Shown here: positions 1 through 39,563 of the stretch, piece by piece
Layout: each line of letters starts with the position of its first letter
Numbering within the stretch: position 1 is the stretch's first letter
NCBI GenBank assembly: GCA_022563885.1
Contig: JADFMM010000021.1
Coordinates: 1-39,563, forward strand
Direction of reading: 5' to 3'
DNA: 39,563 bases
DNA from: Planctomycetota bacterium
GTDB taxonomy: Bacteria > Planctomycetota > Phycisphaerae > Sedimentisphaerales > Anaerobacaceae
Notes under the pieces: generated by a model
What the model saw: the letters and a program-made list of their open reading frames with translations, nothing else
What the model was told of the DNA's origin: nothing
Databases searched by the model: none
Program-made: the position numbers and the translations under genes

Positions 1-633
1 GGCCATGACCCATCGGCCGGTGGGCTCGTGGCGCAGGACCTTGGGAGCCCGGTTGCCGCCGATGATGTGCCCGATCACCGGATTGTCCTGGTATTTGCTC
101 CAAGTTTTGCCGCTGTCCTGGCTATAGGCAATGGACTGGGCGAACTTGCTGCCTGCCTGGCGTGCCCAAGGGGTGTTGGCGGCCGAGGTGTAGAAACAGA
201 CCAGCGGATCGTGCTCGCCCCGTTTGAAGCCGCTGGTATTGCCCTTGTCCACTACCGCGGACCCGGAATAGATGGTTCCCAAGGCATCGGGATGCAGGGC
301 ATCCGCAAGCTCCCGCCAGTGGATCATGTCCCGGCTCACGGCATGTCCCCAGGTCATGTTGCCCCAGGCCCAGCCATAGGGGTTGTGCTGGTAGAAGAGA
401 TGATACTGGCCATTGAGTGTAGTTCACCAAGCCCTTGCCCTCGAATCCCTGGACCTTCATTTGCTCAGGCAGCGTCCCCCTCGCCGGACCTGGCCCGAAG
501 GCCTTGCCCGTCACCTGCCAGTCGCCGTAGTCTTTGCTTCGAAGTCGGCAATCAGGATGTCGGAGCCACCGGCCCCCACCAGGGGACTCGACAGACAGAC
601 CATCAGCATAAGCATGGGGACATATGATCTCAT
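1..633 (-). pseudogene. GH32 fructan/sucrose hydrolase relic, runs off the window
   Basis: Secreted glycoside hydrolase family 32 protein (levanase/fructanase type), broken. A start at 633 opens a signal peptide followed by the N-terminal accessory domain of this group (DYGDWQVTG, GPARGTLP, MKVQGFEGKGLVN). One G appears to be missing near 565, where the family expects DFEGKDYGDW, so the signal peptide and the domain are in different frames. Near 413-418 the accessory domain jumps directly into the GH32 propeller (NGQYHLFYQHNPYGW, SGSAVVDKGNTSGF), also in another frame. The expected few hundred intervening residues, including the NDPNG motif with the catalytic nucleophile, are absent. The RDP motif reads RAP near position 30. 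The start overlaps the stop of the upstream kinase gene as ATGA, so this was a fructan-use operon. The 3' part lies outside the window. The family call is strong; whether the lesions are biological or technical is open. Confidence 0.85.
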
Positions 634-1535
634 GATCTCTTCCTTTGCAATAACTCCGATAGCGTGCCCTCGTAGGCCGGCAATGCGCCTGCTTTGGATG
701 CCACATAGGCGCCGATGCGGTTTGCCACCTTGACCGCTGCCACCGGATCGTCGTGCCGCAGATAGTCCGTGAGAAATGCCGCGGAAAACGCATCGCCGGC
801 TCCGATCGTGTCGACGACCTGTACGCGGTGGCCGGGAACGACACCGTAGTCTTCCTCATGATACACACCCGCGCCCTCCGCGCCCAAGGTGACCAGCACG
901 ATGCTCAGGTCGAATCGGTGTGCCAGTCCGTGGCAGATGTCTCGCAGCGATCCTGTAGGTTGCGTTAGGAACATTCGCGACACGGTCGCCGCTTCGTCAT
1001 CGTTGAGCTTGAGGATATGCGAGGCTTGGAGTGATTTTCCAAAACGTCTCGGTCATAGTAGTGCTGTCGCAGGTTCACGTCGTAGAAGATGCGTGTGGAC
1101 GTGCCCTGAAACGCCTCGAGCAATTGGCAGAGTGAGGCACGACTGGTCTCAGAGCGCTGGGCCAGTGTCCCCAGGCAGAACACATCGTAGGCCTGTGCGA
1201 GAATGGCCGTCTGTGTGGCGGCATCCAGCGCAACGGCATCAAATGCCACCTGCTCGTGGATGACATAGTGCGGCTGCCCCTGGGACGAAACCGTGACATC
1301 CACCCGGCCGGTTGGCGTGTCAGGGACGACTCGGACAAAACGACAATCCACGCCAAGAGAGTTCGCCGCCGCCAGGGCCTCGGTGCCGAGCGGATCACCT
1401 CCGAGTGCGGAGACAATGCCGGCCCGCAGGCCGCAACGCCCGGCATGCACCGCCAGATTGAAGGGCGCGCGCCCCCAGGTATTTTTCATCGCCCACGATG
1501 TCCCAGAGGATTTCGCCAAAGGCCAATAGCTTCAT
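630..1535 (-). pseudogene. PfkB-family fructokinase, two frameshifts
   Basis: Sugar kinase of the PfkB/ribokinase family, probably fructokinase, judged by motifs and by its coupling to the GH32 gene. Reading starts at the ATG at 1535 (MKLLAFGEILWDIVGDEKYL). The family motif GGAPFNLAVH is reached only after a net +1 shift near 1460-1477, in a GGGGGCGCGCG tract. The middle part (AGIVSALGGDPLG, FYDVNLRQHYYD) is open to about 1040. There a run of four A in the coding strand, where five are expected, shifts the frame again into HILKLNDDEAATV. The C-terminal part carries the anion-hole and catalytic-base motif DTIGAGDAFSAAF and ends at 630. With both shifts repaired the protein would be about 300 residues, the normal length. 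As written it is not translatable in one piece. Both indels involve short repeats, so sequencing error is possible. Confidence 0.83.
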
Positions 1536-1606
1536 GGTCCGTCCATTACCTGACCTTGCGGCTGAAGGTTCGCTCAGGCGATGTCTTCCAGGTAGATATC
1601 ACGGAG

Positions 1607-2386
1607 CTATTGAAACTTCTTGAATGCGTACCCGTCATACATAGTCTGAAAGTCCTCTAGCTCTACTTCCCCCTGAGGTCTCCTAAAGAAGCTAAAGCCA
1701 ACGACATCATCTATCGCGCTCAGGTTCCATTCGATCAATCCCTTATCACGGAACGGTTGCATCGCTACGTGTCCATCCGCATAGCCCAGTGTGCTGCTGT
1801 TGCCACGGTGGAAAATGCCAAATGGGTCCACCCACTCTCTCGAGCTGGGACGCAGGACCCAGCTACCGTTGTTATAGCCCCGAGGATCACATTCCGCGAG
1901 AAAGACATACTTGCTGGCAGGACGTTCGACATCAGCGTATGTCTGACAGGGAATGACCTGCCACCCCCCCGTGCGGTTGACGCCATTGAGACCGCCGGCA
2001 ATGGAATAGGTGCGATAGGCGAATTGGTGTTGCGGACTGTTCTTGCGCTTGTCAGAGGGGCAGCGATAGACCTCTAGTTTCTCCACGTAAGGCCATAGGG
2101 TTCCCGCTTCAATGGCATCTAGCTTTGCCTGAATAGTAGAGCCCGCCCCACCTACCGGATTTCTGACCCAACCGGTGGCATTGGTGTGACCGCTGACCAA
2201 CCTATCGTCGTTGGCGTCCTTGTACATGAGCCAAGCCATGACCAAGGAGCGCACGTTGGCCCGACAGGTAATACTGCGCGCCTGTTCCCGAGCCCGGCGC
2301 AATGAGGGCATGAGAACGGCCATGAGCACGGCAATGATGGCAATCACCACCAATAATTCAATGAGTGTAAAGGCCTTCGATTTCAT
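1607..2386 (-). CDS. Type IV prepilin-like (pseudopilin) protein with C-terminal DGH motif
   Basis: 259-residue secreted or surface protein of the prepilin-type cleavage/methylation family that is heavily expanded in Planctomycetota and Lentisphaerota. Residues 1-30 give the prepilin signature ([19 protein letters not shown]), with cleavage expected before the Phe and a Glu at +5. This is followed by an amphipathic helix (PSLRRAREQARSITCRANVRSL) that normally lies along the filament core. The C-terminal half has a CPSD cysteine and the family's FHRGNSSTLGYADGHVAM region. These proteins are thought to be processed by PilD and assembled by type II or type IV machinery; the substrate or role is unknown. 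An AAGGA sits just upstream of the ATG. It stands alone between the kinase relic and a sulfatase. Confidence 0.86.
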   Translation of the reverse strand: MKSKAFTLIELLVVIAIIAVLMAVLMPSLRRAREQARSITCRANVRSLVMAWLMYKDANDDRLVSGHTNATGWVRNPVGGAGSTIQAKLDAIEAGTLWPYVEKLEVYRCPSDKRKNSPQHQFAYRTYSIAGGLNGVNRTGGWQVIPCQTYADVERPASKYVFLAECDPRGYNNGSWVLRPSSREWVDPFGIFHRGNSSTLGYADGHVAMQPFRDKGLIEWNLSAIDDVVGFSFFRRPQGEVELEDFQTMYDGYAFKKFQ

Positions 2387-2464
2387 CTCAGTTTTCCTTC
2401 ATAAATTGTGAACTCAACGAGGCATTTCAAGGTTGTGGCCTCTCGTGGATGCCGACTGGGCTGG

Positions 2465-3994
2465 CTACGTCGGCCCCGTAACGCCGGCGGGGAGGAATTT
2501 GACGTCCCGGTCGTTGGGGACGGTTTCACCGGGTGTGCAGCGTCCGTTACGGACTTGCCGGTCCAGCAAGCGCAGCAACGCTTCCACTTTTTCCGCTCGG
2601 GCGTTTACGACGTTGTTTGTCTCGCCGGGATCGTCGTCGAGATTGAACAGTTGCATCGGAGGCAGGCCATTCTTTTTGGCCACGTTCTCCCGCGGCGCGC
2701 TCCAGCCCCCGCTTCCCGCGGACAGGCAGAGTTTCCAGGGTCCTTGGCGGATGGCGAAGAATCCGCCGATGGAATGGCTGATCAGGGTGTCGCGGCCGGA
2801 GGTTTCCTCGCCGTCGAACACGGGCAGGAGGCTGAACCCGTCTTCGCCTCCGAGAGGCTGACGGGTCTGGCCCGTGATCGCTTCCAACGTGGAATAGATG
2901 TCGGTGAGACAGGTCAAGGCCTTGGTGGAACCACCGGCCTTGATGCGACCCGGCCAACGGGCGATGAATGGCACGCGGTGTCCGCCTTCGTAGATGTCCG
3001 CCTTGTGGCCCCGATACTTGCCGCTGGGGTAATGCCCATGCTCCTTCAAAAGCTCGAAGTTGGCTTGAGGCGAGCAGCCGTTGTCGCTGGTGAAGATGAC
3101 CAGCGTGTTCTTGTCGAGACCGGTTTCCTTCAGCGAGGCCAGCAGTTCCCCCACGTGATGGTCTGTCTGCATCACAAAATCCGCGTAGGGATTCAAGCCG
3201 CTCGATCCCTTAAACGGAGGAACCGGCACGATGGGCGTGTGGGGAGCGGGGAGCGCCAGGTAAAGAAAAAATGGTTTCCCGGCTTTGGCGGCCTTCGCGC
3301 GAGCCTTCACATACTCGATCGCCCTGCTGAACAGATGAGGCAACACGTCCTCAATTATAAAGTCAGAACCGATCGGTCCTTTGCGGTACCACCCATAGGG
3401 ATCATCCTTGCGGCTCACGCCCTCTTCCCGATCCGGCGCTGCTGTGATCCGACCCGTGTCGACCCAAACATAGGGGGGCATGTCCAGTGAACCGCAGTGG
3501 CCGTAGTATTGATCGAAACCGTTGATGTCCGGACCGTTCTTCACTGGTTTGGTGAAATCGATCGTCTTGCCGTTTTTGTGCCAGTCCCAACCCAGGTGCC
3601 ACTTGCCGATCATGGCGGTATGATACCCGCCCTTGCGCATCAGGTGTCCCAGTGTAGGTCGGTCCGCAGGAATCAGGTGACTGCTGGTGCCGCTCAGGAC
3701 GCCGCGGGCCAGCCGTGAACGCCAGTTGTAGCGTCCGGTCAACAGGCCGTAGCGCGTGGGGGTGCAAACGGAACTGGAGGTATGGGCATCGAGAAAGGTC
3801 AGTCCTTCATCCGCCATCTTCCGCAGATGAGGCGTCCGAATCTTGCAATCCGGATTGGTTGGGGAGATGTCACCGATCCCCAGGTCGTCGGCGAGGATGA
3901 AAACGATATTGGGTTTCAAGTTGGCGGCGGCTGTCGCGGCTTCAGGGTGCGTCAGCGCCAGGGCGATCAGGACAGTGCGAATAGTGAGGCTCAT
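2465..3994 (-). CDS. Secreted arylsulfatase A-like sulfatase
   Basis: Family S1 sulfatase of about 509 residues that hydrolyses sulfate esters, probably on a polysaccharide, in the periplasm or outside. I chose the ATG at 3994 (MSLTIRTVLIALALTHPEAA) because it starts a signal peptide and has a GGAGTG ribosome-binding site at about 4004-4009; the frame stays open further upstream to 4234 without a plausible start. The metal-binding Asp pair is in NIVFILADDLG. The formylglycine site is CTPTR at residues 77-81, the Cys type, which needs an anaerobic or FGE-type maturase that is not in this window. Other signature motifs are GKWHLGWDW, LPAPHTPIVP and FTSDNGC. The protein is full length with no lesions, unlike its neighbours. 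The substrate cannot be read from the sequence. Confidence 0.93.
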   Translation of the reverse strand: MSLTIRTVLIALALTHPEAATAAANLKPNIVFILADDLGIGDISPTNPDCKIRTPHLRKMADEGLTFLDAHTSSSVCTPTRYGLLTGRYNWRSRLARGVLSGTSSHLIPADRPTLGHLMRKGGYHTAMIGKWHLGWDWHKNGKTIDFTKPVKNGPDINGFDQYYGHCGSLDMPPYVWVDTGRITAAPDREEGVSRKDDPYGWYRKGPIGSDFIIEDVLPHLFSRAIEYVKARAKAAKAGKPFFLYLALPAPHTPIVPVPPFKGSSGLNPYADFVMQTDHHVGELLASLKETGLDKNTLVIFTSDNGCSPQANFELLKEHGHYPSGKYRGHKADIYEGGHRVPFIARWPGRIKAGGSTKALTCLTDIYSTLEAITGQTRQPLGGEDGFSLLPVFDGEETSGRDTLISHSIGGFFAIRQGPWKLCLSAGSGGWSAPRENVAKKNGLPPMQLFNLDDDPGETNNVVNARAEKVEALLRLLDRQVRNGRCTPGETVPNDRDVKFLPAGVTGPT

Positions 3995-4061
3995 GTTGCT
4001 GACACTCCGTTTAGGAACCGGCAAGAAGACAGCAGCATACCTGACGGACTCATTGGAGACA

Positions 4062-4158
4062 ACCGCGAAAAACGCGAAACATGCGAAAAAGAACGTATGA
4101 ACCGGGCTTGTCCTGACGCGACAAATTTCGCGTGTTTGGTTGCTTTCGCGCTTGTTCT
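4062..4158 (-). repeat. Intergenic hairpin built from CGCGAAA-type units
   Basis: Between the sulfatase and the oxidoreductase relic, the plus strand carries three spaced CGCGAAA or GCGAAA units (4063-4089). About 40 bases later come two inverted units (TTTCGCG at about 4126 and 4144). The arms can pair over much of their length. The rest of 3995-4267 holds no gene that I can support. A 14-base stretch, TTAGGAACCGGCAA (4011-4024), is identical to the outer end of the palindromic element at 39323-39336. Confidence 0.5.
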
Positions 4159-4267
4159 CACGGCCTGGCCGAAGGTCTCCCCTTCGACCCAAGGCTGTCG
4201 GGGACAGGCCGTTTTCTTCCTTGCATCGGACCACCTGGCACGGCGAGATAACCCCTCATCTTTCCTG

Positions 4268-6377
4268 CTACATGCACGTCCTAAGAGCACCTAACAAAAT
4301 GAGTCTGCATTCGAGCGGCTTGTTCAGCGCTTCGACCTTGCTGCGGTTGAGGAAGGCCTCCCGGGTGAGATCGCCGCTCTCGATCTGAGCGATCAGTTCT
4401 TTATGCGCCTGGTAGTCCTTGTTTTCGACGCCGGCCCGACTCTGCATGATACGCCAGGCCTTTCTTCGCTCGATACAGAACAAGACCATTTGACGGGAAA
4501 GGAGGTGATATTGGCTCTTGCCGTCGGCTTGGTGATCCAATGTATAGACGCCAAAGGTCGGGATGTAGGCCCGATGAGTCGGGTCCAGGTGCCGGACGTG
4601 GACAACGTCATTCTGGGTGACCAACTGCAGCAGGTCTTCCAACAGGATCTTGTCCTTGATCTGATCCTCTTTGACGATCTTGTGGTGCAGGCGGAAGCGA
4701 GCCTCGGTAAAGGCCCAGTGAGCCGGCGTATACTGATACTTGATCCGGGTCACCGGTGCCGTGCGCAGATACCAGTCCTTGCTGGGCTGCGGATTACCCT
4801 TGATGCTGAAGTTCTCCGCATAGGTCTCGCCCAGCGTGGGGTTGAACACAAACTCCGGCATGCCTCGGCTATCGCGAACCAGCAAGGCCTGTTGTGACGA
4901 GGCCCAGTCAGGCACGCCGTGTTCCGGTTGGCAGGTCGTATAGATATGGTAAAACGCGGTGCCGCGGTAGTAGAGCCCATCGATCATCGCTTTATACAGC
5001 GCACCCGTGTTGGCCATAGAGACCTGAGCCACGTAGGGCGAGCCGTGACCACTCACGAAGGACTCGGCGACGCATTTTATTTCATGACGCTTGCCCTCGG
5101 TCGCGGCGCCGGCCTGATTCATGTCAAACCCGCCGGTCATGGGGGACGAGTCGGCATTTTGCCCGCCGGTGTTGGAGTAGACCTGCGTGTTCAGCATCAA
5201 CATCTTGACATTGGGCCGGTTCTGTAGAATCACCTTGGAGACGTTCTGATAGCCGATGTCCCCCATCGCGCCGTCACCACCGATGACCCACACCTTGGGT
5301 AGCTCTAGGATTTCCTGATCGGTCATGGCCGCATCCGTGAAATGCGTGTAGCGGAACCAGTCGTCCTCAGTGAATCCATCGACGCATGCGTCCAGCAGCG
5401 CGTCGGCCAATCTTTCGGGGATGACCGAGCAATTGGACTGATCCTGGATTAAACCCGCTCTCATCACGGTCATATTCGACTTAACCACCGCATCGCCGAG
5501 GCGACCGAATTTTTTGACATACTGTTCACGTACCGTCGCCAGGAACTCTTCATCCGGAATACGGTAGTCCTTGAGGAAGGGGGAGACACCGAAAAACGCC
5601 CCCAAGAAGGCGTTCCCCTGCATGCGTGTCTGCAGGTCTTCACGATGTGTCGCCCGCTTGGCGATATCGAACCCATGCAGGGTAAAGAGACGAATCTTCT
5701 TGTCGATGATGAACTGGCGGAATCGTCGCGGAATCCGCTCCCACGCCTTTTCAGCGGCGGTTTCGTCGGATTCCCACACGAAAGCGCCGCCGTCCTGCAT
5801 GCCGTGCAAGGGATTGGTGTGTAGGAATATCTTGGGATCGCAGCAGAGCACCACGGTCACATGTTCCAAATCGCAGTTGACCCGCACACGGTCGGGCGCC
5901 GCGACCAAGAAATAGTTGGTGGGCGCCCCCCTTCTTCTCGGAGCCATACTTTGGATTCGCACTGATATTCACGACCTCTTTAGGTATCCCATGGGCGTCG
6001 ACCAGATGGTCGCGTTTGGAGATGTACTGAGAAAACTCGCCCAGGTTCTCGCCTAGGTTCTTGCCGGTGGTGATCATGCCCCACCCCCCAATCGAATTTT
6101 CCGGCAGACAGGAGGGCGTCTCGTCTGACTTGACGGCGTAGGGGTGGTCGATCCCCACATAAAAGAAGCTGACGCCGTCGGTGACCTTTTGGCCGTCTTT
6201 GCGAGCCAACTGACCCTGGGCAAAGTCGTAGGCGCCGATGATGCCCTCCGGACGGAAGTCTCGCGACCCCAAGCCATAGCAGCCGGTGACAATCCTGGGC
6301 ATTTCCGTGGCGGGATCCAACTTGTCGAGGCCGGCGTGCGCATTCGAACTGAAGTTCTGGCCTGGTTCATTTCCGGG
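4268..6377 (-). pseudogene. Large 2-oxoacid (pyruvate):ferredoxin oxidoreductase, 3' relic with a frameshift
   Basis: Relic of a giant single-chain NifJ/PFOR-like enzyme that oxidises 2-oxoacids to acyl-CoA with ferredoxin reduction. Homology begins near 6345 (NAHAGLDKLDPATEMPRIV), just downstream of an in-frame TAA at 6378-6380. The N-terminal pyrimidine-binding and CoA domains are missing. A gamma-type domain follows (GLGSRDFRPEG, SIGGWGMITTGKNLG, NPKYGSEKKG). At about 5932 six G occur where five would keep KKGAPTNYF in frame. The remainder (4268-5925) is open: QYVKKFGRLGDAVVKSNM runs within about 20 residues into SVIPERLADALLD and then the TPP domain (GGDGAMGDIGYQN, QVYSNTGGQ). In relatives I recall, several hundred residues with two 4Fe-4S clusters separate these two blocks; no Cys-rich motif is present here. 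The last 17 or so residues come from a repeat copy. Confidence 0.82.
4284..4330. repeat. Solo end of the 36.6-kb inverted-repeat element
   Basis: These 47 bases match the left end of the element at 36618-36776 at about 37 of 47 positions. Shared blocks include AAAATGA, TCTGCATTC, CGGCTT and the closing GCGC. The copy is in frame with the oxidoreductase relic and encodes its last residues (NKPLECRLILLGAL). The other end of the element is not present, so this is a solo or partial copy. Confidence 0.55.
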
Positions 6378-6382
6378 TTACA

Positions 6383-6485
6383 CGACTCGACGTAGGAATC
6401 GTGCTCGTGCTCGTACTCGTAAATCGGCTTTTCGGCGCTCTCGATGACGAGGACGATGACCGCTGCGCTGAGTACGAGCACGAAA
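6383..6485. repeat. Intergenic hairpin with 6-bp CTCGTR units
   Basis: The left arm (about 6383-6426) repeats CGTGCT/CGTACT units. The right arm (about 6442-6485) ends GAGTACGAGCACGA, the reverse complement of TCGTGCTCGTACTC in the left arm. The right arm also carries the interruption GCTGCGCTGA, which recurs at 18358-18367 in another hairpin of the same design. It lies at the truncated 5' end of the oxidoreductase relic, ahead of the next plus-strand promoter. Confidence 0.7.
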
Positions 6486-6556
6486 ACAGGTCAGACGGAC
6501 TGCTACCCATATACACACTTTTGTGAACCGGGCCCTGTCAGATGGTCCCGCTCACC

Positions 6557-6585
6557 TTGACAGTCCTCCCTCTGCAGGCTATCAT
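6557..6585 (+). promoter_or_regulatory. Sigma-70-like promoter for the DUF1549/DUF1553 operon
   Basis: TTGACA at 6557-6562 and TATCAT at 6580-6585 are separated by 17 bases. This is the best -35/-10 match upstream of the plus-strand run that starts at 6718, with an untranslated leader of roughly 125 bases. Confidence 0.6.
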
Positions 6586-6717
6586 GATGCTAGCCCATTG
6601 GGCTACAAACGCTCAAACAGATCAACGCTCCCCATGTTGCGTTGTGACAGACGACCAGGCAATGCCAACGGTCTAACGGATCTCGAAACCCAAATGCCTA
6701 TACTGGGAGGCTCATTG

Positions 6718-9249
6718 ATGGTGCCAGCGGCTATCACGACGTGGTGGGGTCACGTTGTGGGCGTAGTGGCCACCACAGCGCTGCTGGTGACCCTCACTTC
6801 AGCACAGCCTCGGGTCGAGCCCGGACCCCTTTTTTTTGAGCAGCAGGTTCAACCCATGCTTCGGCAGCACTGCCTCAAGTGCCATGGAAATGACCCTGAA
6901 CGCATCCGAGCCGGACTTCGACTGAACAGCCGACTCGGTCTAACGCGTGGCGGCGACAGGGGCTCCGTCATCGACTTTGACCGGCCGGAACATAGCTTGC
7001 TCTTAGAAATGGTCAGCTATCGGGACGAGCATCACCAAATGCCCCCGGCCGGAAGACTGTCCGATGCAGAGATAGACACGCTCACCCGGTGGGTCAAGAT
7101 GGGCATCCCGTGGGCAGCAGAAGGGCCGAGGCCTGAGCCGGCGAAAGAGGAGGCCGAGCCCACCCTCACGGATGGGTCAGACTATTGGGCCTACCAGCCC
7201 GTAGAGGAGCCGACCATCCCAGAGGTGGAAAACGAAGCATGGGTCCGCAACCCCATAGACGCCTTTATTCTGGCCAGGCTGGAGAAGGCCGAGTTGGAGC
7301 CGGCGGAGCCGGCCGAAAAGACGGCGCTGTTGCGGCGCGCCACCTACGATCTGACCGGCCTGCCCCCCAGCCCGGAAGAGGTAGACGCGTTCATCGCCGA
7401 CACCCGGCCCGATGCCTATGAGCGGCGGATCGACACGCTGCTCGCATCGCCGCACTATGGGGAAAAATGGGGACGGCACTGGCTGGACCTGGTGCGATAT
7501 GCCGAAACGAACGGCTACGAGCGGGATTCCGACAAACCCTATATGTGGCGCTACCGAGACTACGTGATCAATGCCTTCAATCAAGACAAGCCCTACGACC
7601 GCTTCATTGTGGAGCAGTTGGCGGGGGACGAACTCGACAAGGTCACGCCCGAGACCCTGACCGCCACGGGATTCTATCGCTTGGGGCTGTGGGACGACGA
7701 GGTACCGGATCGGCTGCAGAGCCGCTATGACACGCTTGACGACATCGTCTCCACGACCAGTCAGGTGTTTCTGGGCGTCAGCCTGGGCTGCGCCCGCTGC
7801 CACGATCACAGGAAGGATCCCTTCCTTCAGAAAGACTATTACAGCGTCCTGGCGTTTTTCGACAACATCAGCGACATGAGCAAGAGGGGGATTCTTCGGC
7901 CCGTGATGAGTGCGGAGGAACACAGCGTGTACGAAGAGAAGCGCCGGGCCAAGGAGGCGTCGGAGCAGAAACTTGAAGAACGTCTCCGGCAGATCGAGAT
8001 CCGATTTCGGGAGAAACTGGCCCAAGAAGACGAGGCCTTCGCCCGCCAGATGGCGTCATCCGCCGGCACAGAAAAAAAGCCCAAAGGCCTGCGCGATCTG
8101 CTGGAGAGCCGCGGTCCAGACGTCCTGAGCAAGACGGAACTTCAGGAATACCGAGACTTAAAGAAAGGGCTAAAACTGAGCCGACAGCGCGTCGTGCCCG
8201 GGACCTTCGCCCCGGCCATCGCCGAGAGAGGGTCCAAGGCACCCCAGGCCCATGTGCTCATACGGGGCAATGCCCACGTCAAGGGGGAGGCAGTCCAACC
8301 CGCGTTCCCGGCGGTCCTAGATGAGCGTGCGCCGGCGTTACCCCAAGCAGACCCCTCTGCCAAGACAACGGGCCGGCGGCGGGTGCTGGCCGAGTGGATC
8401 GCGAGTAAGGAAAACAAGTCCACCGCCCGCGTCATGGCCAATCGCCTCTGGCAATACCACTTCGGCCGGGGGATCGTCCGCAGTTCGAACGACTTCGGAC
8501 GCCTGGGCACCCAGCCCACCCATCCGAAACTGCTGGACTGGTTGGCGACCGAGTTCGTACGCCAGGGCTGGCGCATGAAGGCCATGCATAAACTGATGAT
8601 GCTGTCCAGCACCTACCGCATGTCCTGCCAGGCCCAGCCGCAAGCCCTGGCAGTCGATCCCCAAAACGACCTTTTCTGGCGCTTCAACATGCGTCGCCTG
8701 GGGGCGGAAGAGATACGCGATTCCATACTCGCCGTCAACGGGCGTCTGAATCTCAAGATAGGCGGCCCCAGCGTTTTCCCACCCATGCCCGCCGAGGTAT
8801 TGGCGACCTCCTCACGGCCGGATACGGTCTGGGGCAAGTCCACGCCCGCAGAGGCCGCTCGGCGCAGCGTCTACATCAAGGTCAAACGGTCCTTGATCCT
8901 GCCCATGCTGGCCAACTTTGACCTGGCCGATACCGACGCGAGTTGCCCGGTGCGTTTCGCCACGACCCAGCCCTCTCAGGCCTTGGGCATGCTCAACAGT
9001 GCATTCATCAACGAGGAGGCGGCTCACTTTGTCGATCGCCTGCACCGAGACGCGGGCATGGACACGACGGCTCAGTTGGAACGGGCCTTGCGGCTCGCGC
9101 TGGCACGGAAGGCGCGACCGGAGGAGATCTCCACCTGCGCGGCCTTTGTTTCGTCTCTGCGGAGAGAGGAGGGGCAGACGGCCACGGAAGCGCTGACAAA
9201 CTTCTGCCTCCTGGTATATAACCTCAACGAATTCATCTTCCTGGATTAG
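6718..9249 (+). CDS. Secreted planctomycete cytochrome c (PSCyt1)-DUF1549-DUF1553 protein
   Basis: 843-residue exported protein with three domains in the usual order. After a signal segment (residues 5-30) the PSCyt1 cytochrome domain has a CLKCH haem site at 52-56 and a candidate distal ligand in HQMPP. DUF1549 follows (RRATYDLTGLPPSPEEV, GEKWGRHWLDLVRYAETNG) and contains a second CXXCH (GCARCHDHRKDPF). A charged, coiled-coil-like insert comes next (about residues 405-455), then DUF1553 (ARVMANRLWQYHFGRGIV, LLDWLATEFV). I took the ATG at 6718 because GGGAGG lies seven bases upstream; an ATG at 6523 would put a poor 65-residue extension before the signal peptide. The function is not established; proteins of this type are paired with DUF1501 proteins and are suspected to act on extracellular polysaccharides with redox chemistry. 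The neighbour 12 bases downstream is that partner. Confidence 0.93.
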   Translation: MVPAAITTWWGHVVGVVATTALLVTLTSAQPRVEPGPLFFEQQVQPMLRQHCLKCHGNDPERIRAGLRLNSRLGLTRGGDRGSVIDFDRPEHSLLLEMVSYRDEHHQMPPAGRLSDAEIDTLTRWVKMGIPWAAEGPRPEPAKEEAEPTLTDGSDYWAYQPVEEPTIPEVENEAWVRNPIDAFILARLEKAELEPAEPAEKTALLRRATYDLTGLPPSPEEVDAFIADTRPDAYERRIDTLLASPHYGEKWGRHWLDLVRYAETNGYERDSDKPYMWRYRDYVINAFNQDKPYDRFIVEQLAGDELDKVTPETLTATGFYRLGLWDDEVPDRLQSRYDTLDDIVSTTSQVFLGVSLGCARCHDHRKDPFLQKDYYSVLAFFDNISDMSKRGILRPVMSAEEHSVYEEKRRAKEASEQKLEERLRQIEIRFREKLAQEDEAFARQMASSAGTEKKPKGLRDLLESRGPDVLSKTELQEYRDLKKGLKLSRQRVVPGTFAPAIAERGSKAPQAHVLIRGNAHVKGEAVQPAFPAVLDERAPALPQADPSAKTTGRRRVLAEWIASKENKSTARVMANRLWQYHFGRGIVRSSNDFGRLGTQPTHPKLLDWLATEFVRQGWRMKAMHKLMMLSSTYRMSCQAQPQALAVDPQNDLFWRFNMRRLGAEEIRDSILAVNGRLNLKIGGPSVFPPMPAEVLATSSRPDTVWGKSTPAEAARRSVYIKVKRSLILPMLANFDLADTDASCPVRFATTQPSQALGMLNSAFINEEAAHFVDRLHRDAGMDTTAQLERALRLALARKARPEEISTCAAFVSSLRREEGQTATEALTNFCLLVYNLNEFIFLD

Positions 9250-9260
9250 GAGCCAACGCC

Positions 9261-10745
<1,485 letters not shown>

Positions 10746-10783
10746 GCACACGCAAGCGCGGCAATCAAGATAGGAGGCCCGTT

Positions 10784-11632
10784 ATGCAAAAGGCCAAAGC
10801 CTTTACCCTGATTGAGTTGCTGGTCGTGATCGCCATCATCGCCGTGTTGATGGCCGTTCTGATGCCCTCCCTCCAGGCCGCCAAGAGGTTGGCCTCGTCG
10901 TCGGCCTGTTTGTCGAATGAGAAAACGCTGCTCACCGCGTGGGTCATGTATGCCGACGATTTCGACGGCAAATTGGTGGGCAACGGCGCCTGTTACGATG
11001 ACAATCACGGTCGGACACCCTGGGTGTATCGGCCCAAGAATCCAACCGGTGGCAATCTAGCCAACAATCCAGCCTCGCCGGACATCACGATGGAGGATCG
11101 TTTTCGCGGCATTCGCGCCGGTGCGCTGTGGAAGTACGTTGAAGACGTGGGGGCCTATCACTGTCCGGGTGACAACCGTAAGAGTACCCAGTCACCTCCC
11201 CGGGACTGCTGGCGCAGCTATTCGATCTCCTATGGCTTCGGGAAGAATTACGGCCGTGGTTATCACCCATACGAGTCCATGTCTGAGATTAAGCAAGGGG
11301 GACTCTACTATGTCTTCGTGGAAGAGGAACACAACGGCAGCCGTTACGGCGAGAACGAGGGAGGCTGGCACCTGCTCGGCATCGAGGATCCACGCCACCC
11401 CAGCGCCTGGCAGTTTTACGACCCGTTGGCCTCCTATCACTTAAAATCCAGCACCTTTGGCTTTGCAGATGGCCATGCGGCCCGTCGTCGATGGATGGAC
11501 AAACGGACCTTGGATTTCATCGAAACCAACAAGACCGCTCCTGGTTCGCACTCGGGCATCGCGACCGCCTCACCCGACAACGAAGACCTGCAGTGGTTGA
11601 TCGAACATTTTATTGCTAATGATCGCCGGTGA
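10784..11632 (+). CDS. Type IV prepilin-like (pseudopilin) protein with C-terminal DGH motif
   Basis: 282-residue relative of the prepilin-like proteins at 1607-2386 and 14771-15589. It starts [19 protein letters not shown], with AGGAGG ahead of the ATG at 10784. The helix segment PSLQAAKRLASSSACLSNEK follows, then a variable globular part with one CPGD motif, and near the C-terminus the family feature HLKSSTFGFADGHAA. It is the third gene of the plus-strand run, 38 bases after the DUF1501 stop, and is probably in the same transcript. The shared context suggests surface assembly alongside the secreted cytochrome/DUF1501 pair. Directly after its TGA, in the same frame, lies the C-terminal remnant of another such protein. 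Confidence 0.87.
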   Translation: MQKAKAFTLIELLVVIAIIAVLMAVLMPSLQAAKRLASSSACLSNEKTLLTAWVMYADDFDGKLVGNGACYDDNHGRTPWVYRPKNPTGGNLANNPASPDITMEDRFRGIRAGALWKYVEDVGAYHCPGDNRKSTQSPPRDCWRSYSISYGFGKNYGRGYHPYESMSEIKQGGLYYVFVEEEHNGSRYGENEGGWHLLGIEDPRHPSAWQFYDPLASYHLKSSTFGFADGHAARRRWMDKRTLDFIETNKTAPGSHSGIATASPDNEDLQWLIEHFIANDRR

Positions 11633-11830
11633 CTGACATTTTCTTGTCATTCAAATGACCAAGCCAGTCACCTGAAGAGCGACGCCCAGCCCTCGGGGTC
11701 CAACATCGGTTTTCTGGACGGTCATATGGAGTGGCGTAAATTCAATCCCAATTGGAACGAACCTGAGTTCGAGGCATCTCTTGACATCCTGAAGCCCCGC
11801 TACGGTGGCAACCGGAAATTCTGGTGGTAG
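11633..11830 (+). pseudogene. C-terminal remnant of a second prepilin-like protein
   Basis: Immediately after the TGA of the previous gene, the same frame stays open for 65 codons to a TAG at 11828-11830. It encodes a recognisable prepilin-family C-terminus: SHLKSDAQPSGSNIGFLDGH, then MEWRKFNPNW. No start codon, ribosome-binding site or N-terminal FTLIELL segment precedes it. The natural reading is a fused leftover of a tandem paralogue whose N-terminal part was deleted. Confidence 0.7.
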
Positions 11831-11840
11831 TTGGTGCTAT

Positions 11841-12770
11841 TTAGTGCATCTCCACGTCACAGGCGCCAACGCCACCACGATAGAAATTGAACTGAACATT
11901 GGGATGGTCTGCCAACAGGGACATGGGCACGGCACTGTCCGGGATCTTTTTCCCGATCATCAGAGTCGTGAGCCGCTGACCAAAGGGATTGTCATGCGTC
12001 CCGGCCTGCCAGATAGAAACCTTCTCCGCTTGCCAGGTCTGTACCGGCCCTACGGTAATGGCCTGAGTGGGAATACCCGTCACGACGCCACCCCCGCTGG
12101 TGCGTGCGTTCTGCATGCAGGTGACCGGATGCAGGTCCACAATACGCGTGGACAACTGGCGAAACTCATCGGGAGTTGGGGGCACGTCCCGATAGGAACC
12201 CATGCGCCGCACCGGATCGTTGAAGGCCCAGTGCTTGATGTCCCCCTGCCCTCCCTGCATCACCGCGCAGCGTACGCCCTGCCAGCTTTGGACGTAGGTC
12301 GAGATGTCGGCCTTGGGAAAGTGCAGGTTGGCTTCCGGCATGGCCAACTCCGGACGGATCCTGTCGAAGCATAACTCCCGATCGGCCCTTTCAAAAGACA
12401 AGGGATGAGTGGGCGATACCTCTTTGCCGTTTAGAACCCACTCATCCATCCCCCAAAAATGGGCATGCTTGAGATCGAGGTTCAGTTCGTTCACCAGACG
12501 GGTCACCAAGGGCAGCTGTTCCGTGGGACCGATGGGGCCGCATATGCCGACCGGTTCATCCGCGGTGGCCTGCTTCCAGGCCTGAATGTACTCCAGGGCC
12601 TCGGCCAGATAGAACTCTTCAAGCGTAGCGTAGAGAACGACCTGAAACCCGTCGCGTGAAAGTGCCTGCATGTCCGCCGGACTCAGGCGGGCGGCGTCAT
12701 CGAGGATCTCATCGTCCAGGGTGGTAAAATCCCACCAGTCCGGGGCCAACATGCTGCGTTTTCGTGCCAT
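11841..12770 (-). CDS. NagB-like glucosamine-6-phosphate deaminase/isomerase family protein
   Basis: 309-residue cytoplasmic protein of the glucosamine-6-phosphate isomerase/6-phosphogluconolactonase superfamily. The motif FWGMDEW corresponds to the GLDEY segment that holds the catalytic Asp of NagB. The stretch [11 protein letters not shown] corresponds to DGHIAFNEP, with the ring-opening His kept and the Glu replaced by Asp. A start at 12770 is preferred because GGGGAG lies about ten bases upstream and residues before MARKRS look unconserved. The protein is longer than E. coli NagB (266). It follows the PIG-L gene by 17 bases on the same strand, so the pair could deacetylate and then deaminate/isomerise an amino sugar. 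The substrate is inferred only. Confidence 0.8.
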
Positions 12771-12787
12771 GGATGGTTCTCCCCTGA

Positions 12788-13555
12788 CTATTCCTTCGTG
12801 ACAACCCAATCCCCGAGTGCTGACTGGAGGAGGTCCTCTTGAGGGAAGGAATGCCCCAGGTGCTGCCGAAAGCCTTCGGCAAATGTCCTTTGGATTTCAC
12901 GTCCGCGCAGGCGGCCGCCATCCTTCATCATGTCGACATACTCGTCCACCCCGTGGTGGGCCATGAGCCAGTCCCGCTGACTGGCGTGGCAGCAGAGCAT
13001 GTCAACCTTGGTCTCCATGACGGAAGTGATGTCCACCCAAATGCCGGGTATCACGGTTTGACCGAAACGATCCTTTGATTCCACCGGGTCCATGTAGTAC
13101 AGCCAGGGAACGGGTTCGAAGGGATCCTCATCGACTTCCATGTTTTTTATGCCGCTGGCGAAACAGGCCGTCTGGGTCACACGACTGGCGACTTCGTGGT
13201 CAACCATGTAGTCCGAGGGACTGGTGGTGATCACCAGAGAGGGCTTCACGCGTCGCATCAGGGCCGTCGCCCGGTTGATGGTCTCTCGATCATACAGGAT
13301 ATAGATGTCTTCACATTCCAAACAGTGGAATTGGCCCCCCAACAGATCTGCCGCCCTCTGCCCCTCGGCACGTCGAATACGACTTATCTCGGCGCGACCC
13401 AGGACGGCGCTACCCTTGTCTCCCGCGGCCAGGCTTGCAATATGGACCTCCCAGCCCTGCTGCTGCAAGAGGGCCAAGGTTCCGGCACAGAGGAACTCTG
13501 CGTCGTCCGGATGGGCGCCTAGGCTTAAAACGCATTTGCGATCGGGTAGCTTCAC
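12788..13555 (-). CDS. PIG-L/LmbE-family deacetylase
   Basis: 255-residue zinc-dependent N-deacetylase of the PIG-L/LmbE family, which removes acetyl groups from GlcNAc-type sugars or their conjugates. The zinc and catalytic motif AHPDDAEF is at residues 14-21; the third zinc ligand is probably in [14 protein letters not shown] is used as start at 13555, with GGAGACT upstream. The middle segment CHASQRDWL fits the family's conserved C-terminal Gln/His region. No signal peptide is visible, so the enzyme is cytoplasmic. Its downstream neighbour is the NagB-like protein, and a sugar isomerase lies 159 bases upstream, all on one strand. Bacillithiol-type or mycothiol-type roles are possible, but no glycosyltransferase partner is nearby. 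Confidence 0.88.
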
Positions 13556-13714
13556 TGAATTAGTCTCCTGCCTGGGCTCAGTCTGAATACGCCGTCGTCG
13601 GCCCGAGAGCGAGCAATTTTTTCGCGTGGCAAAGACGGCGAAGCAGGCGATGTTGGTTCTATGGTCGATGCAGCCGGGCGGATGAAGGGCCGCTCGAGTT
13701 TTCTGGCAGAGCCT

Positions 13715-14527
13715 CTAGGCACTCAGTTTTTCCGCGGCCATCTTGATGTCACCGAAACGGTCGTCCCCGGCCTCGCGTTCAATGGCCAAGGCCCCTTGGA
13801 ATCCGATTTCCTCTAGGGTACGCAAGAACGCATCGCCGTCAACCTCGCCCGTGCCCCATGGGACCTCCGCACCCCAGGTGCCGGGAACCTCGGTACGCGT
13901 GGCGTCCTTGATATGCACGTGACGCACCCAGGGAGCCAGTACGCGAATGGCTTCTACGGGGACACCCTTGTCATAGAGGATCATGTTGGCGGGATCAAAG
14001 TTGACCCACAGGGCCGGGTGGTCCATCCCCTCGATAAAGTGTTTCAACTCCTCGGCTGTCTCCTGACCGGTTTCAAGGAGGAACTTCACGCCCTTCTCGG
14101 CCGCAGCATCCGCCAGGAGCTTGGTGCGGTCATAAAACTTCTGCACATAGGCAGCATCACTGTGATCGATAAATCCAAAATGCATGAGGAGATATTCGGC
14201 CTCCAATTCCGCGGTCAAGTCGATCGCCCCCAGGGCCAGCGTTCTGTTCTCGTCCCAATGGTCATCTGGCGTCAATCCCCCCGTGACCTTGATGCGCTCC
14301 AGCGTGGAGTAATCCTCACAGGGAAAGCTAATCATCGTACTGCTGATTTCCCAATCCTGCCCTTTGATGAATGCCTTGTAGGCCTGACCATCGGGTAGCA
14401 ATGCCGGAAGCAGGGCCAGATTCACATGGCCGACGTCCAAAGCCTGCAGCGACGCAGCCACGTCCTTGATATCCTCCTGAAAAGACCAACTGCATACCGA
14501 TATGGGCCATCCTTTTAACATCCGCAT
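13715..14527 (-). CDS. TIM-barrel sugar phosphate isomerase/epimerase
   Basis: 270-residue protein of the xylose isomerase-like/AP endonuclease 2 TIM-barrel superfamily. The metal-binding pattern is visible as FLLETGQET, WVNFDPANMIL, HVHIKDA and a terminal AIEREAG, giving the Glu/Asp/His/Glu set expected for a divalent metal site. The start is the ATG at 14527 with GGAGTT eight bases ahead. Members act as ketose 3-epimerases, inosose dehydratase-like enzymes or hydroxypyruvate isomerases; the sequence alone does not choose. The gene heads a minus-strand cluster with the PIG-L and NagB-like genes, so sugar catabolism is the likely setting. The 187 bases between it and PIG-L hold no evident gene or strong signal. 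Confidence 0.88.
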   Translation of the reverse strand: MRMLKGWPISVCSWSFQEDIKDVAASLQALDVGHVNLALLPALLPDGQAYKAFIKGQDWEISSTMISFPCEDYSTLERIKVTGGLTPDDHWDENRTLALGAIDLTAELEAEYLLMHFGFIDHSDAAYVQKFYDRTKLLADAAAEKGVKFLLETGQETAEELKHFIEGMDHPALWVNFDPANMILYDKGVPVEAIRVLAPWVRHVHIKDATRTEVPGTWGAEVPWGTGEVDGDAFLRTLEEIGFQGALAIEREAGDDRFGDIKMAAEKLSA

Positions 14528-14590
14528 GGATCATAACTCCTTCACATCTCTAAGTTACAGATTCGCGTACTGTCCGAATGTGACGGTCCC

Positions 14591-14774
14591 TTAGTCGTCG
14601 TGCAAAAATAACTCACCGGTTTTCCATCTCATCTTCACGCCATCTTCGTCCGTTCCTCAATCGCGAATCCTCAACGTAGAACAGCTACGCTTCCGGTTTC
14701 GCTCAATCGATCACGAACGAATCTGACGCAAATCTGAGCGTAAAACCAATGATTTATTTTTGCACAACTCCTAA
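14591..14774. mobile_element. 184-bp MITE-like element with 33-bp terminal inverted repeats
   Basis: The left end (14591-14623) and the reverse complement of the right end (14742-14774) agree at 27 of 33 positions; both begin TTAG and share GTGCAAAAATAA and GGTTTT. The interior (about 118 bases) encodes nothing convincing and contains further short self-complementary stretches. The right end overlaps the stop codon of the prepilin gene (TAG at 14773-14771). The arrangement fits a non-autonomous miniature element, or a large palindromic intergenic repeat. No target duplication is obvious. Confidence 0.65.
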
Positions 14775-15589
14775 TGATCGGGAAAGTTTCGGATCCAACC
14801 GGGCCAGTCGTCACCTTGGACACCACCAGCCAAGGTATAGGGGCCATTCATATTCCACGTCTTGTACCACTTGAGCACATAGAGCTCTTTGAGTCCAACT
14901 TTCCTGGCAGAGCCGTCTGCAAATGAGATACACACGAACCCACCATGCCGATTAATGCAGCATCGACCCATATTGTTGCCGCTCCAGGCGGATTCTTCGC
15001 TCTGAGCCGGCGCCTGATTGGGCAGCGGCCAAAGATCGAACCTTAGCGCATCCACGTACATCGGAACATTCGCCGCCTGCTTGATCTCATGGAAGCTCCG
15101 CCAGCCGTCCTCGGCCTTGACACCACCCTCATATTCTGCTCCGTTCGGAATGTTGAGCAGGTAGCCGTTGATGCTGTAGCTACCCATAATGCCATTGGGG
15201 CCATAATCCTTCCCGCTTCCGCTCATGAAGATGCCCCAAGCATTGAAGATGTTGAACGTCAAAAGGTTATTGCCGAATTTGTCCCGCACGGGCTTAACCG
15301 CCGTGGGACATAACCAGGTCTTGTTTTCTGTCCAGTCCCAATCTTTCTCGTCGAGGTCGTTAATCCACCAATACCCTCGATCGTTTACACCCGAATAGAG
15401 CTTGCCATCATTCTCTGTTGCTCGCATGTGAAACACCGTCCCCCAGTGCTTCATATTGGCGGTACAGCTGATCATGCGCGCTTGCTCTCGCACCCTGCGC
15501 AGGGCCGGCATCAAGATGCCCATGAGGACGGCTATGATGGCTATGACAACGAGTAATTCGATTAAGGTAAATCCACGACGCTTTTTCAT
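14771..15589 (-). CDS. Type IV prepilin-like (pseudopilin) protein with C-terminal DG motif
   Basis: 272-residue prepilin-family protein. The start at 15589 ([19 protein letters not shown]) is chosen over an ATG nine codons upstream because GGAGTG lies eight bases ahead and it gives the usual short basic leader. Cleavage is expected before the Phe at position 7. A helical segment ([20 protein letters not shown]) is followed by a Trp-rich globular domain, a CPTA cysteine and the end motif [17 protein letters not shown]. It has its own promoter. The stop codon falls inside the terminal repeat of the adjacent MITE-like element, so the last codons may have been reshaped by the insertion. Confidence 0.87.
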
Positions 15590-15658
15590 GTTGCTCACTC
15601 CAAATACAGTCATCTTGTCGGCTAAGCCACGCTGGCATGCCGAAAAAACAACGTTGCC

Positions 15659-15686
15659 AGTATAGCAGATCGGATTGCCTATTCAA
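15659..15686 (-). promoter_or_regulatory. Sigma-70-like promoter of the prepilin gene
   Basis: On the minus strand TTGAAT (15686-15681) and TATACT (15664-15659) are separated by 16 bases, about 70 bases before the ATG at 15589. Confidence 0.55.
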
Positions 15687-16030
15687 CACTATGATCCGCA
15701 AGAAAAGTCATCTGATCCATCAAGAAAGGCGGAAGTCCTCGTTTCCCCAGGTATTTCAGCGGAATTGATCGGTTTTCGGCGCGGGCGGCACGTCGGCTGA
15801 CTCGTCCTACCGGACTCTATGTTACAGATGCAAACAGGCGACCGCGGGCTGCCCTCTAGCCAATTTGGATGTCGCATCCTGGTGGGTCCGCGAACACAAA
15901 CAGCAGGAGGCACCCGTTCGAATTGTCTCCGGATCACCCACAACATATTTCCATACAATGACTTACACACGAACCGAAAACTGTCTCCTGTCCCGCTAGG
16001 ATGGCTAAAGAAACAAAAACCTCTGCCAGA
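15687..16030. other. Divergent intergenic region with no supported gene
   Basis: About 340 bases between the prepilin promoter and the citrate synthase promoter. An open frame exists on the minus strand (15689-16036), but it has no ribosome-binding site, no recognisable domain and a composition like its flanks, so I do not call it. Confidence 0.5.
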
Positions 16031-16058
16031 TTGCATTATTGTCGGTATTCCCTATAAT
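16031..16058 (+). promoter_or_regulatory. Sigma-70-like promoter of citrate synthase
   Basis: TTGCAT (16031-16036) and a perfect TATAAT (16053-16058) are separated by 16 bases, with a leader of about 65 bases to the TTG start at 16131. Confidence 0.65.
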
Positions 16059-16130
16059 GTGGCCACGAGTCTGTGAGGCATGAAGTGTGTACAGGTAGAT
16101 CATGAATTCCTTTTTGACGAGGATTGACCT

Positions 16131-17429
16131 TTGACGATAACCAAGGGAAAAAAGGCCAAATTAACCCTGGATGGTCAGGAGCTGGACCTCGATGTGGTCG
16201 TGGGGAGCGAGGGAGAGCACGGTATCGACATCAGTAAACTGCGTGCCAAAACGGGCTACATCACGCTCGATGAGGGCTATGGCAATACCGGTAGCTGTAC
16301 CAGCGACATTACCTTTATCAACGGAGAGGAGGGTATCCTACGTTACCGCGGCTATCGGATCGAAGATCTCTGTGAGCAGTCGAGTTTTACCGAGGCATGC
16401 TACCTGCTCTTGCACGATCGACTCCCCTCTTCGGAACAGATGAAGACCTTTTCCCGCCTGCTGAACCAGCACTCCCTATTGCACGAAGACATGCGTCACC
16501 TCTTTAGCGCGTTCCCCCATGATGCCCACCCCATGAATATCCTGGGGACCATGGTCAATGCCATGAGCAGTTTCTATCCCAATGTGGACTCGCTCTCCAT
16601 GCGTGAGAGCATTGACCTGACCGCTGCGCGTCTGATCAGCAAGATTCGGACCATCGCCTGCTACGCCCACAAGAAAAACACCGGTGACCCGATCGTCTAC
16701 CCCCAGAAGGACTACAACTACTGCGAGAACTTCTTGAACATGATGTTTTGGTCTCCCGTGAACAACTATGAGCTTAAGCCGGACCGTGTCCGGGCACTGA
16801 ACACTCTACTGATTCTTCACGCCGATCATGAACAGAACTGCTCCACATCGACCGTTCGCCTGGTGGGCAGCTCCCAGGCAAACCTCTACGCGTCTATCTC
16901 GGCCGGAATCTCCGCCCTCTGGGGGCCGCTCCACGGAGGGGCCAACCAGGCCGTTCTGGACATGCTCAATGCGATACAGACCGAAGGCGGAGACATACAG
17001 AGATTCATAGACAGGGCAAAGGACAAGACGGACAATTTCCGTCTCTCCGGTTTCGGTCACCGAGTCTACAAGAACTACGATCCCCGGGCCACGATCCTCA
17101 AGAAGATGTGCATGAACATCCTAGAGGAAGAGGCCGCCCAACAGCCTCTCTTGGACATCGCGCTACGCCTGGAAGCGGCCGTGCTGAAAGACGAGTACTT
17201 CGTGAGCCGCAAGCTCTATCCCAATGTCGATTTCTACAGCGGCTTGGTCTACATGGCCCTGGGCTTTCCAACCAATATGTTTACCGTCCTCTTCACCATT
17301 GGCCGCCTGCCGGGTTGGATCGCGCATTGGAAAGAGATGGTGCAAGCGCCGGCCAAGATCGGACGCCCGCGCCAAATCTATACCGGTAAGCAGGAACAGC
17401 AATACATCAAGATTGAAGATCGGGGCTGA
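16131..17429 (+). CDS. gltA: Citrate synthase
   Basis: 432-residue type II (hexameric-type) citrate synthase, condensing oxaloacetate and acetyl-CoA. The N-terminal beta domain (TLDEGYGNTGSC, EGILRYRGYRIEDL) is complete. The catalytic residues are present: one His in LHADHEQNCSTSTVR, the second in GPLHGGANQAV, and the Asp in VDFYSG. The CoA and citrate loop reads GFGHRVYKNYDPRA. Translation starts at TTG, with GACGAGG seven bases upstream; no ATG occurs in frame before residue 104, so the rare start is well supported. A strong promoter lies upstream and no other gene is in the transcript. The length matches E. coli GltA (427). Confidence 0.96.
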   Translation: MTITKGKKAKLTLDGQELDLDVVVGSEGEHGIDISKLRAKTGYITLDEGYGNTGSCTSDITFINGEEGILRYRGYRIEDLCEQSSFTEACYLLLHDRLPSSEQMKTFSRLLNQHSLLHEDMRHLFSAFPHDAHPMNILGTMVNAMSSFYPNVDSLSMRESIDLTAARLISKIRTIACYAHKKNTGDPIVYPQKDYNYCENFLNMMFWSPVNNYELKPDRVRALNTLLILHADHEQNCSTSTVRLVGSSQANLYASISAGISALWGPLHGGANQAVLDMLNAIQTEGGDIQRFIDRAKDKTDNFRLSGFGHRVYKNYDPRATILKKMCMNILEEEAAQQPLLDIALRLEAAVLKDEYFVSRKLYPNVDFYSGLVYMALGFPTNMFTVLFTIGRLPGWIAHWKEMVQAPAKIGRPRQIYTGKQEQQYIKIEDRG

Positions 17430-17441
17430 CCGAACGGGTCC

Positions 17442-17612
17442 TCAGCCGGCATCTGTCTCCATTCGTTTCTCCAGCGCTATCAAGCGCTCTTCAATCTGAT
17501 GTAGCTTGTGAATGATGTAGACATGCGTCTTTTTGGCGTCGATGCCGACCGGACTCTCGTCGCTGTTGATCATCGCCGCGATCTCAGCGTATGTCGTTTT
17601 GTCTATATCCAT
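17442..17612 (-). CDS. Conserved-looking 56-residue small protein
   Basis: Short gene starting MDIDKTTYAEIAAMINSDES and ending with a charged helix (HKLHQIEERLIALEKRM) that has heptad spacing and could form a coiled coil. The ATG at 17612 is 12 bases after the stop of the FMN-binding protein gene, and AGGGAAT lies in between, so the two are translated from one message. No signal peptide or membrane segment. I do not recognise a family. The good ribosome-binding site and codon use make it a likely real gene. Confidence 0.62.
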   Translation of the reverse strand: MDIDKTTYAEIAAMINSDESPVGIDAKKTHVYIIHKLHQIEERLIALEKRMETDAG

Positions 17613-17624
17613 TGTCAATTCCCT

Positions 17625-18167
17625 TTAGTCTTCGATCCCGGTGGGGATCCCGTCAATGCTGAGGCTGTTCTTTTCCAGCCAGTACCGCTTTATCCCCTCT
17701 GCTCCTTTTCCGTCGGCCCATTCCTGGAGTTTTTGCCGTTCACTCACGTACTCACAGATGGGCACCCCCCAGCCGCAAGAGGTGTGTACCAGGTCCACCT
17801 CCATGTCGATCACCTGTCGCGCCCCAATAACAGGAGCGAACAGGGAACTCAAGGCCTGCCACTCGGCATCCCGGGGATGGACAGCTCTCGCCTGGCCGTA
17901 GAGACGGAGGATTAACGCTTTCTCTGTGAAAGAGCAGAACATGATGGTCATGCGACCATTCTCGGCAATGTGTGCCGCCGTTTCATTGCCACTTCCTGTC
18001 AGATTCAGCCATACCACTCGGGTAGGGCTCACAACCTTCAACGAGTCCGTTCCCTTGGGGGAGACATTGATGCGGCCTTCTTGCGGCGCGGTGCCCACGA
18101 AGAAGACCTGCTGCGCTTCTATAAAGGTTATCAGTGCCTCGGATATGTCTCTACGCTGCTGCGCCAC
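17625..18167 (-). CDS. Pyridoxamine 5'-phosphate oxidase family (FMN-binding) protein
   Basis: 180-residue split-barrel protein of the PNPOx-like family. Residues 12-80 form the first half of the barrel (FIEAQQVFFVGTAPQEGRINVSPKG, VVWLNLTGSGNETAAHI), and RMTIMFCSFTEKALILRLYG is the phosphate- or FMN-contacting part. The start is GTG at 18167. The late segment TSCGWGVPICEY is typical of the subgroup annotated as general stress or F420/FMN-binding proteins. Such proteins bind FMN, haem or F420; the cofactor here is not decidable. The gene heads a two-gene unit with the small protein at 17442-17612. It is probably not the true vitamin B6 enzyme. Confidence 0.87.
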   Translation of the reverse strand: MAQQRRDISEALITFIEAQQVFFVGTAPQEGRINVSPKGTDSLKVVSPTRVVWLNLTGSGNETAAHIAENGRMTIMFCSFTEKALILRLYGQARAVHPRDAEWQALSSLFAPVIGARQVIDMEVDLVHTSCGWGVPICEYVSERQKLQEWADGKGAEGIKRYWLEKNSLSIDGIPTGIED

Positions 18168-18275
18168 ACTTACATCCTCACAGGTCTTGAGGGCAACCTC
18201 ATGAACACGAGTGTTCTAGCATGCCAGGCTAGATCCGGCAACGGAAACCCCTGTCTGGTTCAATCCCGGATCACA

Positions 18276-18381
18276 CTCGTGATCGTTGTCGTTGTCGGAA
18301 TCGTAATCGAAACATGGGATTGGGGCAATTAGGGGTATCGATTACGACAACGACAAGCGCTGCGCTGATCACGACCACGAG
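18276..18381. repeat. Intergenic hairpin with 6-bp GTTGTC-type units
   Basis: The left arm (18276-18312) repeats TCGTGA/TCGTTG/TCGTAA units. The right arm (18336-18381) is largely its reverse complement, interrupted by GCGCTGCGCTGA, nearly the same interruption as in the hairpin at 6383-6485. It fills most of the space between the divergent FMN-binding protein and aldolase/dehydrogenase genes. The flanking 18168-18275 holds no supported gene. Confidence 0.7.
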
Positions 18382-18484
18382 GCATAGGTAAACGAGCCTG
18401 GCATTGAGATGCGATCGCCCTGGGGCGCCTCTTTTCTCGGCTTGAATCACGCCGGCACCCTCAGTATAATCGCGGACGTTTACC

Positions 18485-20461
18485 ATGAAAAACCGATGGA
18501 ACAACAGGGAAGCTGCCCGTCACAAGAGCCCCCTCGACCTGCGCGTCTACACCTCCCGGCTACTTGGCAAAGATCCCGATCTCGTCATGCATGGTGGGGG
18601 CAATACGTCGGTCAAGATCGCAGAGAAGAACCTCTTCGGCGAGGAAGAAGAACTCCTCTACGTGAAGGGAAGCGGGTGGGATCTGGCCAGCATCGAGAGA
18701 GAAGGGTTTGCGCCTGTTCGCATGGCGACTCTGCTCAAGATGGCGGCGCTGGATGAACTCAGTGACTCGGACATGGTCCGTTTCCAGCGGGCGGCGATGA
18801 CGAACCCCAACGCCCCCGCACCCTCGGTGGAAGCCATCCTCCACGCCATTATTCCCTTTCGTTTTGTCGACCACACCCATGCCGATGCCGTGGTGACGAT
18901 CACGAATACCCGTGACGGCAAGCGACGCCTCCGTGACATCTATGGGGACTCCGTCCTCATCGTTCCCTATGTCATGCCCGGATTCATCCTGGCCCGGGAA
19001 ATAGGACAGATGACCCGGCGGGTGGATTGGCAGGCACTCAAGGGCATGGTGTTGCTAAACCACGGCGTCTTCACCTGGTCGGACGACGCCCAAGAGAGCT
19101 ATGAGGCGATGATCTCCCTGGTCACCGCCGCGGAACGATACCTTAGCAGAGCATGCGGCAAGCTCTCCCTGCCGAACGCGAAGGCCACGAAGGCCGGCGA
19201 AGACCTCCTGGCCTTGGCGGCCGCACGAAAATCGGTCTCCGAGCTGCGCGGCGCGGCCGTGTTGGCGCGGCCGGACCGGGGCAAGGCGGCGCTGGCTTTC
19301 TCGCTGCTGAAGAACGTGGCCTCCATCGGCACGCGAGGCCCCATTACGCCGGATCACATCATTCGCACCAAACAAAAGCCGGTGCTGCTGAGCAAGAATC
19401 CTCAACGAGACATCGCACGATATGCGGAGCGTTATCGGGACTATTTCCTGCGAAACAAGCATGATTCGCTCTCTTGCCTCGACCCCGCCCCGCGCTGGGC
19501 CATCTGGCCGGGCGCCGGCACCGTTGCCTTCGGTAAGAATGCGGCGGAGATAGGCATCATCGGCGATATCGTGACCCACACGACCAAATGCATTCGACAG
19601 GCGGAGGCCTTGGGAGGCTGGAAACCCCTCCCGGAAAAACGGCTCTTCGAAATGGAATACTGGGAGCTGGAGCAGGCCAAGCTCAAGAAGGGCGGCGCTG
19701 CGCCTCTCTTCGAAGGAAAGGTCGTCCTGGTGACAGGGGCCGGCAGCGGGATTGGCAGGGCCTGCGTAGAGACCTTTGCCGCGCAGGGTGCCGCGGTCGC
19801 GGCGCTGGACGTCAAAAAGGCCATCACCCACGAATTCGACTCAGCGCAGATCGTGGGTATTCGTTGCGACTTGAATTCGTCGCAACAAATCGCCAAAGCG
19901 GTGGATCAAACCATCCGGCACTGGGGCGGGCTCGACATCGTCGTCAGCAATGCAGGGATCTTTCCCGCGAGTGAATCCATTGCCGACATGAGTCCCGCCA
20001 TTTGGGACAAGAGTCTGGCTGTGAACCTGACCGCTCACCAGCGCTTGCTCCAGCGCTGCATTCCCTATCTCTCCCAGGGCATCGACCCCACCGTCATTAT
20101 CAATGCCTCCAAAAACGTGCCGGCACCGGGACCCGGTGTCTCGGCCTACTCGGTCGCCAAGGCGGGCTTGACGCAATTGGCCCGGGTGGCGGCCCTGGAA
20201 TTCGCCCCCCAGGGCATTCGGGTCAACGTCGTGCATCCCAATGCCGTCTTCGACACCGGCATCTGGACGCACGATGTCTTACAGAAGCGGGCCAAGCACT
20301 ACGGCCAGACCATCGCAGAATACAAGAGAAACAACCTGCTGAAGACCCAGATCACCTCCCAAGATGTCGCCCGCCTGATCTGCACGCTGGCGGGCCCCGT
20401 CTTCTCCAAGACCACCGGCGCGCAGATCCCCATCGACGGCGGCAACGAACGCGTCATCTAA
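18485..20461 (+). CDS. Bifunctional class II aldolase/short-chain dehydrogenase
   Basis: 658-residue cytoplasmic fusion of the RhaD/RhaE (YuxG) type. Residues 1-400 are a class II aldolase: HGGGNTSVK near residue 36 binds the ketose phosphate, and the DHTHADAV and LLNHGVF motifs supply zinc ligands. From about residue 410 a Rossmann short-chain dehydrogenase follows, with the NAD motif VTGAGSGIGRA, the NAG motif (VVSNAGIF), the catalytic YSVAK and a final IDGGNERVI. In relatives the aldolase splits a sugar 1-phosphate such as rhamnulose 1-phosphate and the dehydrogenase oxidises the lactaldehyde product. No rhamnose isomerase or kinase is adjacent, so the sugar is uncertain. The ATG at 18485 lacks a strong ribosome-binding site. 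It is convergent with the ABC operon 31 bases downstream. Confidence 0.92.
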   Translation: MKNRWNNREAARHKSPLDLRVYTSRLLGKDPDLVMHGGGNTSVKIAEKNLFGEEEELLYVKGSGWDLASIEREGFAPVRMATLLKMAALDELSDSDMVRFQRAAMTNPNAPAPSVEAILHAIIPFRFVDHTHADAVVTITNTRDGKRRLRDIYGDSVLIVPYVMPGFILAREIGQMTRRVDWQALKGMVLLNHGVFTWSDDAQESYEAMISLVTAAERYLSRACGKLSLPNAKATKAGEDLLALAAARKSVSELRGAAVLARPDRGKAALAFSLLKNVASIGTRGPITPDHIIRTKQKPVLLSKNPQRDIARYAERYRDYFLRNKHDSLSCLDPAPRWAIWPGAGTVAFGKNAAEIGIIGDIVTHTTKCIRQAEALGGWKPLPEKRLFEMEYWELEQAKLKKGGAAPLFEGKVVLVTGAGSGIGRACVETFAAQGAAVAALDVKKAITHEFDSAQIVGIRCDLNSSQQIAKAVDQTIRHWGGLDIVVSNAGIFPASESIADMSPAIWDKSLAVNLTAHQRLLQRCIPYLSQGIDPTVIINASKNVPAPGPGVSAYSVAKAGLTQLARVAALEFAPQGIRVNVVHPNAVFDTGIWTHDVLQKRAKHYGQTIAEYKRNNLLKTQITSQDVARLICTLAGPVFSKTTGAQIPIDGGNERVI

Positions 20462-20492
20462 GGAATGGTCGTTACAGGTCCCAGGGCATATT

Positions 20493-21149
20493 TCACTGGA
20501 TGGAACCGTTTTTCATGGTGAGGATGCGTTGACCCATGGTGGATGCCTCTCCTCGATCATGGGTGACATAGAGCAGGGTAAAGCCGATTTCCCGGTGCCA
20601 TTTCAGTATTTCGGAGCGTAACTCCGCTCTGAGATCTTCATCCAGACTGGACAGGGGTTCATCCATGACCAGGATCTTCGGCTGTAACACCAAAGCCCGC
20701 GCAAGCGCCACGCGTTGCTGTTCACCTCCGGATAACTGTGCGGGTCTTGCATGGGCCCGGCTCTCCATGTGAACCAATTGCAACATCTCATGGATTCTTG
20801 AGAGGCGCTCCTGCTTGGGAGTTCCCTTTACTTTCAGACCGAAGGCCAGATTCCCGCTGACCGTCAAATGCGGCCACAGTGCCAAATCCTGGAACACCAT
20901 GCCCACCTGACGATCCTCGGGTTCGATGAGATTCCGACCGTCCTCGGCAACCGGAATGCCGTTGATTTCAATACGACCCTGGTCCGGGGCGATGAGTCCG
21001 GCCGCCAGTCGCAGGAGTGTCGTTTTCCCGCACCCGGACGGTCCCAGAATGGCCACGCGTTCTCCGGGGCCCACTTCCAGAGAGAGATCCTGTAGGACCT
21101 GTCGGTCTCCCAGGATCTTATGGACGGATTGAAATCGGATACTCGACAT
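20493..21149 (-). CDS. ABC transporter ATP-binding protein (FbpC/PotA-like, short)
   Basis: 218-residue ATPase with all motifs: Walker A GPSGCGKTTLL, Q-loop VGMVFQDLALWP, signature LSGGEQQRVALARAL, Walker B ILVMDEPLSSLD and the H-loop YVTHD. It resembles the ATPases of iron, sulfate and spermidine importers but lacks the C-terminal TOBE regulatory domain that usually brings these to about 350 residues. The start at 21149 has GGGGAGG directly ahead and lies inside the end of the permease gene (32-base overlap), so translation is coupled. It is the last gene of the porin-cytochrome-ABC operon. Confidence 0.94.
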   Translation of the reverse strand: MSSIRFQSVHKILGDRQVLQDLSLEVGPGERVAILGPSGCGKTTLLRLAAGLIAPDQGRIEINGIPVAEDGRNLIEPEDRQVGMVFQDLALWPHLTVSGNLAFGLKVKGTPKQERLSRIHEMLQLVHMESRAHARPAQLSGGEQQRVALARALVLQPKILVMDEPLSSLDEDLRAELRSEILKWHREIGFTLLYVTHDRGEASTMGQRILTMKNGSIQ

Positions 21150-22737
21150 GACCTCCCCAACATCCTTTCATCGCCAGAGACAGGAGACCCAAGGGGATCA
21201 GGGTCCCCAACACCATGATCATGCAGAGGGCGGCAATCAGATCCGATGAACCATTCGCCATCAGGGTGAAGGTCCGCACCGGCAAGGTGTCACAACCCGG
21301 CGGGTAGACCAGCATGGCCAGTTCTGTGTCTCGCATGCAAAATATGAAGGCCGTCAACCACGCGACTATTAGACCGGGACGGGCCAAGGGGATTAGAATC
21401 TGCCGAAACCGTCGCAGCCATCGGGCCCCTGCCATGCAGGCCGCCTCTTCCATGGAGGCTGGGATCTGTTCCAGGGTCGATACGGAAATCCGATGCGTCA
21501 ATGCGGCGTATTTCGCGACCAGGCCCAGCAGCAGGATCATCGGGGAGGCATAGACCGCCTGGGTGACGGGTCTGTTCCAGAGGAGAATCAGGCCGATTCC
21601 CAGAACAGAGCCAGGCAATGCGAAAAGAAACAGGATGATGGAATCCAGAAACATCCAAAACCGAAACGATCTATCGTGAACCAAATAGCCCGTCAACAAC
21701 CCCAACATCGTCAGAACAGTAGCGGCTATTGCCGAATAGACCAGGCTTCGCATGAGGCTGTGGCCTGCAAGCGTCCAGGCGCGTGGGTAGGCACTGGAAG
21801 ACAGGGACTCGAACAAGAGGGTGAGCAAGGGCAGTACGGTCCACATGAAACTGAGGGTACCCACAAGGATCAGAATCCCTACGCGACGCGATCGGTTCAA
21901 GGGTATGACCAGGCGTCTCTGCCCGTGGCCTATCGACTGAATGATGTATGTTTTCTTGCGCAAGCACAGTCTCTCGAATGCCAAGGCCATGAGTGTCAAG
22001 CCGATTAAGGGCATCGCCATCACCGTGGCTGCCCTGAAATCGTAAAACGCGGCGAATTGGGTGAAAAATTCCACAGGAAAGACATGGTATCTCAAGAAGT
22101 GAGGGACACCGAACTCCCCTAGTGTGAGAATAAACACCAGTAAGGCACTCAACATGACCGCCGGGAGGATCATGGGAATCGTCACATGCCTGAGCACCCC
22201 GGTCCAGGAGGCTACGATTCTGCCCGCTTCTTCCAGACGAGGCGGAATACCCCGGATAAAGGCCAGGGTCAATAACATCACCAGCGGAGAAAAAATCGAA
22301 GACAGAATCCATACGCATCCGGGTAAACCCAATAGCCAGTCCGATGTCACGGCGGCGACGGTCGGTCCCAACAGCCCGCGAACCAGGCCCTCTCTGCCCA
22401 GGATATGAAACCATGACACTGCCATAATGTAGGGTGGCACAAACAACGGCAGCGCATAGAGAACGGTAAAGGTCCGTCGCCAGGGTAGATCCGTCTTCCC
22501 GAGGATTAGCCCCAACGTCGTGCCCGTGACCGTGGAAACAAGGGCACAGAGCCCCGCTAGCACCAGGCTGCGCCCAAGGAGGATCCACTGATTTTTCGTG
22601 AAGAGCAAATCCCGGTAGGCATCGAATGTCAGTCTTCCCTCTTCGCTCACGCTCTGTATCAGCAAGAGCAGCAGCGGCAAAAGACCCGCCAGAAACAGGA
22701 ATCCCACCGCCAAGGACAAGACGATCCGTTTGGTCAT
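21118..22737 (-). CDS. Fused ABC transporter permease (FbpB-like)
   Basis: 539-residue inner-membrane protein with two copies of the binding-protein-dependent permease domain, each about 6 membrane helices, as in FbpB/HitB-type Fe(III) permeases. The two EAA loops that dock the ATPase are visible as RLEEAGRIVASWTG and SMEEAACMAGARWL, each followed by an IPLxRP or IPMILP segment. Start at the ATG at 22737. Its 3' end overlaps the ATPase gene. A hairpin repeat separates it from the binding-protein gene upstream. The fused form is usual for iron and thiamine-type importers. Confidence 0.93.
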   Translation of the reverse strand: MTKRIVLSLAVGFLFLAGLLPLLLLLIQSVSEEGRLTFDAYRDLLFTKNQWILLGRSLVLAGLCALVSTVTGTTLGLILGKTDLPWRRTFTVLYALPLFVPPYIMAVSWFHILGREGLVRGLLGPTVAAVTSDWLLGLPGCVWILSSIFSPLVMLLTLAFIRGIPPRLEEAGRIVASWTGVLRHVTIPMILPAVMLSALLVFILTLGEFGVPHFLRYHVFPVEFFTQFAAFYDFRAATVMAMPLIGLTLMALAFERLCLRKKTYIIQSIGHGQRRLVIPLNRSRRVGILILVGTLSFMWTVLPLLTLLFESLSSSAYPRAWTLAGHSLMRSLVYSAIAATVLTMLGLLTGYLVHDRSFRFWMFLDSIILFLFALPGSVLGIGLILLWNRPVTQAVYASPMILLLGLVAKYAALTHRISVSTLEQIPASMEEAACMAGARWLRRFRQILIPLARPGLIVAWLTAFIFCMRDTELAMLVYPPGCDTLPVRTFTLMANGSSDLIAALCMIMVLGTLIPLGLLSLAMKGCWGGHVEYPISIRP

Positions 22738-22818
22738 TACAGCCCCAGGGCAATCGCATGTAGATTCATAATGACTGTAACACGCTCTTCTTGTCCACGC
22801 CCACGGACATGCGAAGAG

Positions 22819-22911
22819 AAGTAATCAGTAATCAGTGGTAAAGTAATCAGTTTTTCGAGCCAAACCGATTACCGATTACTGTTTACTGATTACTGATTAC
22901 TGATTACTTTG
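22819..22911. repeat. Intercistronic hairpin of GTAATCA-type units
   Basis: The left arm (22819-22850) contains repeated AGTAATC units, and the right arm (22865-22911) is largely its reverse complement (TTACTGATTACTGATTAC). It lies within the ABC operon, between the binding-protein stop (22986) and the permease start (22737), so it would fold in the message just after the binding-protein cistron. A second copy starts at 39531. Confidence 0.75.
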
Positions 22912-22985
22912 ACGGTGGGAATCTGCCACAAATGGCGTCTTTCCCGCGGTACACGCGAACCTGGCACTTACATACGATAGCCCTG

Positions 22986-24008
22986 TTACAGCCCCACCCA
23001 CTCCTTGAGATAGGGTTGGATGGCCTGTAGGGTCTCGGCGACGCGGGCATAATCGATACGCATGACCTTGATTGCTTCAAGCGCTTTCATTTCCTTGGGG
23101 ATTTCCACGCCGCTGTGCAGAGGAATCTGGGCACAATCCGCAAAGGCCAGCTTGCGTTCGGTCTCCGGGGACAACAGGTAATCGATCAGTTTTCGTGCAT
23201 TATCCGGGTGACGGGCACCCTTAATCAACACCACGGCATTGGGAACGATCAGGCAGCCCGGCTCATCCGGTCCCTGGTCGGGATAGACCATCTCGATGGA
23301 TTTACCCTGTCGCATCCGGCTGACCGCATCGTCACTGTCGACCAGGCTGAAGGCATATCGTCCCGATGCGACAAAATCGGCGCTTTCTCCATTACTGGTC
23401 GATACACCGACAGCATTGGTCTTCATGGACGCCATGAATGCCATTGCTTTCTCATCCCCCCATTTGGAAAACAATGCGGCAATATGAACGGTCGTGGTCC
23501 CGAACAGCGGATTGGCGATCAAGCCCTGTCCTTTCCATTTCGGATCTGTGTAGGCGTGAATCGTCGTGGGCGGATCTTGGATCTGCTTGTTCACGACCAG
23601 GACACGGGCACGCGCCGAGAAGCCCGTCCAGTACCCCTCAGGGTCCCGATAGATTTCAGGAATTGCCTCAGCCTGGGGAGAACGATAGATGTCGGCGATG
23701 CCCTTCTGCTTGAGTACCTCCGCCCGAATGGGTTCATTGGCCCAGAACACATCGGCTTGCGGATTACCCTTCTCCGCAATCAATCGATTCATCACACCGG
23801 TACTCTTGGCCTCTTCCGTATCAAACACCGCCCTGACCTTGATGCCGGTTTCTTTCTCAAAATCCCTCAATATCGGTTCTGAAAAAACCTGGTCCACGCT
23901 GGCATAGACCACGACCTCTCGAACGGGAGGACGGTCCCGTTTTGCACACCCCGTCCAAGCGAGCGCCAAGAAAACACAAAACAAAGCAATATTGATCTCT
24001 CGTTTCAT
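22986..24008 (-). CDS. ABC transporter substrate-binding lipoprotein (Fe(III)-type family)
   Basis: 340-residue periplasmic binding protein. The start is the ATG at 24008 (MKREINIALF), with AAGGAG nine bases ahead; a TTG two codons earlier is too close to that site. The signal ends in a lipobox (LAWTGC, Cys at residue 21), so it is membrane anchored. The fold is the class II binding protein of the FbpA/PotD type (VVVYASVDQVFSEPILRDFE, ADVFWANEPIR, NPLFGTTTVHIAALF). Classical FbpA proteins bind Fe(III) through two adjacent Tyr in the C-terminal half; I see no such pair here (the region reads GRYAFSLVDSDDA). The substrate could be another metal, a ferric chelate or an organophosphonate. Gene order ties it to the porin and octaheme cytochrome upstream. 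Confidence 0.9.
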   Translation of the reverse strand: MKREINIALFCVFLALAWTGCAKRDRPPVREVVVYASVDQVFSEPILRDFEKETGIKVRAVFDTEEAKSTGVMNRLIAEKGNPQADVFWANEPIRAEVLKQKGIADIYRSPQAEAIPEIYRDPEGYWTGFSARARVLVVNKQIQDPPTTIHAYTDPKWKGQGLIANPLFGTTTVHIAALFSKWGDEKAMAFMASMKTNAVGVSTSNGESADFVASGRYAFSLVDSDDAVSRMRQGKSIEMVYPDQGPDEPGCLIVPNAVVLIKGARHPDNARKLIDYLLSPETERKLAFADCAQIPLHSGVEIPKEMKALEAIKVMRIDYARVAETLQAIQPYLKEWVGL

Positions 24009-24059
24009 TTTCAAGGACTCCTTGAGATTTTCGTTTAGGGATCGGCCTCAAGAGTCCTC

Positions 24060-25271
24060 CTACTTCTGCGTCCACTTCTTCAGTTCTTCGGCCGCCCATT
24101 CAACCGTTTCATCGGCGTGACAGCCGTTGCAACTGTTCGGCACGCCGTACTTGATCGTGTCGAGGGGTGAGATGAAATCAAAACTGTGATTGCGCGATTC
24201 GCCCGCCACGGAATTCTTGCCGGTCAGAGGCATGTGGCACTCGACGCATAGACTGCCCGCACTGGTAGGCTGGTGGTGAGTATGCCCGGACAGTGTTTTC
24301 CCACTGAGAGGTGCAAAGTTGTTCGGGCCGTGACAAGTCAGGCAAAGGGAATTGCTGGCGGCCGATTTGATGTTCATCGAACGGTGACGCGAACCGTGGG
24401 AGTCGTGGCAGTTCGTACATTGCAGTCCTGCGTGGTACATCACACTCTGCACGAAGGTGTTGCCCTGAACACGATTCTTGTGAGCCGTGCCATTTTGCCA
24501 GAACTCTGGCGTCACGCGACCCTCCTCGGGTTCAAAGGCCTGCCAGAACTTCGACAGGTCCATCCCGGGCAGGTAACCGACCGCCCACGCATATTCGTTG
24601 CCGGGGGGTTTGCCGGCCTGATGGCATGAGAGGCAGATGTCCATGGACCGAGCGGTACTGAGACGAGCCGGATTGACGATATTGTCGATCAGTGGCGCAT
24701 CGGCATGGGTTTTGCCGGGCCCGTGACAGCTCTCGCAGGCAATGTTCAATTCCGTCCACTTCTGCGTGTAATGATCCGACGCCACGCTGTGGCACCCCGC
24801 GCAGAGCTTGAAGTTGGAACGACTCTGCCAGTCTTGGTGATGGGGATACCACCAGTCGCCTCGTCCGCGATAGGGTTGCCACTTTTCCTGGCTCACGCTC
24901 CACTGGGCCGGATAGACCACGTCCATTTCGTCAATCTCACCGATGTACCTCTGTTTCCAGCGGCTGCCGATCACCCACTTGACGTCTTCGAGTTCAAATT
25001 GGCGATACTCGCTCGGTTGATTGAAATCCCCAACAATCGTTTTGTTCGGTCCCGATGCCACGGCCGGCTGAATCATCTTGGCATGCAGCGTTCCCTTCCA
25101 TCCGTCGAAGTGCGCCTCATGACACTCCGCGCAGCGGGCCGAGCCGACGTATTGGCTCTGATCGATTCGTTGCCATTGGAAAGGCTCTTCGCTGGTGGCC
25201 TTTGTTTGGGCAGTCCCAGGTGAGAGAAAGATCCCCTCAAGAAACACGACGACAAGAATGATGCATCTCAT
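24060..25271 (-). CDS. Octaheme c-type cytochrome
   Basis: 403-residue periplasmic cytochrome with a cleavable signal (MRCIILVVVFLEGIFLSPG). Eight CXXCH sites are visible: CAECH, CAGCH, CESCH, CLSCH, CTNCH, CLTCH, CVECH and CNGCH. The opening YVGSARCAECHEAHFDGWKG is typical of the cytochrome c554/octaheme and TPR-cytochrome group. A long haem-free stretch (VKWVIGSRWKQRYIGEIDEM) between sites 1 and 2 is also a feature of that group. All haem sites are standard CXXCH; no lysine-type CXXCK site is seen, so it is not a canonical nitrite reductase or hydroxylamine oxidoreductase. GAAAGGAG precedes the ATG. The porin gene is 52 bases upstream and the binding-protein gene 51 bases downstream on the same strand, suggesting periplasmic redox work on the transported substrate. 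Confidence 0.93.
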   Translation of the reverse strand: MRCIILVVVFLEGIFLSPGTAQTKATSEEPFQWQRIDQSQYVGSARCAECHEAHFDGWKGTLHAKMIQPAVASGPNKTIVGDFNQPSEYRQFELEDVKWVIGSRWKQRYIGEIDEMDVVYPAQWSVSQEKWQPYRGRGDWWYPHHQDWQSRSNFKLCAGCHSVASDHYTQKWTELNIACESCHGPGKTHADAPLIDNIVNPARLSTARSMDICLSCHQAGKPPGNEYAWAVGYLPGMDLSKFWQAFEPEEGRVTPEFWQNGTAHKNRVQGNTFVQSVMYHAGLQCTNCHDSHGSRHRSMNIKSAASNSLCLTCHGPNNFAPLSGKTLSGHTHHQPTSAGSLCVECHMPLTGKNSVAGESRNHSFDFISPLDTIKYGVPNSCNGCHADETVEWAAEELKKWTQK

Positions 25272-25323
25272 GGGTTAAGCTCCTTTCTTGTAGGTGCTCT
25301 TAGTCATTGAATCATCTTGGCTG

Positions 25324-26052
25324 CTACCAACTGAGGGCCAATCCCATTGTGAGCTGCCAATCGGGCGCGGCACGGGAAATGCCTCGTCGCACGCCCGCGT
25401 CCAGCGCGAGGCCAGGGCGAGAGGGCGGTTCCCAGATCACCCCGAGCAGACCGGAACTCTCTGCGGACTCGCCACGGGCACTTTCCCCGTTGATCTCGCC
25501 CACAAGTCTCCAATCGGGGCTAACGGGCAATTCCCCTATGACACCCCAGAGTCCAAAGGAATCTCTGTCAACACGGTCCAACCCGCCGCCGAAGTTGATA
25601 TGGTAGGTGAAAGGCGACAGTTGCCCGCTGACGATACCGATCGCCTCGAATCCAACCTGGTTCTCCTCCGTGACGGTCGAGGGGAACAAAAACCCGGCTT
25701 CCACGGCAAGGCTGAGTCCGGGTTGATCCTGGAGCGCTCCTTCCCGCAGGATGCCTTTTAGAAACAATGCGGGATCGACCCATTCGGACGCCTCTCCGGA
25801 CGGATGCTCCACTTCAAACTCTGCCACCAGTTCCCATGTGTCGGAGAGACCGTAGTTGTACACGATCTGGGGCGTGATGAAGGTGTCCTCGCCTTTGGAT
25901 CGCTCCCAGTTGAAATAACCCAGTTCGACCTCGGTCTCTCCACGCTCGACGACGTCTGCATCCGTCGATTCGAAGGGGCGGTAGCACCAAGCCGGCGCGG
26001 GCGCCATGAGCAGACCGAGCAGCAAAAGGCATAATTTTGTCTTTTGAATCAT
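25324..26052 (-). CDS. Outer-membrane beta-barrel (porin-like) protein
   Basis: 242 residues with a signal peptide ending near APAWCYRP. The mature part alternates hydrophobic and polar residues in strand-length stretches (TEVELGYFNW, TPQIVYNYGLSDTWELVAEFEVEH, AIERGVRRG-like ends) and finishes in LTMGLALSW, an aromatic C-terminal residue as recognised by the BAM machinery. About ten to twelve strands would fit. It resembles the transporter/MetA-pathway porin group rather than a general trimeric porin. It is the first gene of the operon that continues with the octaheme cytochrome and the ABC importer. A weak ribosome-binding site precedes the ATG. Confidence 0.8.
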   Translation of the reverse strand: MIQKTKLCLLLLGLLMAPAPAWCYRPFESTDADVVERGETEVELGYFNWERSKGEDTFITPQIVYNYGLSDTWELVAEFEVEHPSGEASEWVDPALFLKGILREGALQDQPGLSLAVEAGFLFPSTVTEENQVGFEAIGIVSGQLSPFTYHINFGGGLDRVDRDSFGLWGVIGELPVSPDWRLVGEINGESARGESAESSGLLGVIWEPPSRPGLALDAGVRRGISRAAPDWQLTMGLALSW

Positions 26053-26228
26053 TGCGATAATTCTCTAGTCAAGACCTGAATAGGACTAACTGCATAGATA
26101 ATCGTCCAACTTATGACAGACTGACTCCGCAAGCATTCTTATATGGAATGGGCGTGCTTGTCAACCGCCAATGGGACCCTGCTTTTGGCCTTATGCAGGC
26201 TTCGTGAATATCGATTTTGTAGAAAGAA

Positions 26229-26503
26229 TCAGTAGACCTGCCCGGAATGTTGCGCCCCATGGCAGTTCATGGTGCACATGCCCTGGAAGACGCCCGTGTC
26301 CACGAACTCCAGACGTTCCGTGCCCGAATCTCCGGAGACAATGCTCGTATCAAAGTTGGTCAGATGCGTGTGGTTGTTGCGGCTGTGGCAGGCATAGCAC
26401 AAGGCGTAGGCGAACTCACTTTCCGAGGTAAAGTCCGAGGTTTCGTAGTGATGTTTGAGCAGCGGCCGATAGATGGAGCCATGAGGTCCGCGGGTGGCGG
26501 ACC
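26229..26503 (-). pseudogene. Decayed partial copy of the large cytochrome's 3' end
   Basis: About 90% identical to the C-terminal end of the cytochrome gene at 27157-28809, including the same last residues (QHSGQVY and stop). It lacks the 114 bases between two copies of TGTTGCGGCT that are at 27303-27312 and 27417-27426 in the full gene; here the sequence continues straight across one copy. The deletion is in frame (38 codons) and removes the CSACH haem site. Homology stops abruptly at about 26503, so there is no N-terminal part. The unusual CX3CH motif is kept (CTMNCH). Confidence 0.85.
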
Positions 26504-26602
26504 AGAAGCTAACGGGGCAAGCGTAATCTCGGCGGGCAAGTAGCAGAAACCGGTCGTAGCGATTGGCGCCTGCAATGGACCTCCCAATGCATCAAGAACA
26601 TC

Positions 26603-26631
26603 TTGCCATTTTGACGCTATGATGCTATAAT
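26603..26631 (+). promoter_or_regulatory. Promoter of the toxin-antitoxin pair
   Basis: TTGCCA (26603-26608) and a perfect TATAAT (26626-26631) are 17 bases apart, ending 35 bases before the antitoxin ATG. The close spacing suits autoregulation by the antitoxin. The 26504-26602 stretch shows nothing else. Confidence 0.65.
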
Positions 26632-26666
26632 GCGTGCGACTCTGTTATCGTATTAGGAGTAAAGCC

Positions 26667-26900
26667 ATGTCAACACTAAGCAAGAAGGCGACTATTTATC
26701 TTGATCCAGACATTCATAGAGCCTTGAAGATTAAGGCGGCAGCCACCTCCACTTCCATTTCCGAGCTGATCGACAATGCGATTCGTCACGAACTTGCATT
26801 GGATGAAGAGGATCTGCGCACTTTTGATGATCGCGCCAGTGAGCCGACTGTATCGTTTGAGAAAGTGCTGAAGGATCTAAAGGCCAATGGCAAAGTTTAG
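26667..26900 (+). CDS. RelB/RHH-type antitoxin
   Basis: 77-residue antitoxin. The N-terminal half is a ribbon-helix-helix DNA-binding segment (KATIYLDPDIHRALKIKAAATSTSISELIDNAI), here in pieces: the beta strand ATIYLD, helix ALKIKAAA and helix ISELIDNAI. The acidic C-terminus (DEEDLRTFDD, SFEKVLKDLK) would wrap the toxin. The ATG at 26667 is preferred over one at 26634 because TAGGAG lies seven bases ahead. It overlaps the toxin gene by 14 bases. By family knowledge it neutralises the toxin and represses the shared promoter. Confidence 0.88.
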   Translation: MSTLSKKATIYLDPDIHRALKIKAAATSTSISELIDNAIRHELALDEEDLRTFDDRASEPTVSFEKVLKDLKANGKV

Positions 26901-27144
26901 CATAGAGATCAAGAAGTCAGCGATCAAGGAACTCAACGCCATTGTCAAGAAAGACTTAAAGAGAATCCTATCGAAAATACGTTCCCTTGCAGACGACCCT
27001 CGGCCGATGGGATGCGTAAGACTATCAGGACAGGAACGATATCGGCTCAGACAGGGAGATTATAGAATACTGTATTCGGTTGAAGATGATGTGTGCGTCG
27101 TGTATGTCGTTAAGATAGCTCATAGAAAAGATGTTTACCGCTAA
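26887..27144 (+). CDS. RelE/ParE-superfamily toxin
   Basis: 85-residue toxin of the RelE type, probably a ribosome-dependent mRNA interferase or a gyrase-directed ParE. The typical pattern is present: FSIEIKKSAIKELNAI, LSGQERYRLRQGDYRILYSV and a closing KIAHRKDVYR, which supplies the conserved basic and Tyr residues. The start overlaps the antitoxin end. It is convergent with the large cytochrome gene, whose stop is only 12 bases away, so read-through in either direction would produce antisense RNA. Confidence 0.9.
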   Translation: MAKFSIEIKKSAIKELNAIVKKDLKRILSKIRSLADDPRPMGCVRLSGQERYRLRQGDYRILYSVEDDVCVVYVVKIAHRKDVYR

Positions 27145-27156
27145 TACTGTTCTCTC

Positions 27157-28809
27157 TCAGTACACCTGCCCCGAATGCTGCGTGCCATGGCAGCTCATGT
27201 AGCACATGCCCTGGAAGACGCCCATGTCCACGAACTCCAGGCGATCCGTGCCCGGGTCTCTGGAGACAATGCTCGTATCAAAGTTGATCAGATGCGTGTG
27301 GTTGTTGCGGCTGCCCTGGGCGGAACTGATGCCGTGGGCATCGTGACAGGCGGAACAGGGAATTCTTTGGTCCAAATGGAGTCGGTGCGTGGGGAAGCTC
27401 TCGTCACTCAGGATGCTGTTGCGGCTATGGCAACTGTAGCACAAGGCGTAGGCGAACTCACTTTCCGAGGTAAAGTCCGAGGTTTCGTAGTGATGTTTGA
27501 GCAGCGGCCGGTAGATGGAGCCATGAGGTCCGCGGGTGGCGGACCCTTCCTCGGAACTGTGGCAGTCGGTGCAGTAAATGACACTGGCCACCGACAGCCC
27601 GGCTCGCAGGCTGGGGACATTCTTGCTGACGCCCGGGCCCACCACGGGATGGAAGGAGTGAGCCGAGGGGTCGAACTCCAAACGTGTATTCGTCTGCGTC
27701 ACCACCCGGGTGATGTCTGAGCCGATGCGGCTCGGGTTGTCTGCGTGGCATTTGAAGCAGACCTCGTACTCAAAGCGCGCCTGCGGCGTCACGCCGCCCG
27801 ACGAGGTGATTCCGGTGACATGCCGCATCGCCCCTTGGATCAGGGGGGCCTGGGCGTCCTGTTTCTGGACCGCATGCGGGTTGTGGCAGTCGGAACACTC
27901 GACATGACGAGACATCGCCAGGGGCGATTCTCTCAGATCGTGATTGTTGCGGAAGGCAACGACATCGTGGCGACTGGGTTTGATCAACTCGGCCTTGATG
28001 TCCGAGGTGCCGACGGTTCCGTCGTGACAACTGAAGCAGGTCTCCTCCGATTGCTCGAAGTGCAGCAGCCGCTCGGGACCGCCGGCCGAATGGACCTTGT
28101 GACAGGCCATGCAGGCCAGGTCCCCTACGGTCTGGTGCGGGCCGTCCGCCAGCAGCCGGTTGTGGGACCCCATCACCGATGCGCTGTCATGGCGATGCGA
28201 GGAGACGGACCAGCCCTGCATGGTGTGGCAGCTCACGCACATGCGGGAGCGTTGATTGGACATCGTCAGGAAATCGCCAAACTGATTGTCGTGGGCGTCG
28301 TGACAGGTCGTGCACTGCAACTCGTTGTCGCCGTCGAGCTTGAGGGTCTCGGGAAGCGTCGAAGCAGGCCGAAGCTGGGGATCCTTGGCGACCAGGGCAT
28401 CGGTGTAGGCGAAGCTAATGGGATGGTCGTCGGAAAGATCGGTCCCCAGGTTGGCCTCTCCGGGCCCGACGAACGCGCCTCCGGGACGGAGGGTGCCCGT
28501 GAAGCCGGAGGCCACGGTGCCGTCGTGGCAACTGAGACACATCTTGCTGGACCCCGTGGGCTGTCCGACGACGGCATCCAAGGAAGAACTCGCATAGATC
28601 TTGTAGACCGTGGGGGAGAGTGTCTGATCCCACAGCACCGATCTAGAGGTCACATGAGGCGTGTGACAGAACGCGCACGCGTCACCTCCTGCCGACGCCG
28701 ACAGGTCATGGGGAGAACCCGTGACGGTGACCGCGATGACCTTGGGCACGATACCACATAGGAGACCCAGGGCAAGCAGCTTGACAGGCCGTTTACAGTG
28801 AATTGGCAT
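27157..28809 (-). CDS. Secreted multiheme cytochrome with 11 CXXCH and one CX3CH site
   Basis: 550 residues from the ATG at 28809 (MPIHCKRPVKLLALGLLCGI, a signal peptide). Sites in order: CAFCH, CLSCH, CTTCH, CVSCH, CMACH, CFSCH, CSDCH, CFKCH, CTDCH, CYSCH, CSACH, and near the end CYMSCH, which has three residues between the cysteines. The first part (SPHDLSASAGG, CAFCHTPH, CLSCHDGTVASG) is the doubled-CXXCH/cytochrome c3-like family and resembles the small tetraheme protein at 34555-35175, so the protein looks like an extended relative. Its start overlaps the end of the beta-propeller gene by 17 bases, and it ends the minus-strand electron-transfer cluster. Likely place: outer surface or periplasm at the conduit. 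An upstream ATG in frame exists but leads to no signal peptide. Confidence 0.93.
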   Translation of the reverse strand: MPIHCKRPVKLLALGLLCGIVPKVIAVTVTGSPHDLSASAGGDACAFCHTPHVTSRSVLWDQTLSPTVYKIYASSSLDAVVGQPTGSSKMCLSCHDGTVASGFTGTLRPGGAFVGPGEANLGTDLSDDHPISFAYTDALVAKDPQLRPASTLPETLKLDGDNELQCTTCHDAHDNQFGDFLTMSNQRSRMCVSCHTMQGWSVSSHRHDSASVMGSHNRLLADGPHQTVGDLACMACHKVHSAGGPERLLHFEQSEETCFSCHDGTVGTSDIKAELIKPSRHDVVAFRNNHDLRESPLAMSRHVECSDCHNPHAVQKQDAQAPLIQGAMRHVTGITSSGGVTPQARFEYEVCFKCHADNPSRIGSDITRVVTQTNTRLEFDPSAHSFHPVVGPGVSKNVPSLRAGLSVASVIYCTDCHSSEEGSATRGPHGSIYRPLLKHHYETSDFTSESEFAYALCYSCHSRNSILSDESFPTHRLHLDQRIPCSACHDAHGISSAQGSRNNHTHLINFDTSIVSRDPGTDRLEFVDMGVFQGMCYMSCHGTQHSGQVY

Positions 28810-29869
28810 GGTCTGAGACCTCGAGAATTTCAAAGACTTGAATTCGTTTATTGTAAGTGTCCGCGACATAGATCCAGTTCCTCTCATCGATCCAAATGCC
28901 GGCAGGCAGCCAGAACTCACCCAGGCCGCGTCCCTCCTGGCCAAAGACCATCAGCATGCGCCCCTGCCGATCGAAGACCTGGACATTCTCAAACTGGCGG
29001 TCCGTCACATAGATATTGCCGAAACGATCCGTCGCCACACCACAGGGGTGGGCAAAGTAGCCGGGACGATCACCTTGTTCTCCGAAGCGCGTTAGGAACT
29101 GTCCGGTGGGGGAAAACACCTGAATACGATAGTTCAGCGTGTCGCTGACATAGATCTGTCCCGCCCGGTCGCTCCATAGCTGGGTCGGGAAGTTGAACTG
29201 CCCGGGTCCGATGCCGCGCGACCCTATCGTCCTCAGGAAGGTACCGGTCTCGGAGAACACCTTTAGATCGTGGCTTCCGGTGTCCGCGACAACGATCTCC
29301 TGCCGCTGAGGCAAGTGTACGATGCCTGCCGGTCGCTTGAGTTCGTTGGCGCCAAATGAGATCTGGTGGTCGCCCGCCGCATTAAAGACACAGACACTGT
29401 GCAACTGACTGTCCACCACGTAGAGGGACGCGGAGCTCAGGGCCAGTGCCACGGGTCGCTGCAGCGTCTGGCCTGACTGGATGGCGCCAAACTGGCTGTA
29501 TCGCTTGCGGCCGAAATCGAACAGATGGATCACCTGGCCCGCACTGTCGGCAACGTATAGCCTGCCGTCGCCACTCATGGCCACGGCACAGGGGGCCAGA
29601 AGTGCCCCGGCCTTTTTTTTGCCAAAGACCAGTTGGGCCAATCCACCCAGCAGGCCGGGTCCCCGCGCGACGTCCCCCTCGGCGGCGATGGTCGCCAGAT
29701 GGCGGATGCGGGCAGGCTGGGGTGGCTCCGGCCAGACGGGAGCCGCCTGGCTTCGACTGAACAACTGGTCTCTCGGACCGCTACACCCCGCGCAGCCGAT
29801 GAGCGCCAGGAGTCCTAATGCCAATCCCAGATGAATGCGAAACATGTCCATAAACATCCTTAAGTTCAA
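28793..29869 (-). CDS. NHL-repeat (6-bladed beta-propeller) lipoprotein
   Basis: 358 residues. The signal ends in a lipobox (ALIGCAGC), so the protein is anchored to a membrane. From about residue 85 there are repeated NHL blades (GDGRLYVADSAGQVIHLFD, QEIVVADTGSHDLKVFSE, GQIYVSDTLNYRIQVFSP, GNIYVTDRQFENVQVFDR, NWIYVADTYNKRIQVFE), at least five clear ones, enough for a six-bladed propeller. The segment before the blades (PARIRHLATIAAEGDV, LVFGKKK) is shared with the propeller protein at 32995-34476. Its ATG overlaps the barrel gene stop as ATGA and its 3' end overlaps the next cytochrome. Propellers of this kind recur beside porin-cytochrome loci and may position cytochromes at the barrel. Confidence 0.92.
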   Translation of the reverse strand: MNLRMFMDMFRIHLGLALGLLALIGCAGCSGPRDQLFSRSQAAPVWPEPPQPARIRHLATIAAEGDVARGPGLLGGLAQLVFGKKKAGALLAPCAVAMSGDGRLYVADSAGQVIHLFDFGRKRYSQFGAIQSGQTLQRPVALALSSASLYVVDSQLHSVCVFNAAGDHQISFGANELKRPAGIVHLPQRQEIVVADTGSHDLKVFSETGTFLRTIGSRGIGPGQFNFPTQLWSDRAGQIYVSDTLNYRIQVFSPTGQFLTRFGEQGDRPGYFAHPCGVATDRFGNIYVTDRQFENVQVFDRQGRMLMVFGQEGRGLGEFWLPAGIWIDERNWIYVADTYNKRIQVFEILEVSDHANSL

Positions 29870-31920
29870 AACATTCGTTTCAATCGCGCGTAGACGTAAG
29901 TGCCCTTCCTCTCATGGGCCAGCCTATTCAAGAAATCATATTCAATCCCCACATCGGCACTGACCTGTCGCACTGCGCACTTGAGGTTTACATCCCACTG
30001 AAAACCGCGGGTCTTGCCCTGGCGGCTGTCGTCCTCGTCGCGGTAGTCCAGACGGCCCGAGAGCCGAAAGGTCTCCGTGAGGCGGCTCCGAACGGTGCCG
30101 CCCACTGTCATCAACTGCACATCATAAACAGGGTCCTCAAGATAGTCTATCAGGCTATGAGAGCCGTACAACGTCATGCGGGTCGCCTCACTGATGGGAA
30201 CCAGGTAACTCCCCTCCATGCGTTTGCTGCGGGAAGGGATGCGGGTGGAGTCTTCATGGCTGTACTCCGCCAGCAGTCTCAGACCCTTGCGCCTATAATC
30301 GACACCCACGGTATTGATGGCAAATTCATCGGGGACAATGCTCGTCGCCAGAGATTCAAGGGCCTCGCTGCGATTCTGAAACTCGTAGTAGACGGACACG
30401 CCCAGATGAAACTGCTCTCTCAAACGGACGCTGTGCATCAGCGCGATCTCTTCCCGCGCGGGTTCTGTCAGGGAGTCGTAGTCAATCGACAGCGTCTGGT
30501 CGCCGTCCGTGGTGATGTCCCCCCCTAGGAGTACGATGATCTCGGTGATCCCGCGGGTCTGGCTGATGAAGTAGTCGCTGTAGATCACGGAGCGATCGGC
30601 GCTCAGCACCACGATGGAGGAGGCAAGCACATTGGTGCGCTTCAGTTCGATGCGAAGAGATCCTGCCACCAGGAAGGGATGACGTTCGGCGACGACGTTG
30701 ACCAGGGTCGTGCCACCGGTCTGTTCGAGGTCCAGTCGGGAAAAGTTGTAGCGGGCAAAGAGGGTCCCCCAGGGATTGTGACGGTAGTAGTTGAATCCGA
30801 CGTCCCCGCCCAACTCGCTCTGATCCACTCCCTGGCCCAGATCGGCCGCGGAGAGATACAGGCTGCCATGGGTCACGAGGTTCTGGTAGAAGCGGCGGGT
30901 AAAACCGGTTTCGCCCCGCAGTTCGTTGTTCTTCAGGGTAGGACGCTCGGATTCGTGGAAGGAAAGCCCATAGTGCGTCTGAAAGGCCTGCGAGTGCCGC
31001 AGCTTGAGCCGTTCCTGCCACAGTAGACGCACCAACTCGAAGTCTCCGGATTGGTCCAGGCGATCGACGAAGGAGTCCAGCCGATACTGTTCCTCGTCGC
31101 CAAAACGCTGGTGGTGCGACAGCGTGACGATCTGTTCCTGCCGGTCGATGAAGACGCCCCCCTGCGTCTGCGTCGTGTCATTGTTCCGAAAATCGAAACT
31201 GAGATCGGACTGCTCGGAAAACGCGTGATCAACGGAGTAACCGATATGCTGGTCTTCCCGCCTAAAGAGGTCCTGTTCGTTCAGGCCTTGCCCCTGTTGC
31301 CGCGTCTTGTTCTGCCCTATATGCAGACTCATGGGCCACTCCCCGGACCGATAGGCCAGAGAGGTATTGATGCCCTCCCGCTCACTACGAAGCGACCCGG
31401 CGAACTGACGGGGAATGCGGGCTTCCGATTTGTCGATGCGGAAGGTCCAGGGGAACATCTTCTCGGGCAGGACGTCGGCGGACAGGTCATACTCCTGCAA
31501 GGTCCCACTGCCGTTGTCAGAGGTACCGTCGAGTTCATACTCATGCTGCGTCAACCCCGCCCCCACGGAGGCACGGTAGGAGAAAAATTCGGGACTGCCC
31601 ACGTGGCCTTGGGTGCGAAGACGAATCCGCTCCTCGAATTCCAGCGCCTCGAACTGCGTGTCGGCCCCATTCGTCTCCTGTCGGTCTTCCCGTCTTTCGG
31701 CGACCCACTCCACCTCACCCCGCACCTGCTCGACGTGCAGCAACTCGCGCTCTCGGCCGCCCACGGTCACGTGACAGCCGGCCGTCAGGACGACCATGAC
31801 CAGAAACCAAGCCGCGATCGTCAGTACCCTGGCTACTTGGGTCGCTGGTAATATTGACCTGCGCGCCGGCCCGGTCCCCGCAAAGTCCAAGTATCTAAAT
31901 GGGCGACTACCATACGCCAT
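29866..31920 (-). CDS. Large outer-membrane beta-barrel of a porin-cytochrome conduit
   Basis: 684 residues. A hydrophobic signal with a Cys (VLTAGC, near residue 49) suggests a lipoprotein-type or ordinary signal. After about 50 polar residues the protein is a series of amphipathic strands with charged turns (EFFSYRASVGAGLTQHEYEL, MSLHIGQNKTRQ, TLFARYNFSRLDLEQ, FHLGVSVYYEFQNR, LRLLAEYSHEDS) up to the last strand ending YVYARLKRMF with terminal Phe, the BAM-type signal. No CXXCH site is present. Size and strand content fit a 20- to 26-strand barrel such as the MtrB/OmbB type, which lets a periplasmic cytochrome touch an outer one. I could not match it to MtrB by sequence. The ATG shares one base with the pentaheme gene's stop (TGATG), indicating coupled translation. 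Confidence 0.85.
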   Translation of the reverse strand: MAYGSRPFRYLDFAGTGPARRSILPATQVARVLTIAAWFLVMVVLTAGCHVTVGGRERELLHVEQVRGEVEWVAERREDRQETNGADTQFEALEFEERIRLRTQGHVGSPEFFSYRASVGAGLTQHEYELDGTSDNGSGTLQEYDLSADVLPEKMFPWTFRIDKSEARIPRQFAGSLRSEREGINTSLAYRSGEWPMSLHIGQNKTRQQGQGLNEQDLFRREDQHIGYSVDHAFSEQSDLSFDFRNNDTTQTQGGVFIDRQEQIVTLSHHQRFGDEEQYRLDSFVDRLDQSGDFELVRLLWQERLKLRHSQAFQTHYGLSFHESERPTLKNNELRGETGFTRRFYQNLVTHGSLYLSAADLGQGVDQSELGGDVGFNYYRHNPWGTLFARYNFSRLDLEQTGGTTLVNVVAERHPFLVAGSLRIELKRTNVLASSIVVLSADRSVIYSDYFISQTRGITEIIVLLGGDITTDGDQTLSIDYDSLTEPAREEIALMHSVRLREQFHLGVSVYYEFQNRSEALESLATSIVPDEFAINTVGVDYRRKGLRLLAEYSHEDSTRIPSRSKRMEGSYLVPISEATRMTLYGSHSLIDYLEDPVYDVQLMTVGGTVRSRLTETFRLSGRLDYRDEDDSRQGKTRGFQWDVNLKCAVRQVSADVGIEYDFLNRLAHERKGTYVYARLKRMF

Positions 31921-33014
31921 CAGCGTCCACCGTCGCCTTCCCGATTGTCGGGTGTGGTGAGGGCCTCGTCAATGCGACGCCTATACTGCTCGATGGTCTT
32001 TCGCATGGCCGCCGGGACCAATCCGCTCTCCAGGACCTCCGTAAAACCGCGTCGCGCGTCCTCGAGATGCCCTCGGTGGTACTGTTCCATACTCTCATAG
32101 TAGCGCTGCGCCACGCGTCGCGTGTGATCCCGTCCGGACAGGGCTTGCTGTTCGGCGGCGATGCGTTCTTGGGCTTCCAGATGACGGAACACGTCTTGCC
32201 ACTGTTGGGTCTCAGACGCGGAGACCTTGCCGCTGCCCCGGATACCCATCAGGTAGGCCCTGGCGCTGCCAAGGTCTCGCTGCTCAATGTGGCGCAGCAC
32301 CGTAGCGACCATGATCCGGAAGTCGGTGCCGCGCTCCGCATCCTCGTGGGCCAGACTCAACACCGCTTTATAGTCTTCATGGTCGAAGGAGGTCTTCCCC
32401 CCGGCAGACGCGGCGATCAACAGAAACTTGATGTCGCTTGAATGGCCCGTGTGGCAGTCCGTACACCGCCGATAGCCGGGTAAGTCATGATAGTCGATCT
32501 CTTCAATCGCTCTGGAATCGTGACACTGATAGCAGAGGCCTGGGGCCGGTTCGAGCAAGAGGTGCTCATGTAGAGAACGATGCGGTTCATGACACCACAG
32601 GCAGTCCCCCTCGGCGACGGGTTCATGGACCCAGTGCCGATGGACAGCGATCTCTTGGTGACATTCGTAGCAGAGCTGAGGCACGTCCGCGACCAAACCC
32701 ACTTCCCGAGAAAACTGACGCTCAATCTGGTCCCCGTGGCAACGCTCGCACTGTCTGACCGGCTCGTGTACGTACCAGGTAAGCTCGGCGCTCGCCTTTA
32801 GGGCGAATAGGTCGTCATCCCTCGAGTCTGGTCGAGCAGGGCTCTCTGCAGTCTCTTCGGGCCGGGCGGGAACCCCTTCAAAAAAAAAAGTCAAGAGAGA
32901 CCGTCGCGCAGACTCGCCGCAACTGCTGACACCCGCCAGACAGATCGTCAAAACACACCATCCTATGCGTCGGCACATTACCCGAGACAAGCGCCTACCG
33001 ACCTTTCTCTGCAT
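31920..33014 (-). CDS. Pentaheme cytochrome lipoprotein with a C-terminal helical domain
   Basis: 364 residues. The signal ends LAGVSSC (lipobox), then an acidic/Pro-rich linker. Five haem sites (CERCH, CYECH, CLWCH, CYQCH, CTDCH) lie within about residues 90-195, with intervening HEP and HRHW histidines as distal ligands. From about residue 205 the protein is haem-free and helical. The last 50 residues share a motif with the end of the beta-propeller protein encoded just upstream (YYxSM, AxxG, VLxSGLxP, AM, ID). A run of ten A on the plus strand (32880-32889) encodes Phe-Phe-Phe in the N-terminal region and is a slippage-prone site. The start overlaps the upstream gene by 20 bases. Likely the periplasm-side electron donor to the barrel. 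Confidence 0.92.
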   Translation of the reverse strand: MQRKVGRRLSRVMCRRIGWCVLTICLAGVSSCGESARRSLLTFFFEGVPARPEETAESPARPDSRDDDLFALKASAELTWYVHEPVRQCERCHGDQIERQFSREVGLVADVPQLCYECHQEIAVHRHWVHEPVAEGDCLWCHEPHRSLHEHLLLEPAPGLCYQCHDSRAIEEIDYHDLPGYRRCTDCHTGHSSDIKFLLIAASAGGKTSFDHEDYKAVLSLAHEDAERGTDFRIMVATVLRHIEQRDLGSARAYLMGIRGSGKVSASETQQWQDVFRHLEAQERIAAEQQALSGRDHTRRVAQRYYESMEQYHRGHLEDARRGFTEVLESGLVPAAMRKTIEQYRRRIDEALTTPDNREGDGGR

Positions 33015-34476
33015 CTAGACTGGGAGCAGGCAGCACTTGGTCTATTTGCGCCAGGTGACTTCGGACCGTCACCGCCATGGCAGGCGGAATCAGCCCGCTG
33101 TGCAAGACAGCCGAGAGACCCTCTCTGGCCTCGGCGTACTGCCCGATCCGATAGAGGTGCATGCTACGATAGTAGATACCCGCAATCTCCTGCATGCGCG
33201 CCTCCCGTTCGCGATCGGTCGAACTCGTGAAGGGATCGGCCGGGAGCCGCTGCATCTCATCCGTCTGCAGCGTAGAGGCCACCGGCCCCGTTCCACCCGC
33301 AGCCGTATCGTCGCGCTTCTCTTCTCTCTGCGCCAGTGACGCCAAGCGCGCGTCTTCAATGGCCTTCTCCTGCAGGGGAAAATGCCCAAAGCCATAGACG
33401 TTTATCTTGGCGCCATACTGGTTGGAGACAAACACCAGGAATTCAATCTCTGCCCCCTCCGCCGCATAGGATTCGAACAGGTCCACATGCTCATAGTCGA
33501 GACAGACCGAGGCGGGCAGGTTCATATTGCCCGGCCGGTTGCCCGGAAACCCGAAGAACATCAACAGCGCGCCCTCACGGTCATAGATCTTCGTGACCTC
33601 GGGTGCCGCATCCACCACCCAGATGCGCCCCTCACGGTCGACCTCGATACCCTTGGGCCGGACGAAATGATGAATGCTCCTTCCCGCCTGGCCAAAGGCC
33701 AATTTAAGGTCCCCGGCGCTGTCAAACTCTGTGACACGTCCCAGCAGCTTGTCGGTGACCAGGACATTCCCCTGGTCATCCACGGCAAGATCCCCAATGA
33801 GTACAAACTGGCCCGGGGCATCCCCCGCTTTTCCCATGCGCTGTAGCACCTCCCCGGTGGCGATGTCCAGGACGACGACTTGATTGTTTTTCATATCTGT
33901 GATGTAACAACGCTGGCCGCGTACCTCAACGTCTATGGGCGTCATCTCCAGGGACTCGCCCAACACGTTGATCAGGGCATCATCGGGGCCATAGACAAAC
34001 ACCTTGCCCGCCGTGGGATCGGCAATGTATTTGGTGCCCGCCACGATGCAGATGTTGACCGGATTGGTCATACGTCGTGCCTCGCTCAGGTAACCAAAGG
34101 TCCTCTCTCTCAGGTCCAGTATGGTGACTCTTTTTTTCTCAACGTCGCAGACGTAAAGCTTTCCATCGTAGACGTCGATCCCATATGGTTTGGCGATCCA
34201 CTGCGGGGCAGTCTCCTCCTTGCCAAAGACCAGGGTCTCGAGGCCACTGGGCTCCTCCGCGTCGCGGTCCAACAGATCAGACGCGCTGGAGTAGGAGGTC
34301 AAAAACTGTATGCGGGGCTTGTCGGGCGCAGGAGGGTAGAAGACGCCCTGCGCCGGCGTGGCGGTCGGTCGACGGTCCAGTCGCACTCGGCCCAAGCAAC
34401 CCCACACAGACCAGGCTGCCAAGATGCCCACACAAACAACTAAACCATTGGCGCATAACGACTTCGTGATCACCAT
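32995..34476 (-). CDS. NHL-repeat beta-propeller lipoprotein with C-terminal TPR-like tail
   Basis: 493 residues. Signal with lipobox (SVWGC), then the family leader FYPPAPDKPRIQFLTSYSS and LETLVFGKEE. Blades span about residues 95-340 (GKLYVCDVEKKRVTILD, GQRCYITDMKNNQVVVLD, GNVLVTDKLLGRVTEFD, GRIWVVDAAPEVTKIYD). A linker rich in Glu, Ala and Thr leads to a C-terminal helical piece (IYYRSMHLYRIGQYAEAREG, VLHSGLIPPAM) that looks like one TPR-like unit and matches the tail of the pentaheme lipoprotein. It is the first of five overlapping cistrons, 78 bases after the small tetraheme gene. The shared tails suggest that the two proteins use the same docking partner. Confidence 0.9.
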   Translation of the reverse strand: MVITKSLCANGLVVCVGILAAWSVWGCLGRVRLDRRPTATPAQGVFYPPAPDKPRIQFLTSYSSASDLLDRDAEEPSGLETLVFGKEETAPQWIAKPYGIDVYDGKLYVCDVEKKRVTILDLRERTFGYLSEARRMTNPVNICIVAGTKYIADPTAGKVFVYGPDDALINVLGESLEMTPIDVEVRGQRCYITDMKNNQVVVLDIATGEVLQRMGKAGDAPGQFVLIGDLAVDDQGNVLVTDKLLGRVTEFDSAGDLKLAFGQAGRSIHHFVRPKGIEVDREGRIWVVDAAPEVTKIYDREGALLMFFGFPGNRPGNMNLPASVCLDYEHVDLFESYAAEGAEIEFLVFVSNQYGAKINVYGFGHFPLQEKAIEDARLASLAQREEKRDDTAAGGTGPVASTLQTDEMQRLPADPFTSSTDREREARMQEIAGIYYRSMHLYRIGQYAEAREGLSAVLHSGLIPPAMAVTVRSHLAQIDQVLPAPSLDAEKGR

Positions 34477-34554
34477 GCACGGGGTATCGACACTTTCAAA
34501 GGTCGGCGTTAGAAATCAGGACCTTGGCTTGCCAGTGAGGGAAGGGACGACGGG

Positions 34555-35175
34555 CTACTTGTTGTGACAGGTCAGACAGAGTGCGCTGCCGGCGTTACTC
34601 TTGACCAAAAGGTAAGCAGCCCCCGATGCATTGTGCACATCGTGACAGGAAGTGCATTCGAGCCGGCCCTTATACAGCAGGTCCGAATCAATCGTGCCCC
34701 CCAGTCCTGACGGATGGACCTTGGGATCGTAGAGTTCCCTGTCGATCACGGCCAAGGCTGAATCGTAGGTAAAAGAGATGGGATGCGAGGTGCTCAGGTC
34801 GGGGCCTATTTGCAGCAAGTTGAACTCTGTCCCGCCGGTGAACCCGCCGAAATTGTCGAGTGCCACCGTGCCGTCATGACAGCTCAAACAGAGCTTGGAG
34901 GTGGCGGTGGGCTGCCCGATGGTCTGACTGCCGTCGAAGGAATCGCTCGAATAGAGAACGAAGGTGGCGTCGGTGAGCTGGTGGTTCCAGAGACGTCCCC
35001 CCTCCACGTCCGGGACGGCATTGTGAGGGGTATGGCAGGTTATGCAGATCTCACCGCTGAAGTTCCAATTCGCCGTACTGAAATCATGGGCAGACCCACT
35101 GATCCCACCGTGGAGGGGAAACACCAGCGCCATGCTCACACACAAAACGAGCAGAACCAACACCTGCCACTTCAT
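34555..35175 (-). CDS. OmcE-like tetraheme cytochrome, candidate extracellular filament subunit
   Basis: 206 residues from the ATG at 35175 (MKWQVLVLLVLCVSMALVFP). An AAGGAGG eight bases upstream decides this start over an ATG 11 codons earlier. Four CXXCH sites are at 44-48, 96-100, 174-178 and 200-204; additional His at 30, 51, 65, 131, 154 and 181 can serve as distal ligands. The layout HDFSTANWNFSGEICITCHTPH, LCLSCHDGTVALD, HPISFTYDSAL, LECTSCHDVHN and a C-terminal SALCLTCHNK is what I know of the Geobacter OmcE family, whose members polymerise into nanowires with some hemes ligated across subunits. The signal has no lipobox, consistent with secretion. It has its own strong promoter inside the cluster, as expected for an abundant subunit. 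Filament formation is inferred. Confidence 0.9.
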   Translation of the reverse strand: MKWQVLVLLVLCVSMALVFPLHGGISGSAHDFSTANWNFSGEICITCHTPHNAVPDVEGGRLWNHQLTDATFVLYSSDSFDGSQTIGQPTATSKLCLSCHDGTVALDNFGGFTGGTEFNLLQIGPDLSTSHPISFTYDSALAVIDRELYDPKVHPSGLGGTIDSDLLYKGRLECTSCHDVHNASGAAYLLVKSNAGSALCLTCHNK

Positions 35176-35232
35176 CCCACACGCCTCCTTTGTACAATCC
35201 GATGCCAAGTAAAACTAAGTACGGCTTCACAG

Positions 35233-35263
35233 AACGGTATTAAGAACCGTTTATTATACCGTT
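35233..35263. promoter_or_regulatory. Inverted repeat overlapping the tetraheme promoter
   Basis: AACGGTAT (35233-35240) and ATACCGTT (35256-35263) form a perfect 8-base dyad with a 15-base gap. The upstream half covers the -10 hexamer and the other half falls about 10-15 bases into the transcript. It could be an operator or an early RNA hairpin. Confidence 0.5.
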
Positions 35264-35281
35264 TCGGAGCCGAAAATTCAA
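35253..35281 (-). promoter_or_regulatory. Strong sigma-70-like promoter of the tetraheme gene
   Basis: On the minus strand TTGAAT (35281-35276) and a perfect TATAAT (35258-35253) are 17 bases apart, with a leader of about 70 bases to the start at 35175. It lies after the stop of the ResB-like gene (35306), so the tetraheme gene can be transcribed independently of that gene. Confidence 0.72.
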
Positions 35282-35305
35282 GTTCATTAGGTGAGGAAAG
35301 CAGGG

Positions 35306-36472
35306 CTAGGGGACGCCGGGATCTCGCGGCCGCTTGACGCCGTAATGCAGAGTGACCGTCCCTTCACTGGTCCGGTGATGGTGAGGTTTGCCGATCTCCA
35401 GCACGATCTGCTCCTCGCTGCTGCCGCCTCCCAGAACGTCGACCACCACCGCCGGACGGAGGAGTCGCTCCCTGTTGTTGGCCCACGACCTCGTCAACGC
35501 GGCACCGACGTGGACCTCTTCGACGGTGAACGAATAGGCCTCGTCCGAAAATGCAAAAGACTGTCCTATTGAAACGGTGTCCAGCCGCAGTCTCTTTTCC
35601 TGCCCGGAAAGGACGAAGGTCACGCCGGTGGGCAGCACGATCAGCGTGTAACGACCCGCACTCCGGACCCGTTCAAAATCGACAAAGGTGGCCCGCAAAG
35701 GGAGCTTCTCTTGCCCATGCCCATCTCCAAAGTGGGGAAAGCGGGACCACAGCCAGCACTTCTGTCGGGTCTTGCCGTCGCTGACCTCTACCTGAAGGGC
35801 AGGATTGTCTGCTTTGTCCGGTGAGTCGAAGACCTCTCCCGTCTCCAAGTGAATACCATAATGAGACATGTAGTCCAACACCTTGATCGTGTAGCCGGGA
35901 ACCGTGATGGCGTTTCTCTGTCCCAGATCGAGCGATATCTCTAAGGGAGGCGCTTCCTCCAGAGGCCAAACCCTTAAGAGCCCCAATCTGGCGCCGGCCA
36001 CGGTCAAGGTCTCACGGATCCGCTCGATGGTATGGACGTCTTTCAGCGGCACCACACCCACCGACCCGATCGAAGCGGAGACGGACTGCCGTTGGGGATC
36101 TTGAGAGTCGAGCCAGACTGCCTGAGCCATGGCCGGCCCCCGCAAGGCCAGTCGGACCAGAACGCCCCCGTCCGCTTGCGGCTGAGCCGTTTCCTGCCAC
36201 ACCAGATCGGGCAGATAGTGCCGCAACGTCACACGGACCGTAGTCCCCGGAACGGCAAAGGTCTGATTCAGTGTCCGCGGCCGATGACGATCTGAGACTG
36301 CTATGGGGATCTCCAGCGCCGGCCCCTCGAACCCCAAGAACAAGGTCACCGTCCAGCGTCCCTCAAACATGGGGGCATGCGGGTCTTGAGGATTGGCGGA
36401 CACCAGCGTGCCTGCGGCGAACACCGCCGTTATCAGGACATGGACGCCGAGATATCTTTTACAACTTCCCAT
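35306..36472 (-). CDS. Secreted protein resembling the periplasmic part of ResB
   Basis: 388 residues with a signal peptide (VHVLITAVFAAGTLVSA) and no other membrane segment. The middle and C-terminal parts (GYTIKVLDYMSHYGIHLETG, NPALQVEVSDGKTR, WLWSRFPHFG) resemble the periplasmic beta domain seen in ResB-type cytochrome c assembly proteins and in secreted proteins near multiheme clusters. The match is by eye and weak. No CXXCH or CXXC site. It is the first gene of the electron-transfer cluster, 130 bases before the tetraheme start. Possible roles are cytochrome maturation or chaperoning; an accessory surface protein is equally possible. Confidence 0.6.
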   Translation of the reverse strand: MGSCKRYLGVHVLITAVFAAGTLVSANPQDPHAPMFEGRWTVTLFLGFEGPALEIPIAVSDRHRPRTLNQTFAVPGTTVRVTLRHYLPDLVWQETAQPQADGGVLVRLALRGPAMAQAVWLDSQDPQRQSVSASIGSVGVVPLKDVHTIERIRETLTVAGARLGLLRVWPLEEAPPLEISLDLGQRNAITVPGYTIKVLDYMSHYGIHLETGEVFDSPDKADNPALQVEVSDGKTRQKCWLWSRFPHFGDGHGQEKLPLRATFVDFERVRSAGRYTLIVLPTGVTFVLSGQEKRLRLDTVSIGQSFAFSDEAYSFTVEEVHVGAALTRSWANNRERLLRPAVVVDVLGGGSSEEQIVLEIGKPHHHRTSEGTVTLHYGVKRPRDPGVP

Positions 36473-36548
36473 TGCGGGCCTCCGAAAGGCTCAGCAGCGT
36501 CTCCGCCAGGTTGAGAATCGCCTCGGTATACTTACTAATGACAAACAT
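36459..36548 (-). CDS. Possible 29-residue leader ORF
   Basis: ATG at 36548 opens a short frame (MFVISKYTEAILNLAETLLS and nine more residues) that ends at 36459, 14 bases inside the next gene. It overlaps that gene's start, the usual layout of a coupled leader, and its helix is amphipathic. The ribosome-binding site is poor and no family is recognised, so it may be chance. Confidence 0.22.
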   Translation of the reverse strand: MFVISKYTEAILNLAETLLSLSEARNGKL

Positions 36549-36617
36549 CCGGCCAACGGTAGTCCTCGATAGATAATGTCACGATTGCCCCTATAAATGG
36601 GAAGTTATTTGTGCGCA

Positions 36618-36776
36618 AGAGCCCCTACGCAAAATGACTCTGCATTCAAACGGCTTATTCTGCGCCTGGACGGCGTCAGGCTCCATCGACCGTCCTCGGA
36701 CGGCCTGCTTCGCCTTCCCTGCCAGACACAGAAACGCTCGTTTTCGGTGCGACGATTCATTTTGCGTAGGCGCTCT
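36618..36776. mobile_element. 159-bp MITE-like element with 23-bp terminal inverted repeats
   Basis: Left end 36618-36640 and the reverse complement of 36754-36776 agree at 21 of 23 positions (core CCTACGCAAAATGA). The interior holds a GC-rich dyad (GACCGTCCTCGGACGG) and an open minus-strand frame (NKPFECRVILRRG) that parallels the repeat-derived tail of the oxidoreductase relic near 4284-4330. The right end overlaps the TAG stop of the AbiEii-like relic at 36777-36775. The left end abuts the upstream region of the cytochrome cluster. Confidence 0.72.
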
Positions 36777-37325
36777 AAGCCAAAACGGACCGAATGTTCT
36801 CAACGGTAATAAGGGTAGCGTCGCTCGGGTGTTCGAGAAAGGATTTCACATCTGCTGCGATTGCTGGACAGTCGAGATCGTTTAGCGTTTCAATAAGGTG
36901 GCCTTTCCAGCCGGACGAGTCCATAGCCCCCGCACCCTGTGTCTGGTCTAATGCCTTCTGGAGTTGACCAAGGTTGGGTTCAACGGGAGGCACCTTGCCC
37001 CGATACCAAAGCAGATCATACCAATCTCTGCTTTTGCTATACTGCCGCGTAAGGAGTGCGTGAACTTTCCCAGCCATGAGCGAAGAGAGATCGTAGTGAT
37101 TAGGGATCGGCAATAAATAAATTGGGCATTCAAAAGTCCAAGTTATTTCTTGCCGGTCCCTTAATCGACAGCATGGCGTGCCGTGTGATGAGGTCGCGCA
37201 CCGACCGTGCACCCGCAGGCGGATTCGTGTCGATCTCTAGCTTGATCGATAGTTTCTGGCTCTTCATGGCAGCAAGCCCGGCTTCCTGCAGCAGTCCTTC
37301 TAGTTTGATATTGTAAATACATTAT
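36775..37325 (-). pseudogene. AbiEii/AbiGii-family nucleotidyltransferase toxin, interrupted relic
   Basis: C-terminal two thirds of an AbiEii-like protein, the toxin part of type IV toxin-antitoxin systems. The upstream piece (about 37164-37325) reads YNIKLEGLLQEAGLAAMKSQ, then IKLEIDTNPPAGARS and HAMLSI. It then runs into a 58-base palindromic insert with stop codons. Downstream the gene resumes at HYDLSSLMAGKVHALLTRQY and SRDWYDLLWYRG and ends at 36775. Removing the insert plus one copy of TTA restores MLSI-N-HYDLSS in frame. The N-terminal part with the nucleotidyltransferase catalytic motif is missing: an in-frame stop precedes it, and the sulfatase gene ends there. No AbiEi antitoxin is present. 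Confidence 0.85.
37103..37160. mobile_element. 58-bp palindromic element with TTA target duplication
   Basis: The ends GGGATCGGCAATAAATAA and (inverted) GGGACCGGCAAGAAATAA match at 16 of 18 positions, and the inner AAATTGGGC/GTCCAAGTT arms pair as well, so nearly the whole unit folds into one hairpin. It is flanked on both sides by TTA (37100-37102 and 37161-37163). It splits the AbiEii-like gene. A second, diverged copy is at 39324-39388. Confidence 0.75.
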
Positions 37326-37337
37326 CCAATATTTCTT

Positions 37338-38825
37338 CTAAATCCTAGGCTTCCAATGGAAGGTTTCGCCTTCGATGACGAGTTTCAATTGGTTTCGCTG
37401 GGGACCAGGCTTGGCAAAGCGGGTCGGCGCCCCGAGCCGCAGTCTGGCTTTGATTTTCGCATAGTCACTGTCGCCAGCCAGATTGACCCATTCGTTGAAG
37501 TCCTGGCGCACATTATAGAGTTCTTCGGTTTGGTCCTGGTAGTGGATGTAGCGCCAGTCCTGGTTGATGATCGCGTATTCGTCGGGCGACATTCCGGGCA
37601 GCAGGATGTTGCGATCCTTGGCGACTGTGGGATTGTGGAGCACCGGCGCCAATGAGCTGCCGTCAAGGCCGTCCACTACCGGAAGCCTGCACAGGTCGAT
37701 AAAAGTAGGGTACATGTCTATCAGGCTGACTGTGGTATCGACCATAGACCCAGGCTGCACACCCGGACCCGACCAGATGAAGGGCACACCGGAGGTGCGT
37801 TGCCAGAGGGTGTGCTTGCCCCAGTCCATCTTTTCGCCGTGGTGGTATCCGTGGTCACTCCACAGCACTATGATCGTGTTGTTGCTGTTGGGCCCCTCTT
37901 CCAGGGCTTTCAGTAGGCGCCCCAGCATGGCATCGGCATAGGAGACACAGGCGAGGTAGCCATGTATCGCATCCTTAACGGCCTCGATCTCTACGAGGCG
38001 GCGATGAATCTTCCCGCGTGCAATTTTCTTCTTGCGGATGGCAGGCGGCAGATCGTCAAGATCATCGGTTTTGTAAGGCGGTGGCTGGATTCTATCGCCA
38101 TCGTAGAGATCGAAGTATTTCTCCGGGCAGTAGTTCGGGAAATGGGGTGTGTAGAGCCCGACCGCCACAAAGAAGGGCTTATCATGCCTCTTGCGAAGCA
38201 GATCGCAGGCCCACTCGGTACGTATGGTGTCGGCCATCCTCTCCTCGTTTTCGTTGCGCACCTTGCCCCATTCGAGGAAGAACTTGTTGGCCGGCACGCG
38301 ATCAGCATTATAGGCGCTGTTGGGGTAGGGCTGGGGGAGAATGGGACTATCGACGGTCCAACTGCTGAGGCTCCAACCCTCTTCCTTCTGGCTTTGGCTA
38401 CGCACGAAGAATTCGTCCCATCCGCGCAGATCCACAAAGCCCGCAGGATGGTGAAACAGCTTACCGCCCCCGAAGGTTCGGTAGCCGCCTTTCTGAAAGG
38501 TCACCTGCAAGGGCTGGATTTCCGGATGGTGGTGGAAATAGACCTGCGTCGTGTAGCAGCCGGTGTTCGACGCATGGCGTCCCGTGAAGATAGCGCTACG
38601 CGAAGGTGCGCAAAAGACACCCGCCGTGTGGGCATTGCGGAAGGTCACACCGGATTCCGCCAGCCGGTCCATATGCGGCGTGACTGCCTGCCCATACCCC
38701 AAGGGCCCAACCCAATCACACAGATCGTCCAGGGCAAAAAAGAGAACATTTGGCTGTTGCGGCACCTGTGCCCCGCAAACCCCAATCCAAAACGCTGCTG
38801 CAAATACTACCCCAGTTCTTTCCAT
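37338..38825 (-). CDS. Secreted sulfatase, iduronate-2-sulfatase-like
   Basis: 495-residue family S1 sulfatase. The start at 38825 (MERTGVVFAAAFWIG) is preferred over one three codons earlier, since AAGGA sits at the right distance only for the later ATG. After the signal peptide, NVLFFALDDLCDW carries the metal Asp pair and CAPSR (Cys72) is the formylglycine site. The block KPFFVAVGLYTPHFP and WSDHGYHHGEKMDWGKHTLW are hallmarks of the iduronate-2-sulfatase group. Length is normal and there is no lesion, although both neighbours are relics. Likely action: desulfation of a uronic-acid-bearing sulfated polysaccharide. It is separated from the other sulfatase by 33 kb and shares no obvious operon. 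Confidence 0.94.
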   Translation of the reverse strand: MERTGVVFAAAFWIGVCGAQVPQQPNVLFFALDDLCDWVGPLGYGQAVTPHMDRLAESGVTFRNAHTAGVFCAPSRSAIFTGRHASNTGCYTTQVYFHHHPEIQPLQVTFQKGGYRTFGGGKLFHHPAGFVDLRGWDEFFVRSQSQKEEGWSLSSWTVDSPILPQPYPNSAYNADRVPANKFFLEWGKVRNENEERMADTIRTEWACDLLRKRHDKPFFVAVGLYTPHFPNYCPEKYFDLYDGDRIQPPPYKTDDLDDLPPAIRKKKIARGKIHRRLVEIEAVKDAIHGYLACVSYADAMLGRLLKALEEGPNSNNTIIVLWSDHGYHHGEKMDWGKHTLWQRTSGVPFIWSGPGVQPGSMVDTTVSLIDMYPTFIDLCRLPVVDGLDGSSLAPVLHNPTVAKDRNILLPGMSPDEYAIINQDWRYIHYQDQTEELYNVRQDFNEWVNLAGDSDYAKIKARLRLGAPTRFAKPGPQRNQLKLVIEGETFHWKPRI

Positions 38826-38927
38826 AGCGAACATCCTTTTTTACAACCATCATCAGAGTCTCGAAAACTTAGTATTTCACTGATTGGAATGATTAGACAC
38901 GGATGTGATATTTGTTGGCGCCTAATG

Positions 38928-39323
38928 CTATGCTGCCGGCGGATTTAACTCCCAAAGCATCATGATGGCATCGTACTCGACCTGGTCCATCCGGATCATG
39001 CAGCCATGGCGGGTATTCTCCGGGACAATGTGGCACTCGCCATCCTTAATAGAGGATGTCCGGAGCCTAGGCGTGTCCTGTCGCCCATCCGGAATCGAGC
39101 AAATCGAAGATAACACCATGATCCTTTCAGGTCACCAGGTCCTCGGAGGACCGGGCATGCCTGTCATACTGCTCGCTCCATACGGCCTTGTCGGTGGTGG
39201 GGAAGATCCACCTCTTGCCGTCGGGAAACACTCGCCTCGACGGATCTGCCCCGACGAAGAGGGAATTCTCAGGCCAACCGCGGTCCCTGCGGGCATGAGG
39301 GCGACGAGGATTGCCAATTGACT
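38928..39323 (-). pseudogene. GH43-like glycoside hydrolase relic with a chimeric tail
   Basis: The minus strand reads the end of a signal peptide (QLAILVALMPAGTAVG), then after a frameshift near 39270 a family 43-like N-terminus: NSLFVGADPSRRVFPDGKRW, FPTTDK, WSEQYDRHARSSEDLVT. Two codons expected to be Trp are stops: the one after LVT (TGA near 39129) and that in GHA-stop-APDILY (TAG near 39073). After ILY the frame shifts again, and a tail of unknown origin (CHIVPENTRHGCMIRMDQVE) runs to 38928. The upstream end abuts the palindromic element at 39324. The rest of the glycosidase is missing. Confidence 0.62.
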
Positions 39324-39388
39324 TAGGAACCGGCAATAAATAAATTGGGCAATTGGGCATTCAAAAGTCCAAGTTATTTCGTGGTTCT
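39324..39388. mobile_element. Second copy of the palindromic element
   Basis: Same core as 37103-37160 (CGGCAATAAATAAATTGGGC, CATTCAAAAGTCCAAGTTAT). It carries an extra 8-base AATTGGGC direct repeat and a diverged right end (GTGGTTC). Flanks are TTA-like on both sides. It sits at the broken 5' end of the GH43-like relic. The following 39389-39530 shows no supported gene, only short similarity (CGGTCCCTG, GCGGGCA) to the segment around 39290-39297. Confidence 0.68.
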
Positions 39389-39530
39389 TTAATAATGCTG
39401 CTATCGCAGCCAGGATTGTACCACGGAAGCCGCCGTTTTCTAGCCGGTCCCTGTGCGGGCAGGACAATCGCAAGTAACTTTCTCTGACATGAACCGTCCT
39501 TTTTTCAATCGCTTCCCCGCGTACCTCACC

Positions 39531-39563
39531 GGTAGTAATCAGTAATCAGGGGACAAGTAATCA
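39531..39563. repeat. GTAATCA-unit repeat, cut by the window end
   Basis: TAGTAATCAGTAATCAG followed by ACAAGTAATCA closely matches the left arm of the hairpin at 22819-22911, so it is probably the first arm of another such hairpin. Confidence 0.65.

Follow-up and report, generated by a model that had tools for sequence, protein, structure and literature searches.

Here we describe a seven-gene locus from a Planctomycetota bacterium (contig JADFMM010000021.1; the whole 39,563-nucleotide stretch analysed is called the window) that probably codes for the outer half, in the outer membrane and outside the cell, of a machine for extracellular electron transfer. Among its products is a 12-heme cytochrome which, judged by sequence and predicted fold, is an OmcE-type protomer fused to eight further heme sites, a point overlooked in the initial annotation of this DNA, and we propose that this fusion protein joins a filament to an outer-membrane conduit. 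Our tentative reading, possible rather than probable, is that it forms the missing base of OmcE-type nanowires, its protomer domain sitting at one filament end and wiring the filament to a distinct, widespread conduit (barrel, pentaheme lipoprotein and two propellers), the whole module being kept in more than 12 phyla. The passage of electrons from cytochrome filaments to the cell interior has been called not well understood (PMC10553843); a gene fusing a filament protomer to a heme chain, found beside a barrel gene and a filament gene in many phyla, provides a concrete candidate for the joint, with an interface open to testing.

Table 1. Features of the cytochrome locus, with positions in the window.
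Feature	Position	Strand	Remarks
388-aa secreted protein, no fold assigned	35306..36472	-	Lies upstream in the clusters of relatives as well
Sigma-70-like promoter TTGAAT-17-TATAAT upstream of tetraheme gene	35253..35281	-	Consensus match only
Intergenic junction, site of 13-heme and AhpC/TPR genes in relatives	35176..35305	-	Both genes absent here
OmcE-like tetraheme cytochrome, candidate filament subunit	34555..35175	-	206 aa with signal peptide; C-terminal CXXCHNK
NHL1, NHL beta-propeller lipoprotein, lipobox VWGC	32995..34476	-	Pfam NHL E 4e-8
Pentaheme lipoprotein, 5 CXXCH, lipobox VSSC, TPR-like C-terminus	31920..33014	-	364 aa
Predicted outer-membrane beta-barrel, lipobox TAGC	29866..31920	-	684 residues, AlphaFold2
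NHL2, NHL beta-propeller lipoprotein	28793..29869	-	Pfam NHL E 2.2e-23
12-heme cytochrome, OmcE-type protomer domain plus extra hemes	27157..28809	-	550 aa, putative filament-to-conduit adaptor
Broken partial duplicate of 12-heme gene 3' end	26229..26503	-	Direct repeats and HMM fragments

All seven minus-strand open reading frames of the initial annotation are present at 27157-36472 (Table 1), and its heme counts were confirmed: there are four CXXCH motifs in the 206-aa protein, five in the 364-aa protein, and 11 plus one C-terminal CX3CH in the 550-aa protein, whose length assumes the ATG at 28809 as start. Four successive junctions overlap (NHL1/pentaheme by 20 bp, pentaheme/barrel by 1 bp, barrel/NHL2 by 4 bp and NHL2/12-heme by 17 bp), so that five genes run end to start, as had been claimed, and Pfam likewise bore out both NHL propellers. 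The NHL1 and pentaheme families cross-match (E 2e-9 to 2e-15) through a short helical C-terminal repeat that they have in common. The label that had to be dropped is ResB-like for the 388-aa protein, as none of 11 family members matched Pfam, PF05140 included, and no convincing PDB match was found. Adjoining the cluster are a toxin–antitoxin pair and the broken duplicate of the 12-heme gene, made up of two direct repeats with 90% and 95% identity to that gene's 3' end and also found in the sister genome. A sulfatase gene lies within the window, in a genome that otherwise looks heterotrophic, and an Rfam search of the window gave zero matches.

By sequence, the small tetraheme protein is supported as a member of the OmcE family. 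The search against the Geobacter sulfurreducens OmcE structure (PDB 7TFS) that had been suggested for it returned a clear match (phmmer E 4.9e-19; profile search E 1.1e-42, full length covered), and the two proteins have in common four CXXCH motifs, a C-terminal CXXCHxK and eight matching histidines, the distal H30, H51, H131 and H181 and the four proximal ones all being aligned in 7TFS. These eight (four proximal, four distal) are invariant in 28 relatives. Across small OmcE-type proteins, 71 of 73 end in CXXCHx[KR], with exactly four distal histidines per four hemes, while the CXXCHxxH histidine of the first heme is missing in five of the 73. A 'putative multiheme cytochrome c' of 218 aa, solved as 16 identical chains (PDB 9YUQ), also matches over the full length (E 3.8e-19; profile E 2.6e-41). 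In OmcE itself one heme is ligated by a histidine of the neighbouring subunit (PMC9473688, PMC12954529). Unlike that of G. sulfurreducens, the OmcE-like gene here is linked to genes for a barrel, propellers, a pentaheme protein and an OmcE-fused 12-heme protein, and its filament is putative. The strong Shine-Dalgarno and promoter ascribed to this gene are present, as a perfect AGGAGG (35189-35184, 8 nt before the ATG) and a TTGAAT-17-TATAAT box (35281-35253) matching 10 of 12 consensus positions, though over all its hits the promoter scan stayed close to background (8 found against 5.4 +/- 2.6 expected).

The same protomer appears a second time in the cluster. Residues about 30-196 of the 12-heme protein are spanned by an OmcE-type domain (phmmer E 1.2e-20 against 7TFS), beyond which the protein carries seven CXXCH and one invariant CX3CH, i.e. 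the eight further heme sites. Its structure model, of moderate confidence (pLDDT 72), aligns with 7TFS over 155 residues (Z 11.1, rmsd 3.0), and 7TFS is its sole significant PDB match (Foldseek E 1.5e-5). Twelve proximal and 16 distal histidines, for 12 hemes, are conserved in this family, and the CXXCHx[KR] ending has zero occurrences in it. Assignment as a regular MtrA/DmsE-type decaheme was considered and rejected: models of that type match parts of the protein only and far below the cut-off, and 6R2Q_A scored lower (Z 7.2) than OmcE.

For the barrel, AlphaFold2 predicts an all-beta structure of about 28-30 strands (pLDDT 91.1, pTM 0.82) that lacks a plug domain; the N-terminal 66 residues contain none, and there is a small beta insert at 423-463. 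A barrel lacking any pore that could accommodate a cytochrome would have counted against the original claim of a conduit, and the large, plug-free model falls in its favour. The longest structural match is MtrB (6R2Q_B; 415 residues, Z 15.2), tied with TonB-dependent receptors and other large barrels, and a sequence search against solved barrels gave zero matches; homology to a known conduit is thus unproven and, since many large barrels score about equally in Z, the fold search singles out no family. The locus resembles MtrCAB, Oet and Ext in having a large outer-membrane barrel beside multiheme cytochromes, one of them a lipoprotein, but in place of their usual 8-10-heme pair it has pentaheme and 12-heme proteins together with two propeller lipoproteins.

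Comparison across genomes supports these genes as a conserved unit. The order OmcE-like, propeller, pentaheme, barrel, propeller, 12-heme, for which a search had been recommended, recurs in about 13 named phyla plus KSB1, and is unbroken in 35 of 81 loci, contig ends cutting many others. Barrel, NHL and 12-heme genes stand in order in 58 of the 81, NHL and 12-heme are adjacent in 72, and the pentaheme gene, whose orthologues have five CXXCH in most loci, immediately precedes the barrel in 56. Here as across phyla, the barrel gene is flanked by pentaheme and 12-heme genes. Of 61 related genomes, 10 hold relatives of the OmcE-like gene, and those very 10 also hold relatives of the barrel gene; together with the recurrence of the order across phyla, this argues that the cluster is not due to chance. 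The statement that such systems belong mainly to Geobacter-like bacteria and some archaea did not survive, as the 12-heme gene has at least 562 relatives on genome contigs, of which the 80 best alone represent about 13 named phyla; Geobacter has no monopoly on OmcE-type clusters. Planctomycetota porin–cytochrome clusters had been reported before (PMC10732223, as cited in PMC13264449). There were zero matches for the barrel in viral contigs and for the 12-heme protein in plasmids; a plasmid link was set aside, the only OmcE-like plasmid match, on Geoalkalibacter pGSUB1, having no such cluster around it.

A complete set in this lineage, as first suggested, is not what we observed. Relatives add NapC/NirT-type (PF03264), 13-heme, AhpC+TPR, CcmE, CcmF and CcmA genes, the 13-heme and AhpC/TPR genes occupying the intergenic junction in five of them and the 13-heme gene adjoining orthologues of the 388-aa protein. 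The 13-heme cytochrome was found neither at the junction nor elsewhere in this genome's assembly, nor was a NapC-type 10-heme quinol dehydrogenase, and both genes are also absent from the sister genome; the set in this genome is therefore incomplete. As a rule, the NapC/NirT-type family is associated with the oxidation of quinols and the export of electrons.

We infer the following scheme. The tetraheme protein would be secreted and, by head-to-tail polymerization, form a filament with stacked hemes, while the plug-free barrel, the pentaheme lipoprotein and the two propeller lipoproteins would make up an outer-membrane conduit or portal. Since it combines an N-terminal OmcE protomer with an eight-heme chain, the 12-heme protein could dock on the filament end by the contact that normally joins subunits and hand electrons on to the conduit, acting as the filament's base (or cap). 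In relatives, the NapC-type quinol dehydrogenase, the 13-heme cytochrome in the periplasm and a cytochrome c maturation operon would supply the rest of the route. This species and its sister lack that inner half, and some other periplasmic donor would have to connect.

The filament itself may be doubted, as filament-forming and non-forming paralogues in Geobacter are indistinguishable by sequence alone and for many OmcE/OmcS-like paralogues a filament is not known (PMC12977616). The tetraheme protein could then be soluble or surface-bound and never polymerize, within an ordinary porin–cytochrome conduit whose outer terminal reductase is the 12-heme protein, and the five small copies lacking the first-heme histidine fit this. 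We regard it as unlikely given the full-length OmcE match, the strict retention of exactly eight histidines and a C-terminal CXXCHxK, and the second protomer domain in the partner gene. A little less unlikely is that barrel and propellers are a portal for cytochrome secretion or maturation, as proposed for GSU2493-2500 and OmcS, with electrons reaching the filament by another route. A connection with the maturation and secretion of nanowires has been drawn for that Geobacter block, which neighbours omcS-like genes (PMC12977616), and the barrel here is very wide, its closest solved folds including ushers and TonB receptors; yet the position of the pentaheme gene directly upstream of the barrel is conduit-like. 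Both the SEEP-SRB/Oet operon and GSU2493-2500 do cluster a filament-type cytochrome, a propeller and large cytochromes as our locus does (PMC5539420, PMC10553843, PMC12977616), but their filament family is OmcS/OmcX rather than OmcE, and they have 26-heme, 16-heme and peptidyl-prolyl isomerase genes with no counterpart here (the 26-heme cytochrome and the isomerase, features of the GSU2493-2500-type block, were not found among the cluster's open reading frames).

Direction is not fixed by gene content, and the machinery might work inwards, with Fe(II), Mn(II), metal or a partner cell as electron source. Steel-corroding Geoalkalibacter ferrihydriticus has a locus (Ga0056053_02426-02431) with an OmcE homologue, two NHL proteins and multiheme cytochromes, much as here, though with an MtoA homologue and with no OmcE-fused 12-heme protein described (PMC12016550). 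The relatives' PF03264 domain and the heterotrophic look of the genome, with its sulfatase gene, point the other way and make inward transfer doubtful, on a par with the secretion portal. Far less probable is that in this species the outer-membrane and extracellular genes are a decaying remnant left by loss of the inner half. The absence of the 13-heme and NapC-type genes here and in the sister genome would fit, as would the broken duplicate and toxin–antitoxin pair beside the cluster, but all frames, the promoter-like box and the Shine-Dalgarno are intact, and dN/dS against the sister genome is 0.08-0.27 for the five comparable genes. The outer half is thus under purifying selection, kept in some species without its usual inner half.

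The seven minus-strand genes that the initial annotation assigned to 27157-36472 are all present as claimed, with five of them overlapping end to start, and the nearest named relatives of the locus are Phycisphaerae. The window is one entire contig of a metagenome genome (6.5 Mb, 96% complete). The cluster is best described as a putative OmcE-type filament and porin-cytochrome module whose fusion partner is unusual and which, in the window, lacks the inner half seen in relatives.

Features of the cluster and its flanks
Feature	Position	Strand	Remark
388-aa secreted protein	35306-36472	-	first in transcription order
206-aa tetraheme cytochrome	34555-35175	-	second
NHL propeller lipoprotein 1	32995-34476	-	third
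Pentaheme lipoprotein	31920-33014	-	fourth
684-aa barrel	29866-31920	-	fifth
NHL propeller lipoprotein 2	28793-29869	-	sixth
550-aa (12-heme) cytochrome	27157-28809	-	seventh; 11 CXXCH, one CX3CH
Ribbon-helix-helix/ParE-type toxin-antitoxin pair	26634-27144	+	ParE Pfam E 1.2e-10
Broken partial duplicate, 3' end of 12-heme gene	26229-26503		90% and 95% identity
8-heme cytochrome, C554/GSU2203-like	24060-25271		unrelated; just outside cluster
242-aa protein resembling small outer-membrane barrel	25324-26052		adjoins 8-heme cytochrome
AbiEii-like nucleotidyl transferase fragment	36775-37212		between cluster and sulfatase gene

Compared with solved structures, the tetraheme protein hits the filament subunit of OmcE, 7TFS, at E 4.9e-19 and another multiheme cytochrome, 9YUQ, at E 3.8e-19; as a 28-sequence profile, the family matches OmcE at full length with E 1e-42. 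Exactly eight histidines are invariant in the 28-sequence alignment, four in CXXCH motifs plus H30, H51, H131 and H181. All eight align with histidines in OmcE, and both proteins have a CXXCHxK C-terminus. In OmcE and OmcS filaments a histidine of the neighbouring subunit ligates one heme (PMC9473688, PMC12954529). This gene is preceded by a perfect AGGAGG and a good match to a sigma-70-like box, although the region holds about as many promoter-like sites as background would give. In a planctomycete side clade (L059-L063, L083, L089, L095, L103) the tetraheme gene is placed after the 12-heme gene and is more divergent; L089 and L103 have lost the heme 1 CXXCHxxH histidine, and their copies are perhaps non-filament variants.

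Judged by sequence and model, the 12-heme protein looks like a filament protomer running on into a second heme chain, since its N-terminal 196 residues match OmcE (E 1.2e-20) and are followed by eight further heme sites, the last an invariant CX3CH. OmcE is the sole significant PDB match of its AlphaFold2 model (pLDDT 72; 155 residues, Z 11.1, rmsd 3.0). Distal histidines equal hemes in the small tetraheme protein (four and four), whereas 16 of them are conserved in the larger protein for its 12 hemes; the small protein's chain stops after heme 4, while the larger goes on, with a conserved His205 shortly beyond. This surplus and continuation would suit a piece at one or other end of the filament.

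The barrel is modelled with confidence (pLDDT 91, pTM 0.82), with about 28-30 strands by our count of those listed, a small beta insert and no plug. Among the matches listed, the Mtr conduit protein MtrB gives the longest structural alignment, at Z 15.2 over 415 residues, but scores for TonB receptors are equal or higher, and the predicted fold is therefore compatible with a conduit rather than proof of one. A sequence search against solved barrels gave no match. The barrel N-terminus carries a lipobox-like LTAGC, its Gly-Cys invariant in the eight closest relatives; if used, it would make this an unusual lipidated large barrel. Cross-matches identify a short C-terminal helical repeat common to the pentaheme protein and NHL1, which may reflect a shared docking partner.

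OmcE-type and barrel genes both occur in the same 10 of 61 related genomes. A 12-heme alignment against 84,980 species genomes yielded at least 562 confirmed relatives, and neighbours were surveyed with profile HMMs in the best 80 of these plus the window (81 loci). As loci were picked by the 12-heme gene alone, its neighbours were not selected for. NHL-12-heme is found in 72 loci, barrel-NHL-12-heme in 58 and the unbroken six-gene order in 35, many others being interrupted by contig ends; the two halves are swapped in five loci of a Calditrichota/Ignavibacteria/KSB1 branch. By record titles, carriers among the 81 loci belong to Planctomycetota, Nitrospirota, Thermodesulfobacteriota, Verrucomicrobiota, Lentisphaerota, Myxococcota, Hydrogenedentota, Sumerlaeota, Calditrichota, Ignavibacteriota, Chlorobiota, Bacteroidota, KSB1 and one Pseudomonadota bin. 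Their tree groups mostly by phylum, with some exceptions. Bins may contain foreign contigs, yet L054, L062 and L063 lie on chromosome-level records and the related genome G019 is a single contig. Of 392 evenly sampled Planctomycetota genomes, 21 have the 12-heme gene, whose distribution in that phylum is thus patchy.

In relatives the cluster adds a NapC/NirT-type 10-heme cytochrome, a 13-heme cytochrome and an AhpC/TPR protein, often with a cytochrome c maturation operon (CcmE, CcmF, CcmA, others) and a histidine kinase. Between the 388-aa and tetraheme genes, where relatives have the 13-heme and AhpC/TPR genes, the window has only 130 bp. Neither 13-heme nor NapC-type genes were found anywhere in its genome or the sister genome, both incomplete metagenome genomes; a genome of the same genus (G002) has both. 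A cytochrome c assembly protein is still present in the window's genome. The cluster genes that remain are intact and, compared with the sister, evolve under purifying selection (dN/dS 0.08-0.27), which suggests that the outer half is still used, with a different donor.

The analysis establishes the homologies, the conserved ligands and gene order, the folds as predicted, the selection, and the absence of the inner half from the assemblies. We propose that the tetraheme protein would be secreted and then polymerise, that barrel and pentaheme protein would act as a conduit, and that the 12-heme protein would dock on a filament end, with electrons presumably flowing outward. The tetraheme protein may instead be a non-polymerising cytochrome, and the barrel and propellers may form a secretion portal rather than a conduit; electron flow may run inward, or the cluster may be a decaying remnant.

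Parts of this arrangement have precedents. In Geoalkalibacter ferrihydriticus, NHL proteins have been noted in OmcE clusters (PMC12016550); the SEEP-SRB/Oet set combines propellers with large cytochromes (PMC5539420, PMC10553843); and one Geobacter block is linked to secretion of OmcS nanowires (PMC12977616). The Oslofjord tunnel study reported porin-cytochrome genes in Planctomycetota and KSB1 (PMC10732223), and the OFTM loci found here, judged by their names, probably stem from it. The literature searched gave no account of a 12-heme protein fused to OmcE; as key nanowire papers fell outside its reach, novelty is provisional.

At the downstream edge, the toxin-antitoxin pair separates the 12-heme gene from the broken duplicate, of which the sister genome has a less degraded counterpart (L045, 4617-5148). 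By the upstream edge, a 20-bp exact repeat occurs at 37127-37146 and 39358-39377, where none is expected by chance; it may be a mobile repeat, since 37120-37161 has a further match on contig L045 of the sister genome, next to the broken copy of the 12-heme gene.

Follow-up and report, generated by a model that had tools for sequence, protein, structure and literature searches.

How cells control the building of cytochrome nanowires is, to our knowledge, little known outside Geobacter. We addressed this question at one locus of a 39,563-nucleotide stretch of planctomycete DNA (the window), where a cluster contains a gene for an OmcE-like tetraheme cytochrome, directly preceded by promoter-like hexamers and by an inverted repeat (dyad). 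What would transcribe this gene, how far would the transcript reach, and is the dyad an operator? The window offers one testable promoter for a nanowire-type operon.

A predicted promoter and a dyad before the tetraheme cytochrome gene

A profile built from the window protein and seven orthologs matched OmcE (7TFS) over nearly its full length with an E value of 5.6e-25, and the solved chain 9yuq with 4.1e-25. The OmcE protein of Geobacter sulfurreducens is described as a tetraheme filament (PDB 7TFS; PMC9473688, PMC12954529). Full-length homology together with four CXXCH motifs classes the window protein as OmcE-like, and judged from its sequence it is a probable candidate for a nanowire cytochrome. 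The features of the locus are collected in Table 1.

Table 1. Positions of the features discussed, numbered from the first letter of the window
Feature	Position	Strand	Basis
-35 element TTGAAT	35276..35281	-	sequence reading
-10 element TATAAT, spacer 17	35253..35258	-	p=0.005 vs shuffles
Dyad AACGGTAT-N15-ATACCGTT, overlapping the -10 element and predicted +1	35233..35263	.	exact arms, 12/15 pairs symmetric
Third AACGGTT, centre of the dyad	35245..35251	-	sequence reading
Second palindrome TTTCGGctCCGAAA, 14 bp, filling most of the -35/-10 spacer	35262..35275	.	sequence reading
Shine-Dalgarno GGAGG	35184..35188	-	sequence reading
OmcE-like tetraheme cytochrome of 206 aa, heading the run	34555..35175	-	ATG 35175, stop 34555, four CXXCH
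NHL1, an NHL-repeat protein; 78-bp gap to the cytochrome gene	32995..34476	-	homology, conserved order
Multiheme cytochrome CYT2 (Paired_CXXCH_1)	31920..33014	-	Pfam, conserved order
Large protein lacking a Pfam match, a conserved member of the operon; probably an outer-membrane barrel	29866..31920	-	
NHL-repeat protein NHL2	28793..29869	-	homology, conserved order
Large multiheme cytochrome DECA, end of the conserved run	27157..28944	-	homology, conserved order
UP388, without Pfam match; in relatives a conserved module upstream of the cluster	35306..36472	-	homology

The preliminary description had placed a TTGAAT-17-TATAAT promoter directly upstream of the OmcE-like gene and inside the cluster, and both statements were confirmed. 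The hexamers are present on the minus strand at 35281-35253, and UP388, whose homologs stand upstream of the same operon in relatives, shares their strand, its end lying some 25 bp short of the -35 element. The site scored 10 out of 12 and ranked first among eight promoter-like sites between 29000 and 39563, a region for which shuffled sequences gave a mean of 4.0 (sd 1.8). Hexamers of this kind with a spacer of 16-18 bp, here 17 bp, beat the expectation from composition. With approximate weight matrices for sigma-70 and sigma-54, the sigma-70 score of the window gave p=0.005, the floor for 200 shuffles. We consider it likely that 35281-35253 is a housekeeping (sigma-70-type) promoter of the tetraheme gene, with a predicted transcription start at about 35246.

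The dyad had been called perfect and was said to cover the -10 element and the early transcript. Its arms AACGGTAT and ATACCGTT are indeed exact, its centre falls near -2 and it spans -17 to +14 of the predicted start. When the 130-bp gap was shuffled 5,000 times, a perfect pair of 8-bp arms (spacer 3-25) appeared in 167 cases, and 14 such pairs, two of them overlapping, are present in the window; the arms alone are therefore unremarkable. A 31-mer with at least 12 of 15 symmetric pairs was found in 7 of 5,000 shuffles, a count for which the length was fixed after the dyad had been seen; when all lengths from 12 to 41 were scanned, a dyad this good arose in 19 of 2,000 shuffles. The same score was reached in four of 607 window tiles, one of which is the dyad itself. 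Dyad symmetry over a promoter, a trait of repressor operators, is present here over 31 bp.

The palindrome TTTCGGctCCGAAA in the -35/-10 spacer, which was not mentioned in the preliminary description, could easily be a product of chance. Elsewhere in the window an identical hairpin, TTGGGCATTCAAAAGTCCAA, followed by a T-rich tail, occurs twice (37122-37141 and 39353-39372).

Operator or chance symmetry

The preliminary description had suggested a search for the same dyad before other multiheme cytochrome genes of the genome, and held that its absence from orthologous promoters would speak against an operator. We found no exact second copy in the window's own 6.5-Mb genome, and at up to three mismatches the dyad matched 15 places compared with 26 for the control. 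Exact copies exist in 6 of 89 family genomes; the five besides that of the window all lie inside an open reading frame whose product, by inspection, looks like a MetY-type enzyme. Thus the dyad was found at no other promoter, either in its own genome (exact and with three mismatches) or in the 89 family genomes (exact). Nor did any of the other 101 ortholog upstream regions contain it; the best match there has four mismatches, equal to the reversed control.

The nearest ortholog with an assembled upstream region (genome G002) encodes a protein only 67% identical. A closer relative, G001, is 93-97% identical over most of the operon; its contig stops inside the gap before NHL1, and a DNA search for the G001 region upstream of the tetraheme gene did not find it. 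Absence from orthologs is therefore a weak criterion, and at such distances it does not disprove an operator. Out of the 30 window ORFs scanned with Pfam, one alone gave a regulator-like match, a weak one to a ribbon-helix-helix antitoxin, and none of the 30 is a regulator gene beside the dyad.

The promoter may thus be real and the dyad a chance symmetry to which the -10 element supplies part of one arm, with expression constitutive or controlled elsewhere. The shuffle counts for the arms and for the best dyad agree with this reading, as do the uniqueness of the dyad among the promoters of genome and family and its lack in the other orthologs, and we keep it, tentatively, as a real possibility. 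Against it stand the 12 symmetric pairs out of 15 and the operator-like placement; moreover, local repressors often act on a single operator, and operator sequences change quickly at such divergence. That the dyad is a repressor operator is in our judgement only a little short of an even call. The operator claim of the preliminary description thus held for position and found no echo in orthologs or in the rest of the genome. Condition-dependent switching, also proposed there, we can only infer.

Promoter types among orthologs and the reach of the promoter

A homology search yielded 173 ORFs, of which 113 have exactly four CXXCH motifs in frame and fewer than 330 aa; 102 of these are distinct. 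Truncated or longer forms such as G006:C12 were left out, and L038 was kept despite having only 84 bp upstream. Of the 102, 20 share the family or order of the window (the window included; L031 belongs to the order and not to the family), and 82 are named, mostly distant loci. Of note, at the end of G006:C12 (L029) the cytochrome frame runs, by inspection, into a peptide resembling translated sequencing adapter at the contig end.

We scored the 300 bp upstream of each ortholog for both promoter types. Sigma-70 scores at p<0.05 were obtained in 14 of the 20 family or order upstream regions, the window included, compared with 1/20 on the reverse strand and 1/20 inside the gene (Fisher 4e-5), and seven of the 20 reached p<0.01; among the 82 named loci there were eight (controls 4 and 2). 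Sigma-54 scores at p<0.05 were found in 10 of the 20 (controls 3 and 1), where the comparison of 10 with 3 is marginal (Fisher 0.04), and in 19 of the 82 (controls 2 and 3). A predicted promoter directly before the OmcE-like gene is a recurring theme, and its type varies. These promoter-like signals before orthologs, together with the sequence itself, back the earlier claim that the tetraheme gene has a promoter of its own.

It is rather improbable that the operon is instead read mainly through from UP388, or from a sigma-54 remnant, with TTGAAT-17-TATAAT incidental. The end of UP388 so close to the -35 element on the same strand would suit such an origin, as would the frequency of sigma-54-type promoters at this place in relatives and the stretch TTGGCATCGGATTGTAC at 35208-35192. 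However, in this nearest sigma-54-like stretch of the window GT replaces the invariant GC, and transcription from it would begin beyond the Shine-Dalgarno site. The window's sigma-54 score is unexceptional (p=0.51), as opposed to p=0.005 for sigma-70, and on this score a sigma-54 promoter in the window was rejected.

The order tetraheme-NHL1-CYT2-barrel-NHL2-DECA is conserved in relatives. In the window it forms a run of six closely packed genes on the same strand, of which the later ORFs overlap or touch. In the window, folding and a hairpin scan revealed no convincing terminator behind the tetraheme gene: the gap is less stably folded than its shuffles (z +2.06), and its best hairpin overlaps the start of the next gene. 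Because of the tight packing, the conserved order and the lack of a convincing terminator, the predicted promoter at 35281-35253 most likely serves the whole operon and not the tetraheme gene alone. This bears on the proposal of the preliminary description that the promoter is private to the tetraheme gene, so that the filament subunit is made in excess, with the dyad as a switch. A promoter of its own favours that proposal, and a strong terminator-like hairpin (-21 to -25 kcal/mol, with a T-rich tail) stands right after the tetraheme gene in 4 of the 20 orthologs (L128, L124, L030 and L031), so that in some relatives this gene may have its own transcript and form a separate unit. In the window itself the close-packed run and the poorly folding gap point the other way; we regard the proposal as rather improbable here, and excess production of the subunit was not borne out. 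That the dyad acts as an RNA element, a hairpin or attenuator in the leader, is highly improbable and was rejected by position and folding, since its arms do pair in a 37-nt stretch folding to -7.2 kcal/mol but the predicted start falls after its left arm; a transcript from the 35281-35253 promoter would thus lack the hairpin, which only read-through RNA could form, and the leader (35247-35170) is no more stably folded than shuffled sequence (z +0.74).

Next to the gene of the large multiheme cytochrome, positions 26634-27144 (+) encode a small ribbon-helix-helix protein and a ParE toxin, likely a parDE pair. Further away, at 6523-10745 (+), a gene for a PSCyt1/PSCyt2/PSD1 protein precedes one with DUF1501, an arrangement that typifies planctomycete-like genomes; together with DUF1559 genes, these genes hint at such a lineage.

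A candidate sigma-54 regulon in relatives and what the window's lineage lacks

In relatives a different dyad, TTCTCA-N4-TGAGAA, often lies upstream of the cytochrome gene. It was found in 3 of the 20 family or order orthologs as an exact match, in 6 with at most one mismatch and in 13 with at most two, against 0/20 for the reversed pattern in all three classes and 0, 0 and 6 in the 82 other loci; the pattern was first spotted by eye in the same upstream regions, so these counts are not independent of its choice. Over 15 whole genomes, chosen for having the cytochrome or for belonging to the genus, the dyad is rare, with 27 exact sites compared with 3 reversed ones. Fourteen of the 27 belong to one neighbourhood, in front of the cytochrome gene or of a response regulator/kinase pair, or next to regulator, heme and Rnf-like genes (sigma-54 activator, Rrf2-like, AsnC-like, SUMT-like and RnfC-like, named by inspection except for PF00158); the other 13 are elsewhere or unassigned. 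The loci tied to this dyad are L133, L134, L021, L131, L135, L174-L192 and L193-L199.

A sigma-54 activator gene is located about 8-19 kb upstream of the cytochrome gene on the same contig in G010, G019, G026, G038, G055, G057 and G102. In the wider ortholog set such genes adjoin the same cytochrome gene in several phyla: a same-strand activator gene ends less than 700 bp upstream in 18 of the 102 orthologs, all among the 82 named loci (L042, L046, L050, L051, L054-L056, L059, L061, L062, L070, L079, L088, L096, L097, L099, L101 and L103), from Calditrichota, Bacteroidota and other named MAGs. The motif TGGCA[CT]-N5-TTG[CT] was present in 7 of these 18 and in 8 of the 84 elsewhere (Fisher 0.005), and the promoter-like sites by the adjacent activator genes are mostly TTGGCAY-N5-TTGT, with T for the usual C. 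Two observations run counter to a simple picture: L133 and L134, which have the exact TTCTCA-N4-TGAGAA, carry sigma-70-like and not sigma-54-like promoters, and the G127 assembly contains the operon and lacks an activator ortholog (39-41% identity for the best full-length match).

Several parts of this arrangement are absent from the window's lineage. Between UP388 and the tetraheme gene, relatives have genes for a 13-heme cytochrome and, after it, for a protein of some 346 residues, while in the window UP388 directly adjoins the tetraheme gene. The 13-heme gene is present in G002 and G038 and absent from the window's genome (G000) and G001. The activator has orthologs of 64% identity in G002 and of 66-84% in G028, G057 and G117, and none in the G000 and G001 assemblies, where the best full-length or near full-length matches reach 39-41%. 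Exact TTCTCA-N4-TGAGAA was found in none of the three genomes that represent the genus of the window, not even in G002, where the activator is retained. Some of these apparent losses could be assembly gaps (96% complete), and as relatives with the activator also show sigma-70-like signals, the word replacement may overstate a mixed ancestral state. On the other side of UP388 the window has an AbiEii-like fragment (36775-37212, -) at the place taken in relatives by the remainder of the electron-transfer locus, which suggests a point of rearrangement.

We see about an even chance that the locus combines a sigma-70 promoter of the OmcE-like operon and a possible repressor dyad as a lineage-specific replacement of sigma-54-type control. 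Transcription would start near 35246 from the 35281-35253 promoter, which would drive the tetraheme cytochrome, NHL1, CYT2, the probable barrel, NHL2 and the large multiheme cytochrome as one operon. The dyad, if active at all, would be a site at which a putative repressor keeps out RNA polymerase while the cell has no need of extracellular electron transfer. Relatives often have a sigma-54-type promoter or the distal dyad at this operon, together with an activator encoded nearby; with the presumed loss of the activator and the intervening genes in the window's lineage, the promoter and dyad resemble a replacement specific to that lineage. On the likeliest account, a pruned cluster stands here under a rewired sigma-70 promoter, which may carry a private repressor site.

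A stronger, joint claim seems unlikely to us as a whole. It holds that the family's OmcE-like operon, heme genes and Rnf-like cluster form a dedicated sigma-54 regulon marked by TTCTCA-N4-TGAGAA, with a locus-encoded activator; that the window's lineage lost the activator, its sites and the intervening cytochrome genes; and that sigma-54 control was swapped there for a sigma-70 promoter and a new private operator.

The result for the window itself is modest, and the candidate regulon of the relatives is the more interesting lead. The comparison suggests that OmcE-like operons may have a regulon of their own, made up of activator and dyad; if true, genome sequence could reveal which regulator governs nanowire genes in many uncultured lineages. 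Among the titles and abstracts searched, none described the regulation of this operon type, which is not proof of absence.

Among known systems, a sigma-70 promoter with an overlapping repressor operator is a known general kind. The window resembles it in its hexamers, its 17-bp spacer and a dyad reaching from the -10 element into the early transcript, and differs in that its dyad has no second site, no conservation and no regulator among the 30 ORFs scanned. With the sigma-54 (RpoN) promoter, distal enhancer dyad and NtrC-type activator of its relatives, the window shares the target gene and operon, whereas the GG-N10-GC promoter with its TGGCAC/TTGC context, TTCTCA-N4-TGAGAA and the activator ortholog are lacking. 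With the Geobacter OmcE filament, the window protein shares four CXXCH motifs, the same small secreted size and a near-full-length match.
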